This document shows, piece after piece, positions 1 to 64,000 of a DNA stretch of 64,000 nucleotides. A program made the translations under genes and the position numbers. The first letter of the stretch is position 1, and every line of letters begins with the position of its first letter. The DNA is from Actinomadura sp. HBU206391 (lineage in GTDB: Bacteria > Actinomycetota > Actinomycetes > Streptosporangiales > Streptosporangiaceae). Under the pieces are notes generated by a model. It saw only the letters and a list, made by a program, of their open reading frames with translations. It had not been told where the DNA came from and ran no database searches. The DNA lies in contig NZ_JABVEB010000001.1 of assembly GCF_014323665.1 (NCBI RefSeq), positions 372,001-436,000 of the forward strand, written 5' to 3'.

Positions 1-333
1 GGCACCCGGGTCGACCCCGCCTCGCTGACTCCGCGCGACCATCAGGCGGCGCAGGCCGTACAGGAGGTCGCCGAGGAACTCGGGGTGACCGCGTCGCAGG
101 TCGCGATCGCCTGGACCCGCACGAGGTCCCGCGCGGTACATCCGATCATCGGCTCGCGCAACGCCGAGCAGCTCGCGGACAACCTGGCCGCCATCGACGT
201 CACCCTGCCGGCCGAAGCGGTGGATCGCCTGGAGTCGGCGGTGACGTTCGACCTGGGCTACCCGACCGACATGAACACCGGGCCCCGCCCATGGCTGCAC
301 GGCGACGGGAAGGCCAGGCTGGAGGGCCGCTGA
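1..333 (+). CDS. Aldo/keto reductase, C-terminal part (5' end outside window)
   Basis: The frame is open from base 1, so only the last 110 codons are visible. They hold the end of an aldo/keto reductase barrel: an AIAWTR helix, then IIGSRNAEQLADNLAA, the segment that in this family binds the phosphate end of NADPH, then the closing helix. Known members reduce aldehydes and ketones in the cytosol with NADPH; the substrate cannot be told from the tail. The catalytic Asp-Tyr-Lys-His set would lie upstream of the window. The next gene starts 135 bases later on the same strand, so co-transcription is possible but not shown. Confidence 0.85.
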   Translation, partial: GTRVDPASLTPRDHQAAQAVQEVAEELGVTASQVAIAWTRTRSRAVHPIIGSRNAEQLADNLAAIDVTLPAEAVDRLESAVTFDLGYPTDMNTGPRPWLHGDGKARLEGR

Positions 334-468
334 AGTGTCGTGCCACGCGACGGACAACGCACAATGGTGGATGATCCAGCAGGGCATTCTGTAACGGGTG
401 AGGGGGACGAAACGCTCCCTGTAGAAGAACGCGTGCGACCGAACCGAAGAACGAGGATTCACTCTCGA

Positions 469-1200
469 ATGAGCTTTTCCGACCCGCTGGGCGCGGCGAC
501 CGTCGCCCGGTTCGGGCTCTGCCGGCCGAACGAGCAGTTGCTCTGGGCCACCTATCGGAAGGTCCTCCATTACGACATCGAAGGGCTGGAGGCCTCCGGC
601 CGACGCCGGAAGGGCCCTCTGCGCCGGGGAGGGTACGACGTGGTCGCCTCGGCCGTCAGCGGAGTGCACGAGATCCTTGGGGGTGACGGCATTTTGGGCG
701 CGGGCCCTCCGGCGCCTGACCTGCTCGTGTTCGGACCGGCGCCGGGTTGCCATGCCCACCAGGCCGGAGCCGGGATCGCGGCTCCCGGCCGTCCGCAGAA
801 GCGCCTGTGGGTGCTGACCTCGACCCGGCTGGCCGTGTTCAAGGTCGGTGGTCCGCAATCGGGAGAGCCGGAGGACGGGTCGCTCGTGGACAAGGCGGCC
901 AGGTTCGGCAAGGGACTCGTGGACGCGGGCAAGGGCATCGCCGAGCTCGCCACCGACACCAGGGAGAGATACGGCGACAACATCGAGGGTGAGCCGATCA
1001 CCGCGCCCGAGTGGTCGACTGTCACCGAATTCCGGCGCGAACACATCGCCGGTGTGGCGGTGGTCGAGCGAGGCGACGAACGTAACAGGCCCTGCATTCG
1101 GGTGTCGCTCATGGACGGTTCCGGGTTCGACTTCCTGCTCCCCGAGGGCGATCCGGCGATGCTCGAGTACATCGCCGTCCTGACGAGCGGTACGCGATGA
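469..1200 (+). CDS. Unknown protein, first gene of a coupled pair
   Basis: A 243-residue protein with no family I recognise. I chose the ATG opening MSFSDPLGAATVARFG; the frame stays open upstream to 340, but that part is low in coding character. The middle (LWVLTSTRLAVF) resembles proteins that hold a PH-like or bacterial SHOCT/YdbT-type strand pattern, and residues about 145-170 form a Lys/Ala/Gly amphipathic stretch (KAARFGKGLVDAGKGIAEL). No signal peptide or membrane helix is evident. Its TGA overlaps the ATG of the next gene (ATGA), so both are probably translated together and may form one complex. Function unknown. Confidence 0.7.
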   Translation: MSFSDPLGAATVARFGLCRPNEQLLWATYRKVLHYDIEGLEASGRRRKGPLRRGGYDVVASAVSGVHEILGGDGILGAGPPAPDLLVFGPAPGCHAHQAGAGIAAPGRPQKRLWVLTSTRLAVFKVGGPQSGEPEDGSLVDKAARFGKGLVDAGKGIAELATDTRERYGDNIEGEPITAPEWSTVTEFRREHIAGVAVVERGDERNRPCIRVSLMDGSGFDFLLPEGDPAMLEYIAVLTSGTR

Positions 1201-1781
1201 ACGCGGCCGTCGAGAAGGACGACAAGACCCTCGAGAAAGAGCTGACCAGGCACTGGCTGCGGCCGGGCGAGCGACTCCTGTTCGGCTGCGCCCCGATCCA
1301 CGGGTACGTCCTCGCGCAGATCGCAGCCGAGACGCGGCACCCGCACGAACCACTCCGCCAGATGCCGACGCTGAAGCCGGCCCCGTGTCTGTGGCCGCTT
1401 CCCGCGAAGAGCGTGCTCGACCACTGGACCGACGATCCGACTGTGGGCTTCTTCGTGCAGGCACAGCATCAGGACCAGCACGCCGTCCACTTCGGCGATC
1501 ATTTGGCGCACAGCAAGGGCGAGGCCCGCCTGGTGCTGAGCAGCCAACGCATCTCGATCGTCTACCCGACGAACCTCCTGCACGCCCCCGCTCCCGGAGC
1601 ACCGCGGTTCACGACGTTCTGTGAGCTCCCCGTGGGGCAGGTGCGAGGTCTCTCCGCGCCCTTCGCCGGCCGAAGCGTTCCTCCGGTCCAGGTGATCGGG
1701 GTCGATTTCGTCGACGGCTCGACCCTGCATCTGCGCGACCCCCTGGCCGGCCTCCTCGTACACCGCGCCCAGAGCCGATAG
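1197..1781 (+). CDS. Unknown protein, second gene of a coupled pair
   Basis: A 194-residue protein whose ATG overlaps the stop of the preceding gene by four bases. Both share a phrase near the N-terminus (RPGERLLFG here, RPNEQLLWA there) and a strand motif of the type VLSSQRISIVY versus VLTSTRLAVF, so the two look like diverged relatives rather than unrelated neighbours. No signal peptide or membrane helix is visible. I infer a paralogous, co-translated pair that may form a hetero-oligomer. Function unknown. It is followed by a 24-base gap to the convergent MazF gene. Confidence 0.7.
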   Translation: MNAAVEKDDKTLEKELTRHWLRPGERLLFGCAPIHGYVLAQIAAETRHPHEPLRQMPTLKPAPCLWPLPAKSVLDHWTDDPTVGFFVQAQHQDQHAVHFGDHLAHSKGEARLVLSSQRISIVYPTNLLHAPAPGAPRFTTFCELPVGQVRGLSAPFAGRSVPPVQVIGVDFVDGSTLHLRDPLAGLLVHRAQSR

Positions 1782-1805
1782 GCGATCAGCCCGCGGGGGC
1801 GCGGG

Positions 1806-2153
1806 TCAGAGGCTCAGATGGAGACGGAGGGCGTCGTCCAGCAGTCGGAGCGTTGATCCGGGTACGACGCCGATGCGTCGTTGCAGCCTGTCGCGTGCGA
1901 CTGAGCGGACCTGCTCCGCCTGCGCTTTCGAGTCCGCCTTGAGCCCGCATTCCGATGCGCTGAGTGCCACCTGGAAGGGAAAGACTTTCTCGACGTTGGA
2001 AGTCACGGGCACAACCGTGATCACGCCGCGTCCAGTCCGGTCCGCGATGCGGTTCGCGGCGTCATTGCTGACGATCACTGCGGGCCGGAGCTTGTTCGCT
2101 TCACATCCGCGTGCCGGGTCCAGATCAACCAGGTAGACGTCACCTCGCCGCAT
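1806..2153 (-). CDS. mazF: MazF/PemK-family endoribonuclease toxin
   Basis: A 115-residue toxin of the MazF/PemK/CcdB fold. It opens with RRGDVYLVDLDP, the typical first strand, followed by KLRPAVIVSNDAAN (the RP-x-V-V/I-V-S/Q loop with the catalytic Arg) and TVVPVTSN (the conserved Thr). Known members cut single-stranded mRNA or tRNA in the cytosol and are blocked by a small antitoxin. I start at the ATG giving MRRGDV; an in-frame ATG at 2165 adds MGSP. It overlaps the antitoxin gene upstream, the usual order for translational coupling. An active toxin is expected, as no key residue is missing. Confidence 0.92.
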   Translation of the reverse strand: MRRGDVYLVDLDPARGCEANKLRPAVIVSNDAANRIADRTGRGVITVVPVTSNVEKVFPFQVALSASECGLKADSKAQAEQVRSVARDRLQRRIGVVPGSTLRLLDDALRLHLSL

Positions 2154-2370
2154 CGGCGATCCCATCCGCCGAGGTCGCGTCCCAGATGGCGGTGTCCTCC
2201 CCGCCGTCCCACTCCTGCCATGCCGCTGCGTAGGCGTCTTCGAGATCTACCGAACGAAGCAGCGCGACGGCCTGGTGCAGTACGGCCGACCTGGACTTGG
2301 CTCCGGTCCGAGCCGCGTAGTCATCGATGAAGGCGACATCTTCGTCAGGGATGCTCACACCGACTTTCAT
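2140..2370 (-). CDS. mazE: MazE-like ribbon-helix-helix antitoxin
   Basis: A 76-residue protein directly upstream of, and overlapping, the MazF gene. The N-terminal half (MKVGVSIPDEDVAFIDDYAA, then SRSAVLHQAV) has the strand-helix-helix pattern of actinobacterial MazE antitoxins that bind DNA as dimers. The acidic, Trp-containing C-terminal tail (AAAWQEWDGGEDTAIWD) is what in this family lies in the toxin's active site. The pair is expected to repress its own promoter; TACTGACG-TACTGACC sits just upstream (2389-2404) and could be part of the operator. Family assignment is firm; the operator is inference. Confidence 0.9.
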   Translation of the reverse strand: MKVGVSIPDEDVAFIDDYAARTGAKSRSAVLHQAVALLRSVDLEDAYAAAWQEWDGGEDTAIWDATSADGIADAAR

Positions 2371-2380
2371 ACCATCGATG

Positions 2381-2446
2381 CTACTGACGTACTGACCATT
2401 CGGCCAGTTCGGTGGGAAGGTCAGTTGGTAAGGACGTCTTCGTCAC
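2381..2446 (-). CDS. Possible 21-codon ORF between the TerD-type gene and mazEF
   Basis: A GTG overlaps the TGA of the upstream DUF4236-TerD gene (GTGA) and opens a 21-residue frame, TKTSLPTDLPTELAEWSVRQ after the start, that ends 10 bases before mazE. It may be a short coupling or leader ORF that carries ribosomes from the upstream gene to the antitoxin, or a chance frame. No homologue is known to me. It has no ribosome binding site of its own beyond the overlap. Confidence 0.3.
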   Translation of the reverse strand: MTKTSLPTDLPTELAEWSVRQ

Positions 2447-4133
2447 TCGACGTTGACGCCGTGCGCGCGGGCCAGTTCGTTCAAGCCGCCGGCCCATCCC
2501 TGGCCGACGGCGCGAAGCTTCCATACCGGGTGGCCGTTGACGGTGTGCCGGTAGAGCTCTGTCGTGATCATTGCGCTGATGCTCGGGTCGGTAGGGGGTT
2601 CGAACTGCCACGTCTCGCCGGTGGCGCACTTGATCTGGAGGGACGCGTGCGTGAGGGCTCCGCAGGTGAGTTCGGTATCCACGTCCATGTTGATGGAGAC
2701 CACGACCCGCTGGACATGGGTCGGCAGTGCGGACAGGTGGATGGTGGCTCGTTCGACGCTGCCCGGTCCCTCGGTCTTCTTGCCCACCAGGCGTGCCGCG
2801 CCGTGGGCGGCGGTGGGCTGATGGTAGAAGACGAAGTCCTCATCGCCGGTGACGCGCCCGTCCGCACCGGTCAGCAGCAGCGTCAGGTCCGCGTCCGCCC
2901 CTGCGGAGGTGAAGGCCACGACCAGGCCCTGGTACGCGTCTTCGGGCAGGACCAGTGTCTGACCCGGAGCCAGGAGCACGGGCGGCTCATGGCGCGGAGC
3001 CGGGTGAGCACTCCCTTGAGCCGGCCGAGCCGGCCGAGGAGACTGAGGAGGCGGCGGAGCCGGGGCGGTCTCCTGCTTCCAGTGAGCGAAAGGCCGCACC
3101 TGGTAGGGGTCCCCCTGCATGCGGGTCCGTACGGGTACGGCCACCGCGGGTCCGGCCTCCACCTCGTTCACAGATGGCTCCTCGGTGCCGGGCACGTCCT
3201 GGGCGTTGTCCAGTAGAGCCCGCAGCCCCGGCTGCCGATCGATGTCCAGGGGCTTGACCGAGGTGGACAGGTCGACCGATGAGGTCGTGGAGACCGAGCA
3301 GGCCACGTCCTGTCCGACGTCCAGGAAACGCAAGGCGTCCTGTGGCTCTTGCCACCGGGCGGACTCGATCGCGTCGCGAGTCCACCGACCGTACGCGACG
3401 ATGCCGAGGCGCTGCGTGTCGGGCATACGAGTCAAGACCGCCAGGTCGATGGCCCTGATGCCCGGTGCGGTCGCGAACGCCTCCTTGAGCGTCGCGATCA
3501 CATTGGAGCCCATCATGGTGAGCCACCACAGCACGCGGTCGTGTCCGGACAGCTTCTTCAGCGTGGGCTGCCCGCCGGGTGTCAGGCCCGGGGTCTGGTG
3601 GGGCAGCGTGTCGAGGTCGTACTGGCGCATCAATACCGACAAGACCGTGCCCTCGACCCCGACCGCGCAACCTGCCACCGGGTTGTCGGAGAAGGCGGCG
3701 TTCACCACTTCGCAGACGGTGTCCTGGTCGTTACCGATGAGCTCTTGCCACCACTCATCGGCATCGGCCGTCAGCTGCTGATGCATCTGGTGCAGCCGTG
3801 CCTGTTCGGCGGCCAGATAGGCGGCCGCGTCCTGCTCTGCTCTCTGCCTCGCCGCTGCCCGGTCGGCCCGCGCGAACCTGCCCACACCCTGCAGATGAGC
3901 TGGGCAGGCGACGGCGTGATGGAACGAGTTCGCGCGGACCGGCGCGTGGCCGTGCTCGTCCGGTTCCCGTCCGCGGATGTCGAGGCGTAGAACGGCCCCA
4001 TCCCGGTGTAGACCCGCGTACCGCCGGGCCCAATGCCGACCCGCGCTGCCCGAGGCCTCACGGACGTCCGTACACCTCGCTTCGACACACGCACCCTCAA
4101 GCCGGGAATACCGACACGAAAGCCGAACCCCAT
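2443..4133 (-). pseudogene. DUF4236-TerD fusion gene, frame broken near 3898
   Basis: Two parts of one gene lie in different frames. The first, from the ATG at 4133, encodes a DUF4236 domain (GFRVGIPGLRVRVSKRGVRT, then VGIGPGGTRVYTGMGPF). Near 3900 it reads PSPAQL and then loses sense. The second frame picks up at about 3897 with HLQGVGRFARADRAAARQRA and runs to 2443, ending in a TerD domain (about the last 180 residues: LLAPGQTLVLPED ... VVSINMDVDTEL). TerD domains bind calcium and belong to the ter stress system. In related actinomycete proteins, as I recall them, a longer linker joins PSPAQL to HLQGVG, so a linker deletion with frame change is the simplest reading; a sequencing error is the alternative. 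The gene is divergent from the large gene at 4345. Confidence 0.7.
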
Positions 4134-4344
4134 ACAGCCTCCCTGCTGCGATCTTCCACCACACGGCAGGCGTTGCGCACCTCAGAAAGGGTTGCCGACA
4201 GGCGCGAAGCCGTCCGGAGCCCCGGCGCACCCAGCCCGTCCGCGCCGACCAGCAAGAAGACTGAAAAAACGCACCTTGTCCGTTGTCTCTGCCACGATGC
4301 CACCCATGCCACGCATGCCAACGACACGGCAGGGAGAGCGGCGG

Positions 4345-7300
4345 ATGTGGGTTCCGGCGGGAGACGGGTACGAGCTGAGTCTCGACGGGGCGGAGCTGTC
4401 GTGCCGTGACGATCAGGGCCAGGTCTGTGAGCCGATCCCCCGGCGGGTGCTGGAGACCAGCGCCTACCCCGCCTGGGCGCTGATCCACGATCCGGGCAAT
4501 GCCGAAGCCGGCCTCGAGGTCGTCGCCGGTCTGGAGCGGGCGGCCCGCAGCAAGTCCAGCGACGCGGCGTCCACCTATGTGTGGCTGGCCCGCTCGCTGC
4601 CGGCTCCGCACCTCCCCGTCTTCTGGGAGCATGCCGGCCGAGCTCTGATCAGGGCGGGTGACGCCAAGCGCGCCGCCGTCGCGTTCGGCCGGGCGCGCGA
4701 GGCGGAGGACACGCACGCGCTGCACGTCGACGAGACCGTGTGGTCGGCGTCGCATCTGGAGTTCGCCGCGGCCGGGGCACTGAGCGCCAAGTCGACCGAC
4801 GCCTTCGCGGCCGGGCTGCGCGACCGGCTCGAACCGGTGCGCGCCCTCGAAGCGCTGACCGAACTGGCCGTGGTGCGCACGCGGAGCGGGTCACCGCCAT
4901 GGCCGGGGCTGGCCCGTCAGGTCACCGCGCTCGCCCGGGCCGCCGGGCGCGACGCGATCGCCGAGCAGCAGCGGCTGATCGAACGGCTCCTGCCGCTGCC
5001 CGCGATCCGCCAGACCCCGTTCGCCCTGTGGAAGGCCTGGCGGCCCGCGCTCGTCCCGCCGGCCAAGGCCACACCCGGGGTACGCGCCCTGCTGCTCGAC
5101 CTGTTCCCGGTCGCCGACGACATCGACGGCTGGTGGCTCGACCTCCTCGACGAGTGCGCGGCGCTGGCCGCCCTGACCGGCGACGACCCCTCCGGACCAG
5201 AGCCTCTCGACGGCGCGGCCGGCTGGCTCACCCGCGCCGTCCTACACCCCCAGCGGGTCCGCCGCGACCGGACCCGCCGGCCCCTGCCACGACAGCTCGC
5301 CGCACTCATCCCCAGGATGAGCGCGCGGCTCGCCGCCGACGCGACCCCCGTCCGGCTGGGCGAGTCCGACCGCTGGGACGGCCCGCACGGGTGGGATCGC
5401 TTTCTCCGCGTCATCGATGTACGGGTCCTGGAGGCATGCCTCGCACACGACGTGCCCGTGGCGCCTCCCGCCGAAGACACCTCACTCGGTCTCGACTACT
5501 GGATGTCCGACCGGGATCCGGGCGAGGACATCCCCGCGCTGGCCGCCGACCCCGACTTCGCCCCTCTGCTGCACAAGGCGATGGACCGCTACCGCGACCG
5601 CGGCGATCTCGAACGAGTTCCCGCGCTGCGTCCCCTGCTCCAGGCCGCGGTCGGCGGGCGGCCGACGGGTTCAGAGGCGATCCCACGGCATCCGCTGGAC
5701 GATGCCAAGGTCGCCCGCGCGCTCTATGGGCTGTCCGAGCGTTGGGTCTCCTCGAACGACAGCGGAATGCTTCGCGGCATCCAGCTCGCCGGCCGTCTCC
5801 TGGACGGCTCGCTGGCCCCGGACGCGCTGGAGCCGGATGGGTTCAGGGCGATGAACAGCTACTTGTGGTTGCCGTTCATCGGCCGGATCGGGGCGGTCGC
5901 GCTGCGCGCCGTGGCCGCGTCGACCCGCGTCGAACGCCGGGAGCGGCTGCTGGCCCTGCTGGAGGTCTGGGCCGAGACCCCGTTCGCCGACACCGGCGCC
6001 AGGCTGCGCACCGGTATCGCCGAGACCGAGCGGTCGGCCGTACGCGGTGAGCACGGCACGGCCGTCGCCGTCGGCTGGGCGGGCGAAGGGCGGCGCCGCT
6101 TCATCGACGTGCGCGACGGTGCGGGCGAACCGCCGTCGCTGGGACCCGTCACCGACGTCAACGATGTCCTCAAGGGGTGGGGCGGGGCCGACCGGCTGCG
6201 CCGCCTCGTCTCCCTCGTACGGGACCGCGGCCCCGTGCCGTGGGACCAGGAAGCAGTGGGCCTTCTCGCCCGGCGCACCGGGCTGAGCCGCCCCGCGGCG
6301 GCCCTCACCCTCGCCGGCGTTCCCGGCAGCGGGAGCTACAACCCACCGTTCCTGGACGCCAACGAGCGCAAGATCTTGCGGCTCAAGGCGGCGGAGGCCG
6401 ACGACGCCAGAGCGGAGCTCGGCAGGCTCACCGTCGAACAGCGGCTCGATCTGCTGGCGTCCGTACTGCCCGACGACCCCGCCGACCTGTGGGAGCCGGG
6501 CGGGCTCCACGCGGTGGCCGAGCGGGTGGCCGAGACGTGGACCGCGCAGTTCGGTCGCAGGGTCGGCGTGCCCGAGGCGACCGTGGCGGCGGCGGCGGCG
6601 CTCGGCTCCCGCCTGCCCGCCGCCGAGATGTGCGCGGCGCTCGCCGATCCCCGCGCCGTCCCCGTCCTCACCACCGACGTGGACTCCTGGCTCGAGAAGG
6701 GCAAGTACGGAATCACGATCACCAGCCTTGACCTGGCGGCCTGGAGGTTCGAGGAGCTCCTCAGCACTCTCACCCTGGGTGTCTGCTGGGCCTATGCCGA
6801 GCTGCCCGCCGGTGACCCGGTCAGGACCGGCGCTCCCGAGGCGGTGGAACTGCTGCGCGAGCGGCTGGCCCACTCGGGGCTGCTGCTGAAGGCGGGCAGC
6901 CCCGGCTTCCGTCACAAGACGATCGAGGACCTGCGCGCCCGATTCGGTGACGAGCCGTACCAGGGCCCGCAGCCGCTCGACGTGGACAGCGTCGACGATG
7001 GTCTGACCGTCGGCATCATGGGCTCTTACTCACCCGACCTGTTCTTCCGGCCCGCGCTCCTGGGCGAGGACGCGCGAACCCAGGCACTGCTCACCACGGC
7101 CTCGTACGGGAACTGGACGCTCACCGACGTCCGGTGGCTGCTCGGCGAGGCTTGCGACCGCATGATGGCGCGGATCCGATCCGGGGCACTTCCCGAGGGC
7201 GCCTACGAGGCGGACCCGCTGGCCGCCGTCCCCGACCTGGTGACGGAGGTCGCCGAGCGGTTCGGGCTGGAGCCCGACCCGGCCGCCCTCTACCTTCAGC

Positions 7301-7632
7301 TGCTGACGCTGCTGAGACCCACCGACCGGAACGTCCGTACCTGGAACGGCTGGAAACCGCCTCGGCACAAGGCCGCGGTGGCGGCACTGACCGGACGCGG
7401 CCTGGTGATCGAGGCCAAGCGGGCCCGGGCCGGACGCGAGGTGTTCCTGCCGGGCGGATGGGTCAACGCCGACAAGCCGCACCTTCCACTCGAATCATGG
7501 AAGGCGAAGCTGTACGGGCTGTCAGTCTCCGCCGACGGAAAGACCGGCGGCCTGTCCAGGCCGTGGCGGCCGCTGCCCGAGCTGTACGCCGCGGCCTGGC
7601 AGCGCGTCCTGGACGGTGATCAACCGGGCTGA
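4345..7632 (+). CDS. Large (1095-residue) protein of unknown function
   Basis: The frame is open from 4033, but I start at the ATG at 4345 (MWVPAGDGYELSLDG) because GGGAG lies nine bases before it and codon bias becomes typical there. The first 200 residues are Ala-rich helices of TPR-like type (WLARSLPAPHLPVFWEHAGRA, HVDETVWSASHLEFAAAGAL); the rest is long, helical and without a nucleotide-binding motif, signal peptide or membrane segment. A similar very large cytosolic protein is often annotated only as DNA-binding or hypothetical in actinomycetes, sometimes near MoxR/VWA genes, which are absent here. No function can be given. Confidence 0.8.
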   Translation: MWVPAGDGYELSLDGAELSCRDDQGQVCEPIPRRVLETSAYPAWALIHDPGNAEAGLEVVAGLERAARSKSSDAASTYVWLARSLPAPHLPVFWEHAGRALIRAGDAKRAAVAFGRAREAEDTHALHVDETVWSASHLEFAAAGALSAKSTDAFAAGLRDRLEPVRALEALTELAVVRTRSGSPPWPGLARQVTALARAAGRDAIAEQQRLIERLLPLPAIRQTPFALWKAWRPALVPPAKATPGVRALLLDLFPVADDIDGWWLDLLDECAALAALTGDDPSGPEPLDGAAGWLTRAVLHPQRVRRDRTRRPLPRQLAALIPRMSARLAADATPVRLGESDRWDGPHGWDRFLRVIDVRVLEACLAHDVPVAPPAEDTSLGLDYWMSDRDPGEDIPALAADPDFAPLLHKAMDRYRDRGDLERVPALRPLLQAAVGGRPTGSEAIPRHPLDDAKVARALYGLSERWVSSNDSGMLRGIQLAGRLLDGSLAPDALEPDGFRAMNSYLWLPFIGRIGAVALRAVAASTRVERRERLLALLEVWAETPFADTGARLRTGIAETERSAVRGEHGTAVAVGWAGEGRRRFIDVRDGAGEPPSLGPVTDVNDVLKGWGGADRLRRLVSLVRDRGPVPWDQEAVGLLARRTGLSRPAAALTLAGVPGSGSYNPPFLDANERKILRLKAAEADDARAELGRLTVEQRLDLLASVLPDDPADLWEPGGLHAVAERVAETWTAQFGRRVGVPEATVAAAAALGSRLPAAEMCAALADPRAVPVLTTDVDSWLEKGKYGITITSLDLAAWRFEELLSTLTLGVCWAYAELPAGDPVRTGAPEAVELLRERLAHSGLLLKAGSPGFRHKTIEDLRARFGDEPYQGPQPLDVDSVDDGLTVGIMGSYSPDLFFRPALLGEDARTQALLTTASYGNWTLTDVRWLLGEACDRMMARIRSGALPEGAYEADPLAAVPDLVTEVAERFGLEPDPAALYLQLLTLLRPTDRNVRTWNGWKPPRHKAAVAALTGRGLVIEAKRARAGREVFLPGGWVNADKPHLPLESWKAKLYGLSVSADGKTGGLSRPWRPLPELYAAAWQRVLDGDQPG

Positions 7633-8101
7633 GTCGATGACGCAGGGTCGCGGACGGCGCGTTACTCCGTACCGCTCGGTGTCACGTTCGATGTGGCGTC
7701 GGGAATATGCAATGCCGGCCGGGGCGTGGGGACTGGGTGGGGGCCGGGCTTGCGGTCGAGACGGGCTGAGGTACCGCCATCGCTACAGAGGGGCGTTTCG
7801 TGGTCCCCGTGCCGGAGCGGCTGAAGACCGCCACGGAGAGCCGGCGCGGCCGGGGCCCGCGCTGGACCGCTTCGTCGACGCGCACGCCCAGGCCCGCGGC
7901 GGCCGTGACACCCCTCCTGGCTGAGCGCCGCCCTGGAACAGTACGTCGATGGCTCTCGGGTTTGACCTTGGGGCCTGCTCGCCGCGCTGCCCTACTGGCG
8001 ACTTCTCGGGCTCCGCGCCCCACTGCGGCCGGGTTTCCTCGAACGGGTGGCCGACACCATCCATCGAGTCCCGGCCGCGACCCCCGCCGCCGGCGATCCG
8101 G
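7633..8101. other. Intergenic stretch with a possible decayed C-terminal fragment
   Basis: No complete gene is visible in these 469 bases. On the plus strand a frame open from 7966 to a TGA at 8116-8118 has good third-position GC and reads like a protein C-terminus (LLAALPYWRLLGLRAPL, then FLERVADTIHRVPA). It has no start codon and is cut by a stop just upstream, so it may be the tail of a lost gene. It would overlap the end of the convergent amidohydrolase gene by 17 bases. The family cannot be named. Confidence 0.35.
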
Positions 8102-9394
8102 TCACGGCACAGCGGTGAGGTGGGCGGCCGATTCCTCGAGGCCGGACAGCACGGCGGCGATGTCGTGGTGGAGCAGCCGGCCGTCGCGCTTGACCACCCG
8201 CCCGGCGACGAGGACGGTGTCGACGCAGCCGGTGTCGGCCGACAACGCGATGGCTCCGATCGGGTCGTGTGCGGGCGCCATGGCCAGGGTGTCGGTGCGC
8301 AGGAGCACCAGGTCGGCCTGCTTGCCCGGTCGCAGCGACCCGGTGACGTCGCCGAGGCCCGCCACCTCGGCTCCCTCGATCGTGGCCATCCGCAGTGCGT
8401 CGCGGGTGGTGAAACCCATCCCGGCGCCGTCCGGGCGGGCACGCTCCAGGGCGTAGGCCGCGCGCATCAGGCTGAACATGTCCCCCGGGCCGCTCGTCAC
8501 GGCGTCGGCGCTCAGGGCGATGGGCAGCCCCGCCGCACGTGCCCGGCCCGTCGCCGGGTAGCCGATGCCGAGTTCCGCCTCGACGATCGGTGAGATCGAC
8601 GCGGTGCCGCCGCTGTCGGCGAGTTCTTTGAGGGCGTCGCCGGTGTAGTGGTTGGGGTGGATGTAGGTCGTCCGGGGGATGAGCAGCCCGTTCTCCCGGA
8701 GGAACGCCAGGCCCCGCTCGGCGCTCTGCACGCCATTACCGCCCATGTGCACGGTGACGGACAGGTCGAGGTCGCGGGCGAGCCGCCATTCGTGCAGGGC
8801 CGCCTCTTCCCCGGCGATCTCCGGGCCCAGCGCGCCGATCGCCATCGAGAGCAGTGGGTCGGCCGCGCCGAAGTGCCGCTTGTGCACACGGTGCCCCTCG
8901 GCCGCCAGTTCCTCCGGTCCGCCGCCCCCTCCGTAGCAGTAGCCGAGCACCGCCCGGATGCCGGCCCGCCTCAGCGCTTCGACGGTCGCCTCGGTATGGG
9001 CGGGCGTGAGCTGGATGTGCGACCAGTCCACCAGCGTCGTGATCCCGGCGTCGAGGCATTCGAGTGCTCCGGCGAGGTTGCCCGCGTACACGTCCTGCGG
9101 CCGGTAGCGCGGAGCGACCTCGCCGATGATACGGCCGAGGTATCCGGCGAAGGAGATGTCGGGGGTGAGCGAGCGGATGCCCGCCTGCCAGGTGTGCCGG
9201 TGCGTGTCGACGAAGCCGGGCAGGACGATCCGGTCGGTCGCGTCGATCAGCTCGGCGTCGCCCGGGGCGTGCAGGCCGGTTCCGACCGCGGCGATCCGGC
9301 CGTCCTCGATGAGGACGTCGGTGTGGCCGGTGACGGCGGGCATCGGGTCGGTGTCGATGACGATGCCGTTGCGGATGAGCAGTCTGGAGGTCAT
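8102..9394 (-). CDS. Amidohydrolase / chlorohydrolase-type metal-dependent deaminase
   Basis: A 430-residue member of the amidohydrolase superfamily, cytosine deaminase/AtzB-TrzN branch. Visible motifs: GFVDTHRHTWQ (two metal-ligand His, residues 65 and 67), VTVHMGG (third His), TYIHPNHY (fourth), and ALSADAVTSGPGDMF (metal-binding Asp in the SxD strand). The N- and C-terminal segments form the usual small beta-sandwich (LLIRNGIVIDTD, DTVLVAGRVVKRDG). Such enzymes hydrolyse amide or amine groups of heterocycles in the cytosol; substrate unknown. It is divergent from a MarR regulator 59 bases away, which probably controls it. Confidence 0.9.
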   Translation of the reverse strand: MTSRLLIRNGIVIDTDPMPAVTGHTDVLIEDGRIAAVGTGLHAPGDAELIDATDRIVLPGFVDTHRHTWQAGIRSLTPDISFAGYLGRIIGEVAPRYRPQDVYAGNLAGALECLDAGITTLVDWSHIQLTPAHTEATVEALRRAGIRAVLGYCYGGGGGPEELAAEGHRVHKRHFGAADPLLSMAIGALGPEIAGEEAALHEWRLARDLDLSVTVHMGGNGVQSAERGLAFLRENGLLIPRTTYIHPNHYTGDALKELADSGGTASISPIVEAELGIGYPATGRARAAGLPIALSADAVTSGPGDMFSLMRAAYALERARPDGAGMGFTTRDALRMATIEGAEVAGLGDVTGSLRPGKQADLVLLRTDTLAMAPAHDPIGAIALSADTGCVDTVLVAGRVVKRDGRLLHHDIAAVLSGLEESAAHLTAVP

Positions 9395-9411
9395 GGCGGT
9401 AACTTAGAAGA

Positions 9412-9427
9412 AAGCTTTTCAAAAAGC
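9412..9427. promoter_or_regulatory. AT-rich palindrome, probable MarR operator
   Basis: AAGCTTTTCAAAAAGC lies in the 59-base gap between the divergent amidohydrolase and MarR genes. GCTTTT (9414-9419) and AAAAGC (9422-9427) are perfect inverted arms with a two-base centre, in DNA that is otherwise strongly GC-rich. MarR proteins usually bind such palindromes between themselves and a divergent target. Binding is inferred, not shown. Confidence 0.55.
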
Positions 9428-9453
9428 AATATGGATTGAAGTAGCCTGGTCGG

Positions 9454-10005
9454 GTGCTGGACGGTGACGCTGCGACGCGAGGCGATGGGGCGCGAGACGA
9501 AGAGACGCGGGACGAGGTCGACGCGCTCGTGCCGGGGTGGGCGGCCGAACTTCCCCCGTCCCTGGTCGCGACCCTGGAGCTGAGCAAGCGCATCTCCCGG
9601 ATCGGCGGGCTCTTCGAGGAGGCGGTCCGGGCCGAGATGAGCGCACTGGGCCTGACCTACGCCGAGTTCGACGTCCTCGCGGCCCTGCACCGGGCGGGCG
9701 AGCCGTACCGGCTCAAGCCCAGCGAACTCTCCCGGTCGCTGTTACTGACCTCCGGCGGCATCAGCAACGTGCTGCAGCGACTGGCGGCGGTCGGTTACGT
9801 CGAGCGCCAGGCCGACGCGGGCGACAGGCGCAGCCGCTGGGTGCGGCTCACCGATGCGGGCCTGCGGATCACGGGGACGGCGTTGGCGGCGTCGGCCCGG
9901 GCGCACACCGAGGTCATGGCCGGTGTTCCGGACGACGCGGTACGGCGGGCGGCGGATGCTCTGCGCGAGGTGCTGTCGGTCGTCGGACGTCGGCGCGTAC
10001 GCTGA
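9454..10005 (+). CDS. MarR-family transcriptional regulator
   Basis: A 183-residue winged-helix regulator. Residues about 50-150 carry the MarR core: LTYAEFDVLAALHRAG, the recognition helix region RSLLLTSGGISNVLQRLAAVGYVER, and the wing DAGDRRSRWVRLTDAG, whose DxRxxxxxLT pattern is diagnostic. The start is a GTG; the first 30 residues are acidic and not part of the family core. It is divergent from the amidohydrolase gene and a palindrome lies between them, so ligand-sensitive repression of that gene and of itself is likely. The ligand is unknown. Confidence 0.92.
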   Translation: MLDGDAATRGDGARDEETRDEVDALVPGWAAELPPSLVATLELSKRISRIGGLFEEAVRAEMSALGLTYAEFDVLAALHRAGEPYRLKPSELSRSLLLTSGGISNVLQRLAAVGYVERQADAGDRRSRWVRLTDAGLRITGTALAASARAHTEVMAGVPDDAVRRAADALREVLSVVGRRRVR

Positions 10006-10014
10006 CCGGGCTTT

Positions 10015-10701
10015 TCAGCCGGCCGGGCGAAGATGCCTGCGCAGTTTCCGCACCGCGAGAATGACGACGTTCTCGAAGCGGCGTTCGTCCACGTTCTCAG
10101 GCCGGACGCCGGTGAGGACCACCCGGATCGAAGGCGTACCGATCTCGGTGCGGAGCGCCTCGTCGACTGCGGCCGCATAGGAGCGATTCGGCTCGCCGGT
10201 GAGATCGACGAACTCGTACGCGTCGGCCGGCTCGAAGTCGACGGTGATCTCCGAGGAGAAGGAGTCGCCGCGGACGTACGTGCCGGAGTCGCGGACGCGG
10301 ACGCCGCGCACCGGCTCGGTCAGGGTCGGCGGCACCCGGCGGTGCAGTTCCCGCACCGCCCTGCGAGCCGCCGCGGCGAAGCCGCGTTCACTGCTGTCGA
10401 TCGGGTGATGGACGAACCGGGTCAGCACCACCCGGATGGCCACCTGGTCGAGCTCCGTACGCATCGCGTCGGCGAAGACGGCCTTGTAGGAACGCAGCTC
10501 CTCGGCGTACGAGCGCGCGATGTCCGCCCATTTCCCGTCGTCGGTCGCCCACGCGGGCCTCGTGCGGACCGGCTCGCCGGTGAGGTCGATGAACTCGTAC
10601 GCTTCGGCGGGCTCGAAGTCGACGGTGACGATCGCGAACGTGCTGCCACAGCCCTGCCTCCTGTCGCCGGCGTCGACCCCGGCCACCGGCTCCGTCAGCA
10701 T
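10015..10701 (-). CDS. Protein of two tandem EF-G domain IV-like modules, no GTPase
   Basis: The 228-residue protein is an internal duplication. Module 1 (about residues 2-123) and module 2 (127-226) both open with LTEPV, continue with TVDFEPAEAYEFIDLTGEP or TVDFEPADAYEFVDLTGEP, and contain a matching A-x-R/A-V-V-L-T strand. Module 1 also has HHPIDSSERGFAAAARRAV, which matches the H-x-VDSSE-x-AF-x-A signature of domain IV of elongation factor G; module 2 has the weaker NVDERRFENVVILAV. No G-domain motifs are present. In EF-G this domain enters the ribosomal A site, so a ribosome- or RNA-related role is conceivable but unproven. I start at the ATG at 10701; an ATG at 10743 adds 14 residues outside the repeat. 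Confidence 0.8.
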   Translation of the reverse strand: MLTEPVAGVDAGDRRQGCGSTFAIVTVDFEPAEAYEFIDLTGEPVRTRPAWATDDGKWADIARSYAEELRSYKAVFADAMRTELDQVAIRVVLTRFVHHPIDSSERGFAAAARRAVRELHRRVPPTLTEPVRGVRVRDSGTYVRGDSFSSEITVDFEPADAYEFVDLTGEPNRSYAAAVDEALRTEIGTPSIRVVLTGVRPENVDERRFENVVILAVRKLRRHLRPAG

Positions 10702-10708
10702 GGGTCCG

Positions 10709-10737
10709 AGCGTGGCAAGCCCGGGCCGTACTGTCAA
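10709..10737 (-). promoter_or_regulatory. Candidate leaderless promoter for the tandem EF-G domain IV gene
   Basis: TTGACA (10737-10732) is followed by 17 bases and then CACGCT (10714-10709), seven bases before the ATG at 10701. That spacing would place the transcript start on the A of the ATG, a leaderless arrangement common in actinomycetes. The -35 box is perfect; the -10 box is poor, so this remains a weak prediction. It would favour the 10701 start over 10743. Confidence 0.35.
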
Positions 10738-10983
10738 AGGCATGTGACGTTGGAGGATGGCGCCATGGCATCGGGCGCGTGGGCGACCGGTGGATGCGCT
10801 GAGGACGCCTCGGATGACGGGCGCAGCGGTCCGCTACGGCGCCTCGCCGACGACCATGCGATGCCCGCGCGCCGTGTCCGCGTACTCCGCCCCGGCCCGC
10901 CGGTCCGAGCCTTCAGCGAGGCGTCATGTCACCGCCATACCGGGGACGCCCACCGGTCGGTCGCGGCCGATGATGTGACGGCC

Positions 10984-12570
10984 ATGACCGTGAACTCCCC
11001 TGCTCAGTCCGCCCTGAACCGCCGCCGCTTCCTCGGCGGCATCGGCGCCGTCGCCGGGCTGGCCGCCGTCAGCCAGGTGCCGCTCGAGGGCGATGCCCTC
11101 GCGGCGCCGCGCCTGCGCGGCGGCGAGTACCCGTTCAAGCTCGGCATCGCCTCGGGCGACCCGACGCCCGACGGTGTGGTGCTGTGGACCCGTCTCGTGC
11201 CCGAGCTGTTCAGCCCCGACGGCGGCATGCCGAGCCGCCGGGTGCCGGTCGACTGGCAGGTCGCCCTGGACGAGCGCATGCGGCGGGTCGTCAAGCACGG
11301 CACGGTGTCGGCCCTGCCCGAGCTGGCGCACTCGGTGCACGTCGAGGTCGAGGGGCTCGAGCCCGGACGGGAGTACTACTACCGCTTCCGCTACCGCGGT
11401 GACGTCTCCGAGGTGGGCCGCACCCGTACAGCGCCGCGCGAGCACGGCCCGCTCGGTTCGCTCAGCTTCGCGTTCGCCTCATGCCAGGACTGGACGCACG
11501 GCTTCTACTCGGCCTACCGCAGCATGGCCGAGGAGGACCTCGACCTCGTGGTCCACCTCGGCGACTACGTGTACGAGTACGGCGTGCCGGCCGACGGGGG
11601 CATGCGCAAGACGGCGACGCCCGACGTGCTGCGCGAGGGCCCGAAGGATCTCGATCGCTGGCGAATGCAGTACGCGCTGTACAAGTCCGACCCGCACCTG
11701 CAGCGTACGCACGCCCGCTTCCCGTGGCTGGTCACGTGGGACGACCACGAGGTCGAGAACGACTACGTCGGGGACTACGACGGCACCATCAGCGCGAACC
11801 GGGCCGCGGCGTACAAGGCGTGGTACGAGCACCAGCCCGTGGGCCGCCGGTCGCTGCCGCGCAAGGACGGCTCGCTCCGGCTCTACCGCCGATCCGCCTG
11901 GGGCGGCCTGGCGCAGCTCGATGTGCTCGACACGCGGCAGTACCGCACCGCGCCGCCGTGCGGCTGGGGCGAGGCGCCGGCGTGCGAAGCCGGCAACGAC
12001 CCCACCAAGGGCTCGATGCTCGGCGCCACGCAGGAGAAGTGGCTGCTCGACGGGCTGCGCGACTCCAAGGCCCGCTGGAACGTCATCGCGACGAGCGTGA
12101 TGATGGCGCGCCTGGACCACGACGGCCCGACCGGCGACATCATCTGGCACGACGCCTGGGACGGCTTCCCGGCCTCGCGCAAGGCCATCACCGACACGTT
12201 CGTCTCGGCGAAGGTGCGCAACCCCGTCATGGTCGCCGGGGACTGGCACTCGACGTTCGTCAACGACATCAAGAGCGACTTCGACCGGCCCGAGTCCCGT
12301 GTCGTGGCGACCGAGTTCGTCGGCACCTCCATCAGCACCAACGGCGACGACGAGGTCTACGGGCCGTACTACGGGCCGATGATGAAGTGGAACCCGCACA
12401 TCAAGTTCTTCGACGGTGACCGCCGCGGCTACGTCACCTGCAGGCTGAACTCCCGCGAGTGGCGTACGGACCTGCGGATGGTGCCCACGGTCAGCCGGGC
12501 CGACGCCGCCGCGACGACATTCGCCTCCTTCAAGATCGAGGACCGCAGGCCGGGGGCCGTCAGGGTCTGA
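10984..12570 (+). CDS. phoD: PhoD-family alkaline phosphatase/phosphodiesterase, Tat-exported
   Basis: A 528-residue secreted phosphoesterase. The N-terminus has a twin-arginine signal (NRRRFLGGIGAVAG, then a cleavable ALA-A site near residue 38), followed by the PhoD N-terminal sandwich (FKLGIASGDPTPDGVVLWTR) and the metallophosphatase core: FASCQDW, VVHLGDYVYEYG, VTWDDHEVENDY and VMVAGDWHSTF, which supply the metal ligands. Characterised members release phosphate from phosphodiesters outside the membrane, usually under phosphate starvation. I start at the ATG at 10984 because the signal peptide begins there. No clear PHO box was found. Its end overlaps the convergent MFS gene by 11 bases. 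Confidence 0.92.
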   Translation: MTVNSPAQSALNRRRFLGGIGAVAGLAAVSQVPLEGDALAAPRLRGGEYPFKLGIASGDPTPDGVVLWTRLVPELFSPDGGMPSRRVPVDWQVALDERMRRVVKHGTVSALPELAHSVHVEVEGLEPGREYYYRFRYRGDVSEVGRTRTAPREHGPLGSLSFAFASCQDWTHGFYSAYRSMAEEDLDLVVHLGDYVYEYGVPADGGMRKTATPDVLREGPKDLDRWRMQYALYKSDPHLQRTHARFPWLVTWDDHEVENDYVGDYDGTISANRAAAYKAWYEHQPVGRRSLPRKDGSLRLYRRSAWGGLAQLDVLDTRQYRTAPPCGWGEAPACEAGNDPTKGSMLGATQEKWLLDGLRDSKARWNVIATSVMMARLDHDGPTGDIIWHDAWDGFPASRKAITDTFVSAKVRNPVMVAGDWHSTFVNDIKSDFDRPESRVVATEFVGTSISTNGDDEVYGPYYGPMMKWNPHIKFFDGDRRGYVTCRLNSREWRTDLRMVPTVSRADAAATTFASFKIEDRRPGAVRV

Positions 12571-13810
12571 AGCGCGAAGCACGTGCCCGGAGTCCCGAAC
12601 GGGGACTCCGGGAACGGCTTCCGGGCCGGGTCGTCAGCAGCATCAGCAGGCCGGTCGCGCACAGGCCCGTCCCCATGCCGTACGCGAGCCGGTAGCCGAA
12701 GTGCTGGGCCAGACCGAGCAGCGGACCGGCCAGGATCGCACCGATCGTGTAGGAGTTCGTGAACAGCGTCGTGGCCCGGCCGGGCTGCCGCGGCAGCATG
12801 TCCTGCATGTAGGAGATGCCCAGACTGGTCACCGCCGCGATGAAGGCCGCGTTGACGATCTGCGCGACGGCGAGCGTCCAGACCTCCGACGCCACCGTGG
12901 CCAGCACGTTGTACGCGACGCCGCAGCCCGCGCCGGCGAGCACCAGGGTGCGCAGCCGGATCCGGGTCGTCAGCGCGCCGAGGCCGAGCATCAACGGAAT
13001 CTCCAGCGCGGCGCAGAGCCCCAGAATTAGGCCTGCGTCGCCTGCGTCGCCGCCCAGGTCGGTGCTGATGAACAGCGGGAGCGCCTGTAGGCCCAGGGTC
13101 AGCGGACACTGCAGGAGCGTGAACGCGGCCGTGGTCAGCAGTAGCGTCCAGCGCGATGCCTCGTGCGCTTCGCGCGCGTCGGGGGCGTCGGGGTCGGACT
13201 CGTCGCATGAGGCGGCCGGCGCCGCAGGCGCTTCGATCTCGCTGAGCCAGAAGATCGCCACCAGCCCGGCGACCGCGTACATCGCGGCGGCCATCCCGTA
13301 GACGTACGCGAAGCCGCCGGCGTCCAGCAGGAACGCGGCCAGCGGCGGCCCGGCCACCCAGGCCAGCGAGAAGACGGTCCGCAGGGTGGTGATGCCCATG
13401 GCGGCCCGGTCGGAGCCGTCGCGGGCCAGGACCTGACGGGCGTATGCGAACGTCTGCGGAAACAACGCCCCGGCCAGCGCCGTCGCGGTCACCGTCAACG
13501 CGAGGAGGATCCAGTAGTCGCGCACGAACGCGGTCAGGGCCATGCCGACCAGGCCCGCGACGGACGTACCGACCAACAGGGCCCGGCGGATCGGCCGCCG
13601 GTCGGACAGCCGCCCGATCAGCGTCGATGCGACGACCCCGGCGAGCGGCGCGACGATCAGGAACACGGTGACCCGCACCGGGCCGGCGTGCACGGCCGTG
13701 CTCAGGAACAGCGAGAGGAACGGCACGACCACGGCCGTGGAGATGCCGACGGCGAGGGAGACCAGGCCGAGGGGAAGCAGCGCACGGCCGAGGCGCCGGC
13801 GAGTACCCAC
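12560..13810 (-). CDS. MFS transporter, sugar-efflux (SET) type
   Basis: About 416 residues with twelve probable membrane helices (first: LLPLGLVSLAVGISTAVVVP). Motif A-like loop GRLSDRRPIRRALL follows helix 2, and LGISYMQDMLPRQPGRATTLF lies before helix 10, as in the SetA/sugar efflux branch of the major facilitator family. It probably exports a sugar-like or drug-like compound with protons. No ATG is near; I start at GTG (13810), 20 bases after the stop of the SnoaL-like gene, giving two co-directional genes likely in one transcript. A central acidic loop (DESDPDAPDAREAHE) separates the halves. Confidence 0.85.
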   Translation of the reverse strand: MGTRRRLGRALLPLGLVSLAVGISTAVVVPFLSLFLSTAVHAGPVRVTVFLIVAPLAGVVASTLIGRLSDRRPIRRALLVGTSVAGLVGMALTAFVRDYWILLALTVTATALAGALFPQTFAYARQVLARDGSDRAAMGITTLRTVFSLAWVAGPPLAAFLLDAGGFAYVYGMAAAMYAVAGLVAIFWLSEIEAPAAPAASCDESDPDAPDAREAHEASRWTLLLTTAAFTLLQCPLTLGLQALPLFISTDLGGDAGDAGLILGLCAALEIPLMLGLGALTTRIRLRTLVLAGAGCGVAYNVLATVASEVWTLAVAQIVNAAFIAAVTSLGISYMQDMLPRQPGRATTLFTNSYTIGAILAGPLLGLAQHFGYRLAYGMGTGLCATGLLMLLTTRPGSRSRSPRSGLRARASRFRP

Positions 13811-13830
13811 CGCAGGAGGGTACCGATCGA

Positions 13831-14268
13831 TCAGCGGTGTGTCCCCGCCTCGGCCAGCGCCTCCGCGACCGTCAGGCTGTCCTCGTAGACGTCGTAGTGC
13901 GTGATCAGGCCTTCGTCGACGGTGAGGTGCAGGGCGAACGGGGACGCGTACTCCCTGCCGGTGGCTCTGACCGTCTGGCGGATCTCCCCCAGCACGACCG
14001 CGTCCGCCCCATCGACCAGGATGTGCGTCACCGACGTGGCGTTCTTCTCCGGAACGTGGAAGGCGTCGAGAGCACGGAAGTGATCGGCGACGTCGGCACG
14101 GCTCGAGCGCGGCCGGATCCACGGCACCGCCGGATGGCCCTCCGCCGGCCAGCTCAACTGCCAGCGGACCGCTTCGGCGAACAACTCGGCCAGGCGGTCG
14201 TGGTCGCCCGCGCCGATGCGGTTCAGGAATTCTTCCACGGTGCGGCGCGTGATCGGGTCTGTGCTCAT
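13831..14268 (-). CDS. SnoaL-like / NTF2-fold protein
   Basis: A 145-residue protein of the NTF2-like SnoaL group: opening helix TVEEFLNRIGAGDHDRLAELF, the WQLSWPAEG strand, then DVADHFRALDAFHVP and the ITHYDVYEDSL C-terminal strand. Members are ketosteroid-isomerase-fold enzymes or binding proteins; the substrate cannot be read from the sequence. GAGAGGTGACCC precedes the ATG and is a good ribosome binding site. It lies 20 bases upstream of the MFS transporter gene, so both may act on the same small molecule. Confidence 0.85.
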   Translation of the reverse strand: MSTDPITRRTVEEFLNRIGAGDHDRLAELFAEAVRWQLSWPAEGHPAVPWIRPRSSRADVADHFRALDAFHVPEKNATSVTHILVDGADAVVLGEIRQTVRATGREYASPFALHLTVDEGLITHYDVYEDSLTVAEALAEAGTHR

Positions 14269-14376
14269 GGGTCACCTCTCGAAGCCTTGGCCTTGTCGAC
14301 CGAAAGTCTCGCGGGGTGGAGGTAGGGGCGTCGATTACCTCCGACGTCATGGGCCGCGCCCCCTGATCACCGGCCG

Positions 14377-15642
14377 ATGTCGGCCGTGGCTGCCACACTG
14401 CTCGCCATGATCGATGGCGATGTGCTCGAAGGGCTCGACGCGGTCCGCTGGGCGGAGCTGCGGCACGCCTACGGTTTCGCTGAGGACGTTCCCGGATTGC
14501 TGCGTGCGCTGCGCTCGGACTCGTCCGACGAACGCGAACGCGCGTTGGGCGAGTTGTACGGCAACATCTTCCACCAGGGCAACCGGTACGAGGCGGCGGC
14601 CTACGCGGTGCCGTTCCTGGCCCGGCTGGCCCTCGACCCCGCGACGCCGGAACGGGCCGAAGTGGTCTACCTGCTCGCCGCGCTGGCGATCGGATACGAC
14701 GAGAGCCACCTGCCGGCCGGGGTCGACGTCACCGGCTGGCGGGCCCAGCTCGAGCGGGTCCGCTCCATGGAGCCCGAGGACCAGCGCCGCGAGCTCGACA
14801 GGTGGATGGTGCCGGACGTCGACGAGGAGGAACGGCGGGATCGGATCGCGCGTTGGGCGATGTACGACCCGGCCGAGGTGCTGCGGTCCATGCACGCTCA
14901 GCTCGACGTCTACGACGCCGTCCGCGCCGAGGTACCCGAGCTGCGCGGGCTCGTCGCCCACGGCGCCCCGGAGATCCGGGCGGCCGCGGTGTACCTGCTG
15001 GCCTGGTTCCCGGAGGAGGCTGCGGCTTCGACCGTCGCGCTGCGCGAACTGCTCCAAGGCGAGACGGTCACCGGCATCACCGCCGGCGCGATCGTGTCGG
15101 CCGCGCTGCTGTCGGACCAGGAGCTCGTTCCACGGCTGCGCGAGCACCTCGCCGGATCCGAGCCGCTGCTGCGCTGGGCCGCGGCGGTCGCTCTCGCGCG
15201 GCTCGACGTCCTCGACTCCGCCGTGATCGAGGCGCTGGCGGCGGCCAGCGCCGATCCGCCGGAGCCGGGTCCTGGACCCCAGGTGGGCTTCCTGCAGGGC
15301 GACCTGCGCGCCTACGCCACGCAGACCTTGGCCGCGCTGGCCGGCCGGGTGCCTCAGGCGGCGGTCGACGCCGTGCTGACGGGCCTGTCACGCAGCTCGG
15401 AGGTCGCGGCGTTCGCGATGGCCGAGGCGGCTCTCCGGCTGACGTTCCCGGCGGGCGCGCTGAGTCCGCTGCCGCCGTTCGAGGAGCTCACCGAGCCGCA
15501 GCGGCGGGTCGTACGGGTCCTGGCCGAGCTCGGACCGGAGACCTGGCGCTGGGTCAACTTCACGTCGATCATGCGGGACTGGAATCTGCCGGCCGAACAG
15601 CCGGAGTGCCGGGCCTACGCGGGCCTCGACGCGCCGAACTGA
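14377..15642 (+). CDS. HEAT-repeat protein
   Basis: A 421-residue, nearly all-helical cytosolic protein. Repeated helix pairs such as AAAYAVPFLARLAL, EIRAAAVYLLAWFPEEAA, LLRWAAAVALARLD and LRAYATQTLAALAG are typical of bacterial HEAT/PBS-lyase-like repeats, which form curved protein-binding solenoids. No catalytic motif is visible. The ATG at 14377 is used; an in-frame ATG at 14407 (MIDGDVLEGLDAVRW) is equally plausible. Related actinomycete proteins are annotated only as HEAT-repeat domain-containing; the partner is unknown. Confidence 0.8.
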   Translation: MSAVAATLLAMIDGDVLEGLDAVRWAELRHAYGFAEDVPGLLRALRSDSSDERERALGELYGNIFHQGNRYEAAAYAVPFLARLALDPATPERAEVVYLLAALAIGYDESHLPAGVDVTGWRAQLERVRSMEPEDQRRELDRWMVPDVDEEERRDRIARWAMYDPAEVLRSMHAQLDVYDAVRAEVPELRGLVAHGAPEIRAAAVYLLAWFPEEAAASTVALRELLQGETVTGITAGAIVSAALLSDQELVPRLREHLAGSEPLLRWAAAVALARLDVLDSAVIEALAAASADPPEPGPGPQVGFLQGDLRAYATQTLAALAGRVPQAAVDAVLTGLSRSSEVAAFAMAEAALRLTFPAGALSPLPPFEELTEPQRRVVRVLAELGPETWRWVNFTSIMRDWNLPAEQPECRAYAGLDAPN

Positions 15643-15695
15643 CGCGGCCGGCGTGATCGGTTCGGTCCGGGTGGTCGCCCGGCTCGTGTCTTCAC

Positions 15696-15785
15696 CGGCC
15701 GAGGCGATCAGCGGCCGAGACGGTCAGCGGCCGGGGCGGTCAGCGGCCGGGGCGCTCAGTGGCCGGGGCGCTCAGTGGCCGAACG
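15696..15785. repeat. 16-bp tandem repeat overlapping a stop codon
   Basis: Five copies of a 16-base unit, CGGCCGGGGCGGTCAG and close variants, start at 15696, 15712, 15728, 15744 and 15760, with part of a sixth to 15785. The fifth copy contains the TGA of the DUF6351 gene (15772-15774 on the minus strand), so the array begins inside that gene's end and fills the gap to the HEAT gene. The copies differ by one to three bases. It may serve as a transcription end region or simply be slippage. Confidence 0.85.
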
Positions 15786-17934
15786 ACAGCCACGTGCCGG
15801 CGAGGCCCTGCTGTTCGATCCCCGGCGCCGACCAGTCGCACACGCCGCCGGGGAAGGCCGCCCGCAGCCGCCCGGCCTGTTCGGTCGTCAGGGGCACCCC
15901 GTACTCCGCCGGGTCGACCGGGCGGAGCCGGCACTTGACGATGTCGCCGGCCATCGGACCGCCGGCCACCAGCCGCGGTGAGGCCCACACCGGGTACAGC
16001 GTGTTGCACGTCGTCGCGGCGTTGCCCGCGACCTGCGGCTCCGCCACCTTCCGCGGTCGCGCCTCGCGCGTCCAGCACGCGTCGGTGAGGTCGCCCGGCT
16101 TGGCGCGCACGATCCGGTCGATCGGGCTGCCCGGCCGTCCGTCGGAGGCGAGTGCGGTGAGCCACTGGTCCATCTGCGTCAGCGCGTGCGCGAGCACCGG
16201 GCTGGCCGAGGAGAACCCGCCGTACCGGTCGTCCTCGACCAGCATGACCTGGTTGGCGTACGTGCCGTTCGCCTTCTCCAGCCGCTCGCGGGTCGCGAAC
16301 GACTGGAACCGCATGTGGATGTCGCCCTGCGGCTGGTCCTCGGTGTACGCGCGATAGTCGATCATCGGCATGCGCGCGAGGCCGGCGCCGCCGTTGAGCA
16401 GCCGCCCGCTCCGGTACGCCGCCCGGGTGGCCGCCAGGTCGGCAGTCGTGCGCTTCCCGACATGGTTCGCGTCGGCGTCGAAACCGCCGATCCGCTCGTT
16501 GAGGTCGAGGAACTGGTCGACGCTGATCGCCTTGTCGCGCAGGGCCCGCAGGCCGTACTGGATGCCGGTGTTGTCGAGCGGCCGCAGAGCGAATCCGGTC
16601 CGTGGATCACGGCCGTACACGTTCGCGGTCTGGTCGTACACGTCGCACCGGGCGCCGGTCGGGTTCGCGACGGGATCGTAGCGAAGCTCCGCCGGCAACC
16701 GGGCGGGGCAGAAGATCCGCGGGTCGATCCGGCCGCCTCGTTCCGCCATGTCGGCGATGCTCTCCCATCTCCCGAAGCCGGAGACGGCCCGTTGCTGCTC
16801 CTTGCCGAGAGCACCGGGCGCCACCTCGCGGAAGTAGTGGTCGAGCAGGCGCGCGTCGCTGATCGTGTTCACCGTGCTGAACCCGACGTCCGGAAAGCTG
16901 CATCCCGAGACGATGCCGTCGAGCAGGCCCGGATAGTTGTCGCCGATCTGGTGCGTCTGGTACGAACCGCCGGAGCAACCCCAGCCGATGGTGAACGCGG
17001 GTGGCCCGTACGCCTCGACGAAGCGCTCCTTCACCATGCTCATGGTCTCGGCCGCCAGCAGGTCGTCGCAGTTGTTGCCGAACACGTTGAGCGACGACGA
17101 CGCCACGGCATACCCCTGGCGGAGCATCACGTCGTCCATCACACCGCCGGTGGCCCGGCCCTGGACGTACCATCCGCCGGGGCAGCCGCCGCCGAAGGTG
17201 TAGATCAGCCGGCCGTTCCATCCGGCGGAGCGCCGCCACGGATCCGGCGCCGGGGTGCCGGGCTCGTGCAGCATCGACATCTCGTAGACGGCCCGGTTGA
17301 TTGTCCCGGTCTCGACCCGCACGATGTACGGAACCCGGCGCCCGGCGCTCGTCGTGGTCCAGGCGAGATCGGGCGGACGGCGCTCGCCGTCGCGGAGCGG
17401 CGCGAACCGCCCCGCAGTGGTGCGGTAGACGTGGTCGACGCGGGTGGCGACCGAGCACTCGGCGTCGACCGGTGCGCCCAGCCTGCTCCCGGTCACCGTC
17501 GTGAACGCCGCCGTGTCGCAGATGAACGGTCGCTCGTGCGGCCCGGCGAACACCGGTCCCGTCACGGGATGATTGTCGAGTACGAGCCTCGCGGGCGGCA
17601 CGCCGCGCGTCGTCGCGGTGAGGACATTGCGCCCGAGTCGCATGCCCTCGACGACGCCCTCCAGGGCACGACCGCCGTCGACGCTCCGGAAGCTCTTGGT
17701 CACCTCTGTTCCGTCGCGCATCACCCGTACGTCGCCGGCGGAGACGCGGTCGGGGATCCGGACGCGGACCAGTGCGTCACCTGCGGAGACGACCTCCGGA
17801 CGCGACGACAGCACGGACAGCGCCAGGCGATCGGCCCGTCCCGCGATGTGCGCGGTCACGGGACCCCAGGCGAGGACCGCCGTGGTGACCAGGACGACCG
17901 CAGGCAGTGGGGCGTATCGCACCGCGTATCTCAT
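15772..17934 (-). CDS. DUF6351-family exported alpha/beta-hydrolase-like protein
   Basis: A 720-residue protein that matches the DUF6351 family as I know it. The N-terminus is a signal peptide or anchor (AVRYAPLPAVVLVTTAVLA). Residues 45-130 form an Ig-like sandwich (VVSAGDALVRVRIPD). The hydrolase part has GRLIYTFGGGCPGG and the nucleophile elbow IGWGCSGGSYQTHQIG (G-x-S-x-G type), then IVSGCSFPD. Several Cys (GCPGG, NNCDD, IFCPARL, CWTREA) suggest disulfides, fitting an extracytoplasmic enzyme. It may be an esterase or polyester/feruloyl-type hydrolase; the substrate is unknown. A run of 16-base repeats overlaps its stop codon. Confidence 0.85.
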   Translation of the reverse strand: MRYAVRYAPLPAVVLVTTAVLAWGPVTAHIAGRADRLALSVLSSRPEVVSAGDALVRVRIPDRVSAGDVRVMRDGTEVTKSFRSVDGGRALEGVVEGMRLGRNVLTATTRGVPPARLVLDNHPVTGPVFAGPHERPFICDTAAFTTVTGSRLGAPVDAECSVATRVDHVYRTTAGRFAPLRDGERRPPDLAWTTTSAGRRVPYIVRVETGTINRAVYEMSMLHEPGTPAPDPWRRSAGWNGRLIYTFGGGCPGGWYVQGRATGGVMDDVMLRQGYAVASSSLNVFGNNCDDLLAAETMSMVKERFVEAYGPPAFTIGWGCSGGSYQTHQIGDNYPGLLDGIVSGCSFPDVGFSTVNTISDARLLDHYFREVAPGALGKEQQRAVSGFGRWESIADMAERGGRIDPRIFCPARLPAELRYDPVANPTGARCDVYDQTANVYGRDPRTGFALRPLDNTGIQYGLRALRDKAISVDQFLDLNERIGGFDADANHVGKRTTADLAATRAAYRSGRLLNGGAGLARMPMIDYRAYTEDQPQGDIHMRFQSFATRERLEKANGTYANQVMLVEDDRYGGFSSASPVLAHALTQMDQWLTALASDGRPGSPIDRIVRAKPGDLTDACWTREARPRKVAEPQVAGNAATTCNTLYPVWASPRLVAGGPMAGDIVKCRLRPVDPAEYGVPLTTEQAGRLRAAFPGGVCDWSAPGIEQQGLAGTWLSFGH

Positions 17935-18053
17935 GTCTTGCTCTGCATCTCCGGAGGATCAGCGCACCAGGGTCGCTTGTGTGCGAAATGGTGTCACACG
18001 TGGCTCGGCCGAACGGTGTGATGTCGAGCCGGTACACCTGGCAGGGTGGGGGG

Positions 18054-18566
18054 ATGTCCACCTCACATTGGCCCGAATGGGCCGACGCCCTGGCGGCCAT
18101 GAACGAACGGGACCGCGCGGCAGCGGTCGCTCTGCGAGACCGCTTCGCCGAACTCGGGGAAACCGAGCCGGAGCATGCCGCCTACTCCGAGATCACCGAG
18201 AACATCCCGCAGCTGGCGCGTTTCCTGGCGCTTCGCCACATCTGGCCGCGACTGATCGACAACTGGACCGACCCCGGCGCGCTGGAGCGTGTTCCGGCGG
18301 CTCGTCGGCTGCTCGCCGCGGGAGCCGACCGCGACGACCTGGCCCGGGTCGCGCGATCGGCGGCATATGACACGGCGTTCGCGCTGCTCTACAGCCTCTC
18401 GGCCGACGGTCGTGACTACGAGGCGCCCGAAGACACCCCGGGCTGGGTCCTGATGGAGACGACGCCGGAAGACGAGCTCACCGGCCGAATGGTCCAGGCG
18501 CTGCACGAAGATCTGGTGACGATGGACCCCTCAGGCCGAGATGGTGCGGACTTCCTCTTCGAATGA
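18054..18566 (+). CDS. Unknown helical protein
   Basis: A 170-residue acidic protein, starting at an ATG preceded by AGGGTGGGGGG. It is mostly helical (MNERDRAAAVALRDRFAEL, then LARFLALRHIWPRLIDNW) and ends in an acidic tail (DGADFLFE). I recognise no family, catalytic motif, signal peptide or membrane segment. It is divergent from the DUF6351 gene (119-base gap) and convergent with the DUF6879 gene (16-base gap). Coding character is clear; function unknown. Confidence 0.7.
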   Translation: MSTSHWPEWADALAAMNERDRAAAVALRDRFAELGETEPEHAAYSEITENIPQLARFLALRHIWPRLIDNWTDPGALERVPAARRLLAAGADRDDLARVARSAAYDTAFALLYSLSADGRDYEAPEDTPGWVLMETTPEDELTGRMVQALHEDLVTMDPSGRDGADFLFE

Positions 18567-18582
18567 ACGGCGACGGGGCGGC

Positions 18583-19095
18583 TCAGACCGGATGATAATC
18601 CTTGTGATCGATCGCCCGTCCCCATACGGCTTCGAAGGCGGATACGCAGAGCTTGACGACGGCCGGATCGGTGACGATCTCGTCGTTCAGGTACCTACCG
18701 TCGCCGGCGAAGTAGCCGAAGCGAACCCGATCCTGATCGAACACCCAGAAATCGTTACCGGGCAGCGCCAGGTCAGAGGCACGGCGGCGAGGCAGCCAGC
18801 GCACGTGCTCACCACTTGCGATGTTGAGATCCTCGGTGAGCTCGTATTCATGTCGGATGAAGTCTGTGATCGGTTCGGAGACGACACGAGCCCGTCGCAC
18901 CTCAACGCCACGAGAGGTCGTGGCGGTCATCAGGTCAAACCAATCTCGCCACCTTTCGGCAGCATCGACCTTGATCCCGGCTTTCCAGTCAAGATATACG
19001 GGATCACCCGGCGTGTACATGTCACGCATTTCCAGGTGCATAGCTGACTGCTTGCACCCGGCGAACATCTCATCGAAGGCCGGATTCTCCGTCAC
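18583..19095 (-). CDS. DUF6879-family protein
   Basis: A 170-residue protein of the DUF6879 type: FAGCKQSAMHLEMRDMYTP, then FDLMTATTSRGVEVRRARVVSEP, and DFWVFDQDRVRFGYFAGDG near the end. I start at the GTG at 19095 because AGGAGG lies just before it; the frame is open further up without such a site. In actinomycetes this family commonly sits beside XRE regulators with a DUF5753 domain. Here no such gene is adjacent; instead it is divergent from the NLR-like gene across 258 bases of lower-GC DNA. Function unknown. Confidence 0.82.
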   Translation of the reverse strand: MTENPAFDEMFAGCKQSAMHLEMRDMYTPGDPVYLDWKAGIKVDAAERWRDWFDLMTATTSRGVEVRRARVVSEPITDFIRHEYELTEDLNIASGEHVRWLPRRRASDLALPGNDFWVFDQDRVRFGYFAGDGRYLNDEIVTDPAVVKLCVSAFEAVWGRAIDHKDYHPV

Positions 19096-19353
19096 TGCAT
19101 GCCTCCTGGATGATTGCTCGCATACGTGCCGGAAGTCGAACGACTTTCCGGAGCGGTAGCGTGCGGAGGATACGCGACAAGACTCGCTTGGCATTGTGGG
19201 TAGGTCAAGAGCCCCTGCGACCTATGTCTTTTTGCGCGCCATGGCCGGTGGTTTAGTCTAAGGCTACTGGCATCGCTGAAGGATAGAGGGTTCCATGACC
19301 AGGGCTATCGACACCGCTGGGTCCGAGCGCACAGCACGTATCAGCTGACAAGT

Positions 19354-21504
19354 ATGCATATGGCTGAGCGATCGAGTAGCGCAAATACGTTTTCCGGACA
19401 GGCTAAAACTGTGGTGCAGGCCGGTGCTGTACACGGTGGCATCAACCTGCACGTTGCGACGCCTTCGCCGCGGGTTCCACACCAGCTACCGCTGATACCT
19501 TCCGGTTTCGTTAATCGTGAGAACAATCTCCGCCAACTCGACGCGCTGCTCACGGAAATCTTCACGGGTGCTGAGGATCACCTGTCCTCGGCGATCGTAT
19601 CGGCGGTGGGCGGCGCTCCTGGAGTAGGTAAGACCGCACTCGCTGTGCGTTGGGCGCATCAGGTTCGTCACAAGTTCCCAGACGGGGAGCTCTACATCGA
19701 CATGCACGGCTATGGGCCGGGGCTGCCTCTCCCGCCGGAACGAGCCTTGGATGCCTTCCTCAGAGCTCTGGATGCGCCCCCCGACTGGATTCCTGATGAT
19801 GTGGAAGCCCGCGCGGCATTGTTCAGATCAATGCTCGATGGGAAACGTGTGCTCGTGCTGATCGACAATGCGTCCTCGTCCGCACAGGTCCGCCAGTTGC
19901 TTCCTGCGTCACGTCATTGCTGTGTCGTGGTCACGAGCCGGAGTACGCTCGCCGGTTTGGTCGCGAGGGAGGGAGTAGTGCGCGTGACACTGGACACTCT
20001 GTCGCCCGAGGAATCGGTCCGACTTCTGTCCGAGGTGATAGGGCGCGCCAGGATCGATGCTGAGTCGTCCAGCGCGCTGCGGGTTGCTGAACTGTGCGGT
20101 CATCTACCGCTTGCTCTAAGGGTGGTAGCCGAGCGTGCGGCCAGCCGGTCCGAACTTTCCATGGCGGAGCTGGCCGCAGAACTGGCGAGTGAACAGAGCC
20201 GCCTCGACGCGCTGAGTTTGAACGAAGACCAGCTCAGCGATGTGCGCGCGGTTTTCTCATGGTCTTATCAGGCCTTGATGCCGGAGCTGCAGCAGGCCTT
20301 TCGAAGGCTTGGTCTGCATGCGGGTGCTGAGATCGGAACCGAGGCCGCCGCAGCCCTGATCGGGATTGGTATACCCGTCGCGCGTCGGCGATTGAGGGCA
20401 CTCGCCGACGCGCATCTGCTCCAGGAGACGAAACCTGACCGCTTCCGCCTGCACGACCTCCTGAGATCGTATTCATTGGAGCGGGCGCATGCGGACGAGA
20501 CACAGGAAGAACGGACCCAAGCGGTGCGGCGAGTGCTGAGCTGGTATCTCCTCACCGCTGACGCTGCCAGACGGGCCGCATTGCCATACTCCCCCTCCGT
20601 GCCGTTGGTGCCGGCAGGTGGGATCCAGTTCACCGATGCGTTCCCCGACGGTCCAGCGGCGATGCGCTGGTTCGAGGCAGAACGGCCGAATGTGATGGCC
20701 GCGGTCAGGCAGGCGGCCGAGTTGGGACAGTACGACATCGCCTGGAAGCTTCCGATGGCATCGACCGGGCTCTTTGAGATCCATTCCTACTACGCTGACT
20801 GGGAGGAGAATCACCGCATCGGACTGAAGGCGGCGCTCACCGTCGGAGATCCGCTCGGTGAAGCGCTCAACCGGAACATGCTCGGTGACGCCGCTTGGCG
20901 GCTCGGCCGATGGGACGACGCCACAGAGGCGTACGAACGTGCCGCTCAACTTGCCCGTGATCTTTCCGTGGGTTGGCTTCAGGGGTTCGCGCTACGAGGA
21001 CTGGGACTGATTCAGGAGGCGCAGGGCAACTTCGATAGGGCGGCCGAACTCTTCGACGCGGCGCTGTCGGTCTTCCGGGGGGCGGACTTCCGACGGGGCG
21101 AAGGGATGTCGTTGCTCAGCCTCGGGAAGTGCGCTCGTGCCCTTGATGACCTGCCCCGAGCGGTTACGTACGGCGCGGAGGCCGTGGCGATTTTCGAGGA
21201 CATCCAGGACACCTGGACCGTCGCATTCGGCAGGCTCGCATTGGCCGAAAGCCTCGCCGGCCTTGGCCGTGGAGCAGAGGCGACCGCGCAGTTCCAGCAA
21301 GCGGCCGAGGTTTTCCGCGGCTTCGGAGATGGGCGCAGTGAGGTACTCGCACTTGTGCCACTCGGCGAGGTGTTCCACGAGATGGAGGAGCTTGGCGCGG
21401 CGCGCGAGTGCTGGCGCCGTGCCGCTGAGCTCCTGGAAGCTCAGCGCGACCCGAAGGCGGAGGAGATCTGGGCACGGCTCGCCAGCGTGGACTCGGATGG
21501 ATAG
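19354..21504 (+). CDS. NLR-like STAND ATPase (NB-ARC + TPR) with amyloid-type N-terminal motif
   Basis: A 716-residue signalling ATPase. Residues about 15-34 carry a Q-A-G core with flanking pattern TVVQAGAVHGGINLHV, matching the RHIM/PP-like bacterial amyloid signalling motif class described in actinomycete NLR proteins. Residues 51-330 form an NB-ARC module: Walker A GGAPGVGKTA (86-95), Walker B RVLVLIDNAS, the TSR sensor VVVTSRS, and the GLPL-equivalent CGHLPLALRVVA. A winged-helix part (RFRLHDLLRSYSLERA) follows, then TPR repeats from about 500 on (ALNRNMLGDAAWRLGRWDDA). There is no OmpR-type DNA-binding domain, so it is not an AfsR/SARP activator. GC is lower than in neighbouring genes, hinting at transfer. 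Confidence 0.88.
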   Translation: MHMAERSSSANTFSGQAKTVVQAGAVHGGINLHVATPSPRVPHQLPLIPSGFVNRENNLRQLDALLTEIFTGAEDHLSSAIVSAVGGAPGVGKTALAVRWAHQVRHKFPDGELYIDMHGYGPGLPLPPERALDAFLRALDAPPDWIPDDVEARAALFRSMLDGKRVLVLIDNASSSAQVRQLLPASRHCCVVVTSRSTLAGLVAREGVVRVTLDTLSPEESVRLLSEVIGRARIDAESSSALRVAELCGHLPLALRVVAERAASRSELSMAELAAELASEQSRLDALSLNEDQLSDVRAVFSWSYQALMPELQQAFRRLGLHAGAEIGTEAAAALIGIGIPVARRRLRALADAHLLQETKPDRFRLHDLLRSYSLERAHADETQEERTQAVRRVLSWYLLTADAARRAALPYSPSVPLVPAGGIQFTDAFPDGPAAMRWFEAERPNVMAAVRQAAELGQYDIAWKLPMASTGLFEIHSYYADWEENHRIGLKAALTVGDPLGEALNRNMLGDAAWRLGRWDDATEAYERAAQLARDLSVGWLQGFALRGLGLIQEAQGNFDRAAELFDAALSVFRGADFRRGEGMSLLSLGKCARALDDLPRAVTYGAEAVAIFEDIQDTWTVAFGRLALAESLAGLGRGAEATAQFQQAAEVFRGFGDGRSEVLALVPLGEVFHEMEELGAARECWRRAAELLEAQRDPKAEEIWARLASVDSDG

Positions 21505-21559
21505 CGTCGCACAGTGGCCCGAGGGTCTTCCGCGTGCAAACCTTTGCGATCATGAAGCC

Positions 21560-22486
21560 GTGAGCGACGACGCGTGGGACGTACGGCCCTTCGAAGGACT
21601 GGCCGGGGTGGTGCCCGGTGGGCTGCGGTTGGGGGAACGCCGTTCGGTGCTCGCCGCCCGGCTCGCCGATGAGCTGGGTGAGCGGCTCGGCGAGCGGCGG
21701 ACGTTCCGGAAGGCGGCCTGGCAGACCGGTCTGTGCGACCACTACATCGAAGGCGGGTTGATCCTGTTCTTCGATGACCGCGACCGGCTCTGCTATGTCG
21801 AGCTCTGCGAGGACGCGCCGGTGACCTACGACGGGGTGTGGCTGCTCGGTCGCCCCTACGGCGAGGTCGTCGCCGATCTGCGATCCAGGGGGTGCCGGCT
21901 GGTCGAGGGCGACGTCGGGTGCGAGGCGCCCGACGCGGGGTTCAATCTCACCGCCGTCGATCCGCAGGATCCCGCACGACCGGTGGACTGTGTCGGGGTC
22001 TTCGTCAACAGCCCGGCCGACGGCGTTGTGGGCATGTCGGACGAGGAGCCGGTGGAGTCGGTCACCGAGCATCGTCTGGTGTCGATGGAGGGCACGGAGG
22101 CGGTACGGCTGGGGCAGGACCGGCGGGAGTTGCGGGGCCTTCTCGGGCCTGCCCTGCAGAGCCGCCCGGATTACGGCGGCGAGACCCGGGACTGGTACTT
22201 GGAGCATGGCCTGGTGCTGACGTTCGACGCCGCCGACCGGCTGGTCTCACTGGTCGTTCATTACGCGATTCGCGGTGGTACCGCGTGGTTTCGCGGGGTG
22301 CAGCTTCTCGACCGGCCCTACGCCGAGGTGGTCGCCGAGCTCGAAGCGCAGGGCGTACGGGTGGAACCGGCCGAACTGGGCGGCCGGGTGCCGGACCACG
22401 GCTTCGCTCTTTATCTGAGGGGGCTGCAGAACCCGTCCATGCCGATCGCCGCTGTCGCCTTCACCGATCCCCTGGTCGCGGTCTGA
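21560..22486 (+). CDS. Unknown protein with an internal duplication
   Basis: A 308-residue protein made of two related halves. Half 1 has RLGERRSVLAARLADELGERL, YIEGGLILFFDDRDRLCYVEL, LLGRPYGEVVADLRSRGCRL and PDAGFNLTAVDPQDP; half 2 has the matching RLGQDRRELRGLLGPALQSR, YLEHGLVLTFDAADRLVSLVV, LLDRPYAEVVAELEAQGVRV and PDHGFALYLRGLQNP. The pattern resembles one-domain immunity-type or SMI1-like helpers in shape but I cannot assign a family. I start at GTG (21560); the frame upstream only shadows the NLR gene. It begins 55 bases after that gene and may be co-transcribed with it. Confidence 0.75.
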   Translation: MSDDAWDVRPFEGLAGVVPGGLRLGERRSVLAARLADELGERLGERRTFRKAAWQTGLCDHYIEGGLILFFDDRDRLCYVELCEDAPVTYDGVWLLGRPYGEVVADLRSRGCRLVEGDVGCEAPDAGFNLTAVDPQDPARPVDCVGVFVNSPADGVVGMSDEEPVESVTEHRLVSMEGTEAVRLGQDRRELRGLLGPALQSRPDYGGETRDWYLEHGLVLTFDAADRLVSLVVHYAIRGGTAWFRGVQLLDRPYAEVVAELEAQGVRVEPAELGGRVPDHGFALYLRGLQNPSMPIAAVAFTDPLVAV

Positions 22487-22524
22487 GCTCCGCTCGTGCC
22501 CTTCGACCGGCTGAACGGCGCGGC

Positions 22525-23022
22525 TCAGGACGGAGCGCGGGTCATGAGCTGATAGCGGACGCCGTGGTCACGGGGATGTGGATAGAACTGGTCGACGGTT
22601 GTGAACCCCAGGCGTTCGTACAGGCGCCGGGCTCGATCGTTGCCGTCGACGACCCACAGCCTCACCCCGCGACCACCGCCGTGCTTGTCCGCCCAGGCGA
22701 TCACCTCGCGTACGAGCTCGGCGGCGACCCCGGTGCCACGGGCGGCGGGCGAGACCCACATCCCGAACAGCTCGATCGCGCCCTCGACCTCTTCGGAGGC
22801 ATACCCGCCGGCGACACCGACCGGCGTGCCGCCGGCGAACGCGACGACCTTGAGTCCCTGTGCCGGCTGCACCATGTCCCGCCATCTGGCCTCGTCATAG
22901 GCCTGCTCGCGCTCAAGGGTGGAGTAGAACGCCTCGGGCGCGTCACGGAGGGCGGTAAGGCGGACGTCACGCCACACCTGCCAGTCGTGCCGGGTGAGAT
23001 GACGCATTTCGAACTGACGCAT
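22525..23022 (-). CDS. GNAT-family N-acetyltransferase
   Basis: A 165-residue acetyltransferase. The acetyl-CoA site is FGMWVSPAARGTGVAAELV (motif A: R/Q-x-x-G-x-G/A), preceded by the strand GVAGGYASEE and followed by RGVRLWVVDGNDRARRLYERLGF (motif B with the Tyr used as general acid in many members). It transfers an acetyl group from acetyl-CoA to an amine; the substrate is not predictable. I start at the ATG (MRQFEMRHLT) because GGGGAAGG precedes it. It is convergent with the duplicated-half gene. Confidence 0.9.
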   Translation of the reverse strand: MRQFEMRHLTRHDWQVWRDVRLTALRDAPEAFYSTLEREQAYDEARWRDMVQPAQGLKVVAFAGGTPVGVAGGYASEEVEGAIELFGMWVSPAARGTGVAAELVREVIAWADKHGGGRGVRLWVVDGNDRARRLYERLGFTTVDQFYPHPRDHGVRYQLMTRAPS

Positions 23023-23239
23023 CCGGTCCTTCCCCTCACGTGCCGGGCGAGATCTGGACCTTATGCGCAGGTGACAGAGGTCGGCCAACGATTTTCGAGG
23101 TCACGGCGAGCCGTGTCGTCCACCCGCTGAGTCAAGGGAACGCCGTGAGCGCCGGGTGGTCGGCTAAAGCTGACGAATCTTTGTCGGATTCGGTTGATTC
23201 GGCTGGCTCGTGCGGCCCGATGAACCGTACTGTCGAATC

Positions 23240-23338
23240 GTGATCCGCGGGGTCCGTGCCGCCGCCGACCTCGGCGAATGCGCGTCCTGGCTCCGCCTCG
23301 TCCGGGGGGAAGAGCGATGGCCCGTGTCGCCGAGTTGA
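23240..23338 (+). CDS. Possible 32-residue ORF, GNAT-like N-terminal remnant
   Basis: A GTG opens IRGVRAAADLGECASWLRLV, which resembles the first strand and helix of a GNAT acetyltransferase, and the frame ends 32 codons later inside the start of the MOSC gene (out of frame with it). It could be the stub of a deleted acetyltransferase gene or a short upstream ORF that feeds ribosomes to the MOSC start at 23317. Evidence is limited to codon bias and this resemblance. Confidence 0.25.
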   Translation: MIRGVRAAADLGECASWLRLVRGEERWPVSPS

Positions 23339-24144
23339 TCACCTACCCCGTCAAGGGGTGTGCCGGCATCTCGATGACCGAGACCCTGGTCGCCGAGACC
23401 GGCCTTGCCCACGACCGCAGCTTCATGGTCGTCAGCGAGAAGGGCGTGTTCCGCAGCCAGCGGCGGGATCCGCGGCTCGCGCTCATTCGTCCGGAGGTCA
23501 GCGCGGATGGTGAGCGGCTCACGCTGACCGCGCCGGGCGCCGATGCGCTGGTCGTCGAGGTCGATCTGGTGGCTGCGAGACGCGACGTGGACCTGTTCGG
23601 CAGGCCGTTCAAGGGCATCGACCAGGGGCAGGCCGCAGCCGAGTGGCTGTCCGACGTGCTCGGTGTGGCCGGCAGGCTGGTGCGCGTGCCGCCGGAGCAT
23701 GACCGGGTGACCGATGGGCGGATCCCCGGCAGGTGCGGCTACGCTGACAGCGGCTCGGTGCATCTGCTCTCACAGGCCACGTTGGATGCGCTGAACCGGC
23801 GGCTCGCCGAAGGGGGCGGCCGGCCTCTGCCGATGAGCCGCTTCCGTCCCAACATCGTGATCGACGGATGGGAGGAACCGCATCGGGAGGATCGGGCTCG
23901 CGATCTCGGCATCGGCAACGCCGAGTTGGGCTATGCCAAGCTCGCCATCCGATGCGCCGTGACCATGGTCGACCAGCGTCATGCCGTGAAGGCTGGTCCC
24001 GAACCACTGCGCACGCTCGCGACGTACCGCCGCGCGTCCGCGGGCGGTGTCGCGTTCGGCGTCAAGCTCTCCGTCACACAGCCCGGCAAGCTGACAGTGG
24101 GCGACGAGCTGAAGGTCGGTTCCTGGAGCGAGTCGGAGCTCTGA
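23317..24144 (+). CDS. MOSC-domain protein, YcbX type
   Basis: A 275-residue protein with an N-terminal MOSC_N beta-barrel (VAELITYPVKGCAGISM, then GLAHDRSFMVV) and a C-terminal MOSC domain (MSRFRPNIVIDGWEEP, IRCAVTMVDQ, GVKLSVTQPGKLTVGDELKV). The usual conserved Cys for molybdenum-cofactor sulfur is seen as IRCAVT. YcbX-like proteins use a sulfurated molybdenum cofactor to reduce N-hydroxylated compounds in the cytosol. I start at the ATG preceded by GGGGGGAAGAGC. No molybdenum genes are next to it. It ends 25 bases before a convergent GNAT gene. Confidence 0.88.
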   Translation: MARVAELITYPVKGCAGISMTETLVAETGLAHDRSFMVVSEKGVFRSQRRDPRLALIRPEVSADGERLTLTAPGADALVVEVDLVAARRDVDLFGRPFKGIDQGQAAAEWLSDVLGVAGRLVRVPPEHDRVTDGRIPGRCGYADSGSVHLLSQATLDALNRRLAEGGGRPLPMSRFRPNIVIDGWEEPHREDRARDLGIGNAELGYAKLAIRCAVTMVDQRHAVKAGPEPLRTLATYRRASAGGVAFGVKLSVTQPGKLTVGDELKVGSWSESEL

Positions 24145-24169
24145 CCGAGATCCGGCTCCTCGCCCCCGC

Positions 24170-24655
24170 TCAACCGGTGAGCACGCGTCTGAAGGCCAGG
24201 AGCGAGACCCCGGGCACGGGCGACCAGTCGCGATCGGGCATCCGGGTGAAGCCCTCGGCGGCGTACAGCCGCTGGGCGGCCGTCATCGCCGGTCGCGTCG
24301 ACAGCACCACCTGACGCGCTCCACGCGCGACGGCCCGGTCGACGGCCGCGCGCACCAGGGTGCCGCCGACCCCGCGGCCCTGCGCCTGCGGTGCCACGGC
24401 GAGTCCTCGGATCTCGGCCTCATCGCCGCCACGGGCGACCTCGCTGGCCGGATGCCAGGATTCCACCATGATCGTCCCCAGAATCCGGGACTCCTCGACG
24501 GCGACCAGCACCTCGCCTTGGCCATCGGCACCGAGGACCCGCAGGGTGTCGGCGTAGAGCGGATTCTCGGCCAGCAGGTTCTGGGCCCGATACGCCTCCA
24601 GCCGCAGGTCACCGACCGCGCCCATCTCGCCGGCAGTGGCCTCACGTACGAACAT
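24170..24655 (-). CDS. GNAT-family N-acetyltransferase
   Basis: A 161-residue acetyltransferase with the motif A segment RGLAVAPQAQGRGVGGTLVR (Q-x-x-G-R-G-x-G) and the motif B helix TRPAMTAAQRLYAAEGFTRM, including the Tyr that often serves as general acid. The start ATG opens MFVREATAGEMGAVGDL. The frame remains open upstream over the neighbour's end, but codon bias there belongs to the other gene. It lies 82 bases downstream of the ADP-ribosylglycohydrolase gene on the same strand, so the two may be co-transcribed. Substrate unknown. Confidence 0.9.
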   Translation of the reverse strand: MFVREATAGEMGAVGDLRLEAYRAQNLLAENPLYADTLRVLGADGQGEVLVAVEESRILGTIMVESWHPASEVARGGDEAEIRGLAVAPQAQGRGVGGTLVRAAVDRAVARGARQVVLSTRPAMTAAQRLYAAEGFTRMPDRDWSPVPGVSLLAFRRVLTG

Positions 24656-24737
24656 GGCTGTATCCAACCAGCACCCGTCGATGCCTCGGCGCGCGGCCAC
24701 CGGACGGGCCGGCCGGGCTCTTCGATCCGTACGGTCG

Positions 24738-25694
24738 TCACCGCTCGAAGCGGCTGCGGCGCAGCTCCGCCAGCCGGGCCGCGAGGTCGCGAGGCTGCTC
24801 GAAGTCGACGAGGGCGAGCCAGCCGAGCCGGTCGATCTCGGCGGGCACACGGGCGCCCAGGATGCCGCCGACCATGGCGGCGACCGTGTCGGTGTCGCCG
24901 CCGAGCGATACGGCCAGGGGCAGTGCGGCGGCGAGGTCGGGCGCGGTGCGCACGACGTGCACGATCGCGGCGACGGTCTCGGCGGCGTCGAGGGTGACGC
25001 CTGCGGTGGGCGATCGCCAGGTGCCGGTCAGGGCCTCGCGTACGGCGGGCAGGTCGGCGTGGTGGCCCGTGACCCATTCGACCTCGGCCGCCGCTGCGGC
25101 CAGTACGGCGTCGATGTCGCACCCTTCGATCGCACTGGAGCCCATGGCCGTCACCACGCACGCGGCACCGATCGCCTGTGGCGCCTGGTGGGTGCCGATC
25201 GCCAGCGCATGGGTCAGCTCGCGCCGCAGCGCGGGATCGGTGGCCGGGGTGGTCCAGCCGACCGGCAGCATGCGCATCGCGGCGCCGTTGGTGGACCGCT
25301 GCCCCGGGTCGGGCTCGGGCAGGGATCCGGTCTCGCGGTAGTGCGCGAGCGCACGCCTTGTGGTCGGCCCGATGCCCTTGATCTCGTCGGCGGCGCCGGC
25401 GAGCCGGCTCATGAACTGCTCCGCCGTCGGGTCGCCGCCGGTGTCGGCCAGCAGCTCGGCGACCAGCAGCATCTGCGCGGTGTCGTCTGAGGTCGCGCCA
25501 CGCGGCCAGCCTCTGCGCGTTGCGGGCAGCTCGGGTACCTGCGCCGCATCGACGGCGCCTGGTTCGAGGCCCTCCCAAGGGACGCCGAGCGCGTCCCCCG
25601 CCGCGAACGCGCGCATCGCCGCGGCGATCCGAGCGGCCATCGGGAGGTGGACCTCTGGACTCTGTGGGCCGGAGCGGAGATCGTCGTGGGACAC
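24738..25694 (-). CDS. ADP-ribosylglycohydrolase (DraG/ARH family)
   Basis: A 318-residue hydrolase of the DraG/ARH fold. All metal-ligand motifs are visible: AAGDALG (first helix), SDDTAQML (the S/T-DDT motif), the middle RSTNGAAMRMLPVG, and SLGGDTDTVAAMVG (the G-G-D-T/S-D-T motif). Two magnesium ions bind these residues. Known members remove ADP-ribose from arginine or serine side chains, or from other acceptors, in the cytosol. No DraT-like ADP-ribosyltransferase gene is nearby. A GNAT gene follows on the same strand. Confidence 0.9.
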   Translation of the reverse strand: MSHDDLRSGPQSPEVHLPMAARIAAAMRAFAAGDALGVPWEGLEPGAVDAAQVPELPATRRGWPRGATSDDTAQMLLVAELLADTGGDPTAEQFMSRLAGAADEIKGIGPTTRRALAHYRETGSLPEPDPGQRSTNGAAMRMLPVGWTTPATDPALRRELTHALAIGTHQAPQAIGAACVVTAMGSSAIEGCDIDAVLAAAAAEVEWVTGHHADLPAVREALTGTWRSPTAGVTLDAAETVAAIVHVVRTAPDLAAALPLAVSLGGDTDTVAAMVGGILGARVPAEIDRLGWLALVDFEQPRDLAARLAELRRSRFER

Positions 25695-25855
25695 CGCCAG
25701 ATCGTAGTGCGGAAGATCGAGATCCGTCAGCGACCCGACCCCGTGGTTGGCGGTAATACGAATTGGCGGGTACGGATGAGAGCCAATAACCTGCGCAGGC
25801 GGTTCGCCGGCGTCTGATGCCGGTGATCGCCACCCGTGTCATAGGAGGGCTGTTC

Positions 25856-26686
25856 GTGGCAGAGATCGCGGTCACCGGCGTCACCGGGAACCTCGGGCGC
25901 ATCGTCATCGAGGATCTGTTCACCCGGGTCGGCCCCGCCCACCTGATCGCGGTCGCGCGTACGCCGGGCAAGGCCGCCGACCTGACCGAGCGCGGGCTCG
26001 AGGTACGGCACGGCGACTACGATGACGCCGGCTCACTGGACAGGGCGCTCGCCGGGGTGCGGACACTGCTCCTTGTATCGAGCCCCGACCTGGCTCCCGG
26101 CGTACGGGTCGCACAGCACCGAACCGTGATCGCCGCCGCCGCCAGGGCGGGTGTACGGCGCCTCGTCTACACCAGCGGCATCGGTGCCGGTGACGGCCAG
26201 GCCTTCGCAGGAGATCACACTGCCACCGAGCGGGCGCTCGGCGAGTCCGGGCTCAGCTACACGGTGTTGCGCAACGCCCTGTACTCCGAGGCCTTCATCG
26301 GTACGGCGCTGGCCCAGGCGAGCCGGACCGGTGAGGTCACCTCCGCCACTGAGGGCCGGACTCTCAACACCGCCAGGCTCCGCGATCTCGCGTTGGCGGC
26401 GAGCGCCGCGCTCACCGGCGCCGAACATGACAACGCCACCTACGAACTCCGCGGGCCGTCGTGGACCTACGCCGACCTCACCGAGACCCTGGCCGATGTC
26501 CTCGGCAGGCCCGTGGCCCACCGGGAGGTCACCGACGCCGAGGCCGGCTGGCTCGGCGCCGTGTTCCCACTGGTGCGCGCCGGCGCCCTCACCGGCACCG
26601 GCCCGGACCTGGAACGACTGCTCGGACGGCCGGCCACCGGCCTTCACGACACCGTCACCGCGCTCATCGAGCGACAGGCAGGCTGA
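25856..26686 (+). CDS. NmrA-like NAD(P)-binding reductase (QorB type)
   Basis: A 276-residue atypical short-chain dehydrogenase. The Rossmann start is AVTGVTGNLGRIVIEDL (G-x-x-G-x-x-G), followed by ARTPGKAADL for the dinucleotide and LVYTSGIGAG, then YTVLRNALYSEAFI. This matches NmrA/QorB-like quinone reductases, which bind NAD(P)H in the cytosol. I start at the GTG at 25856 because ATAGGAGGG precedes it by six bases; an upstream in-frame ATG-type start has no such site. A regulator gene is not adjacent. Confidence 0.87.
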   Translation: MAEIAVTGVTGNLGRIVIEDLFTRVGPAHLIAVARTPGKAADLTERGLEVRHGDYDDAGSLDRALAGVRTLLLVSSPDLAPGVRVAQHRTVIAAAARAGVRRLVYTSGIGAGDGQAFAGDHTATERALGESGLSYTVLRNALYSEAFIGTALAQASRTGEVTSATEGRTLNTARLRDLALAASAALTGAEHDNATYELRGPSWTYADLTETLADVLGRPVAHREVTDAEAGWLGAVFPLVRAGALTGTGPDLERLLGRPATGLHDTVTALIERQAG

Positions 26687-26732
26687 GCCCCGCCAGACGG
26701 CCGTCACCGGGTGTGGGGGCGCCGGTTTTAGA

Positions 26733-26774
26733 CCGACGCGTTCAGGCCGACGCGTTCAGGCCAGCCCGTTCAGG
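26733..26774. repeat. 14-bp tandem repeat, three copies
   Basis: CCGACGCGTTCAGG occurs at 26733 and 26747, followed by the variant CCAGCCCGTTCAGG at 26761. The second copy contains the stop codon of the small membrane-protein gene on the minus strand. It looks like slippage duplication at the 3' end of that gene. Confidence 0.8.
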
Positions 26775-26903
26775 GCCACGAGCGCGAGGACCATGACGTC
26801 CAGCGAGATCATCGTGATCGGATCCCGCACCTTCAGCCGGCTGATGATCGCGCCGATCACGAGAGCGGCCAGGCCGAGAGAGCACGATGGTCACGTTGTT
26901 CAT
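26756..26903 (-). pseudogene. Small membrane-protein gene with a one-base frameshift
   Basis: On the minus strand an ATG at 26903, preceded by GAAGGA, opens MNNVTIVL. One base later out of frame the sense continues as LGLAALVIGAIISRLKVRDP and then ITMISLDVMVLALVALNGLA before a TGA. Together they would make a protein of about 48 residues with two membrane helices around a short basic loop. The change lies in GTGCTCTCTCGG, a CT run prone to slippage, so either a real frameshift mutation or a sequencing error is possible. I know no function. A small conserved membrane gene of this kind is easily missed by gene callers. Confidence 0.55.
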
Positions 26904-26994
26904 CGGCGTCCTTCAGTTGTCGACGGATTCATGAGCAGGCGGGCTCAGCGTGCCACATCCGAGAATGTCAGTGCCGCTCACTACGCTGTCGAAG

Positions 26995-27043
26995 ACACCA
27001 CATGTTGTACCCGGAGCTATTGAACAGCCCCACAGATTGTGGG
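26995..27043. promoter_or_regulatory. Two palindromes resembling NrdR boxes upstream of the TSCPD gene
   Basis: ACACCACATGTTGTAC (26995-27010) fits the core C-n-A-n-A-T-n-T-n-G of the general NrdR-box consensus. CCCACAGATTGTGGG (27029-27043) is a perfect palindrome with six-base arms and the same CCACA/TGTGG ends but an odd centre. The centres are about 33 bases apart, close to three helix turns, and the second palindrome ends 16 bases before the ATG. NrdR represses ribonucleotide-reductase genes through paired boxes. Regulation is inferred. Confidence 0.45.
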
Positions 27044-27059
27044 CGTTATGGAGGCGAAG

Positions 27060-27533
27060 ATGGCGGAGACGGCGATCCCACAGCAGCTGTCCCAGCGGCG
27101 CGACGGCCACACCACCTCCGTCACCATCGGCGGCGAACGCTTCCACCTGACCACCAACGGACGCGACGACGACGGCCTCGGCGAGGTGTCCATCCAGTGG
27201 GGCGAACACGAGACCGCCGGCGCCCACCTGATGGACGTCTACGCCGCCGCGCTGTCGCTCGGTCTGCGGCACGGTGTGCCGCTCACCGACCTCGTCGGCC
27301 ACGGCATCGACCTGTACTTCGCACCGAACGGCCACACCGACGACCCCGAGATCCCTCGTGTCCGGTCCGTCGCCGATTGGATGGCCCGCCGCCTGGCCAT
27401 CGACTGGCTTTCGCACGAGGAGCGCGCCGACCTGGGGATCTACACGCTCGATGAGCGTGTCGAGCAGGCCGCGGACTGGTTGACCGTGGAGGACGCCTCG
27501 GTTCCGGCCCCTCGGGCCGGGCTGCCGACGTGA
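27060..27533 (+). CDS. Stand-alone TSCPD-domain protein (ribonucleotide reductase tail-like)
   Basis: A 157-residue protein that resembles only the C-terminal part of class II ribonucleotide reductase NrdJ. Residues about 40-75 are TSCPD-like (GEVSIQWGEHETAGAHLMD, then LSLGLRHGVPLTDLV), and the rest follows the NrdJ tail: YFAPNGHTDDPEIPRVRSVA, then DWMARRLAIDWLSHEERADL. The glycyl/cysteine catalytic barrel is absent, so it cannot be a reductase by itself. I start at the ATG at 27060 because GGAGG lies five bases before it. Such proteins may regulate or bind the reductase or a metal; this is unproven. NrdR-box-like palindromes lie upstream. Confidence 0.82.
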   Translation: MAETAIPQQLSQRRDGHTTSVTIGGERFHLTTNGRDDDGLGEVSIQWGEHETAGAHLMDVYAAALSLGLRHGVPLTDLVGHGIDLYFAPNGHTDDPEIPRVRSVADWMARRLAIDWLSHEERADLGIYTLDERVEQAADWLTVEDASVPAPRAGLPT

Positions 27534-27570
27534 CCGCGTTCGCCGAAGACGCGCCCTCGGCCGGTACGCC

Positions 27571-27787
27571 TCAGGCCTCCGGGAACATGTAGTCGGTCGT
27601 GATGCGGTCGTCCTCGTCGAGGACCAGGAACTCCAGACCGCCGCCCGCCGCTTCGCCGCCGTCGATGGTCACCATCTCCCAGTTGAACTTGACGACGTCC
27701 TTCAGGCGCGCGGCGTCGCCCCGCGCCCGGCTCGGTCCAGAGCGCGATGTAGCGGCCGACCAGGTCGCGCGGGTCGGTGTTCGTCAT
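27571..27787 (-). pseudogene. SnoaL-like gene with internal deletion and frameshift
   Basis: From an ATG with a good ribosome site (GAGGAGAGACC) the frame reads MTNTDPRDLVGRYIALWTEP, the start of a SnoaL/NTF2-like protein. It then changes frame within GAGCCGGGCGCGGGGCGA and continues as DAARLKDVVKFNWEMVTIDG and ends LDEDDRITTDYMFPEA. Both ends are those of a protein of about 130-150 residues, but only some 70 codons are left, so a middle segment is missing. It is most likely a dead remnant. Confidence 0.7.
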
Positions 27788-27947
27788 GGTCTCTCCTCGG
27801 AGGGTGCGCTCAGGTCGCCTGCACATCGTGCGAGCCGGCACGTCGCGGAACAATCCCCGGAGGGAATCGCGGGTCTCGCCGAGGGGCGGCCATGGTCGGC
27901 CGGCCCGCCCTGGACGCCTCGGGCACGGTACAGCGCGCAGGACGTGC

Positions 27948-29393
27948 TCAGGACGTGCTCAGCCGGGCCTTCGGCTGTTGCGCGGCGAACTGCGCGGCGA
28001 CCCTGTCGGCGGTGTGCCTCGCCCGCGGGCCGGTGGTGAGGAGGCCGAGGGCGAACACGGCGACGCCGCAGCCGCTCATGATCCACCAGGCCAGATGGCT
28101 GGCGGAGGCGAAGCCCGTGGCGAGTGGGCCGGTGATGCGCGAGGTGACCACCGATCCGAGGACGGCCACGCCGAGTGCGGCGCCGATCTGGCGGCTGGTG
28201 GACGCGGTCGCAGCCGCGACACCTGCCTGTGACCTGGGCATGCCCGACATAGCGGTGTTGGTGATCGGGGCGTTGAGCAGCCCGAATCCGATGCCGAAGA
28301 TCACGTATATCCCGATCAGCAGCCCGATCGAGGTGTCATCGGTCATCCTCGCGAGGAGCGCCCCACTGACCGCGATGCCCGTACCGGCCCCCAGGAGCGA
28401 CGGTCGCGCACCGCGGGCCGCGACGATCCGCCCCGACAGCGGGGCGAACAGGGCTGTCATGGCCGCCATCGGCAGGGTCAGCAACCCGGCGTCCAGGGGC
28501 GACAGCCGCCGGACCTCCTGCAAGTAGATCGAGTTGAGGAACACGAAACCGGCCAGCGCCGAGAACCCGATGATCGCGATCAGCACCGCTCCCGAGAAGG
28601 GCACGCTCGTGAAGAACCGGAGGTCGATCAGTGGTTCGGCACGCCGCCGTTCGTAGAACGCGATGCCGGCCAGGGCGCCGACGGCGACGATGAAGCATCC
28701 GGCGATCCGCGGCGACGCCCAACCCGCGGCCGGGCCCTCGATGATCCCGTACGTCAGGCCGCCCAGCAGGAGCATCACCAGCACCTGGCCGGCCGGGTCG
28801 ATCCGGCGTGCCAGCGACGCCCGCGACTCCGGTACGTACAGCGCGACCAAGGCCACCGCGGCGATGCAGATGGGAACGTTGATCCAGAAGATCGACCGCC
28901 AGCCGATCGAGTGGACGAGCGCGCCCCCGATCACCGGGCCCAGCGCCATGCTCAGACCGACGACGCCGCCCCAGATCCCGATCGCCCGAGCCCGTTCCTT
29001 CGGGGCGGTGAAGGTGTTGGTGATGATCGACATGGCCACCGGATTCAGCATCGACCCGCCGATCGCCTGCACCGCCCGAAAGACGATCAGTAGCTCGATG
29101 TTCGGCGCCAGGCTGCACAGCAGTGAGCCCAGACCGAACAGCACCAGGCCGGTCTGAAAGACACGGCGCCGGCCGATCCGGTCGGCGGTCGACCCGGAGA
29201 GCATCAGCAGGCCCGCCACGACGAGCGTGTAGGCGTCGATCGTCCACTGCAGACCGGCCACCGACGCGTCCAGGTCGCGCCGGATCGACGGCAGCGCCAG
29301 GTTCACGATCGTGTTGTCCAGCCCGACGACGAACAGGCTGATGCAGCAGATCGTGAGTACGAGCAACCTGCGTCGGTGGCTTAGTTCGATCAC
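27948..29393 (-). CDS. DHA2-family (14-helix) MFS drug exporter
   Basis: A 481-residue exporter of the EmrB/QacA group. The first helix holds the DHA2 signature VVGLDNTIVNLALPSIRRDL; motif A GSTADRIGRRRVFQTG and motif C region GLSMALGPVIGGALV follow, and fourteen hydrophobic segments can be counted. Family members pump cationic or lipophilic drugs out of the cell using the proton gradient. The frame opens with TTG at 29405, but GGGGAG lies four bases before the GTG at 29393, which I take as start. The upstream stretch holds the palindrome GTTATAAC. No regulator gene is adjacent. Confidence 0.9.
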   Translation of the reverse strand: MIELSHRRRLLVLTICCISLFVVGLDNTIVNLALPSIRRDLDASVAGLQWTIDAYTLVVAGLLMLSGSTADRIGRRRVFQTGLVLFGLGSLLCSLAPNIELLIVFRAVQAIGGSMLNPVAMSIITNTFTAPKERARAIGIWGGVVGLSMALGPVIGGALVHSIGWRSIFWINVPICIAAVALVALYVPESRASLARRIDPAGQVLVMLLLGGLTYGIIEGPAAGWASPRIAGCFIVAVGALAGIAFYERRRAEPLIDLRFFTSVPFSGAVLIAIIGFSALAGFVFLNSIYLQEVRRLSPLDAGLLTLPMAAMTALFAPLSGRIVAARGARPSLLGAGTGIAVSGALLARMTDDTSIGLLIGIYVIFGIGFGLLNAPITNTAMSGMPRSQAGVAAATASTSRQIGAALGVAVLGSVVTSRITGPLATGFASASHLAWWIMSGCGVAVFALGLLTTGPRARHTADRVAAQFAAQQPKARLSTS

Positions 29394-29484
29394 GCAGCTC
29401 CCCAAAGCCGTAGTTAGCGGCCTTTTGCCACGTTATAACCGGCTTGCCGTAATCCATGGCCATGGTGGCGGTGAGCCCGCTCAC

Positions 29485-29589
29485 TCAGGCCGGGACGGTC
29501 ACCGGCCGCTGTCGGGCCGCGCCAATGACCCGCAGGGCCCACAGGACCTGCCGAAGGAACTCCCGGAGCCGGCGCTCGCGGTCCTCCTC
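29485..29589 (-). pseudogene. Short coding relic (C-terminal fragment)
   Basis: A frame from 29589 to a TGA at 29485 has strongly biased third positions and reads EEDRERRLREFLRQVLWALR, then VIGAARQRPVTVPA. It has no start codon and differs in frame from the toxin relic that abuts it. It looks like the tail of a lost gene whose front was replaced. The family is unknown. Confidence 0.35.
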
Positions 29590-29599
29590 GCCAGATTCC

Positions 29600-29826
29600 G
29601 CTTAGAAAGAGGGGAATGGCCCGGCCGAATGCGCGCCGGTCCAGGCCGTTGTCCCAGTCGTTTCCGATGTCCTTGGTGGACTCGTCCCAGATGGCCTTGA
29701 CGGTATCGACAGGATTGGTGGTGACGAGACTGCCCCACCCTGCCCAGGTCTCGTTGAACCGCGCCTGCCCACAGCGGATATAGCCGTGCACGCCAGCTGA
29801 TCCACCCCATCGACGACGCCGTTGTA
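29600..29826 (-). pseudogene. Relic of a polymorphic-toxin pre-toxin region
   Basis: Two frames together give YNGVVDGVDQLACTAISAV (29826 to about 29770) and, after a shift, FNETWAGWGSLVTTNPVDTV followed by WDESTKDIGNDWDNG and RAFGRAIPLF (29758-29600). The pattern of tryptophans with an R-A-F/I-G-R ending resembles the pre-toxin segment that precedes the C-terminal toxin in large actinomycete polymorphic toxins. Neither the N-terminal export part nor a toxin domain remains. No immunity gene is visible next to it. Confidence 0.45.
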
Positions 29827-30069
29827 GGCGTCGACACCGCGGCAGCATAATCAAATTCCAATTGACCGCGTAGGGCTTAAAGGCCCAAAATTGACGCATA
29901 ACACGGAGTGATCAATGCCGGACTTTCGGTTACGGGAGCGAGCATCCCAATTGAAGACCGACTCATCTCCCGCCGGCTCCCACCCGTGGGAATGACGTGG
30001 GAGCCGGGATGTCCAGATCGAGATCCGGTGGGAACGCCGGCGGGGCGGGTGAGCCGACCGGATGGAAGG

Positions 30070-30612
30070 TCAGCGCCCGTACCCGAACTCGATGATGCGT
30101 CTGGCCGCCTGCGTGTACATCTCCTGGCCGCCGGGTACCAGCGTGCCGAGGCCGTCGACGTACCGGTTGTACATGGAGAAGGCCGCCGCGATCAGCACGG
30201 TGTCGTGAATCTCGACGTCGGTGGCGCCCTCGGCACGGGCCGCCGAGACGAGTTCGATAGTGACCTTGCGCCCGTCGTCGCGTACGACGGCGGCGATGCG
30301 CAGCAGCGCGCGCAGCTTCGCCGAGACGGGCGCGGAGTCGAGATCGCCGACCACCTGGTCGACCAGGGTCGGGTCGGAGTCGAGTTGCGCGGTGGCCGAG
30401 GCCGAGTGCGAGGCGTAGCAGAAGTCGCACTCGTTCAGCCCGGAGACATATGCGGCGATCAGCTCACGCTCGCCCGGGGTCAGCGAATGAGGCCCGCGCA
30501 GCAGCACCTCGGCCAGCTCCATGAGCGGCCTGGCGGTCTCAGGCCGGAATTTCAGCAGACCGGTGATGCCAGGATTCATCTGTTCGTTCACACCGAGGTT
30601 GATATGCGCCAT
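30070..30612 (-). CDS. AhpD-like / carboxymuconolactone decarboxylase-family peroxidase-related protein
   Basis: A 180-residue protein of the AhpD-like fold. The redox motif is NECDFCYASHS (C-x-x-C-x3-H), the disulfide and proton-relay site of the family. The C-terminal part (VEIHDTVLIAAAFSMYNRYVDG) matches uncharacterised peroxidase-related enzymes. Members reduce peroxides or thiols in the cytosol, usually as oligomers. The ATG start gives MAHINLGVNEQMNPG. The next gene upstream, a methyltransferase, has its stop 64 bases before this start and the same strand, so a shared transcript is possible. Confidence 0.87.
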   Translation of the reverse strand: MAHINLGVNEQMNPGITGLLKFRPETARPLMELAEVLLRGPHSLTPGERELIAAYVSGLNECDFCYASHSASATAQLDSDPTLVDQVVGDLDSAPVSAKLRALLRIAAVVRDDGRKVTIELVSAARAEGATDVEIHDTVLIAAAFSMYNRYVDGLGTLVPGGQEMYTQAARRIIEFGYGR

Positions 30613-30675
30613 GTCCCCATCCTTCCGTGAATCGCCAGCCGTCGGTCACGGTATCGCTCCGTGAATCGGAAGGCC

Positions 30676-31497
30676 CTAAGGCTTTCTCGCGACTCCGCAG
30701 AAGGTCATGACCTCGGCGGGCGTACCCCAGGGGTTGGGTTCGGGCCGCCAATGCGGGCAGGACACGACGCCGGGCTCGACCAGTTCCAGTCCGTCGAAGA
30801 ACTTCGCGATCTCGCTCTGGCTGCGGCCCTTTATCGGGGTGGGGATCCCGCTGTCGTTGTAGGCGCGCACCGCCGTCCGCGTCGGCTCGGCGTCGATGCA
30901 GGCGTGCGCCAGCACCAGATGGCTGCCGGACGGCAGGGCGGCCAGTAGCCGCCGTACGATCTCGTAGGCCTCCTCGTCGTCGGTGACGAGATGCATGACG
31001 GCGAGCAGCATGAGCGCGACCGGTTCGGAGAAGTCCAACGTCCTGGCGGCGGCGTCCAGGATCTTCTCGGGGTCGCGCAGATCAGCGTCGAGGTAGTCGG
31101 TCGCACCCTCGGGCGTGCTCCTGAGCAGGGCGCGGGCATGGGCCAGCACCAGGGGATCGTTATCGACGTACACGACCCGTGACTCCGGGGCGACGCGCTG
31201 CGCCACTTCGTGGGTGTTGTCCATGGTGGGCAGCCCGGTGCCGATGTCGAGGTACTGGCGAATGCCCTCCTGCCCACCCACGTATCGCACGGCGCGGCTG
31301 AGGAACGCCCGGTCCGCGCGCGCGGAGTCGACGATCCCGGGCACCAGCGCCGCCACCTTGTCCCCGAGCATCCGATCGGCCTTGTAGCAGTCCTTGCCAC
31401 CGAGCCAGTAGTTCCATACGCGCGCGGAGTGCGGTCTGCCGGTGTCGAGGCCGCGGATCGGCGAGGAGTCGGAAGGGTCGATGCCGTGGTGCTCCAT
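30676..31497 (-). CDS. DUF574-family SAM-dependent methyltransferase
   Basis: A 273-residue methyltransferase of the actinomycete DUF574 family. The N-terminal signature is RPHSARVWNYWLGGKDCYKAD; the SAM-binding loop is QYLDIGTGLPTMDNTHEVAQ, the acidic residue binding ribose lies in VVYVDNDPLVLAHARAL, and DADLRDPEKIL follows. The family is widespread in actinomycetes in many copies with unknown substrates. I start at the ATG giving MEHHGID; a start nine bases earlier is possible. Probably cytosolic. Confidence 0.9.
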   Translation of the reverse strand: MEHHGIDPSDSSPIRGLDTGRPHSARVWNYWLGGKDCYKADRMLGDKVAALVPGIVDSARADRAFLSRAVRYVGGQEGIRQYLDIGTGLPTMDNTHEVAQRVAPESRVVYVDNDPLVLAHARALLRSTPEGATDYLDADLRDPEKILDAAARTLDFSEPVALMLLAVMHLVTDDEEAYEIVRRLLAALPSGSHLVLAHACIDAEPTRTAVRAYNDSGIPTPIKGRSQSEIAKFFDGLELVEPGVVSCPHWRPEPNPWGTPAEVMTFCGVARKP

Positions 31498-31561
31498 GAA
31501 GAGCATCTTGCATGATCATTCGGGCTGCGCCGGCCAATGTGACGGGGGTCTCAACAAGGAC

Positions 31562-32659
31562 TCAGCCTCGAGCCTGGGTTCGGGTGAGGGCGATCTCGGC
31601 GCGGACGACTTCGAGCAGCCGCCCGATCCAGTTGTGGCCGTGCTCCCCGTAGCGTTCCCAGTAGCGGGTCCCGACGCCGGTGAAGCAGATGAGCACGGCG
31701 TCGCCGGTCTCCAGAAGTCGGTCGGCGAGTTCGGGGTGCTGGGCGAATTTGGCCCGAAGAAGGTCGGCCATGACCGCCGGCCGAACGGCCGACCAGTCCT
31801 CGCGCCGGGGTGCGTCCTCGGCGAGCCGTTGAGCATCGTGGACACGGCCGGCCTCCCGGATGCGCGTCGCGAGATCGGCGTCGATGGTCGACCGCGCCCA
31901 GTAGGCGTGCATCGCCGTCGGATAGGTCAGCCCTTCGATGTCCACGGGGTGCGGGCTGGCGGGTGAGAGCCACTGCAACTCGTCGGCGTTGCCGAACATG
32001 ACGGTGCGGCGTTCACCCGGCGGCCGTTCGGGGTCGTCCCAACGGCGCCGCACCTCGGGCGACCTTGCGCGCCTGTTCTCCTGTACGTACTCCCGGGCCC
32101 ATGCGCGATCCTCCGCCGTCACCGGATCGGCGTCGCCGCCGTAAAGCGACTCCCCTTCGGGGGTCATCAGCGTCAGCAGGGGAATGTCCCGATTGTCCAT
32201 GTCGCCGAGAAAGATGCGCAGATGCTCGGGTACGGCGTCGTACGCAGCACGCAGTGCGGTGCGGTTCCGTTCGGTGGGCTCGTCCACGAACGTCTCGGCC
32301 GCGGCGAGACAACGGTCCTCCGAGGTGGGCCGGTCGTTCAACCGCTCGATGTCGTCGGCTACCTCGGCGATCAGGTCGTCCGCTTCGACCCAGCCTCGGG
32401 GGCTGGTCATGGTCCAGCCGGCGACTCCGTGCGCGCTCGCGTCGGCGCCGTCCTCGAACTCGGTGGCGACCCAGCCGGAACGCACCTTGTGCGCGAACTC
32501 CTCGAAGGGCACCAGCCCCCAGCAGTCCACCATCCCGTCCGCGTAGATCTTCAGATCGGTGAAGAAGTAGCGGCCTCCGTTGCGGATGAACGCGTGCCGC
32601 CAGCAACCCTCGACCCGGACGCCGTCAACGTCCCGCCAGGTGCGATCCCACGATGCCAT
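31562..32659 (-). CDS. NADAR-domain protein with an extra N-terminal domain
   Basis: A 365-residue protein. The first 200 residues form a separate mixed alpha/beta part (WRDVDGVRVEGCWRHAFIR, VDCWGLVPFEEFAHKVRSG). The C-terminal 145 residues are a NADAR/YbiA-like domain: MFGNADELQWLSP, GLTYPTAMHAYWARS, VMADLLRAKFAQHPELADRL and RYWERYGEHGHNWIGRLLE, with the conserved Glu/Trp/Asn-type residues near the end. NADAR proteins hydrolyse ADP-ribose linked to guanine or related N-glycosidic bonds. The ATG opening MASWDRTW is used; another ATG lies nine bases upstream. Confidence 0.85.
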   Translation of the reverse strand: MASWDRTWRDVDGVRVEGCWRHAFIRNGGRYFFTDLKIYADGMVDCWGLVPFEEFAHKVRSGWVATEFEDGADASAHGVAGWTMTSPRGWVEADDLIAEVADDIERLNDRPTSEDRCLAAAETFVDEPTERNRTALRAAYDAVPEHLRIFLGDMDNRDIPLLTLMTPEGESLYGGDADPVTAEDRAWAREYVQENRRARSPEVRRRWDDPERPPGERRTVMFGNADELQWLSPASPHPVDIEGLTYPTAMHAYWARSTIDADLATRIREAGRVHDAQRLAEDAPRREDWSAVRPAVMADLLRAKFAQHPELADRLLETGDAVLICFTGVGTRYWERYGEHGHNWIGRLLEVVRAEIALTRTQARG

Positions 32660-32737
32660 GCGGATCATTCTGACGAACTCGGGCAGGCGGCGGATGTGAT
32701 CAACAAGGAACGGGGCGGCGCCTTAGTCTTGGGCGCC

Positions 32738-33454
32738 ATGGCGACCGAAGCGGTGAGCGCTGATGACCGTGAACTCGACCGCGACACCTGCACGTGCTTT
32801 GACCCGGGCAGGGTGATCAGGCGACGGCGGGTGCGTTTCCACACCGAGCGCCAGGACACGACGGCCCCGGGCTGGCGGCACCTACTGGAACTGGTCGACG
32901 AGGCGGCCGCCGATGGCCGGGAGGTGTTCCGGCCGCTCCGGGACCTCAGCCCGAGTGAACGGCGGCAGATCGTCACGCTGCCGCCGTCCATCGCCAGGCT
33001 GACCGCGGTCAGGGAGCTCCATCTGTACGGCAGCAATCTCGTGCGGATCCCCCCGGAGATCGGCGCCATGACCGCCCTGGAGGAGTTCACCCCGTACACC
33101 TCGTATCGCCTGCACTGGTTCCCGTACGAGCTGACCAGGTGCACGAGGCTGAGGAGGAGCACCGTGAGCACCCGGGCGCTGTACGGCAACCACAAGATGA
33201 GGCCGCCGTTCCCTCGTCTTCAGCCCGCACGGGCCGCCGCCGCGATCCGCACGTGCAGCGTCTGCGATCGGCCCATGGAGGAAGCCAAGCTCCGCCAGGT
33301 GTGGATCTCACTGCGGGTCGCCGCCGATGTCCTGCCGCTCCTGGTCAACGCGTGCTCGGCGGCCTGCGTCGAGGCGCTACCGGATCCCGCGGAGGGCTAC
33401 GTGCCGGTGCCGCACACGGGCGGCCGCAAAGTCCGTCAGCCTTCCGCCGATTGA
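32738..33454 (+). CDS. Short leucine-rich-repeat protein with Cys motif
   Basis: A 238-residue protein. Residues about 75-125 hold two LRR-like units (LPPSIARLTAVRELHLYGSN, then LVRIPPEIGAMTALEEFTPY), and a third, degenerate one. The C-terminal part has IRTCSVCDRPM and later VNACSAACVEAL, a possible four-Cys zinc site. Similar actinomycete proteins are annotated only as LRR domain-containing. I start at the ATG at 32738; the frame open further upstream only shadows the NADAR gene. It is divergent from that gene with a 78-base gap. Function unknown; a binding role is likely. Confidence 0.78.
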   Translation: MATEAVSADDRELDRDTCTCFDPGRVIRRRRVRFHTERQDTTAPGWRHLLELVDEAAADGREVFRPLRDLSPSERRQIVTLPPSIARLTAVRELHLYGSNLVRIPPEIGAMTALEEFTPYTSYRLHWFPYELTRCTRLRRSTVSTRALYGNHKMRPPFPRLQPARAAAAIRTCSVCDRPMEEAKLRQVWISLRVAADVLPLLVNACSAACVEALPDPAEGYVPVPHTGGRKVRQPSAD

Positions 33455-33553
33455 GCCTCACCCGCCGGCTGAGGGGGACCGGGCCGCGACGGGCACTGAG
33501 AGGGCCACGATCACCGGCGGCACGAGGCAGTACGGGGGCCGTACGCTGGATCC

Positions 33554-34417
33554 GTGACTGACAACGAGCTCGGCTTGTTCCTGCGCGGCCGTCGCGAAGC
33601 CGTCACGCCCGCCGACGTGGGGCTTCCGAGCGGCACCCGCCGTCGTACGCCCGGTCTGCGCCGGGCCGAGCTGGCCACTCTCGCCGGGGTCAGCGTCGAA
33701 TACCTGGCGCGGCTCGAACAGGGCCGCGACCGCCACCCGTCCGTTCAGGTCCTCGGCGCGCTCGCCGACGCGCTGCGGCTGTCTGCGGACGAACGCCTCT
33801 ACCTGCGCCGCCTCTCCAAGGGGACCGGCGGCAATCTCCTCTGCCCGGGCGCCGCACCGCCGGCCCGCTCGGTGCGTCCCACCGTACGGGCGCTGCTCGA
33901 CCGGCTGGAGCCGGCCCCCGCCATCCTGCTCAACCGGCTGAGCGATGTCCTCGCCTTCACCACGGGCTACGAGCGGCTCGCCGGGCCCAGCGGCCTCCTG
34001 GACGCCGATCCGCCCAATCTCATCCGGTTCGTGTTCACCGACCCCCGCGCGCGGGCGAGGTATCCGGACTGGGACCGCGTCGCCGACGAGCAGGTCGCCA
34101 GCCTCAGGAGCGAGGCCTACCGCGCCGACCCGCATGTCGCCGAGCTCGCCGACGAGCTCACCGTGACCGCGGGCGCACCGTTCACCGACCGGCTGCAGGC
34201 CGCTCCGCTCAGCGTCCCCCGACGCACAGGTGTCGAGCGGCTGCTGCATCCGGACGTGGGCGAGCTCCGGCTGGCCTACGAGACGCTCGGGGTCGGGCTG
34301 CCCGACGCCGACGAGCGGCGGCTCATCGTCTACCTTCCCGCCGACGAGGCGACGTCGGCCGCGCTCGACCACCTCAACGGGCGTCAACCCGGCGCGCTCC
34401 GCGCCGTGACCGGCTGA
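33554..34417 (+). CDS. XRE-family regulator with MmyB-like ligand-binding domain
   Basis: A 287-residue regulator starting at GTG. The N-terminal helix-turn-helix is RRTPGLRRAELATLAGVSVE followed by YLARLEQGRDRHPSVQVLGA, typical of the XRE/MmyB group. Residues about 110-280 match the MmyB-like PAS-type ligand-binding domain (PAPAILLNRLSDVLAFTTGY, LIRFVFTDPRARARYPDW, LPDADERRLIVYLP). These proteins usually control a divergent dehydrogenase gene; here the neighbours are an LRR gene upstream and GNAT fragments downstream, so the target may be lost or distant. Confidence 0.9.
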   Translation: MTDNELGLFLRGRREAVTPADVGLPSGTRRRTPGLRRAELATLAGVSVEYLARLEQGRDRHPSVQVLGALADALRLSADERLYLRRLSKGTGGNLLCPGAAPPARSVRPTVRALLDRLEPAPAILLNRLSDVLAFTTGYERLAGPSGLLDADPPNLIRFVFTDPRARARYPDWDRVADEQVASLRSEAYRADPHVAELADELTVTAGAPFTDRLQAAPLSVPRRTGVERLLHPDVGELRLAYETLGVGLPDADERRLIVYLPADEATSAALDHLNGRQPGALRAVTG

Positions 34418-34423
34418 CCGCGG

Positions 34424-34606
34424 GTGCTGCTGGAGATCGAACCCGACAACCACCCCAGCGCCGCGGTGGCTCGAGCCGCGGGCTTCGATCTCACGGACGC
34501 GCTGCCCGAGGTGGTGGAGGACAAGGGGCGGAGCTACGCCCTGCTCACCTGGGCGCATCACCGGGCGGTCGACGCGGGCCGGGCGCCAGGCTCTTTTCGT
34601 AGATGA
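34424..34606 (+). pseudogene. C-terminal stub of a GNAT acetyltransferase
   Basis: A frame beginning six bases after the XRE stop reads LLEIEPDNHPSAAVARAAGF, then DLTDALPEVVEDKGRSYALL before TWAHH. This is the last third of a GNAT protein (the helix that holds the acceptor side plus the final strands). The acetyl-CoA loop is missing and no start signal exists, so it cannot work. Its natural end is at about 34560; the frame then runs on into the convergent GNAT gene. Confidence 0.6.
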
Positions 34607-35144
34607 CGAAATCGCAGGGTGTCGCAAGGAGCGGTGCGAGCGCCGGATAGGTCTCTTCGATGGTTCCGGTACGCATGATCCGATAGCCGATGCGCGTGTA
34701 CCAGCCCGCCAGGAACTCCTTCGACGGATGGGACCAGTTTCGCGGAACGAGCACTTCGAGCTGCATGGTGGAGAGCCCGTCCCGACGGCTCTGCCGCTCG
34801 GCGAAGCGGACCAGTTCCCGGCCGATGCCGGCGCCGCGGTGGCCGGAGTCGGCGGCCAGCATCCCGAACTCGCCCTTGCCGCCGTCAAGACGTTGGACGC
34901 GGACACAACCGACGATCCGCCCGTTCAGGCGGGCTACGGCGATCTGCCCGGCGCGGGTCAGGTCGGCGACCTCGTCCACCGTCGTACGGGCGGCGCCGTC
35001 GATCCACAGCCCGTCCTCGGCCACCGCGTAGACCTGGTTGATCAGGTCGGTGACCCGTTCCATGATCGTCACGTCGACGCTCGCGGTGACGGGCAACGGC
35101 TCGATCTCGATCGGCTGAACCGGCTGCGCGTCAGTTTCGGACAT
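34545..35144 (-). CDS. GNAT-family N-acetyltransferase
   Basis: A 199-residue acetyltransferase with the acetyl-CoA loop DSGHRGAGIGRELVRFAERQ (R-G-x-G-I-G-x-x-L) and preceding strand IVGCVRVQRLDGGKGEFGML. The C-terminal region (FLAGWYTRIGYRIMRTGTIE) carries the motif B Tyr. An N-terminal 40-residue extension is present. Substrate unknown. Its end overlaps the C-terminal GNAT stub tail to tail by 62 bases; the two are not duplicates of each other. Confidence 0.87.
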   Translation of the reverse strand: MSETDAQPVQPIEIEPLPVTASVDVTIMERVTDLINQVYAVAEDGLWIDGAARTTVDEVADLTRAGQIAVARLNGRIVGCVRVQRLDGGKGEFGMLAADSGHRGAGIGRELVRFAERQSRRDGLSTMQLEVLVPRNWSHPSKEFLAGWYTRIGYRIMRTGTIEETYPALAPLLATPCDFVIYEKSLAPGPRRPPGDAPR

Positions 35145-35257
35145 ACAGGTACGTTACCGACCGGCATTCCCGGGGTGACGAAGGCCCACCGACCTGGCCG
35201 GCCGGCCTGCTCAGCCGGTCAGCCGCAGGGGGTACCGGCGCCTGAGAGGATCGGCGG

Positions 35258-35398
35258 ATGCTGACCCTCAAGACGATGGTTCTGGGCGCCACGGACGTGC
35301 GGCGCGCCGTGGATTTCTGGGTTCGAGCGCTCGGGCGCGTTCAGTGCGGGGATCACCGAAGCGTGCGCGTAGAGGGGTATATCCCTGCTTGTACGTGA
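35258..35398 (+). pseudogene. Truncated VOC (glyoxalase-fold) gene
   Basis: An ATG behind GAGAGGATCGGCGG opens MLTLKTMVLGATDVRRAVDF and WVRALGR, the first strand and helix of a VOC/glyoxalase-fold protein. Coding sense ends at about 35340, after which an unrelated 18 codons lead to a TGA. Some 100 residues of the domain are missing. It is a dead 5' fragment; the break may share its origin with the nearby GNAT stub. Confidence 0.6.
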
Positions 35399-35446
35399 AA
35401 AGGGCGGATCACCGCCGAGAGCCGGAAAGCCGAGGGAGGAACCGCC

Positions 35447-35971
35447 ATGCCGTCCACTGATCTGCCGCCGTCCGAGGACGCTCCACAGCACCTGCGGTCG
35501 CTGATCCGTCATTTCGTCGACCTGCGCGACGGAATCCACGGCGGCGAGACGAGCCGGCAGGGAAAGGAGGCCCGCTTCGCCGAGGCGGTCGAGCATCTGG
35601 ACCCGTACGCGCGGCAGGCGCTCAGCGAGATGAACCGCACCCTGCTGCTGGACACCGGCACCGTGACCGCGACCGGGCTCGTCCGCGCGCCCGACGGAGG
35701 ACTCGAAGCGGCGTGGACCCTCACCTGGGCCGAACAACGGGACGCCCAGGTCGAGCCGGTGACCATCAAGGCCTTCTACGGCAGGTCCTTCCACCACCCC
35801 CACCTCGGCGGCGGCACCGTGGGCGTGTGGCCCCTCAACGTGTTCAACGAGCAGGACGCCGCGGCGGAGCTGCCGACACTGAGGAGCATCGCGGCCGCCG
35901 ATCTGCACAACCTCGTCTTCCAGCGCGACTACCGCATAGTCCCCGCCATCACGGCCGGAGCGACCTCATGA
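35447..35971 (+). CDS. Unknown actinomycete protein
   Basis: A 174-residue protein with a strong ribosome site (GGGAGGAACCGCC) before its ATG. It starts with an acidic helical part (HLRSLIRHFVDLRDGIHGG, KEARFAEAVEHLDPYARQAL) and continues with a beta-rich part (AAWTLTWAEQRDAQVEPVTI, then YGRSFHHPHLGGGTVGVWPL). No catalytic motif, signal peptide or membrane helix is seen. I do not recognise a named family. It is convergent with the lipoprotein gene, 19 bases apart. Confidence 0.72.
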   Translation: MPSTDLPPSEDAPQHLRSLIRHFVDLRDGIHGGETSRQGKEARFAEAVEHLDPYARQALSEMNRTLLLDTGTVTATGLVRAPDGGLEAAWTLTWAEQRDAQVEPVTIKAFYGRSFHHPHLGGGTVGVWPLNVFNEQDAAAELPTLRSIAAADLHNLVFQRDYRIVPAITAGATS

Positions 35972-35990
35972 CCTTCGCGGCGCGTGCCGC

Positions 35991-36572
35991 TCAGCCCCTG
36001 CAATCGCTGTAGTTGCCGTACTTGGCCTCGAAACCCCACAGAATGTAGAGATCGCGGGGCACCTTGGAGCACGGGGCCAGACCCGTGTCGCCCACGTAGG
36101 CCCAGGCGGCATCGCCTTCTTTGCGCCAGACATGGGGCCCGCCCTGCCGGCTCAGCTGATTGCCGGCGAACCCGGTGCTGCCGACCGCGTAGTAGGTACT
36201 GGGCTGGCTGTCGACACCCCAGACCACGCCATAACTGACGTCGAGGGGACCTACGACGTCGACGCGGCGCTCATTGGGGAAGGCGTACCGCTGGCTGGAG
36301 AAGTAGGCATCGGCGAGTTGCTTGCGGATGGCCGCTGTGAACGGGAGCCTGGCCGCCGGTCCCGACGGCAGGGCCGTGGCCCCACGCGGAGCGTCGGCTG
36401 AGACGTCGCGGATGCGGGGAGCGCCTTCGGCCCCGTTGCAGGCCGCGATGCCGAGGGCCGTCACCACGCACCCGAAGGCCAGGGCCGCTCTCGCGGACGG
36501 GGATCGCGCCGGGGATTTCATGCCCGCACGCCTCGCTGTCGTCATCTTGGCCGTCCGCGCATTGGCGCTCAC
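35991..36572 (-). CDS. Probable lipoprotein of unknown function
   Basis: A 193-residue exported protein. The signal peptide ends ALAFGCVVTALGIAAC, with the lipobox-like IAAC, so it is probably anchored to the outer face of the membrane. The mature part has FPNERRVDVVGPLDVSYGVV, then WAYVGDTGLAPCSKVPRDLY and a final CRG; the two late Cys may pair. I use the GTG at 36572, as GAGGAACCGAC precedes it; ATGs at 36545 and 36521 also open a working signal peptide. The start lies in a duplicated 23-base unit. Function unknown. Confidence 0.72.
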   Translation of the reverse strand: MSANARTAKMTTARRAGMKSPARSPSARAALAFGCVVTALGIAACNGAEGAPRIRDVSADAPRGATALPSGPAARLPFTAAIRKQLADAYFSSQRYAFPNERRVDVVGPLDVSYGVVWGVDSQPSTYYAVGSTGFAGNQLSRQGGPHVWRKEGDAAWAYVGDTGLAPCSKVPRDLYILWGFEAKYGNYSDCRG

Positions 36573-36613
36573 GTCGGTTCCTCGGTGTGACTCACGTCGG
36601 TTCCTCTGTATGA
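36568..36613 (-). repeat. 23-bp tandem duplication of a ribosome site plus start codon
   Basis: On the minus strand two adjacent copies of a 23-base unit, each containing GAGGAACCGACGTGAG, lie at 36613-36591 and 36590-36568, differing at three positions. Each copy has a Shine-Dalgarno-like GAGGA and a GTG. The downstream GTG (36572) starts the lipoprotein; the upstream GTG (36595) opens an eight-codon ORF (MSHTEEPT) whose TGA overlaps the lipoprotein GTG as GTGA. It creates a coupled upstream ORF by duplication. Confidence 0.7.
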
Positions 36614-36828
36614 AGGGTGCCGCAGTGTGCTCGGCAGAGGTCGGGTGTCCGCTCGCCCCCTCTCGGACATCGCACGTGCCTTTGTCCACCGAGAATGATT
36701 CCCACCCCGTACGGTGCGGATTCCCGGCGCGGGAGGGCTCGCGGCAGAATTGGGGAAACGCGTGCCACTGCCTGAGGGACCGGTGACCTCCGCCGTCGCC
36801 GGGTACGCGAAGTGCGTCCGGAGCCTGT

Positions 36829-38364
36829 TCAGCGGCCCCGGTCGGCGCCGGTCCAGAGCTGGTCGCGCAGGGCACGGCGCAGGATCTTGCCGACCGGGCT
36901 CTTCGGAATGGCGTCGACGAACTCCACGCGTTTGGGCACCTTGTAGCCGGCCAGCCGGGGGCGTACGTGGGCGGTGAGCTCCTCGGCCGTGACCTCGGCT
37001 CCGGGCCTGCGGTGCACGAACGCGACCACCGCCTCGACCCAGCGCTCGTCCGGGGCGCCGACCACCGCGCACTCGGCGACCGCGGGATGCGAGTGCAGCG
37101 CGTCCTCGACCTCACGGGGGTAGACGTTGTAACCGCCGCTGACGATCATGTCCGACGTACGGTCGACGAGATGCATGAAGCCGCGGTCGTCGAAGCGTGC
37201 GACGTCGCGGGTCCGTACCCACCCGTCACCGAGGAAGGTGGCCGCGTTCAGCTCGGGAGCGTTCAGGTAACCGGCCATCGTGAACGGCGCGCGCACCGCC
37301 ACCTCACCCGGTGCGCCGGGCACGACGTCGGCACCGTGTTCGTCGATCAGCCGTAGCTCGACGTCGACGCCGGGCTGTCCGCAGGACCCGAGGGGCGCGT
37401 CGGCGCCGACATGGTCCTCGGGCGACAGCACGGAGATGCACAGCGGCGCCTCGGTCTGGCCGTAGTACTGCGTGAAGATCGGCCCCCAGGCGGCCATCGC
37501 CTCCTCGATGACCGGACGCGGCATCGGCGAGGCCCCGTAGACCACCGACCGCAGGGTGCCGACGTCGGCGGCCGCCCCGCCCGTCGCCAGCAGCATCTGC
37601 AGCATGGTCGGCACCAGGTTGACGTGCGTCACGCCGAGGCGGGGGATCGCCGCGAGGTAGGACTGCGGGTCGAAACCGTCGAGGATCGCGGCGCGCGCAC
37701 CGCGCAGCCAGAACGGCAGCACGAACGTGCCGCTCGCGTGGATCAGCGGGGCGGCATGCAGCATGACGTCGTCGCGTGCCGGGCTCGTGAGGTTCGCCAG
37801 GATGTTGACGACGATCGCCGCGTAACTCGCCTGGGTGTGCTGCGCGGCCTTGAGCCTGCCGGTGGTGCCCGAGGTGTAGAGCGCGAGGATCACGTCATCG
37901 GGCCGTACGGGGAGATCGGGGTCCGTGGCCGACGCCCGATGCATCTCGGCCAGCAGATCGAGGTCGCCGGGCCGGCCGGCGCCCAGGCTCAGGGTGCGCA
38001 GCCCGTCCATCCGGTCGGCCAGTTCGCCGGCGCGTTCGGTCAGCCGGGATTCGTGCACCAGCGTGCGCACTCCCGCGTCGGCGAGCATGCGCTCATGCTC
38101 GGCCACCGACAGCCGGGTGTTCAGCGGCACCCGGCACACCCTGGCCTTGAGGCAGGCGAAGTCGAGCGGCACCGTCCACAGTCCGTTGCCGAGCAGCAGG
38201 CCGACCCGCTCTCCCGCCTCGATGCCCGCGCCGATCAGCACGTTGGCCAGGCGGTTGGCCGCCTGATCGGTCTCGCGGAAGGTCAGTGCCGCGTCGCCGT
38301 ACCGGATGGCCACGCGGTCGCGGTGCCGGCGAGCCCCGGCCCTGACCATGTCCACCGTCAACAT
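36829..38364 (-). CDS. Acyl-CoA synthetase / AMP-dependent ligase
   Basis: A 511-residue member of the ANL adenylate-forming family. Visible core motifs: LALYTSGTTGRLKAA (A3, ATP phosphate loop), FTQYYGQTEAP (A5), GWVRTRDVARFDDRGFMHLV (A7), DRTSDMIVSGGYNVYPREVE (A8 hinge) and IPKSPVGKILRR (A10, catalytic Lys). Members activate a carboxylic acid with ATP to an acyl-AMP and then an acyl-CoA in the cytosol. Substrate unknown, possibly a medium- or long-chain fatty acid. It stands alone, with a 444-base gap upstream that holds DnaA-box-like sites. Confidence 0.92.
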   Translation of the reverse strand: MLTVDMVRAGARRHRDRVAIRYGDAALTFRETDQAANRLANVLIGAGIEAGERVGLLLGNGLWTVPLDFACLKARVCRVPLNTRLSVAEHERMLADAGVRTLVHESRLTERAGELADRMDGLRTLSLGAGRPGDLDLLAEMHRASATDPDLPVRPDDVILALYTSGTTGRLKAAQHTQASYAAIVVNILANLTSPARDDVMLHAAPLIHASGTFVLPFWLRGARAAILDGFDPQSYLAAIPRLGVTHVNLVPTMLQMLLATGGAAADVGTLRSVVYGASPMPRPVIEEAMAAWGPIFTQYYGQTEAPLCISVLSPEDHVGADAPLGSCGQPGVDVELRLIDEHGADVVPGAPGEVAVRAPFTMAGYLNAPELNAATFLGDGWVRTRDVARFDDRGFMHLVDRTSDMIVSGGYNVYPREVEDALHSHPAVAECAVVGAPDERWVEAVVAFVHRRPGAEVTAEELTAHVRPRLAGYKVPKRVEFVDAIPKSPVGKILRRALRDQLWTGADRGR

Positions 38365-38808
38365 CAGGCCTCCTGAGAGTCATGCAGCCGCGTAACCATG
38401 CGGAGTCGATCAGTTCCAAGATCACTACTATCCCCAGTCGAAGGCATATTTTCCACAGGCTGTGGACAACGGCGTATGGGCGATCGGCCTGGAGGCCCGA
38501 GCCGACCGAGCCGCCGTTCCGCCGAGCCTCTCAGTTGGAGGGCCTTCTGAGCTGGACTGACGTCCCTGCGGCAGCAGGATCGCATTCCTCGGCATGGGCA
38601 CGGCAGCGATCCGGCAGACCGGACGGTGATGATTCCGACCAGCGCCAGGGCCGATCCCGGTCAGGTGGTCACCTCTCAGTGATCTCTCGCCGGCCCCCGC
38701 TGTGCCCAGGGCGCGCACATACCTGACCCGCATGACGACGAACCCCGGCGCGACCGGAGGCCCCAAGGGGCCGAGGCGCCGGTGACGATAGAAAGGTGCA
38801 GTTCGACC
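38365..38808. other. Intergenic stretch with an inverted pair of DnaA-box-like sites
   Basis: No gene is visible in 444 bases. TTTTCCACA (38449-38457) and TGTGGACAA (38461-38469) form an inverted pair three bases apart; the second is an exact match, on the complementary strand, to the TTGTCCACA box used by actinomycete DnaA, the first differs by one base. Nothing else that marks a replication origin is present. The rest may hold the promoters of the two divergent flanking genes. Confidence 0.5.
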
Positions 38809-39495
38809 ATGTCGACCCACGATTCCAACGGGACCGCCACCCCCATGGCGCCCGCGTCCACTCCCACGGGCTCCGCGGGGTTCACCGGGCCCGGCGGACC
38901 CGCCGCCCGCCCCCACCGACGCGCCACCAGCGGTATGGCGATCGCGACGCTCATTCTCGGGGTCGCGGGATTCCTGGTGATCACGATCCCGGTGAGCCTG
39001 GTCCTCGGGGTGCTCTCCCTCGTGCGCACCGGACGCCAGGGTCAGAAGGGCAAGGGCCTGGCCACGACCGGCATGGTGCTGGCGGTCGCGTGGGCCGTGG
39101 GCCTCGCCGTCGTCGTCGCCAAGGCGGCCGATTCGCCGGAGCCCGCGCGAGACGCGAAGGGTCAGATCAGCGAGGCCACGCAGGCGGCGCCGGAGAAGCT
39201 CAAGGTCGGGGACTGCGTGGCGCAGATCAACGACACGGAGGTCTCTGACGTACGGGCGCAGCCGTGCAGCCGGCCGGGCAGCGGCAAGGTGTTCGCGATC
39301 TTCCAGCTCACCCATCGCGCGTGGCCGGGCGAGGCGGCCGCCAACAAGCGGGCCGGTGACGACTGCGTCAAGCGCTACGAGCGGTCACGCCAGCAGGCCA
39401 AAAAGCAGTCCGAGATCCAGTTCCTCCGTCCCACGGAGGCCAGCTGGCGGCTGGGCGACCGGAGGGTCGTGTGCCTGGTGGTCCCCAAGGCCTGA
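38809..39495 (+). CDS. DUF4190-type membrane protein with septum-formation-like domain
   Basis: A 228-residue membrane protein. A Pro/Thr/Gly-rich cytosolic tail (residues 1-45) leads to two membrane helices (MAIATLILGVAGFLVITIPV, then GMVLAVAWAVGLAVVVA) separated by a basic loop: the DUF4190 layout. The outer part has LKVGDCVAQINDTEVSDVRA and PCSRPGSGKVFAIFQL, with paired Cys, like the septum-formation domain of actinomycete cell-envelope proteins. I start at the ATG at 38809; an in-frame GTG at 38782 is possible. Role unknown; probably in the cell envelope. Confidence 0.8.
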   Translation: MSTHDSNGTATPMAPASTPTGSAGFTGPGGPAARPHRRATSGMAIATLILGVAGFLVITIPVSLVLGVLSLVRTGRQGQKGKGLATTGMVLAVAWAVGLAVVVAKAADSPEPARDAKGQISEATQAAPEKLKVGDCVAQINDTEVSDVRAQPCSRPGSGKVFAIFQLTHRAWPGEAAANKRAGDDCVKRYERSRQQAKKQSEIQFLRPTEASWRLGDRRVVCLVVPKA

Positions 39496-39551
39496 CAGAC
39501 GGGAGGCGGTGACGGCCGCCTCGTCATGACCCGGGGGCGGGCGGCGTCGGC

Positions 39552-39746
39552 TTGTGCCGGCGCCGCCCCTGTTTCACCCCCGCGTACGAGTGGACCCTGG
39601 ACATCCAGGACCTGACGCCCCTCGTCCGCAAGATCCATAAATTGATCCGTGCCGGCGAAGCGGCCAAGGCCAAGGATCTGCTGCCGCGCGAACGCGTCTA
39701 TCCCCTCGCCCTCGAACTCGCCAGGCGAGTCGGCGTGGACGTCTAG
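39552..39746 (+). CDS. Possible small protein of 64 codons or less
   Basis: The frame from a TTG has well-biased codons from about 39592 on: LDIQDLTPLVRKIHKLIRAG, then EAAKAKDLLPRERVYPLALE and LARRVGVDV. It looks like a short helical protein, or the tail of a lost gene. No good start or ribosome site is seen. I recognise no family. Confidence 0.4.
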   Translation: MCRRRPCFTPAYEWTLDIQDLTPLVRKIHKLIRAGEAAKAKDLLPRERVYPLALELARRVGVDV

Positions 39747-39799
39747 GACCGTCCGTGGCCCGGCGGCGTCCCGACCGGCCGTGCTCGGTGGCAGGGCGG

Positions 39800-40198
39800 C
39801 TACGTCGCCGCGCGCCGGGGTTGGAGGAGATCCCAGCGGTTGCCGTACAGGTCTTCGAACACGGCGACCTTCCCGTAGTCCTCCTCGCGCGGGGTCTCCA
39901 GGAACGCGACTCCCGCCGCGCGCATCCGGGCGTGATCGCGGTCGAAGTCCTCGGTGTAGAGGAACATGCCGACCCGGCCGCCGGTCTGCTCGCCCACCCG
40001 CGACTCTTGGTGAGGGGTCGCCGCCCGGGCCAGCAGCACCGCGGTCTCGCTCGCGCCGCGAGGAGCGACCACCACCCAGCGCTTGTGCTCGTCCAGGCGG
40101 GTGTCCTCGCGCAACTCGAAGCCGAGGGCGTCGACATAGAAGGAGATGGCCTCGTCATAGTCGCGTACGACGACGGTCACGAGTCCGAGGTACGGCAT
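39800..40198 (-). CDS. VOC-family (glyoxalase-fold) protein
   Basis: A 132-residue single VOC domain with both beta-alpha-beta-beta-beta halves: YLGLVTVVVRDYDEAISFYV with DALGFELREDTR, and FDRDHARMRAAGVAFLETPR followed by AVFEDLYGNRWDLLQP. The C-terminal E-D-x-x-G-N-x-x-D/E pattern includes a usual metal-ligand acidic residue. Members include glyoxalases, dioxygenases and antibiotic-binding proteins; the substrate is not predictable. It is divergent from the dehydrogenase gene across 116 bases. Confidence 0.9.
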   Translation of the reverse strand: MPYLGLVTVVVRDYDEAISFYVDALGFELREDTRLDEHKRWVVVAPRGASETAVLLARAATPHQESRVGEQTGGRVGMFLYTEDFDRDHARMRAAGVAFLETPREEDYGKVAVFEDLYGNRWDLLQPRRAAT

Positions 40199-40314
40199 CC
40201 GCCGATTATGCCAAGGGCCATGGGGCGTGCCCTGTGGGGGATGCCGAGAGCGGCGACCGGGGGTGCTTCACTGGAACGCGAGAGTCCTTCCATGCAACAG
40301 GGAGAGATCCGTAC

Positions 40315-41190
40315 ATGACCGAAAAGACCTCGGTGGCAGTCCTCGGTACCGGCATCATGGGCGCGGCGATGGCCCGCAACCTCGTCATGGCCGGTCATGA
40401 CGTCCGCGTCTGGAACCGCACCAGGGCCAAGGCCGAGCCGCTCGCGGGTGACGGCGCCCGGGTCGCCGGCACCCCGGCCGAGGCCGTCGACGGTGCCGAC
40501 GTCGTCCTGACGATGCTGCACGACGGCCCCTCGGTCGGCGACGTGATGCGGGAGGCGGCTCCGGCATTGCGCCGCGGCGCCGTCTGGGCGCAGTGCTCCA
40601 CCGTCGGGCTGGCGGCGCTCCCGGAGCTCGCGGCCTTCGCCGGCGAACACGGCCTCGTCTTCGTCGACGCGCCGGTGCTCGGCACCCGGCAGCCGGCGGA
40701 GAACGGGCAACTGCTGATCCTGGCCGCCGGCCCGGACGAGGCCCGCCCGGCCCTCGCCCCCGTCTTCGACGCGGTCGGCAGCCGTACGATCTGGGCCGGC
40801 GACGACGGCGCGGTGGGCGCGGCCACCCGCCTCAAACTCGTCGCCAACAGCTGGGTGCTCGCGATCACGAACGGCACCGCCGAGGCGCTGGCCCTCGCCA
40901 AGGGCCTCGACGTCGACCCGCGGGACTTCCTGGGCCTCATCGCCGGAGGCCCGCTCGACGTGGGGTATCTGCATGTGAAGGCGGCCGCGATCCTCGACGA
41001 CGACCTCACCCCGAGCTTCTCGACCACCACGGCCGAAAAGGACGCCCGTCTGATCGTCGCGGCGGGGGAAGAGGCGGGCGTGCGGATGGACCTGGCCGCG
41101 GCGGGCGCCGAGCGCTTCCGCCGGGCGGTCGCTCAGGGCCACGGCGACGAGGACATGGCGGCCTCGTACTTCGCCAGTTTCGACGACTGA
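40315..41190 (+). CDS. 3-hydroxyisobutyrate dehydrogenase-like NAD(P)-dependent reductase
   Basis: A 291-residue beta-hydroxyacid dehydrogenase. The Rossmann motif is VAVLGTGIMGAAMARNLVMA; FVDAPVLGTRQPAENGQL is the substrate-binding loop (normally DAPVSGG; here the second Gly is replaced by Thr), and LKLVANSWVLAITNGTAEAL contains the catalytic Lys region (K-x-x-x-N). GGGAGAG precedes the ATG. Homologues oxidise or reduce short hydroxyacids or imines in the cytosol. The TetR gene follows 150 bases later on the same strand. Confidence 0.9.
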   Translation: MTEKTSVAVLGTGIMGAAMARNLVMAGHDVRVWNRTRAKAEPLAGDGARVAGTPAEAVDGADVVLTMLHDGPSVGDVMREAAPALRRGAVWAQCSTVGLAALPELAAFAGEHGLVFVDAPVLGTRQPAENGQLLILAAGPDEARPALAPVFDAVGSRTIWAGDDGAVGAATRLKLVANSWVLAITNGTAEALALAKGLDVDPRDFLGLIAGGPLDVGYLHVKAAAILDDDLTPSFSTTTAEKDARLIVAAGEEAGVRMDLAAAGAERFRRAVAQGHGDEDMAASYFASFDD

Positions 41191-41226
41191 TCGACCGCAG
41201 GTCCTCCGTCGCCACTTGACGTCTCT

Positions 41227-41267
41227 GGCTAACTAGATTAGCTTTTCGGCTATCTAGATGAACTTTT
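41227..41267. promoter_or_regulatory. Tandem 20-bp operator-like repeats upstream of the TetR gene
   Basis: GGCTAACTAGATTAGCTTTT (41227-41246) and GGCTATCTAGATGAACTTTT (41248-41267) are imperfect direct repeats, one base apart. Each holds a CTAGAT core, and CTAGATTAGC with GGCTATCTAG also form an imperfect inverted repeat (41233-41257). They lie 74 bases or more before the TetR start, in AT-rich DNA. The likely function is autoregulation by the TetR protein. Inference only. Confidence 0.5.
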
Positions 41268-41340
41268 GCGCTATGGAGGCTGCGATGACTCTCTGCCGAG
41301 GTCGTCGTGGTCGTCCTGCCCCTCCTCAAGGAGAACGCCG

Positions 41341-41895
41341 TTGCCCAGAGCCGGGCTCTCACCCGACGCCGTCGTCGACATCGCCCTGCGGATCGTCGAC
41401 GAAGGCGGCGCCGGGGCCCTGACCCTGGCCGCGGTGGCCGGCCGGGCCGGCGTGGCGACGCCCTCGCTCTACAAGCACGTACGCAACCTCACCGAACTGC
41501 GGGCACTGGTCTCGATACGGGTCATGGACGAGCTCGCCGCCCGGGCGAGCGAGGCCGCACTCGGCCGATCCGGCGACGATGCGTTGCGTGCCCTGATGCA
41601 GGCCTATCGCTCATACGTCGTGGATCATCCCGGTCGCTACTCGGCCATGATCCAGGAGGCCGATCCCGCGCTCGCCGAAGCCGGGCAGCGGCTGGTCGAC
41701 ATCGTTCTCGCCGCACTCCGGGCGTACGGGCTCGCGGGGGCGGACGCGATCCACGCGGCCCGTGGCCTCCGCTCGGCCGCGCACGGCTTCGCCGTTCTCG
41801 AGGCGGCCGGGGGCTTCGGGCTCCCCGAGAATCTCGATGCGAGCTATGACCTGCTCATTCACATGGTCATCTCGGGGCTGCGCACTCTCGCCTGA
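41341..41895 (+). CDS. TetR-family transcriptional regulator (WHG-type C-terminus)
   Basis: A 184-residue repressor. The DNA-binding part is VVDIALRIVDEGGAGALTLA followed by AVAGRAGVATPSLYKHVRNL, the helix-turn-helix of the TetR family. The rest matches the TetR_C_33/WHG type (LMQAYRSYVVDHPGRYSAMI, ARGLRSAAHGFAVLEAAGGF). I start at TTG (41341) because AAGGAG lies seven bases before it; the open frame upstream lacks such a site. Operator-like repeats lie upstream. The target may be itself or the neighbouring dehydrogenase. Confidence 0.88.
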   Translation: MPRAGLSPDAVVDIALRIVDEGGAGALTLAAVAGRAGVATPSLYKHVRNLTELRALVSIRVMDELAARASEAALGRSGDDALRALMQAYRSYVVDHPGRYSAMIQEADPALAEAGQRLVDIVLAALRAYGLAGADAIHAARGLRSAAHGFAVLEAAGGFGLPENLDASYDLLIHMVISGLRTLA

Positions 41896-41911
41896 ACCGT
41901 AGTGGCGGTGG

Positions 41912-42562
41912 TCAGGTGGCGCGCTTGCGGGCACGCCGCTTGACCTCTTCGGGCAGGGCGTCGGCGGCCAGCAGTCTCGGCAACAGGTCGGGCTCCAGGG
42001 TGAGCGCACGGAACACGAGCGAGACGGTCACGTCGTGCGACGGGCGGTCGATGACGGTGACCTCGTCCCCTTGCTGGATGTCGCCGGGTTCGATCACTCG
42101 GAGATAGGCCCCCGGCACGGCCCGCCGGGTGAATCGCTTGATCCACCCGGCCTGCTCCATCCAGCCCTGGAAGGTGCCGCACGGGATGCGCGGGTCCGCC
42201 ACCTCGAGTACGACCTGTGCGCCGATCCGCCAGCGTTCGCCGATCAGAGCGCCGTTCACGTCGAGGCCCGAGGTGGTCAGGTTCTCGCCGAAGACGCCGT
42301 CCGGCAGGTCGCGTCCGAGTTCCGCCGCCCAGTTGTCCAGATCCTCACGCGCGTAGGCGTAGACGGCCTGGTCGGTGCCCCCGTGGTGCTTGACGTCATA
42401 GACCCGGTCGCCCGCCAGGCCGACCTCGCCGGTGCCCTTCGGCCCGGGTGCGCTCACCGCGACCGGCCCCGCGACCGGTCGCTTGTCGATACCGGTCGTG
42501 CCGGTGTCCTTCCACGGGTTGGTGCGCGGTCTGCCGATGTTCACCGAGATGAGAACTGCCAT
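41912..42562 (-). CDS. MOSC-domain protein, YiiM type
   Basis: A 216-residue YiiM-like protein: VLISVNIGRPRTNPWKDTGT at the N-terminus, VGLAGDRVYDVKHHGGTDQA (conserved H-H-G-G-x-D-x-A), VFGENLTTSGLDVNGALIGE, and RIPCGTFQGWM with the conserved Cys thought to bind sulfurated molybdenum cofactor. YiiM reduces N-hydroxylated substrates using a bound molybdenum cofactor. I start at the second ATG (MAVLISV), nine codons inside the longest frame. A C-terminal basic tail (EEVKRRARKRAT) is present. Convergent with TetR, 16 bases apart. Confidence 0.9.
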   Translation of the reverse strand: MAVLISVNIGRPRTNPWKDTGTTGIDKRPVAGPVAVSAPGPKGTGEVGLAGDRVYDVKHHGGTDQAVYAYAREDLDNWAAELGRDLPDGVFGENLTTSGLDVNGALIGERWRIGAQVVLEVADPRIPCGTFQGWMEQAGWIKRFTRRAVPGAYLRVIEPGDIQQGDEVTVIDRPSHDVTVSLVFRALTLEPDLLPRLLAADALPEEVKRRARKRAT

Positions 42563-42625
42563 ACCTGAACGGTAAGGCAGTGCCGGCACCGCGCCGCGAC
42601 CTCATTTCGCTGCGACGGAGCCTGC

Positions 42626-43444
42626 TCAGCGGAGGCCGGCGAAGACGTCGTCCTCATGATCGGGGGCCGGGACCTTGCTGATGGCGCGGACGAAGGCCTC
42701 GGCACCGAACGCCCGGCGCAGGGCCTCGTCGGGCATCCGCAGGAAGAAGATGTTGTCGCCCTGGCTGGCGTGGGCCTCCAGCGCCTTGCGCTTGCGCTCG
42801 GTGTACGCGGCCACGTCCACCACCGTGGTGATCAGTTCGTCCGGGGTGCCGAAGTCCTCCGGCAGTTCCGAGACGTCGCCGAGATCGGCGCCGATGCTCC
42901 GCAGGTACTCGAACAGCTCTCTCATCGCCTTGCGGGGGACGGCGGTGTGGTAGAGCTTGCGCGGGATCCCGGTCGCCTCGGCGGCCGCGACGGCGATCCG
43001 GTGGGCCTGGATGTGGTCGGGGTGACCGTAGTTGCCGTTCTCGTCGTAGGTGACGACGACCTGGGGCCGGTATCGCTCCATCAGCGCGGCCAGCCGGGCG
43101 GCCGACTCGTCGATCGGGACGTTGTAGAAGGCCTCCGGCGCCTCGTTGGCGGCCCACCCGACCATCCCGGAGTCGCGGTAGCCGAGCAGTTCGAGATCGG
43201 TGATGCCCAGATGGGCCACGGAGGCACGGAGCTCATCGAGACGCAGGGCGCTCACCTGGCTCTCGTCGTGCCCGGGCTGACCCGGCTTGATCCCTCCTGG
43301 GGCGTCGCCCTGTTCGCCGTTGGTGCAGGTGACCAGTACGGTGCGGATCCCCTCGTCGGCGCAGCGGGCGAAGAGCCCGCCGGTTCCCAGCACTTCGTCG
43401 TCGGGGTGGGCGTGGACGGCCATCAGCGTGAGTTCAGGATCCAT
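42626..43444 (-). CDS. PIG-L family deacetylase, mycothiol amidase (Mca/MshB)-like
   Basis: A 272-residue zinc amidase of the LmbE/PIG-L fold. Metal ligands are in LMAVHAHPDDEVLGTGGLFA (A-H-P-D-D-E) and NGNYGHPDHIQAHRI (second site); RPQVVVTYDENG lies before it. In actinomycetes members deacetylate mycothiol precursors (MshB) or cleave mycothiol conjugates (Mca). The length and the GYRDSGM phrase fit this group, but which of the two, or another deacetylase, cannot be decided. Cytosolic. I start at the ATG at 43444, the only one next to family N-terminal sequence. Confidence 0.87.
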   Translation of the reverse strand: MDPELTLMAVHAHPDDEVLGTGGLFARCADEGIRTVLVTCTNGEQGDAPGGIKPGQPGHDESQVSALRLDELRASVAHLGITDLELLGYRDSGMVGWAANEAPEAFYNVPIDESAARLAALMERYRPQVVVTYDENGNYGHPDHIQAHRIAVAAAEATGIPRKLYHTAVPRKAMRELFEYLRSIGADLGDVSELPEDFGTPDELITTVVDVAAYTERKRKALEAHASQGDNIFFLRMPDEALRRAFGAEAFVRAISKVPAPDHEDDVFAGLR

Positions 43445-43602
43445 GGGCTCCAGGATGCCCGAGCGGGCGAGCACCCGAACCGCCTGTGCCGGCCCGAAAC
43501 CGGATCCGCCGGGCCCGAGGGCGGGTCCGCCGGTTCGAAAGCGGGTCCGCCCGCTGGAACCCGATCCCTCGGTGACTCCGGCGCCTGTGGCGAGTCTCAC
43601 GT

Positions 43603-43618
43603 CGCGATTAACATCGCG
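43603..43618. promoter_or_regulatory. Palindrome upstream of the glutamine synthetase gene
   Basis: CGCGATTAACATCGCG has perfect six-base arms (CGCGAT/ATCGCG) around TAAC. It lies in the 261-base gap between the divergent amidase and glutamine synthetase genes, 88 bases before the TTG start. A CATATAG sequence follows at about 43620. It may be an operator, but it does not match the usual GlnR site, which I did not find clearly. Confidence 0.35.
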
Positions 43619-43705
43619 TTCATATAGGGGCAACAGATGTGAAATGTCCGATTGCCAGTCTCGGCGTGTCCGAAACCCCCGTCTACCTGCGAAGAGGGGC
43701 TGACG

Positions 43706-44719
43706 TTGACGTACAAGGCCGAGTACATCTGGATCGACGGTACGGAGCCGACCGCTCGCCTCCGTTCGAAGACCAAGATCCTGCCCGACGGCGCGGATCT
43801 TCCGGTGTGGGGTTTCGACGGGTCCAGCACCAACCAGGCTCCTGGGGGCGCGTCGGACTGTGTGCTGAAGCCGGTCTTCTCCTGCCCCGACCCGGTACGC
43901 GGCGGTGATGATCAGCTCGTCCTGTGCGAGGTGCTGACCACCGACATGGAGCCGCACCCGAGCAACACCCGGGCGCTGCTCAGCCCGATCGCCGAGCGGT
44001 TCGCCGCGCAGGAATCCTGGTTCGGGATCGAGCAGGAGTACACGTTCTTCGAGGACGGCCGGCCGCTCGGCTTCCCGTCCGGCGGCTTCCCCGCCCCGCA
44101 GGGCTTCTACTACTGCGGCGTCGGCGCCGACGAGGTCTTCGGACGCGAGATCGTCGAAGCGCATCTGGACGCCTGCCTCACGGCGGGTCTGGAGATCTCC
44201 GGCATCAACGCCGAGGTCATGCCGGGTCAGTGGGAGTTCCAGGTCGGCCCTGGTGGCCCGCTCGAGGTCGCCGACCACCTGTGGGTCGCGCGCTGGCTGC
44301 TCTACCGCATCGCCGAGGACTTCGGCGTCGGCGCCACGCTCAACCCCAAGCCGGTGGAGGGCGACTGGAACGGCGCCGGAGCGCACACCAACTTCTCCAC
44401 CAAGGCGATGCGCGACGGCTACGAGCCGATCATCACCGCGTGCGAGGCGCTCGGGGAGCAGGCCCAAGAGCACGTCAAGGGCTATGGCGCGGGCATCGAG
44501 CACCGGCTCACCGGCCTGCACGAGACCGCCCCGTGGAGCGAGTACAGCTACGGCGTGTCCGACCGGGGCGCCTCGGTTCGCATCCCGTGGCAGGTCGAGG
44601 CCGACAAGAAGGGCTACATCGAGGACCGGCGTCCCAACGCCAACTGCGACCCGTACGTGGTCACCCGCCTGATCGTCGAGACCTGCTGCTCCGCGCTGGA
44701 GAAGGCCGGCCAGGTCTGA
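43706..44719 (+). CDS. glnII: Glutamine synthetase, eukaryotic-like type II
   Basis: A 337-residue GSII enzyme. The typical start YKAEYIWIDGTEPTARLRSK is followed by VWGFDGSSTNQAPGGASDC (beta-grasp), ESWFGIEQEYTFFEDGRPLG (first metal site), GINAEVMPGQWEFQVGP (second), NGAGAHTNFSTKAM and GIEHRLTGLHETAPWSEYSY. It joins ammonia to glutamate with ATP in the cytosol. I start at TTG (43706): it gives the family's N-terminus and has AGAGGGG before it. GSII proteins lack the adenylylation loop of GSI, so control is expected to be transcriptional. A hairpin follows the stop. Confidence 0.93.
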   Translation: MTYKAEYIWIDGTEPTARLRSKTKILPDGADLPVWGFDGSSTNQAPGGASDCVLKPVFSCPDPVRGGDDQLVLCEVLTTDMEPHPSNTRALLSPIAERFAAQESWFGIEQEYTFFEDGRPLGFPSGGFPAPQGFYYCGVGADEVFGREIVEAHLDACLTAGLEISGINAEVMPGQWEFQVGPGGPLEVADHLWVARWLLYRIAEDFGVGATLNPKPVEGDWNGAGAHTNFSTKAMRDGYEPIITACEALGEQAQEHVKGYGAGIEHRLTGLHETAPWSEYSYGVSDRGASVRIPWQVEADKKGYIEDRRPNANCDPYVVTRLIVETCCSALEKAGQV

Positions 44720-44756
44720 CCGGCCCGAAGACCGCGGCATCGCCTTGCCGCCGGGT

Positions 44757-44806
44757 CGGCGATGTGGACGTACGTCCATGTCGCCGGCCCTTTGTCCTTC
44801 GGGCCC
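44757..44806. terminator. Bidirectional terminator between convergent genes
   Basis: Between the stop of glnII (44719) and that of the gene at 44811 lies a near-palindrome of 30 bases (44757-44786: CGGCGATGTGGACG with its complement, two mismatches) followed by GGCCC-TTTGTCCTTC-GGGCC (44787-44805). There is no long U-tract on either side, as is common in actinomycetes. Placement between convergent stops supports a role for both genes. Confidence 0.6.
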
Positions 44807-44810
44807 GTCA

Positions 44811-45524
44811 TCAGAGCGATCGGCCGGCCGCGTCGCCGGACACGGCGGTGAGGTTGCCCACCGGGTCGAAGGCCGCGGCCACCACCGCACCGCTCGGATG
44901 CCGGCCGGCGATCTGATCCGGCGTCTCGTTGCTCGCCATGTTGAAGTGCCGGAACATGCCTCGTACGACGGCGCGCTGCTCCCTCGGCCAGACCTGGGCC
45001 GCCCTCGCCAGGAGCGCGGGCGCTGCGGCCGGGTCGAACTGCGCGACCGGCAGCTGCGGATCGTCGAGGTGGACGTACGTGGATCCCTTGCCGTCATTGA
45101 TCCGGCACGACCAGATCCCCTGGCCGCCGAGGACGTACGCCGACGCGATGGCCAGCGTCGTCGCGGCGCCGTGGGGGTTCGGGAAACCGGCCAGGTCGAG
45201 ATGACCCGTGGTCAGCTCGGGAATGCCCTGTCGTTCACCAAAGCGGTAGATCATCCGTACCGGCGCCACCGCGGGATGCTCCCAGTCGAAGCCCGGGTTG
45301 TCCCACATCCACAGCCAGGTCTGGCTCAGATGGGAGAAACTGCCGAGGCCCGTCACGCCGCCGATGACCAGTCCGTTCCCCGTCAGAGTGCGGGCGGTGA
45401 GGTCGAGGTTCCGGTGGTGCGTGCCGAGGAACGCGTTGACCAGGTCCTGTTGCTGGATGGCGCCCGCAGTGCAGTCCGCGGCGAATGCCTGGAAGATCGG
45501 GCTGAAATCGCTTGGTGCTGACAT
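44811..45524 (-). CDS. Unknown protein, possibly DUF6882-like
   Basis: A 237-residue protein beginning MSAPSDFSPIFQAFAADCTA. The recognisable stretch is LSQTWLWMWDNPGFDWEHPA, a W-x-W-x-W-x-N pattern that recalls DUF6882, followed by MIYRFGERQGIPELTTGHLD and LASAYVLGGQGIWSCR-like sequence. The C-terminal third has VWPREQRAVVRGMFRHFNMA. No signal peptide, membrane helix or catalytic motif is obvious. I am unsure of the family. It is convergent with glnII across the hairpin. Confidence 0.7.
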   Translation of the reverse strand: MSAPSDFSPIFQAFAADCTAGAIQQQDLVNAFLGTHHRNLDLTARTLTGNGLVIGGVTGLGSFSHLSQTWLWMWDNPGFDWEHPAVAPVRMIYRFGERQGIPELTTGHLDLAGFPNPHGAATTLAIASAYVLGGQGIWSCRINDGKGSTYVHLDDPQLPVAQFDPAAAPALLARAAQVWPREQRAVVRGMFRHFNMASNETPDQIAGRHPSGAVVAAAFDPVGNLTAVSGDAAGRSL

Positions 45525-45694
45525 ATCCGGTCAGCCTATGTTTCGTCGGTCGGCGGCGGGAGGCTCCGTGCCGGTTTCCACCCGCCGGTTCCTTCGGACA
45601 TCGCCGTACGGCCACCCCGGCGATTCGGTCTCCATGGCGAGCACTTAGAGTCATGGAGAAACGCGGAGCGTAATCGAGAGGGCGGTGACCTGCG

Positions 45695-46609
45695 ATGCCA
45701 GAGATGAGCATCGACATCCCGGCGTTGAAGCGGCGGATGGGCCGTGTGGGGGTGTGGACCTGGACGCTGGGCGCGGACTCGGTGGCCGCCGAACGTGAGG
45801 CCGCCGCCGAGATCGATGGCCTCGGCTATGGGACGTTGTGGATCGGGGAAAGCCCACGGGGCAAGGAGGCGCTGACTCACGCGGCGATTCTGCTGGGCAC
45901 GACCCGGCGGCTGATGGTCGCGACCGGTATCGCCAATGTCTGGGCCCGTGACGCGACGGCGGCCGCGAACGGGGCGAACACCCTGGCGGAGGCGTTCGAC
46001 GGACGTTTCGTGCTGGGCCTGGGCGTGAGCCACGCTCCTCTAGTGCAACCGAGAGGGCACGACTATGGCAAGCCACTGGATGTGATGCGCTCCTACCTCG
46101 ACGCGATGGACGCGACGGAGTACGAAGGTCACGTGCCCGAGCCGCCGCCGCGGATGCTCGCCGCGCTGCGGACGAAGATGCTCGAACTCTCGGCCGAGCG
46201 TGCCGAGGGCGCGCACACCTATTTCGTCACTCCCCTGCACACCTCGCGCGCTCGTGCGGTCCTCGGGGACGGGCCGGTGCTGGCGCCGGAGCAGGCCTTC
46301 GTGCTCGAGACCGACCCGACGCGGGCACGTGAGGTCGCGCGTCGCTACATGTCGTTCTACCTGGTCCTGCCGAATTATCTGAACAACCTCAGGGAGCTCG
46401 GCTGGGAGGAGGACGATCTCGCCGACGGGGGCAGTGACGCGCTCGTCGACGCCATCGTGGTGTGGGGCGACGAGGACGCGGTCGCCGCTCGCGTCCGGGA
46501 GCACCATGAGGCCGGGGCCGACCACGTATGCGTCCAGCCGCTCGCCGACGACAACCGGCAGGTGGTGGACCACCTGCGCAGACTGGCCCCGGTGCTGGTC
46601 GGGAGCTGA
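45695..46609 (+). CDS. F420-dependent LLM-class oxidoreductase
   Basis: A 304-residue luciferase-like monooxygenase-fold enzyme. Typical features: VGVWTWTLGADSVAAEREAA at the start, LGYGTLWIGESPRG, TTRRLMVATGIANVWARDAT (the A-T-G-I-x-N strand) and FVLGLGVSHAPLVQPRGHDY, then VMRSYLDAMD. In actinomycetes this subgroup (TIGR03620-like) uses coenzyme F420 rather than flavin mononucleotide. The reaction is unknown. It has no recognisable operon partner; short tandem repeats follow its stop. Confidence 0.9.
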   Translation: MPEMSIDIPALKRRMGRVGVWTWTLGADSVAAEREAAAEIDGLGYGTLWIGESPRGKEALTHAAILLGTTRRLMVATGIANVWARDATAAANGANTLAEAFDGRFVLGLGVSHAPLVQPRGHDYGKPLDVMRSYLDAMDATEYEGHVPEPPPRMLAALRTKMLELSAERAEGAHTYFVTPLHTSRARAVLGDGPVLAPEQAFVLETDPTRAREVARRYMSFYLVLPNYLNNLRELGWEEDDLADGGSDALVDAIVVWGDEDAVAARVREHHEAGADHVCVQPLADDNRQVVDHLRRLAPVLVGS

Positions 46610-46716
46610 CTCGGCACCGGCTTGCCCGGAGACCGACCCGGCACGGCCGTGGCCGCAGAACCGATCCGGCACCGGCGTGTCAGGACAGCCGACCCGGCGC
46701 CGGCGTGCCCGCCGCC
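46608..46716. repeat. Imperfect 27-28-bp tandem repeats after the F420 oxidoreductase gene
   Basis: Units begin at 46608 (27 bases), 46635 (28), 46663 (28) and 46691 (partial). Each starts with GACCCGGCACCGGCGTG or a close variant and ends in a C-rich stretch (GACC, AACC, AGCC). The array fills nearly all of the gap between two convergent stops and begins in the TGA of the first gene. Possibly a termination region with slippage history. Confidence 0.7.
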
Positions 46717-46723
46717 GCGACGC

Positions 46724-47848
46724 CTACCCGCCGAACGGCTGAACGCCGAGGATCTGGGCGTAGTGGTCCACGAACATGCTCTGGCCCTTCACCTGAGAGA
46801 CCACCTCAGGAGGCAGGACCCCGGGCTGACCGGTGAACTGCCCCGCGCCGCCGACCGGGCCGAGCGGCACGATGATGCTGGGCGGCACCGGCTCGTATTC
46901 CGCGAGCACGTCGTCGCCCTCGATGAGCCTGCGGATGTTGGCGGCGGCGAGCTCGGCCTGGATGCCGGCCAACCTCGCCATGTTGCCGTCGATCGCGGCG
47001 ATGTCTCCGACGGCGAACACCGTGTCCTGGTCGAACACGCGCAGGTCCGAGGTGACCTCCAGGTAGCCACCGGACGTGAGGGCGTCGGCGAGCTCCTCGT
47101 CCAGATAGTCGGTCACGGGGGTGATCCCGTGGCAGCGGAACCACAGGTCCGCGGTGAGGTCTCGGCCCGCCTCCGTCGTGACGGTGAAGGTCTGCAGGGT
47201 GCCCGGGGGCGTCGGCGGCGCGGCGCGCAGGGGGCTGCCCAGCGCGAACTCGACGCCGAGTTCGGTGAGCTGCCGACGCAGCTCGGTCCGCAGAGCGGGG
47301 TTGTAACCACCGGGCAGGATGTCGCTGGAGCCGTTCGTTATGGTGACCTGCTTGTCCGGCCAGACGGACAGGATCTCGCCGGCCAGCTCAAGGCCCACCG
47401 CTCCGGCGCCGAGCAGCAGCACCCGCGTGGCGTCGGTGAGCGCCTTGTGCGTCGACTGGTACCGCTCCCAGCTCTTTTCGGCGGCGTTCAGCTCGGTCTT
47501 GGCCGGGAACGGATAGCGCGAACCGGTGGCGAGCACGATGTAGTCCGCCGCAAGCTCCGCGCCCGACGCCAGCACGACCCGACTGGCCTCGACCCTGGCG
47601 GCACGGTCGCGTACGACCCTGCCGTTGGTCAGCAGGCGGTCGTAGGGCAGGAAGATGCGCGGCAGCCAGTCCGGGTCGACGAGCGCGCGCATCGCGGCGA
47701 CGTTGTGCACGAAGGCGTCCTTCGGCTCGACCAGCACGACGTCGGCGATGTCGTCGAGCGACTTGGCGACGCTGATGCCGGCATAGCCGCCGCCGACGAC
47801 CACGACGGTCGGGCGGGTGGAGCTCGGGAAACGGGGGGCGTCGGTCAT
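46724..47848 (-). CDS. FAD/NAD(P)-dependent oxidoreductase, AIF/NDH-2-like
   Basis: A 374-residue pyridine nucleotide-disulfide-type flavoprotein. FAD loop: VVVVGGGYAGISVAKSL (G-x-G-x-x-G); second Rossmann loop for NAD(P)H: RVLLLGAGAVGLELAGEIL; ATG motif YIVLATGSRYPF; and the FAD-ribityl motif TVFAVGDIAAID. No disulfide Cys pair is present, so it is closer to AIF/FSP1 or type II NADH dehydrogenase-like quinone reductases than to thiol reductases. It lacks a clear membrane helix. A MarR gene lies 157 bases away, divergent. Confidence 0.88.
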   Translation of the reverse strand: MTDAPRFPSSTRPTVVVVGGGYAGISVAKSLDDIADVVLVEPKDAFVHNVAAMRALVDPDWLPRIFLPYDRLLTNGRVVRDRAARVEASRVVLASGAELAADYIVLATGSRYPFPAKTELNAAEKSWERYQSTHKALTDATRVLLLGAGAVGLELAGEILSVWPDKQVTITNGSSDILPGGYNPALRTELRRQLTELGVEFALGSPLRAAPPTPPGTLQTFTVTTEAGRDLTADLWFRCHGITPVTDYLDEELADALTSGGYLEVTSDLRVFDQDTVFAVGDIAAIDGNMARLAGIQAELAAANIRRLIEGDDVLAEYEPVPPSIIVPLGPVGGAGQFTGQPGVLPPEVVSQVKGQSMFVDHYAQILGVQPFGG

Positions 47849-48005
47849 GGAGGGCTCCAGATCTTGTGATCGCGTTGTTCAACGTACGGGTTTTGGTGAT
47901 CCGTTACAGCCCGTTTGTGCGGTTCGAGGGGGGAGCTCTGTCATGGGTGGTACGTCCTGCGGTTCCTTGGAGCCTCTTCCGCACGGTGTCGGTTAGTGTT
48001 GGGGG

Positions 48006-48476
48006 GTGACCGTTGACGAGCGGAGCGGCAGGCGGCAGGCCACCGACCGCCTCGGCTTGGTCCTCGCCAAGTCCGGTCATATCGCGAGCGTGCGCATCCG
48101 CAAGGCGCTCGCGGTGACCGGCCTGAAACCGGGCCACGGCCACGTGCTGCTCTGGCTGTCGGACAGCGGCCCCATGAGCCAGCAGGCCCTCATCGAGGCG
48201 CTCGGTGTCGATCCCAGTGTGCTGGTCGCGATCCTCAACGATCTCGAACGCGACGGCATCGCCGTGCGGCGTCGCGACCCGGCGGATCGGCGGCGCCACA
48301 TCGTCGAGATGTCCGAACGCGGTGCGGCACTGGTCGACGAGGTCGACGCCGCCCTCACCGCCGTCGAGCAGGAGTTGTTCGTCGATCTCGACGACGGCGA
48401 GATCGACCTGTTGCGCAGGCTCCTCGCCCGGGTGCGCGCGAATGCGGACGAGGACGCCTGCGCCGGCGAGGCGTGA
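48006..48476 (+). CDS. MarR-family transcriptional regulator
   Basis: A 156-residue winged-helix regulator starting at GTG. The core is LKPGHGHVLLWLSDSGPMSQ, QALIEALGVDPSVLVAILND (recognition helix) and LERDGIAVRRRDPADRRRHI with the D-x-R-R wing and VEMSERG. It probably represses the divergent FAD oxidoreductase gene and itself in response to a small molecule. The 157-base gap between them is less GC-rich than average but I found no convincing palindrome. Confidence 0.9.
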   Translation: MTVDERSGRRQATDRLGLVLAKSGHIASVRIRKALAVTGLKPGHGHVLLWLSDSGPMSQQALIEALGVDPSVLVAILNDLERDGIAVRRRDPADRRRHIVEMSERGAALVDEVDAALTAVEQELFVDLDDGEIDLLRRLLARVRANADEDACAGEA

Positions 48477-48509
48477 ACGCCCGCCGCGCCGACGAACTTG
48501 ATTTTCACG

Positions 48510-48543
48510 CAGTGATTACTGAGATCGGCTAGAGTCCCGCACA
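48510..48543 (+). promoter_or_regulatory. Leaderless-type promoter with an inverted repeat
   Basis: TAGAGT (48530-48535) is a good actinomycete -10 box, and the ATG of the next gene begins eight bases later at 48543, so the transcript would start on or next to the A of the ATG without a leader. Upstream, CAGTGATTACTG (48510-48521; arms CAGT/ACTG) overlaps the -35 to -10 spacer. This is where a repressor such as the XRE protein of this operon would bind. No ribosome site is present before the ATG, in agreement. Confidence 0.5.
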
Positions 48544-49271
48544 TGCATGAGGGACAAGAGGCCTGGGACGTTCTCGCCGGTGCGGGTTTCCTGCACGCGC
48601 TGCGCGACGCCCACGAGGCCGCGACCAGGATCGTGTTCGGCCGGCTGAGCCGGTCGGCGGGATTCAAGGACCGGTCCTTCGGCTACACCTCGTTCGACGT
48701 GCTGGAGTCACAGCTCGATCGCGTCTTCCAGGTCGGCGCCTTCGGCCCGGCCGGCGCCGATGACCCGCTGCAGGGGGCGGTCGTACGCGCCAACCTCAAC
48801 GGCTCGCCGGGCTGGCGGTACGGGCAGTACCGTATTCTGCTCAAGCGCTACGACTTCGGCGCCGTCGACGGCATCCGGTGGGACCAGGCCAGCCCCACCA
48901 AGCAGGCCGTGTCCAAGCAGGACTATGCCGACGACCCGCAGCTCGCCCTCGATCTCGGCGACCACGACGCCCCCGTACTTCCCGGTCAGGCGCCCGCGCC
49001 GATCACTCTGGTGCTGGCGCACAGCGCGAGCGAGGAGCCCCTGGAGATGGAGCTCTACCTCGGCCGGCCGCGGTTCAACGCCGACGGCGGGTCGCCGTGG
49101 TGGTGGCGGCGCGTCCTGACCCGCGAGTCCCTCGGTGCCGACCCGCGCCCGGCGCGCGTCGAGCCGACGATGCCGATCTGGAGCGAGGACGAGGTCGACG
49201 TACCGCTGCGGCTCCGCACCGCGACCGGCCGGACCGCGACGGACGAGACGAGCTCTGAACCGGCGCGATGA
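48543..49271 (+). CDS. Unknown protein coupled to an XRE-ImmA/IrrE gene
   Basis: A 242-residue protein with an ATG at 48543. The N-terminal part (VLAGAGFLHALRDAHEAATR, then IVFGRLSRSAGFKDRSFGYT) is helical; the middle is rich in strands (GWRYGQYRILLKRYDFG, APITLVLAHSASEEPLEMEL) and the end is basic and polar. I know no family. Its TGA overlaps the ATG of the XRE-ImmA gene (ATGA), so both are made together. The layout, an unknown gene plus an HTH-metallopeptidase, is like that of toxin-antitoxin or phage-type switch modules. The molecular role is unknown. Confidence 0.75.
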   Translation: MHEGQEAWDVLAGAGFLHALRDAHEAATRIVFGRLSRSAGFKDRSFGYTSFDVLESQLDRVFQVGAFGPAGADDPLQGAVVRANLNGSPGWRYGQYRILLKRYDFGAVDGIRWDQASPTKQAVSKQDYADDPQLALDLGDHDAPVLPGQAPAPITLVLAHSASEEPLEMELYLGRPRFNADGGSPWWWRRVLTRESLGADPRPARVEPTMPIWSEDEVDVPLRLRTATGRTATDETSSEPAR

Positions 49272-50386
49272 ATCCCGACGGCGGCCCGCCCGCGCGGCGG
49301 CCCGGCGGTCGGCGGCTGGCCGAGGCGCGTCTGCTGTTCGAGCCCGAGCGGCTGACCCTGGCTCGGCGGCTGCGCGGACTCCGTAAGAACCAGCTCGCCG
49401 CGGCGGTCGACACGACGCCGACCGCGATCGGTCACTACGAGTCCGGGGTGCATCGGCCGTCGGAGCGGGTTCTGTCGCGGTTGGCGATGTCCCTAGGGGT
49501 CCCGGTCGAGTTCTTCCAGGCCGGTCAGGGCTCGGCGGTGCTCGACGCGGGTCACGCGCACTTCCGCTCGTTGCGCTCGACCACGCAGGTCGAGCGCGAC
49601 CAGGCCCTCGCCCACGGCCGGATCGTCGCCGACATCGTCGCCGCACTCGAGGACTTCGTGGAGTTCCCGCCGGTGACGGCTCCGGAATGGCCGGTCACGC
49701 CGGACGAGATCGCCGGCCCCGGCCCCGTCGAGGCCGCCCGCCGGGCCCGCGAGCTCCTGGTCGGGCGGCCGGGACCGGTGCACAGCGTCGTACGGCTGCT
49801 CGAGTCCGCCGGCATCGTCGCGATCGTGCTGCCGCCCACCACCGAGCGGGTCGACGCCTTCAGCGTCACCGCCTATCCCCGGCCGCTCGTGATGTTCAAC
49901 CCGGCCAAGGGCGACTACTGGCGCAACCGGTTCGACGGGGCCCATGAGCTCGGGCATCTGGTCATGCACGCCGACGCCGAGCCCGGCAGCCGGGTCGTCG
50001 AGGACCAGGCGAACCGGTTCGCCGCCGAGTTCCTGATGCCCGAGCAGGACATCACGGCCGACCTGCCGGCGACGGCCGACTGGGCGCGCCTCGCCGAGCT
50101 CAAGACCGAGTGGGGGGTGAGCATGGCCGCGCTGCTCTACCGCGCCCGCACGCTGCGCGTGATGAAGGAGGTGACCTACCGCAACGCGATGAGCGCCATG
50201 AGCACCCGCGGCTGGCGCCGCCGAGAGCCCGGCCCTGAGCGTCCCCTCGAACGCCCCACCATGCTGACCAAGGCGCTGGAGCTGCTCGCCGCCACCGGCG
50301 TCGACCGCGACCGCCTCGCCGACACCGCCCGTGTGACGCGAGCCGATCTCGACCTGCTCATCCCGACCCGCCCGGTGGCCCGGTGA
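49268..50386 (+). CDS. XRE-family HTH fused to ImmA/IrrE metallopeptidase (DUF955)
   Basis: A 372-residue protein. Residues about 25-85 hold a helix-turn-helix (TLARRLRGLRKNQLAAAVDT, then TPTAIGHYESGVHRPSERVL). The middle part ends with the zinc motif FDGAHELGHLVMH (H-E-x-x-H) followed by EDQANRFAAEFLMPEQDI with the third-ligand Glu/Asn region: a complete ImmA/IrrE domain. Such proteins bind DNA and can cleave a repressor or partner protein. The C-terminal 100 residues are variable. Overlaps the preceding unknown gene by four bases. Confidence 0.88.
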   Translation: MNPDGGPPARRPGGRRLAEARLLFEPERLTLARRLRGLRKNQLAAAVDTTPTAIGHYESGVHRPSERVLSRLAMSLGVPVEFFQAGQGSAVLDAGHAHFRSLRSTTQVERDQALAHGRIVADIVAALEDFVEFPPVTAPEWPVTPDEIAGPGPVEAARRARELLVGRPGPVHSVVRLLESAGIVAIVLPPTTERVDAFSVTAYPRPLVMFNPAKGDYWRNRFDGAHELGHLVMHADAEPGSRVVEDQANRFAAEFLMPEQDITADLPATADWARLAELKTEWGVSMAALLYRARTLRVMKEVTYRNAMSAMSTRGWRRREPGPERPLERPTMLTKALELLAATGVDRDRLADTARVTRADLDLLIPTRPVAR

Positions 50387-50392
50387 CCGTGG

Positions 50393-51736
50393 TCAGAGGG
50401 TGGCGAGCCGGGCCAGCAGGAGGGTCTCGGCCAGGCAGGCGCTTTCGAAGTCGCGGAGGTCCACGCTCTCGTCCGGGCCGTGCGCGCGGCTGTCCGGGTC
50501 GCCGCCCGCGCTGGTGACCAGGATCGCCGCGTCCGGGAACGCGTCGGCGAACTCCGCGATGAACGGGATGGTGCCGCCGATGCCGATGTCCACGGACTCG
50601 TTGCCGTACGCCTCGCGGAACGCGTCGCGCGCCGCGTCGAACGCCGGCCCCTCGGCGTCGATGGACACCGGCCGGGCGGCCTCGCCGTCCCGGACGTCGA
50701 CCCGTACGCCCCATGGCGCGTGTTCGCGCACGTGCCGCTCCAGCGCTTCGAGCGCCCGGTTCGCGTCCTCGCCCGGTGCGATCCGTACGCCTATCTTGGC
50801 GGTGGCCACCGGGATGAGGGTGTTGGACGCGTCGGCCACCCGGGTCGCGTCGAGCGCGAGCACCGAGGCCGACGGCTTGGCCCAGATCCGTTCCGCCACG
50901 CTGCCGGTGCCGATGAGCCGCACACCGTCGAGCATGGCCGCCTCGGCACGGAACCGCTGCTCGGGGTAGTCCAGCTCCGGTGGCTTCGCGGTGACCAACC
51001 CGTCGATGGCGACATCGCCCTCGTCGTCGTGCAGCGTCGCCAGCAGCCGGCACAGCGCGGTCAGCGCGTCCGGCACGGCGCCGCCGTAGAGGCCGGAGTG
51101 CACGCCGTGCTCGAGCGCCCGCACCTCGACGACGCACTCGACCATGCCCCGCAGGACGGTGGTGAGGGCGGGCGTGCCCACCTCGAAGTTCGCTCCGTCG
51201 GCGAGCACGATGACGTCCGCGGCGAGCCTGTCCCGGTAACGCTCGATGAACGCGCCGAGTGTGGGGGAGCCGATCTCCTCCTCTCCCTCCACGAAGACCG
51301 TCACGCCGACCGGCGGCCGTCCGTCGAAGGCCCGCAACGCCGCCAGGTGCGCCGCGATCCCGGCCTTGTCGTCGGCCGACCCCCGGCCGAAGAGCCGCCC
51401 GTCACGCTCGGCCGGCTCGAAGGGCCGGCTGGTCCACTCGGCGGCCACGCCCGTGGGCTGCACATCGTGGTGCGCGTACAGCAAAACCGTTGGCCGGCCG
51501 GGTGGTGCCGGATAGCGGGCGAGCACCGCCGGCTGACCGCCCTCGATCTCGTCAAGGATCTCCACCTCGGGCGCTCCGACCGAGCGGAACAGCGCGGCCG
51601 TCGCCTCGGCCGATCGGCGTACCTCGGCCGCGGCCGCCGGATCGGCGCTGACCGAGGGAATCCGGATCAATGCCTCCAAGTCGGCCCGCACGCCCGGCAG
51701 CACCTGCCGGAGAGTGTCCCGAAGTTCGTCGCCCAT
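50393..51736 (-). CDS. M20-family dipeptidase/carboxypeptidase
   Basis: A 447-residue metallopeptidase of the M20 (DapE/ArgE/carnosinase-like) family. Metal ligands: VLLYAHHDVQP (first His/Asp), RGSADDKAGIAAHLAAL (bridging Asp), VFVEGEEEIGSP (Glu, the general base), and the late THR-equivalent in ILVTSAGGDPDSRAHGPDE (final His). The dimerisation domain lies in between (LEHGVHSGLYGGAVPDALTA). It cleaves dipeptides or N-acyl amino acids in the cytosol with zinc. Stop to stop with the ImmA gene: 6 bases. Confidence 0.92.
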   Translation of the reverse strand: MGDELRDTLRQVLPGVRADLEALIRIPSVSADPAAAAEVRRSAEATAALFRSVGAPEVEILDEIEGGQPAVLARYPAPPGRPTVLLYAHHDVQPTGVAAEWTSRPFEPAERDGRLFGRGSADDKAGIAAHLAALRAFDGRPPVGVTVFVEGEEEIGSPTLGAFIERYRDRLAADVIVLADGANFEVGTPALTTVLRGMVECVVEVRALEHGVHSGLYGGAVPDALTALCRLLATLHDDEGDVAIDGLVTAKPPELDYPEQRFRAEAAMLDGVRLIGTGSVAERIWAKPSASVLALDATRVADASNTLIPVATAKIGVRIAPGEDANRALEALERHVREHAPWGVRVDVRDGEAARPVSIDAEGPAFDAARDAFREAYGNESVDIGIGGTIPFIAEFADAFPDAAILVTSAGGDPDSRAHGPDESVDLRDFESACLAETLLLARLATL

Positions 51737-51853
51737 GATCGCTGCTCGCCCTTCTCACCTGTGCTTATCGCGCTCTGAGAGAGAAAGCCTATGCGGCTCC
51801 CCGCGGGCCGTGCCAGGCGGGCACGGTCCGCGGGGAGGGGCTTGACGATGCGA

Positions 51854-53674
51854 TCAGCGCAGGCTGAGGCCGTGGCCGTACGGGTAGAGCGTCTGGTCCG
51901 GCTGGCCGGCCACCGGGATGCGGACCGGCAGCCGGCCCTGCGGCCGCTTCTCTCCGTACAGCACGCGGGCGACCGACTCCAGCGCGTGCCCGGTATAGGA
52001 GAACGTGGCGAGGAAGGTCGATGCCTCGGTGAAGTAGCCGATGTCGTACGGGTCGCGGGCGGCGACCACGATGACCGGCTTGCCGGTGGCGACGAGGGCC
52101 TTGGTCAGGTTCATCTGTCCCGGCCCGTTGTGCGGCTCGCCGGGCTTGCTCTCGGCGATGTCCCAGGCCCGGTTGGTGACCACGACGACGAGGTCATTCG
52201 CTCCCGCGCGCGTCACCGCCTGGCCGATCGTCGCCTGCGAGGGGCTGATGCCGGTCTCGTACACACTGGTCTGCGGCCCGCGCTTGGCGATCGCACCGGC
52301 GAGCGTCTGCGTCGTGGAGACGCCCCAGCCGGTCACGAGCACCTTGCGGCCGTCCTTCGCGAGCGGGAGCAGCCCGGCGTCGCTTTTGACGAGCGTGGTG
52401 GTGGCGTCGGTGATGCGCTGTGCCGTGGCGAGGTGCTGCGGGCTCCCGACCACCTTGGGGACCTTGGTCTCGTCGACGTACGGGTTCTTGAACAGGCCGC
52501 GCTTCATCTTGAGCCGCAGCACGCGGTAGACCGACTCGTCGATGCGCTTCTCGGTCAGCTCACCGCTGCGCACCGCGTTGAGCACGGCGTTGTACTGCAG
52601 GTCGAAGGCGCCGTCCGGCGATTTGAGCAGCTGGTCGACCCCGGCCTTGAGCGCGAGCACCGGCACTCGTTCGTCGCCGTACTTGTCGCGGACGCCCTGC
52701 ATTCCGAGGGCGTCGGTGATGACCACGCCGTCGTAGCGCAGCCGCTCGCGCAGGATGCCGGTCAGGATCGGCCGGGACAGCGTCGCGGGGTCCTCGGCCG
52801 GGTCGAGCGAGGGCACGATGATGTGCGCCGTCATGATCGAGTCGATGCCGCTCTTGATCGCGGACTGGAACGGCGGCATGTCGAGCCGCTCCCACTCCTC
52901 CCGGGTGTGGTCGATCCGCGGTACGCCGGTATGGCTGTCGGTCGCGGTGTCGCCGTGCCCGGGGAAGTGCTTGGCGGTCGAGCTCACGCCCGCGTTCTGG
53001 TAGCCGCGCACGGCGGCGCCGGTCAGCCTGGCGGCCATCTGCGGGTCGGAGCTGAACGACCTGACCCCGATCACGGGATTGGCCGGGTCGACGTTGACGT
53101 CGGCGACCGGCGCGAAGTCCTGGTTGACGCCCATGGCGTGCAGCTCGGTGCCGCTCACCCGCGCGGCCGTGTAGGCGTCGCCCACCCTGCGGCCGGCGCC
53201 GAGCGCCATGTTGCCGGGCAGCTGGGTGGCCGGCGCGAGAATCCGCGCGACGACGCTGCCGCCCTCCTGGTCGGTCGAGATCAGCATCGGGATCTTCGCG
53301 CGCTGACGCATCGCCGCCCGCTGGATGCCGTTGGACAGCCCGGCTATCTGCTGGGGGTCCTTGGTGTTGTTCGACCAGGCGAAGTAGATGATGCCGCCGA
53401 GGTGGTACTTGTCGACCAACTGCGAGGCGTTGTCGACCCCGTAGAACTGGCGGTTGAGCGCGACGTCGCCCGGATCGGTCGTATCGGCCCGGTCGCCGTA
53501 GGCATAGGTGACGAAGAGCTGACCGACCTTCTCCTCGAGGGTCATCCCCTTCATCATCTTGGTGATGCGGGGATCCTTGCCCCGCTTGGCGGCTTGGGCG
53601 CTGCCGGTCCCCAACCCGGTCAGGATCAGGCCGGTGGCGGTCATGAGCGCTATCAGACGACGGGGACGAGCCAC
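51854..53674 (-). CDS. nagZ: Exported GH3 beta-N-acetylhexosaminidase
   Basis: A 606-residue exported glycoside hydrolase family 3 enzyme. The signal peptide is RRLIALMTATGLILTGLGTG then SAQA (cleavage). The barrel has MTLEEKVGQLFVTYAYGD, ISTDQEGGSVVARI, and KHFPGHGDTATDSHTGVPRI, the H-x-x-D/G loop with the catalytic Asp-His dyad of NagZ, then YDGVVITDALGMQGVRDKYG with the nucleophile Asp. A second alpha/beta sandwich domain follows (VLVTGWGVSTTQTLAG). It probably removes N-acetylglucosamine from cell-wall glycans outside the membrane. I start at GTG 53674, after AGGGAG. Confidence 0.9.
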   Translation of the reverse strand: MARPRRLIALMTATGLILTGLGTGSAQAAKRGKDPRITKMMKGMTLEEKVGQLFVTYAYGDRADTTDPGDVALNRQFYGVDNASQLVDKYHLGGIIYFAWSNNTKDPQQIAGLSNGIQRAAMRQRAKIPMLISTDQEGGSVVARILAPATQLPGNMALGAGRRVGDAYTAARVSGTELHAMGVNQDFAPVADVNVDPANPVIGVRSFSSDPQMAARLTGAAVRGYQNAGVSSTAKHFPGHGDTATDSHTGVPRIDHTREEWERLDMPPFQSAIKSGIDSIMTAHIIVPSLDPAEDPATLSRPILTGILRERLRYDGVVITDALGMQGVRDKYGDERVPVLALKAGVDQLLKSPDGAFDLQYNAVLNAVRSGELTEKRIDESVYRVLRLKMKRGLFKNPYVDETKVPKVVGSPQHLATAQRITDATTTLVKSDAGLLPLAKDGRKVLVTGWGVSTTQTLAGAIAKRGPQTSVYETGISPSQATIGQAVTRAGANDLVVVVTNRAWDIAESKPGEPHNGPGQMNLTKALVATGKPVIVVAARDPYDIGYFTEASTFLATFSYTGHALESVARVLYGEKRPQGRLPVRIPVAGQPDQTLYPYGHGLSLR

Positions 53675-53791
53675 GGGCACTCCCTTCGCCCCCGGCGCCG
53701 GCCGGAGACTGACCAACCGCAGACAATCGATCATCAGTCAGGCGGTGTCAGGCGTCAATAGGCGGGGGGTGTCCGGTGGTGCGGCCCGCCG

Positions 53792-54820
<1,029 letters not shown>

Positions 54821-54956
54821 TTACCCATCGCGGCTCGGGCGGCGCTTCCCGATATCCGGCCCGGAGCGGTGTCGAGGGCCAGGCCGAACGGAGCGTCGAG
54901 CGGGGTGATCGGCGCGGTGTCGAGCACGGTGTGCGGTGCCCCGCTCATCGCGCCGG

Positions 54957-55946
54957 TCACCGCGCCGCCCGCCTGACCTCCGGCGCCTCCCACGATTCCC
55001 GGCCATCGCGCGCGTCCCGGCCGCGTGCTTCGCGCACGTCCCGTACATCACGTACGTCCCGTACGGCCGTGACCTCGGCCGCACCGCACCCCGCGCCGTT
55101 TCCCGCCGCGTGAGCCGCGACGGTGTGGGCGGTGGCGGTGTGAGCGGTGGCGCTGGCGGATCGCCTCTGGTGCAGCAGGCTCGGTGCGCGCCCGGCCGGG
55201 CCCGGTGGGATGTGCACGTAGCCGCGGGTGACGAACTCGTCCTCCGCCACCTCGATGGGGCGGTAGTCGGCCGGGTCGACCAGGCCGGACGTGTGCCGGA
55301 TCACGTCGTCGTAGAGGTGTTCCGAGGTCACCAGCCCGATCTCGGCGGCGGTGTCGCGGAACTCGGCCTTGAAGGCCGGAGCGTCCAGCAGGGTGAAGAG
55401 CCGGGTCAGGGCGTGTCCGACGACGCCGTTCCCGTCGAAGAAGACGCTTCCGGCGTGCAGGGCGACGCGGAGCCTGATCTGCGCGGGCTCGCTGGACATC
55501 TTGTTGTGGAAGCGCAGCTCGGCTCGCAGCAGGTCGATGAGCGGGTCGAGGAACAACATGGCGGACACCGCGGACGGCACCACGACGAGCACGCCGTCGC
55601 CGCGGTCCTGCCGGAACCACTCGTGCCACCCCACGCCGGCCCGGTCGAAGGAGTTCCGGATCGCCCGGTACATCGCCTTCCGTATGTACCGCTGGATCTC
55701 GTCGTCGCGGCGCCGGTCAGTGAAGGACACGATGTCGACCGCGAAGAGGGTGCAGTGCACCGGGTGATCGTCTGTGTGGTGCGCCGGTGCGGGCTCGGGC
55801 GCCGGTCGGGTGCTCGTGACCGCTCTGCTCGCGCGGGTGTTGCTCAGCCGGTGGGGTTGATAGGTGACGTGTGGGCCTGCCTGCCTCTCGCTCACCGGCC
55901 CCCCGCGCGGTGCGGGGATCTCGGTCTGCAGCCTGTGGGCTGTCAT
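54957..55946 (-). CDS. Nucleotide-cyclase-homology-domain protein with low-complexity tail
   Basis: A 329-residue protein. Residues about 65-240 are a class III cyclase-type domain: CTLFAVDIVSFTDRRRDDEI (first metal Asp), WFRQDRGDGVLVVVPSAV (second Asp in the hairpin) and IRLRVALHAGSVFFDGNGVV (strand 3). Transition-state Arg/Asn residues are not clearly conserved, so activity is doubtful; similar actinomycete proteins are probably regulators. The tail holds AHTATAHTVAAHAAG and VRDVRDVRDVREARG repeats. GGGGGAGGGTGAGCC precedes the ATG. No membrane part. Confidence 0.78.
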   Translation of the reverse strand: MTAHRLQTEIPAPRGGPVSERQAGPHVTYQPHRLSNTRASRAVTSTRPAPEPAPAHHTDDHPVHCTLFAVDIVSFTDRRRDDEIQRYIRKAMYRAIRNSFDRAGVGWHEWFRQDRGDGVLVVVPSAVSAMLFLDPLIDLLRAELRFHNKMSSEPAQIRLRVALHAGSVFFDGNGVVGHALTRLFTLLDAPAFKAEFRDTAAEIGLVTSEHLYDDVIRHTSGLVDPADYRPIEVAEDEFVTRGYVHIPPGPAGRAPSLLHQRRSASATAHTATAHTVAAHAAGNGAGCGAAEVTAVRDVRDVRDVREARGRDARDGRESWEAPEVRRAAR

Positions 55947-56253
55947 GGCTCACCCTCCCCCGGGACGGTGGCCGCGCCTTGTGGGGCGGCCATTTTTCTA
56001 CGGTCGAGACCAGATCGGGTTTTCTGAGAAGTTCCGATGCGTTAACGGATTGGAAGGGCTAGCCTTAGGCCCATGTCACCTGCCATCCCGCTCATACCAA
56101 CCACTGGTCTCATATGGAGGTATTACCTTCATAGCTATGGGGTAAACCCTATGATGCGGGAGATCCTGACTGTACTTCCTGGCAGACTGAGTCATGTGAT
56201 ACAGGTCGTAAGAGCCGTCCAGGTGGTTGGTATGTCTGAGAGGAGCCGACGGC
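55947..56253. promoter_or_regulatory. AT-richer regulatory region of the GntR gene with an 11-bp inverted repeat
   Basis: CATACCAACCA (56093-56103) and TGGTTGGTATG (56224-56234) are perfect inverted arms 120 bases apart, extended by CTGG/CCAGG with a bulge. The right arm ends 19 bases before the GntR start. Between them lie GGTATTACC, the palindrome CATAGCTATG and GGTAAACC. The stretch is clearly less GC-rich than its surroundings. A GntR dimer could hold both arms in a loop; this is inferred. A 62-codon frame crosses the region but has no support. Confidence 0.5.
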
Positions 56254-57057
56254 ATGGCTGATCCGAAGTACCGGCAGATCGCTGCTGACCTGCAGCGCAG
56301 GATCAAGTCGGAAGAGTGGCCGGCCGGCACCCAACTGCCCCCCGAGCCCAGGCTCGAAGAGGAGTACAAGGCATCCCGGAACACGATCCGCGACGCCGTG
56401 AAGTGGCTGACCGTTCGTGGCCTCGTGTCCACACAGCCCGGACGGGGCACGTTCGTCAACGAACAGATCAAGCCCTTCATCACCACGCTGTCCGCCGACC
56501 AGGAGACAGGGCTCGGCGGTGGTGAGGGCGTGGCGTTCACCCGCGAGGCGAACCTGCAGCTCATGGCGCCGGTGACCAGCATCCCGCGGGTTGAGATCCA
56601 GCAGGCCGACGAGGAGAAGGCGCAGGAACTCGGGGTCGAGGTGGGCGTCTCCCTGGTGAGCCGGCACCAGCAGCGCTTCATCGACGATCGGCCGTACTCC
56701 CTGCAGACCTCCTTCTACCCGATGAGCCTGGTGGAGCGGGGCGGCCTGCAACTCATCCAGGCCATCTCGATCGAGCCGGGCACGGTGACCTATCTGAGAG
56801 AGACCCTCGGCATCAAGCAGGTCGGCTACCGCGACATGATCCGGGTGCGGCCCCCGAACGACACCGAGACCACGTTCTTCGTGCTGCCCGACGACGGCAG
56901 CGTCGCGATCCTCGAGACCCGCCGGACGGCGTACGACTCCGACGGCAATCCGTTCCGGCTCACGGTCAGCGTGTTCCCCGCCGACCGCAACAGGTTCACG
57001 ATCAACGTGGGCGAGGTACCGGACGAGGTCATCAATCCCGCCCAGGGGTCCGGATAG
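56254..57057 (+). CDS. GntR/HutC-family transcriptional regulator with UTRA domain
   Basis: A 267-residue regulator. Residues 1-75 are the GntR winged helix (KYRQIAADLQRRIKSEEWPA, then GTQLPPEPRLEEEYKASRNT and RGLVSTQPGRGTFV). The rest is a UTRA ligand-binding domain (LGVEVGVSLVSRHQQRFIDD, YRDMIRVRPPNDTETTFFVL, PFRLTVSVFPADRNRFTINV). GAGGAG precedes the ATG. Homologues of this type control conjugative functions in actinomycete integrative elements or respond to metabolites; here it lies 3.6 kb from the element at the right edge and outside it. Confidence 0.92.
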   Translation: MADPKYRQIAADLQRRIKSEEWPAGTQLPPEPRLEEEYKASRNTIRDAVKWLTVRGLVSTQPGRGTFVNEQIKPFITTLSADQETGLGGGEGVAFTREANLQLMAPVTSIPRVEIQQADEEKAQELGVEVGVSLVSRHQQRFIDDRPYSLQTSFYPMSLVERGGLQLIQAISIEPGTVTYLRETLGIKQVGYRDMIRVRPPNDTETTFFVLPDDGSVAILETRRTAYDSDGNPFRLTVSVFPADRNRFTINVGEVPDEVINPAQGSG

Positions 57058-57204
57058 GCCGCCGCGGCGGCCGCCCCGCGCGACGGAGCACTGGAGCGGA
57101 ACCGCATTCCCTGAGTTCACCGACCACGGCCGACACCATCATTCCGGCGTTCCATCGCAGATCCCATCTGAAGGCGCCGGAGACCGTACCCCAACCACGG
57201 AGCC

Positions 57205-58536
57205 ATGCAGACGACACTCGATCCTGCTCCGACCGCAGTGGGCGACACCGACGTCACCCGCACCGCGGCAGAGCACCGCCCTGCCAGATCATCCTCGTGG
57301 CGGGCCCTTCGCCATTCCGATTTCCGCCGGTACTTCGTCGGCACCGTCTTCTCCAACTTCGGCACCTGGCTGCAGAACACCGCCCAGATGCTCCTGGCCT
57401 ACAAGCTGACCGGCTCGGTCATGGCCGTCGGCATCGTCACCTGCGCACAGTTCTCCAGCGTGCTGGTGCTCGGCCCATGGGCCGGCATGCTCGCCGACCG
57501 CGCCAAGGACCGCAGGCGCCTGTTGATCTGGACCCAGACGGGTTCGGCGCTCGTCGCCTTCGGCCTCGCGATCTTCAACGCCGTCGGCTGGCTCGATCAG
57601 CGGACGCTGATCGTCGGCGCGCTCTTGATCGGCCTCTCCTACACGTTCAGCCTGCCGATGTTCAACGCCATCATCCCGACGCTCGTGCCCGAGGAGGACA
57701 CCAAGGCCGCCATGGCCATGAACACGGTGTCCTACAACCTCGGACGCGCCGTGGCGCCGGTGATCGGCGTGGGCGTGGTGGTCGTCATCGGGTTCACCTG
57801 GGCGTTTCTGCTGAACGGCGTGTCGTTCGTCATTCTCGCGATGGTGCTGTGGATGATCCGGCCCGGCCACGTCGAGCGGCCGCAGCGGCCCTCGCGCCTG
57901 ATGGACGGGTTCCGGCTGGCACGGCGTGACCGGAAGATCCTCCTGCTCCTGGCGATGGTGTCCTCCTGCACCGTGGCCACCGACCCGCCCAACGTGCTCG
58001 GCCCCGCACTCGCCGCCGAGGAATTCGGTCATTCTCCCGGCTGGGCGGGCTTTTTCATCGCCGCGCTCGGGCTCGGCAACGTGCTCGGAGCGTTCGTACC
58101 GACCAGGAGCATCTCGCTCCAGAGCGCCGGGTGGTACGTCGGCGGGCTCGGGATCGCGATGGTGGTCTTCTCGGTGTCGCCGTGGCTGGGGCTGAGCATC
58201 GCCGCCGGAGTGGCGGGCGGCGTCGCCGCGCTGCTCGCCGGTGCTGCCACCCAGACCATGCTGCTCCAGCGGGCCGGCCCCTTTCACGCGGGTCAGGTGA
58301 TGGCCGTATGGGCGATCGCGTTCGCAGGGAGCAGGCCCATCGCGTCCGTGATCGACGCCCTGCTGGCGAGCGCCACCAGCATCAGGTTCGCCGGGGTCGC
58401 CTTCGCGTTCCCCGCTCTGCTCATCGGCGTCGCCGCGGTCTGCATGCGGCTGCTGCCGGCCCTGACCATTCCCGTTCGACGGATTCTCACCGGACCCCAG
58501 GAGGCGATAGCAACATCTAACCCCAGAGTTACATAG
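57205..58536 (+). CDS. MFS exporter (MFS_3 / TMS-type)
   Basis: A 443-residue membrane transporter. After a 30-residue cytosolic tail it has LRHSDFRRYFVGTVFSNFGT (helix 1) and motif A GMLADRAKDRRRLLIWTQTG, and twelve hydrophobic segments in all. NTVSYNLGRAVAPVIGVGVV matches the MFS_3 family, which includes enterobactin-type and macrolide-type exporters. It lies 147 bases behind the GntR gene on the same strand, and may be one of its targets. Substrate unknown. Confidence 0.88.
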   Translation: MQTTLDPAPTAVGDTDVTRTAAEHRPARSSSWRALRHSDFRRYFVGTVFSNFGTWLQNTAQMLLAYKLTGSVMAVGIVTCAQFSSVLVLGPWAGMLADRAKDRRRLLIWTQTGSALVAFGLAIFNAVGWLDQRTLIVGALLIGLSYTFSLPMFNAIIPTLVPEEDTKAAMAMNTVSYNLGRAVAPVIGVGVVVVIGFTWAFLLNGVSFVILAMVLWMIRPGHVERPQRPSRLMDGFRLARRDRKILLLLAMVSSCTVATDPPNVLGPALAAEEFGHSPGWAGFFIAALGLGNVLGAFVPTRSISLQSAGWYVGGLGIAMVVFSVSPWLGLSIAAGVAGGVAALLAGAATQTMLLQRAGPFHAGQVMAVWAIAFAGSRPIASVIDALLASATSIRFAGVAFAFPALLIGVAAVCMRLLPALTIPVRRILTGPQEAIATSNPRVT

Positions 58537-58714
58537 CGGTGTAAAGCCCAACGCTGTTTCAGGCATTCGCCCAGCTCTGAACGGACGAGACTGATCAGCT
58601 CTACAGGTGTGCGCCCGCACTCCGTTGTCCGAAAGTCAGCCTGCGCGGTGTCAACAAAACGGATGATCAACATCGTTCGTGCATAATCGCACCAAGCGCA
58701 GAAGGGACAACGTA

Positions 58715-59146
58715 GTGAACGAAAGCAACATCCCAATGCCGCATCCGGACCCGTGGGTGGATCTGCTTCGCGACTACATCACAGGCTCTGTGCAGTCCCT
58801 CGTGGGACACGACCTCCACGTGGAGCGCAGCTGGCTCGATCCGGCCGGACCGCGAGACGCGACGATCCTCTACGTCCCGGCGAACGGATCGACCGGCGAC
58901 CTCCATGCCCTGGTCTGGGATGAGGAGACCGGCTGGCGGACCGGCGTTTATGCGTCCGGCGAGCAGGGCGTGCGCACTCGACTGGACGACACCGCCTTCC
59001 TCGGTGGCGGCGTCCTACCGAACCCGGACGAACTCGCCGCACGAGTGATCGGTGAGGTACGGGCATCGCGCCGTGCGCACCGCTCGCACACGGCACTGAG
59101 AGACGGTCTCGACGACGCGCTTCGCGATCGGGGTTCTGTGCGCTGA
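58715..59146 (+). CDS. DUF6292-family protein
   Basis: A 143-residue protein that I assign to DUF6292 from the phrases LRDYITGSVQSLVGHDLHVE, TGDLHALVWDEETGWRTGVY and TRLDDTAFLGGGVLPNPDEL. The family is typical of actinomycetes and of unknown function, often beside regulators. I start at the GTG at 58715, preceded by GAAGGGA; the frame continues upstream without a ribosome site. No signal peptide or membrane part. The upstream gap holds no obvious operator. Confidence 0.75.
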   Translation: MNESNIPMPHPDPWVDLLRDYITGSVQSLVGHDLHVERSWLDPAGPRDATILYVPANGSTGDLHALVWDEETGWRTGVYASGEQGVRTRLDDTAFLGGGVLPNPDELAARVIGEVRASRRAHRSHTALRDGLDDALRDRGSVR

Positions 59147-59237
59147 CGCACCGACCCGACGACGGAACCGACTGACGATCAAGTATCGGGGCGACCATGA
59201 CCGCCCCCATCCTTGATCGGCAAGTTGCCTGCGCGCG

Positions 59238-59441
59238 TCACATGCCGACCCACCACAGGGCCATGATGAGCCCCGAGACCACGAGGCCGGCGATGGCAAG
59301 GGGAACCTGACCGATCAGGAACAGGAACGCGCAGCCGATCGGCACGGCCACGGCCATCACCGCCACGGCGCGATGACCTGAGCCGACCTCGGGCTCGTCG
59401 AACTCGCGCTCCCACTGGCCGAAGTCGTCCTTAGAGCCCAT
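59238..59441 (-). CDS. Small membrane protein (67 residues, two helices)
   Basis: A 67-residue protein with an acidic N-terminal tail (MGSKDDFGQWEREFDEPEVG) and two membrane segments (VMAVAVPIGCAFLFLIG, then LAIAGLVVSGLIMALWWVGM). AGAGGGAG precedes the ATG. I recognise no named family, but small proteins of this layout are common near housekeeping genes in actinomycetes. It is convergent with the DUF6292 gene, with a 91-base gap. Confidence 0.7.
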   Translation of the reverse strand: MGSKDDFGQWEREFDEPEVGSGHRAVAVMAVAVPIGCAFLFLIGQVPLAIAGLVVSGLIMALWWVGM

Positions 59442-59687
59442 CGTGACTCCCTCTGGAAGTCGTGCCCCCGATTATGCGCCGGTTCATGCCGACCGCCCGA
59501 AACGGCGGCGCTGCGGACCATCCCTTGCCCCGCCTGTTGCCCGGTGCGGCAAGCCGGATTCAAAGGGGGTAAGCGGTGCGGGGTCGCGTGTGACGATTGC
59601 TAGGCTGCGAGAAGCCTGGGGGAGGTAGCTCGTACCGAGTAAGGCCTCAGGTACTGACTTCATAGTCGAAGTGAAGGGTTCCAAATC

Positions 59688-59807
59688 GTGAAGAAGCTGC
59701 TTGTTCTCGTAGTCGTTGCCATCGGCGGCTTCGCTGTGTGGCGCCGGCTGCAGCAGGACCGTGCCGAGCTCGACCTCTGGACCGAAGCCACGTCCTCCGA
59801 CAACTGA
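59688..59807 (+). CDS. DLW-39 family protein
   Basis: A GTG opens KKLLVLVVVAIGGFAVWRR, a single membrane helix with basic ends, followed by LQQDRAELDLWTEATSSDN. The length of exactly 39 residues and the DLW signature match the DLW-39 family of actinomycetes, which is known from a conserved locus beside gyrA, DUF3566 and the tRNA-Ile/tRNA-Ala genes. Here tRNA-Ala(UGC) lies 832 bases downstream, in agreement. GAAGGG precedes the start. Function unknown; probably a small inner-membrane protein. It is short and easily missed. Confidence 0.85.
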   Translation: MKKLLVLVVVAIGGFAVWRRLQQDRAELDLWTEATSSDN

Positions 59808-59891
59808 CATCCCGGCATCAGCGCGGGGGAGCAGAACGGGTTGCAGGCGGCGGCGCCTGTATCGGCGCCGGCCAGGAGCGAGGGGTCCGGC

Positions 59892-60620
59892 GTGAATGAA
59901 GCGGCGCGGATCACCCTCGTCTGCCTGGATCTCGCAGGAACGACCGTGGCCGGCGACAAGCTGGTCGAGACGGCCTTCGTCGAGGCGCTCGCGACACTCG
60001 GCATCGTGCCCGGCACCACCGCGTACGAGCGGGCGATTGCGGACGTACGGCAATCGCGCGGCCAACCGAAAATCGAGATCTTTCGCAACCTGTTCCCTGA
60101 GGACGAGGCCCGCGCCCAGGCGGTCAACCTGTCGTTCGAGCGGTCGTACGACTCGCTGATCGATCGCATGGGCCTCGCCCCGGTGCCCGGTGCCGAGAGC
60201 GCGATCGACAAACTCATCGGCGCCGGTGTGCGGGTATGCCTGACGACGGGTTTCAGCCGAGCCACTCTTGGACGGGTGCTCGACACGCTCGGCTGGTGGA
60301 GCCGCGTTGATCTGGCCCTGTGCCCGGCCGACGTGGGCCGGGGCCGCCCCTCGCCCGACCTCGTGCTGTCCGCCGCCCTGCGGCTGCGAGTCGACGACGT
60401 ACGGCATATCGCCGTGTGCGGTGACACCGAGAGCGACATGCTGTGCGGGCGAAGGGCGGGCGCCTCCGTCGTCGCCGGCGTGCTCACCGGCGCTCACGAC
60501 AAGGAACGGCTGCTGCGGGCCGGCGCGACCCACGTCATCGACAGCATCGCCGACCTGCCCGCCATCGTTCTCGGCGAGAGCGACCGGGAGCAGGACGTGG
60601 TAGGTGCGGAGCACCGGTAG
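59892..60620 (+). CDS. HAD hydrolase, phosphonatase-like
   Basis: A 242-residue haloacid-dehalogenase-type phosphatase. Motif I is VCLDLAGTTVAGDKLVETAF (D-x-A-G-T-T, nucleophile and acid/base Asp replaced by Ala as in phosphonatases). The cap follows, then VCLTTGFSRATLGRVLDTLG (motif II Thr), the Lys/Arg region RGRPSPDLVLSAALRL (motif III type) and IAVCGDTESDMLCGRRAGAS (motif IV Asp pair). The PhnX-like subgroup includes phosphonoacetaldehyde hydrolase, but activity on phosphonates is not certain. I start at GTG 59892. It ends 19 bases before tRNA-Ala. Confidence 0.87.
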   Translation: MNEAARITLVCLDLAGTTVAGDKLVETAFVEALATLGIVPGTTAYERAIADVRQSRGQPKIEIFRNLFPEDEARAQAVNLSFERSYDSLIDRMGLAPVPGAESAIDKLIGAGVRVCLTTGFSRATLGRVLDTLGWWSRVDLALCPADVGRGRPSPDLVLSAALRLRVDDVRHIAVCGDTESDMLCGRRAGASVVAGVLTGAHDKERLLRAGATHVIDSIADLPAIVLGESDREQDVVGAEHR

Positions 60621-60639
60621 GCTTGTCCCGCCGATCCCA

Positions 60640-60715
60640 GGGGCCTTAGCTCAGTTGGCAGAGCACCGGCTTTGCAAGCCGGGTGTCAGGGGTTCGAATC
60701 CCCTAGGCTCCACCA
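60640..60715 (+). tRNA. tRNA-Ala (anticodon UGC)
   Basis: A complete 76-base tRNA with the CCA encoded. Acceptor GGGGCCT pairs with AGGCTCC, including the G3-U70 wobble that identifies alanine tRNAs. The D arm (GCTC...GAGC), the anticodon arm CCGGC-TTTGCAA-GCCGG with TGC at positions 34-36, and the T arm AGGGG-TTCGAAT-CCCCT are all intact. Its 3' part probably contains the attachment site of the integrated element that begins immediately downstream. Confidence 0.97.
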
Positions 60716-60720
60716 GCCAA

Positions 60721-60753
60721 AACGCCCTCATCCCGATCATGGATGAGGGCGTT
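60721..60753 (+). terminator. Perfect 13-bp hairpin behind tRNA-Ala
   Basis: AACGCCCTCATCC and GGATGAGGGCGTT are exact complements around a seven-base loop, CGATCAT. The hairpin begins six bases after the tRNA. It can end both the tRNA transcript and the integrase transcript arriving from the right, though no U-run follows on the tRNA strand. It could also be a recombination feature at the element's end. Confidence 0.6.
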
Positions 60754-60774
60754 CGTGCCATTAACGTGCCATTA
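60753..60774. repeat. Tandem 11-bp repeat at the integrase stop
   Basis: TCGTGCCATTA (60753-60763) and ACGTGCCATTA (60764-60774) are adjacent direct repeats differing at one base; the second contains the TAA of the integrase gene. Direct repeats of this size next to attachment sites can be arm-type binding sites for integrases. That reading is inference. Confidence 0.45.
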
Positions 60775-62127
60775 GGCCACCGGGACCAGCACGCCAGACG
60801 CGCCGTCGTCATCCTTGCCCTGGTCGTCCTCGCCGGACCCCACAGCAGCCGCGATCCGATCGTTCAGCGAGTCTGCGATGGCCTTGCCCGCCTCAGAGGT
60901 GCCGTGCTGGTAGATCATCGCCGCGCGTACGGAGTCGTGGCCCATGCGGTCCATCAGATCCCGCAGACTTGCCCCGCTCTGCGCGGCGATCGTGTTGCCG
61001 GTGTGGCGAAGATCGTGGAAGTGTAGACCCGGCACACCGAGTGCCTCCACTACCTCGGCCCACCGCGAGGCGCGCCGGAAGTTTCCCCGCCGGAGGATCC
61101 CACCATTCGCGCCCGTGAAGACCAGGGCCGCCGGGTCGGATTCGACGTACCGATCCAGATGGACCCGGATTGCCGAAACGATCGCTGCAGGGATCACGAC
61201 CGTACGAGAACCTGCCCGTGACTTGGTTGGACCGATCACCAGGTCACCGGAGTCCATCTCCAGATACTGACGACGAACGGTCACCGTTCTCGCATCGGTG
61301 TCGATGTCGCGTCGATGGAGAGCGATTACCTCACCCCATCGAAGACTCGCGAAGGTGGCCAGCAGAACCAGCGCCCGCAAGCGATCATCTCGGCTCATGT
61401 CCGCATGCCCGTCACATGCCATTGTCCAAAGCACCCGTTCTGCCGCTTCCTTGCTCGGGAAGTTCTGCGGGAAGGTCCGCATCTCTCCATCACGAGGTCG
61501 GTACCGGAGCCGGTATTCGCTGGCGGAAAGCTTGCGGATATTGCCGATGGGCCGCCGGCCGACTCGGTCTGCCAGTTCGAAGACCTGGGCGATAGTCAGA
61601 ATCGGTCGCTCATCCGGCTTCTCGTCACCGGCGCCACGGATTCGGCACGGGTTACGCGGGATGATCCGATCGTCTTCAGCCGCCGTCATGAGGATGGCCC
61701 GTAGCAGCCGATATGCCTTAGCAGCCACCGACGCCGATACGCCCTCAGCCAGCAGCGCCATACGCCAATCTCTGATCATTGGGGTATCGAGCTTGCCCAG
61801 CGGAACCCCGCCCAGATGTGGCGCGATGTGCTTACGGAGAAGGCGTACGTACAGCTCGACTGTACGAGGACGCAGGCCCGGACGTTGCTCGATCCACTTC
61901 GCGGCATAGTCTCCGAGCGTCACCTTGGCCCGCTCAGGGTCGGTCCAATCGCCATTGATGATCTGCGCCTCGACGAGCGTAAGATAACGGTCTGCTGCGC
62001 TCTTGTTGGCGTAGGTCTCTGGAGCAGTTCGGATCCTGCCGTCAGGCCCGGGATACCGAATCTGAAACCGCCCGGACGGTAGCTTGCGGATACTGCCGAA
62101 ACGTCGGTGTCCGTCTCTATTGGCCAC
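60772..62127 (-). CDS. int: Tyrosine integrase with two arm-binding-type modules
   Basis: A 451-residue site-specific recombinase. Residues 11-50 form an AP2-like arm-binding module (GSIRKLPSGRFQIRYPGPDG). Residues 70-165 are the core-binding domain (DYAAKWIEQRPGLRPRTVEL). A second module of the same kind, GNIRKLSASEYRLRYRPRDG, lies at 195-235, just before the catalytic domain. Catalytic residues: R263 in SLRWGEV, K302, H371 and R374 in HDLRH, H397 and Y406 (IYQHGT). All are present, so it should be active. GTG start; the preceding stop TAG shares its last base with it (TAGTG). It integrates the element into tRNA-Ala. Confidence 0.93.
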   Translation of the reverse strand: MANRDGHRRFGSIRKLPSGRFQIRYPGPDGRIRTAPETYANKSAADRYLTLVEAQIINGDWTDPERAKVTLGDYAAKWIEQRPGLRPRTVELYVRLLRKHIAPHLGGVPLGKLDTPMIRDWRMALLAEGVSASVAAKAYRLLRAILMTAAEDDRIIPRNPCRIRGAGDEKPDERPILTIAQVFELADRVGRRPIGNIRKLSASEYRLRYRPRDGEMRTFPQNFPSKEAAERVLWTMACDGHADMSRDDRLRALVLLATFASLRWGEVIALHRRDIDTDARTVTVRRQYLEMDSGDLVIGPTKSRAGSRTVVIPAAIVSAIRVHLDRYVESDPAALVFTGANGGILRRGNFRRASRWAEVVEALGVPGLHFHDLRHTGNTIAAQSGASLRDLMDRMGHDSVRAAMIYQHGTSEAGKAIADSLNDRIAAAVGSGEDDQGKDDDGASGVLVPVA

Positions 62128-62369
62128 TAGGCAGCCCTCCAGACTTCGGATGCGGTCAGCGGCTCGACAAGCCCAGCGGCGATAAACTCCCGTAGTGCAG
62201 ATTCGGGTATGCGGACGAACCGGCCAACCCGCACGAAACGAATGCGCCGCTCGGCGATGAGCCGACGAGGGAAGCGAGGTTTCGTGTTGAGAAGCTCGGC
62301 CGCCTCCTCGACGGTCAACAGCCGCTCTCCAGCCAGCACGGCGTGAAGGTCCTTGCGCTTCGTGGTCAC
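62127..62369 (-). CDS. xis: Excisionase (MerR-type helix-turn-helix)
   Basis: An 80-residue DNA-binding protein with ERLLTVEEAAELLNTKPRFP followed by RRLIAERRIRFVRVGRFVRI and PESALREFIAAG, the layout of helix-turn-helix excisionases encoded by pSAM2-like elements. Its GTG (GGAGG lies six bases before it) overlaps the stop of repSA as GTGA, and its TAG overlaps the int start. It directs the integrase toward excision. Family assignment is firm from sequence and position. Confidence 0.9.
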   Translation of the reverse strand: MTTKRKDLHAVLAGERLLTVEEAAELLNTKPRFPRRLIAERRIRFVRVGRFVRIPESALREFIAAGLVEPLTASEVWRAA

Positions 62370-64000
62370 GCTGCCTCCGGTGTTGCCGAAAGTTCGGTGA
62401 AGGTCTGGGCTTGGTCGAGCTGGGCGCGTCTGCGTTGGCGTTCGTCGATGAGGAGTAGTAGGCGGTGTTCGAATGGCTTGACGTCCCGGTCGCCAGGCCC
62501 GGCCCGCTCCCATGCGTGGTGTTGTGAGTTGTCGTCGGTTCGGGTTGCCGAGATTCCGGCTTCGGCGAGTCGGGCGAGGACCCAGGCTTTGCGGTCGTTC
62601 TTGTGGTCGGCGAGGGTCTTGCCGGACCATTTCCGGGAGACCAGGACCCGCCGGCCGCCGTAGCCGAGATGCTCGCGCCGGTGCGCTTTGCCCTTGCAGT
62701 AGCCGGGAGTGAGACCGGCCCGTGGGTTCTTCGGTTGGATTCCGTACCGCAGCCAGTTCGCGCACGTCGGCGAGCACGGTTCGTACCGGAGCGTTTCGGC
62801 CATCCGCTCGACGTGGTCACGCTGAGCCGTTGTCTCGGGGTTATGGCATTCGGTGGTGTTCTTCACCAGGTATTTCGTCAGGTAGCCGATGCACCGCCGC
62901 GAATCCGGAGAGTCCGCCATCACCCCTTGGGCGTCGACCTGCCGCCCGAACCGGACCACGTGCAGGGGTTCGGCATCCTCGTCCTGGCCCACGTCGTCGA
63001 GTGCGTCATCCCAGGTCGGCAGCACCTCCCCCGTTGAAGGGTCGAGATACCCGCTGTCCTCTCCCGCTGCCGGGTCCCACACCGGCAGGTTGCCGCCCGC
63101 GTACTTCACCTCATCGATCGGTGGCCACCACACCTGGTGATAGGTCGCGGCCACGACCTGGCGGAGTTCAGCCCGTGAGATCGTGCCCCGCATCGCCAGA
63201 TGCAGATGCAGATGCAGATGAGGAGCCAGCCGCCGTTGCGGTTCGATCGTGGCGAAGTACTGGACATCGAAGCCGACGAACCGGCGGAGGTTCTGTATGA
63301 ACCGGTCGATGAGCTTGGAGAAGTGCAGCGCGTTCCGGGCAGCCCGCCGGTAGTCATAGGTTGCCGGGTCGACCGGGGTGCCGTCCTTTTTGACCTTGCC
63401 GTAGGAGTCCAGGGTGAGGGTCAGGAACAGCGACGGCCGGAACGTCTTGCCGTCCGGTGCGGTGTAGGTCTTCCCGACCGTCCTGGCTTCCACCGGCCGC
63501 CGGGGCAGATCCGGGGTGTCCTGGCGCCGCCGGGTCGACCGGGTCCGCCGCTGGAGCTGCTCACCGGTCTTGAGCTGACCACGTATCCCGGAGCGTTCGA
63601 TCTCCACATCAAGTTCACGGATCAGCGCGGCCAGGTCTTCGGTGTCGTCCCCGGCTTGCTCGGCGGTGTCGTGTTTCGCTTGAGCTTCAGCGCGTAGCTC
63701 GATCCAGAGCTGTTGCATCTCATCGGGGTCGGCCCGCTCGATCACGGGTTCGTCTTCCAGGTGCCAGCCCTGACGGCATTGCGTCGCCCGCAGACTCCGC
63801 TTACGTTCCGCGCAGGACGGACAGACCGAGGCGAGTGTGTGCCCGCATGGCACGTAGACGATCTCGGATTGGCCGGTGTGCAGGTTGACCCGCCGCATGG
63901 GGACCGGGCGGACACACACCCCGTGCTGCACCGCGATGGCCTTGACGACCTCCCGCGCCAGCGGAGGCAACACCTTCACCGGCCCCGGACTGGTGGTGTC
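62366..64000 (-). CDS. repSA: RepSA-type rolling-circle replication initiator (5' end outside window)
   Basis: At least 544 residues of a pSAM2-like Rep protein. Visible parts: a Cys-rich zinc segment (VPCGHTLASVCPSCAERKRS), the conserved FLTLTLDSYGKVKKDGTPVD, the HUH region FATIEPQRRLAPHLHLHLHL, VVAATYHQVWWPP, RCIGYLTKYLVKNTTE (the Y-x-x-K-Y motif with the nicking Tyr), and CSPTCANWLRYGIQP. It nicks one strand so that the excised element can replicate. The frame runs beyond 64000; the GTG at 63979 is probably not the true start. The HUH motif is expanded by a hexanucleotide repeat. Confidence 0.9.
   Translation of the reverse strand, partial: DTTSPGPVKVLPPLAREVVKAIAVQHGVCVRPVPMRRVNLHTGQSEIVYVPCGHTLASVCPSCAERKRSLRATQCRQGWHLEDEPVIERADPDEMQQLWIELRAEAQAKHDTAEQAGDDTEDLAALIRELDVEIERSGIRGQLKTGEQLQRRTRSTRRRQDTPDLPRRPVEARTVGKTYTAPDGKTFRPSLFLTLTLDSYGKVKKDGTPVDPATYDYRRAARNALHFSKLIDRFIQNLRRFVGFDVQYFATIEPQRRLAPHLHLHLHLAMRGTISRAELRQVVAATYHQVWWPPIDEVKYAGGNLPVWDPAAGEDSGYLDPSTGEVLPTWDDALDDVGQDEDAEPLHVVRFGRQVDAQGVMADSPDSRRCIGYLTKYLVKNTTECHNPETTAQRDHVERMAETLRYEPCSPTCANWLRYGIQPKNPRAGLTPGYCKGKAHRREHLGYGGRRVLVSRKWSGKTLADHKNDRKAWVLARLAEAGISATRTDDNSQHHAWERAGPGDRDVKPFEHRLLLLIDERQRRRAQLDQAQTFTELSATPEAA
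63197..63220 (-). repeat. CATCTG hexanucleotide repeat, four copies, in the HUH motif
   Basis: Four exact copies of CAGATG on the plus strand encode H-L-H-L-H-L-H-L on the coding strand. In related initiators the metal-binding motif is a single H-hydrophobic-H, so two or more units appear to have been added by slippage within a catalytic site. Confidence 0.85.

Follow-up and report, generated by a model that had tools for sequence, protein, structure and literature searches.

BASS motifs pair the N-termini of NLR proteins with the C-termini of Bell proteins, and a BASS3 peptide aggregates in an amyloid-like manner (PMC8086366, PMC7889193). The description of BASS1–10 with Bell-domain effectors is that of Dyrka et al. 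2020, drawn on here as far as it is relayed in PMC8086366 and PMC7889193. The Bell domain is described as a small helical bundle with a hydrophobic helix and a C-terminal motif, its gene lying adjacent to that of the NLR (PMC7889193).

The locus considered here lies in a window of 64 kb, the whole stretch of DNA that was analysed, and encodes an NLR which, from the relayed descriptions, is nearest in kind to the RHIM-like BASS3 group. In common with BASS NLRs it has a short N-terminal motif of the Q-x-G type and an architecture of NB-ARC plus repeats (NACHT being the alternative in BASS NLRs); Bell-type proteins of the family carry such a motif at their C-termini, and one in the same genome carries a related form. 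It differs in that the effector is not adjacent, the conserved neighbour being instead a pair of genes for a small protein (SP) and a DUF6879 protein, and in that the motif core is VQAG/VQAR as opposed to VQ(V/I)G. The BASS3 group is represented here by one published example, VDLRDAKGVQVGDGNVQINRF. Comparison with the fungal PP-motif NLR/HELLP systems and the mammalian RHIM necrosome reveals a shared V-Q-x-G core, which stands at the N-terminal end of an NB-ARC-TPR protein here just as it does in PNT1 (PMC7889193), but the present system is bacterial, no HeLo-type effector was detected and the NLR gave no match to Pfam RHIM up to E 1, the RHIM core being (I/V)Q(I/L/V)G and that of the NLR VQAG. 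We regard the locus as a variant form of NLR signalling by bacterial amyloid motifs that includes a putative regulatory module, SP-DUF6879; our literature search found no paper naming or describing DUF6879 or an SP-DUF6879-NLR operon.

The NLR and its N-terminal motif

The NLR-type STAND ATPase of 716 residues is encoded on the forward strand (19354..21504) and comprises an N-terminal motif, NB-ARC and TPR parts. The NB-ARC domain (residues 82–306, 19597..20271; PF00931, 1.9e-13) carries the P-loop GGAPGVGKTALA, as read from the translation, and the C-terminal TPR region (TPR_12, 9e-21) spans residues 507–690 approximately (20872..21423). Both matches are above the Pfam cut-offs. Searches of Pfam, NCBIfam and solved structures gave no DNA-binding domain, the SARP DNA-binding and BTAD domains being absent. 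The initial annotation, which had listed the NLR reading frame with full NB-ARC and TPR parts and no DNA-binding domain, the motif peptide, a divergent DUF6879 gene and a dip in GC content, agrees with the sequence on all these points.

The nearest solved structure is AfsR (8k60/8jke), matched over residues 34–661 with a value of 6e-88 and in the NB-ARC-TPR part only. Because the match begins at residue 34, the first 33 residues, which hold the motif NTFSGQAKTVVQAGAVHGGINLHV, are left unexplained by the AfsR part. The NLR thus resembles the AfsR (SARP) regulators in a homologous NB-ARC-TPR part and differs from them in having an N-terminal motif in place of the SARP DNA-binding part. The best NCBIfam matches, AfsR and a RiPP TPR protein, fall far under the cut-off, and PADLOC 2023 returned a generic TPR model as its sole match to the locus.

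The motif occupies residues 11–34 (19384..19455, forward strand) and was delimited by profiles and homologue alignment. A profile built from effector-side motifs only, these having first been gathered with an NLR-motif profile that included the window sequence, gives the window NLR a score of 31 bits (E 6.6e-9), the next-best ORF of the window reaching 6 bits, and none of 20,000 shuffles of the NLR N-terminus attains the motif's score. Asn11, Val20, Val21, Gln22, Gly24, His27 and Gly28 do not vary among the five full-length sequences that are closest; the four nearest full-length homologues (42–47% identity) have them in common with the window NLR, and all ten intact DUF6879-linked NLRs carry the motif. 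The RHIM/PP-like assignment that had been made from the Q-A-G core and its flanks stands, and the finding proposed as its refutation, absence of the motif from close homologues, does not occur. Where NLR loci were examined in detail, most proteins that start near the NB-ARC domain show N-x(3)-G-x(3-6)-VQA-x(2)-[VI]-x-G-[GDN] at the same place, and long proteins of the SARP or HTH type lack it. The NLR-motif profile has matches in 77 of 151 family genomes and, for NLRs with a readable N-terminus, motif and DUF6879 co-occur (p 0.0015, kinship ignored). Judged from these alignments and scores, the motif is of the RHIM/PP/BASS3-like kind, above chance and conserved at NLR N-termini. A literature search for the string QARDIHG found no match.

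A profile search of genome contigs with the NLR alignment, which was diluted by the P-loop pattern, gave 28 loci, three of them motif-bearing and none with DUF6879. A homologue on a Streptomyces europaeiscabiei plasmid has the motif variant GVVQGRDFYGGVHLH, and DUF6879 is absent from its annotated surroundings.

Bell-type proteins in the family and in this genome

Some NLR-motif matches in the 151 family genomes fall in short non-NLR proteins, many with the motif at their end, and several of these hold a helical domain of about 95 residues (MDEVTLAIAAAVAGKVGESLTE...). We call them Bell-type by their likeness to the Bell description in PMC7889193, not by a Bell profile. A search with the domain alone (A6), from which the motif had been removed to avoid circularity and which is independent of it, found matches in 15 of 41 genomes. 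Outside the query there were 12 Bell-type proteins with E < 1e-6, and profiles recognise a motif at the end of 11. Several Bell genes adjoin NLR genes in relatives. The effector motif at locus L185 (NTFTGQARTVIQARDIHGGLTIN) is as in the window motif at 13 of 22 positions, counted by eye.

Does the genome that carries the window encode a partner? The search for other motif-bearing proteins that had been recommended was run with the motif profile and gave three strong ORFs, all NLRs. No motif-bearing effector lies beside the NLR and there is no further motif ORF in the whole window, as expected from the initial annotation, which had placed the effector elsewhere as one option. The Bell-type profile supplies one candidate for that option, a protein encoded at 75739–76023 plus tail on contig C576 (E 1.8e-30), which ends in NNVGGSAKVGNVIQARDISGINIG. 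No NLR was detected in the 19 kb around its gene. The C576 motif scores 14 bits against the A1 profile, E 0.5 genome-wide; by sequence it appears related to the NLR motif and matched to it in part, and this pairing is the strongest doubt in our account. We treat the protein as a candidate effector in trans. The assembly is about 90% complete and in 586 contigs, so that the true effector may be missing from it. Of the family genomes, the five in which the DUF6879-NLR pair is intact each encode a Bell-type protein, against 10 of 20 others, a difference that is not significant (one-sided p 0.057).

Elsewhere in the family, a single genome (G009) has thirteen motif matches and one Bell-type gene, a ratio of many sensors to one effector. 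Locus L323 (G004:C171) encodes at 1402–1899, forward strand, a Bell-like protein beside a P-loop ORF, and its end, YTVDVRGAQAVQIGDKNMQHNSFEG, is near the published BASS3 example.

The DUF6879 neighbour: cassettes, history and fold

The neighbour in the window is DUF6879 (PF21806, 1e-51), encoded on the reverse strand at 18583..19095; its start is probably, from the sequence context, the GTG at 19095 after AGGAGG rather than the ATG at 19194. In the 151 family genomes, 44 of the 69 DUF6879 genes of clades A and B (19/33 and 25/36, respectively) lie 48–259 bp upstream of a motif ORF on the same strand. The suggestion that DUF6879 might be the partner of the NLR holds to the extent that it is a conserved neighbour of motif NLRs across the family; it does not appear to extend to the role of an amyloid-templated effector, since the protein has neither motif nor PLD catalytic residues.

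Neighbours were tallied for 73 DUF6879 copies in 23 genomes, counts that are slightly inflated since two places are covered by overlapping loci: XRE-DUF5753 accounts for 36, DUF6082 for 13, NLRs for 12, of which one (L116) is a distant, weak match on the other strand, and other genes for 12. Upstream of DUF6879 in 52 of the 73 copies is SP, a protein of some 75–90 residues without a Pfam match. The intact NLR cassettes all have SP, DUF6879 and NLR on one strand, the window being the exception, and relatives of the NLR usually sit in such a three-gene operon. The SP-DUF6879 pair precedes XRE-DUF5753 or DUF6082 more often than it does an NLR, which suggests an exchangeable module that elsewhere may serve XRE-DUF5753 regulators or DUF6082 membrane proteins. 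The XRE-DUF5753 cassettes, of the WhiJ/BldB type in Streptomyces (PMC10294661), are alike in that SP-DUF6879 commonly precedes them and in that the fold predicted for DUF5753 is also that predicted for DUF6879, the two being weakly similar in sequence, and unlike in that here the third gene is an NLR and not a DNA-binding protein. In 13 loci, for example L036 (16805–17278 and the next gene), L160 (5599–6093) and L165 (7010–7489; G000:C1:297994), the gene after SP-DUF6879 encodes the membrane protein DUF6082, which gives the cassette a third type of output. In IMG/VR, 80 contigs filed as viral (L225–L304) carry window-like DUF6879, with 72 of the 80 copies in SP-DUF6879-XRE order and none with an NLR, which suggests that prophages or other mobile elements may carry the cassette.

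The window retains a piece of SP. The truncated 3′ end of the gene (19070..19147, reverse strand; last 25 codons KVVRLPARMRAIIQEACSDGESGLR) overlaps the DUF6879 start; it matches the SP profile at 4e-7 and is 83% identical in DNA to the locus of a same-genus genome (G001), the identity ending at 19148. A rearrangement junction is placed at about 19148/19149, and the stretch 19149..19353 leads from the cut SP to the NLR start. At the same-genus locus SP is intact, a window-type DUF6879 is represented by its first part and the NLR by residues 149–713, all in one direction and joined by a deletion. The window NLR groups with this remnant and then with clade-A cassette NLRs (support 100/100), whereas the window DUF6879 falls, with starred support, among the members of the XRE-cassette clade (64% to L131) and well away from the DUF6879 partners of the sister NLRs, which are of clade A. 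As a window-type DUF6879 stands beside the same NLR in a same-genus species, the pairing is older than the split of the two species; since a deletion has reduced that copy to a remnant, loss of the system is possible. From these comparisons an XRE-type SP-DUF6879 was probably beside this NLR already in the genus, the window order being a later rearrangement. A simple inversion of DUF6879 was considered and rejected, since no 5′ portion of SP could be found on the opposite side.

GC content is 59.1% in DUF6879, 57.6% in the gap and 63.6% in the NLR, giving 62.3% for the whole locus and 69.4% for the window; in samples taken every 100 bp along the window just two 2.9-kb stretches are as low and both overlap the locus. 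The dip fits a foreign origin, not one tidy unit. The earlier proposal of transfer as a unit proves too simple, because the relatives of one gene are not those of the other and a cut-off piece of a third gene is attached to the DUF6879 side, and the divergent order that had been drawn is a local rearrangement of what is usually a co-directional set including SP. Among 20 relatives none has a homologue of the gene downstream of the locus; in the same-genus genome the tannase-like upstream gene and the NLR remnant are on separate contigs.

An AlphaFold2 model of DUF6879 from 49 sequences has pLDDT 94 and pTM 0.89. Its leading structural matches (Foldseek, VIA-align) are all from the PLD superfamily, with Z up to 11.6, and include Nuc (Z 11.5, 132 residues, rmsd 3.8), TrmBL2 (Z 10.8), PLD3, NucT, Zucchini and FAM83B. 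Viral models (BFVD) gave PLD-type proteins only and none beyond the PDB result; a DUF6879 profile had no significant match among PDB sequences. The HxK(x4)D signature is found in 0 of 33 and 0 of 49 aligned rows, its position reading GNDFWVFD with Asp or Glu at the Lys position in every row, where the columns were placed by spacing and not by residue-level structural alignment. On the model, DUF6879 appears to be a catalytically dead PLD fold and looks like a sensor or adaptor rather than a killer. In the regulator TrmB, a natural parallel, the ligand is bound by a dead PLD domain. DUF6879 resembles TrmB/TrmBL2 and FAM83, with their pseudo-PLD domains, in a predicted PLD fold without catalysis, and is unlike them in being free-standing and, in the genomes examined here, actinobacterial. 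The structure matches of DUF5753 are also PLD, though weaker (7e0m, 3.9e-4), and comparison of the DUF5753 and DUF6879 profiles gives E 3.2e-5 with a probability of 73%. DUF5753, modelled from L225 (2568–3377, model mb8ae992f6b7f), forms the C-terminal part of WhiJ-type XRE regulators, which appears to have a PLD-like fold.

Possible modes of action

The likeliest reading of the locus is an NLR sensor of the amyloid type whose regulatory partner is exchangeable, and for signalling by the NLR through its RHIM/BASS3-like amyloid motif we estimate a probability of roughly 0.55. The TPR part, perhaps with DUF6879, would sense a signal, and the NB-ARC domain would bind nucleotide and oligomerise. 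Clustered N-terminal motifs could then nucleate a cross-beta assembly as a template for the motif at the C-terminus of a Bell-type effector, and the effector would attack the membrane, with cell death and perhaps defence as the outcome. The sensor would act in trans here, the sole Bell-type protein found lying far off on C576. DUF6879, whatever it may sense, would be a sensing or gating partner on a dead PLD fold, as in TrmB regulators. A wider version, a family-wide immune network in which many motif NLRs, several gated by SP-DUF6879, feed one unlinked Bell executioner per genome by amyloid templating, strikes us as quite unlikely.

The truncation of SP, the orientation inverted with respect to relatives, the XRE clade of DUF6879 and the broken same-genus copy could all be read as decay, the window pair being a non-functional remnant in which DUF6879 and the SP end are relics of an XRE-type cassette and have ceased to function with the NLR. 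Set against this are the intact state of both ORFs and the presence of the same DUF6879 type beside the same NLR in the same-genus species. We give this some weight while thinking it unlikely, and it concerns the local pair, so is compatible with an amyloid-type sensor as the explanation for the NLR itself. Were DUF6879 the effector, its PLD-like domain cutting nucleic acid or lipid once activated by the NLR, the conserved adjacency and the fold would be accounted for; the lack of the catalytic His and Lys in all aligned rows, the lack of a motif and the service of the same gene in XRE and DUF6082 cassettes make this very improbable.

The NLR itself might be an AfsR-like regulatory STAND ATPase without a DNA-binding part, acting in development or metabolism by ordinary protein contacts, with the motif a short beta-strand docking element and not an amyloid. 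AfsR as the best match among solved structures and, far below cut-off, with the RiPP TPR protein in NCBIfam, is in keeping with such a role, as is the linkage of SP-DUF6879 mostly to XRE-DUF5753 transcription factors. Yet the AfsR match starts only after the motif, and the motif is also C-terminal in Bell-type proteins, the published partner type; we consider a regulator of this kind rather doubtful. An amyloid-type sensor would link a conserved operon with the amyloid NLRs of RHIM-like type in filamentous bacteria. DUF6879 and DUF5753 gain a predicted fold, and the findings suggest one sensing module common to transcription factors, membrane proteins and NLRs. If this is true, the control of bacterial amyloid NLRs becomes testable, as does the manner in which NLRs without an adjacent effector find one.

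Motif proteins of other designs also occur. At L179 (G158:C1:7268000-7279000) a 118-residue protein that combines a transmembrane stretch with a motif at its C-terminus (5591–5944, reverse strand) is encoded divergently from a motif-bearing ORF of 745 residues (5884–8118, forward strand), a compact pair without a Bell-type domain. At L186 (4296–5147) and L192 (4521–5534), both on the reverse strand, proteins of about 280–340 residues that are neither NLR nor Bell-type have the motif near the N-terminus, followed by a transmembrane segment and a C-terminal domain.
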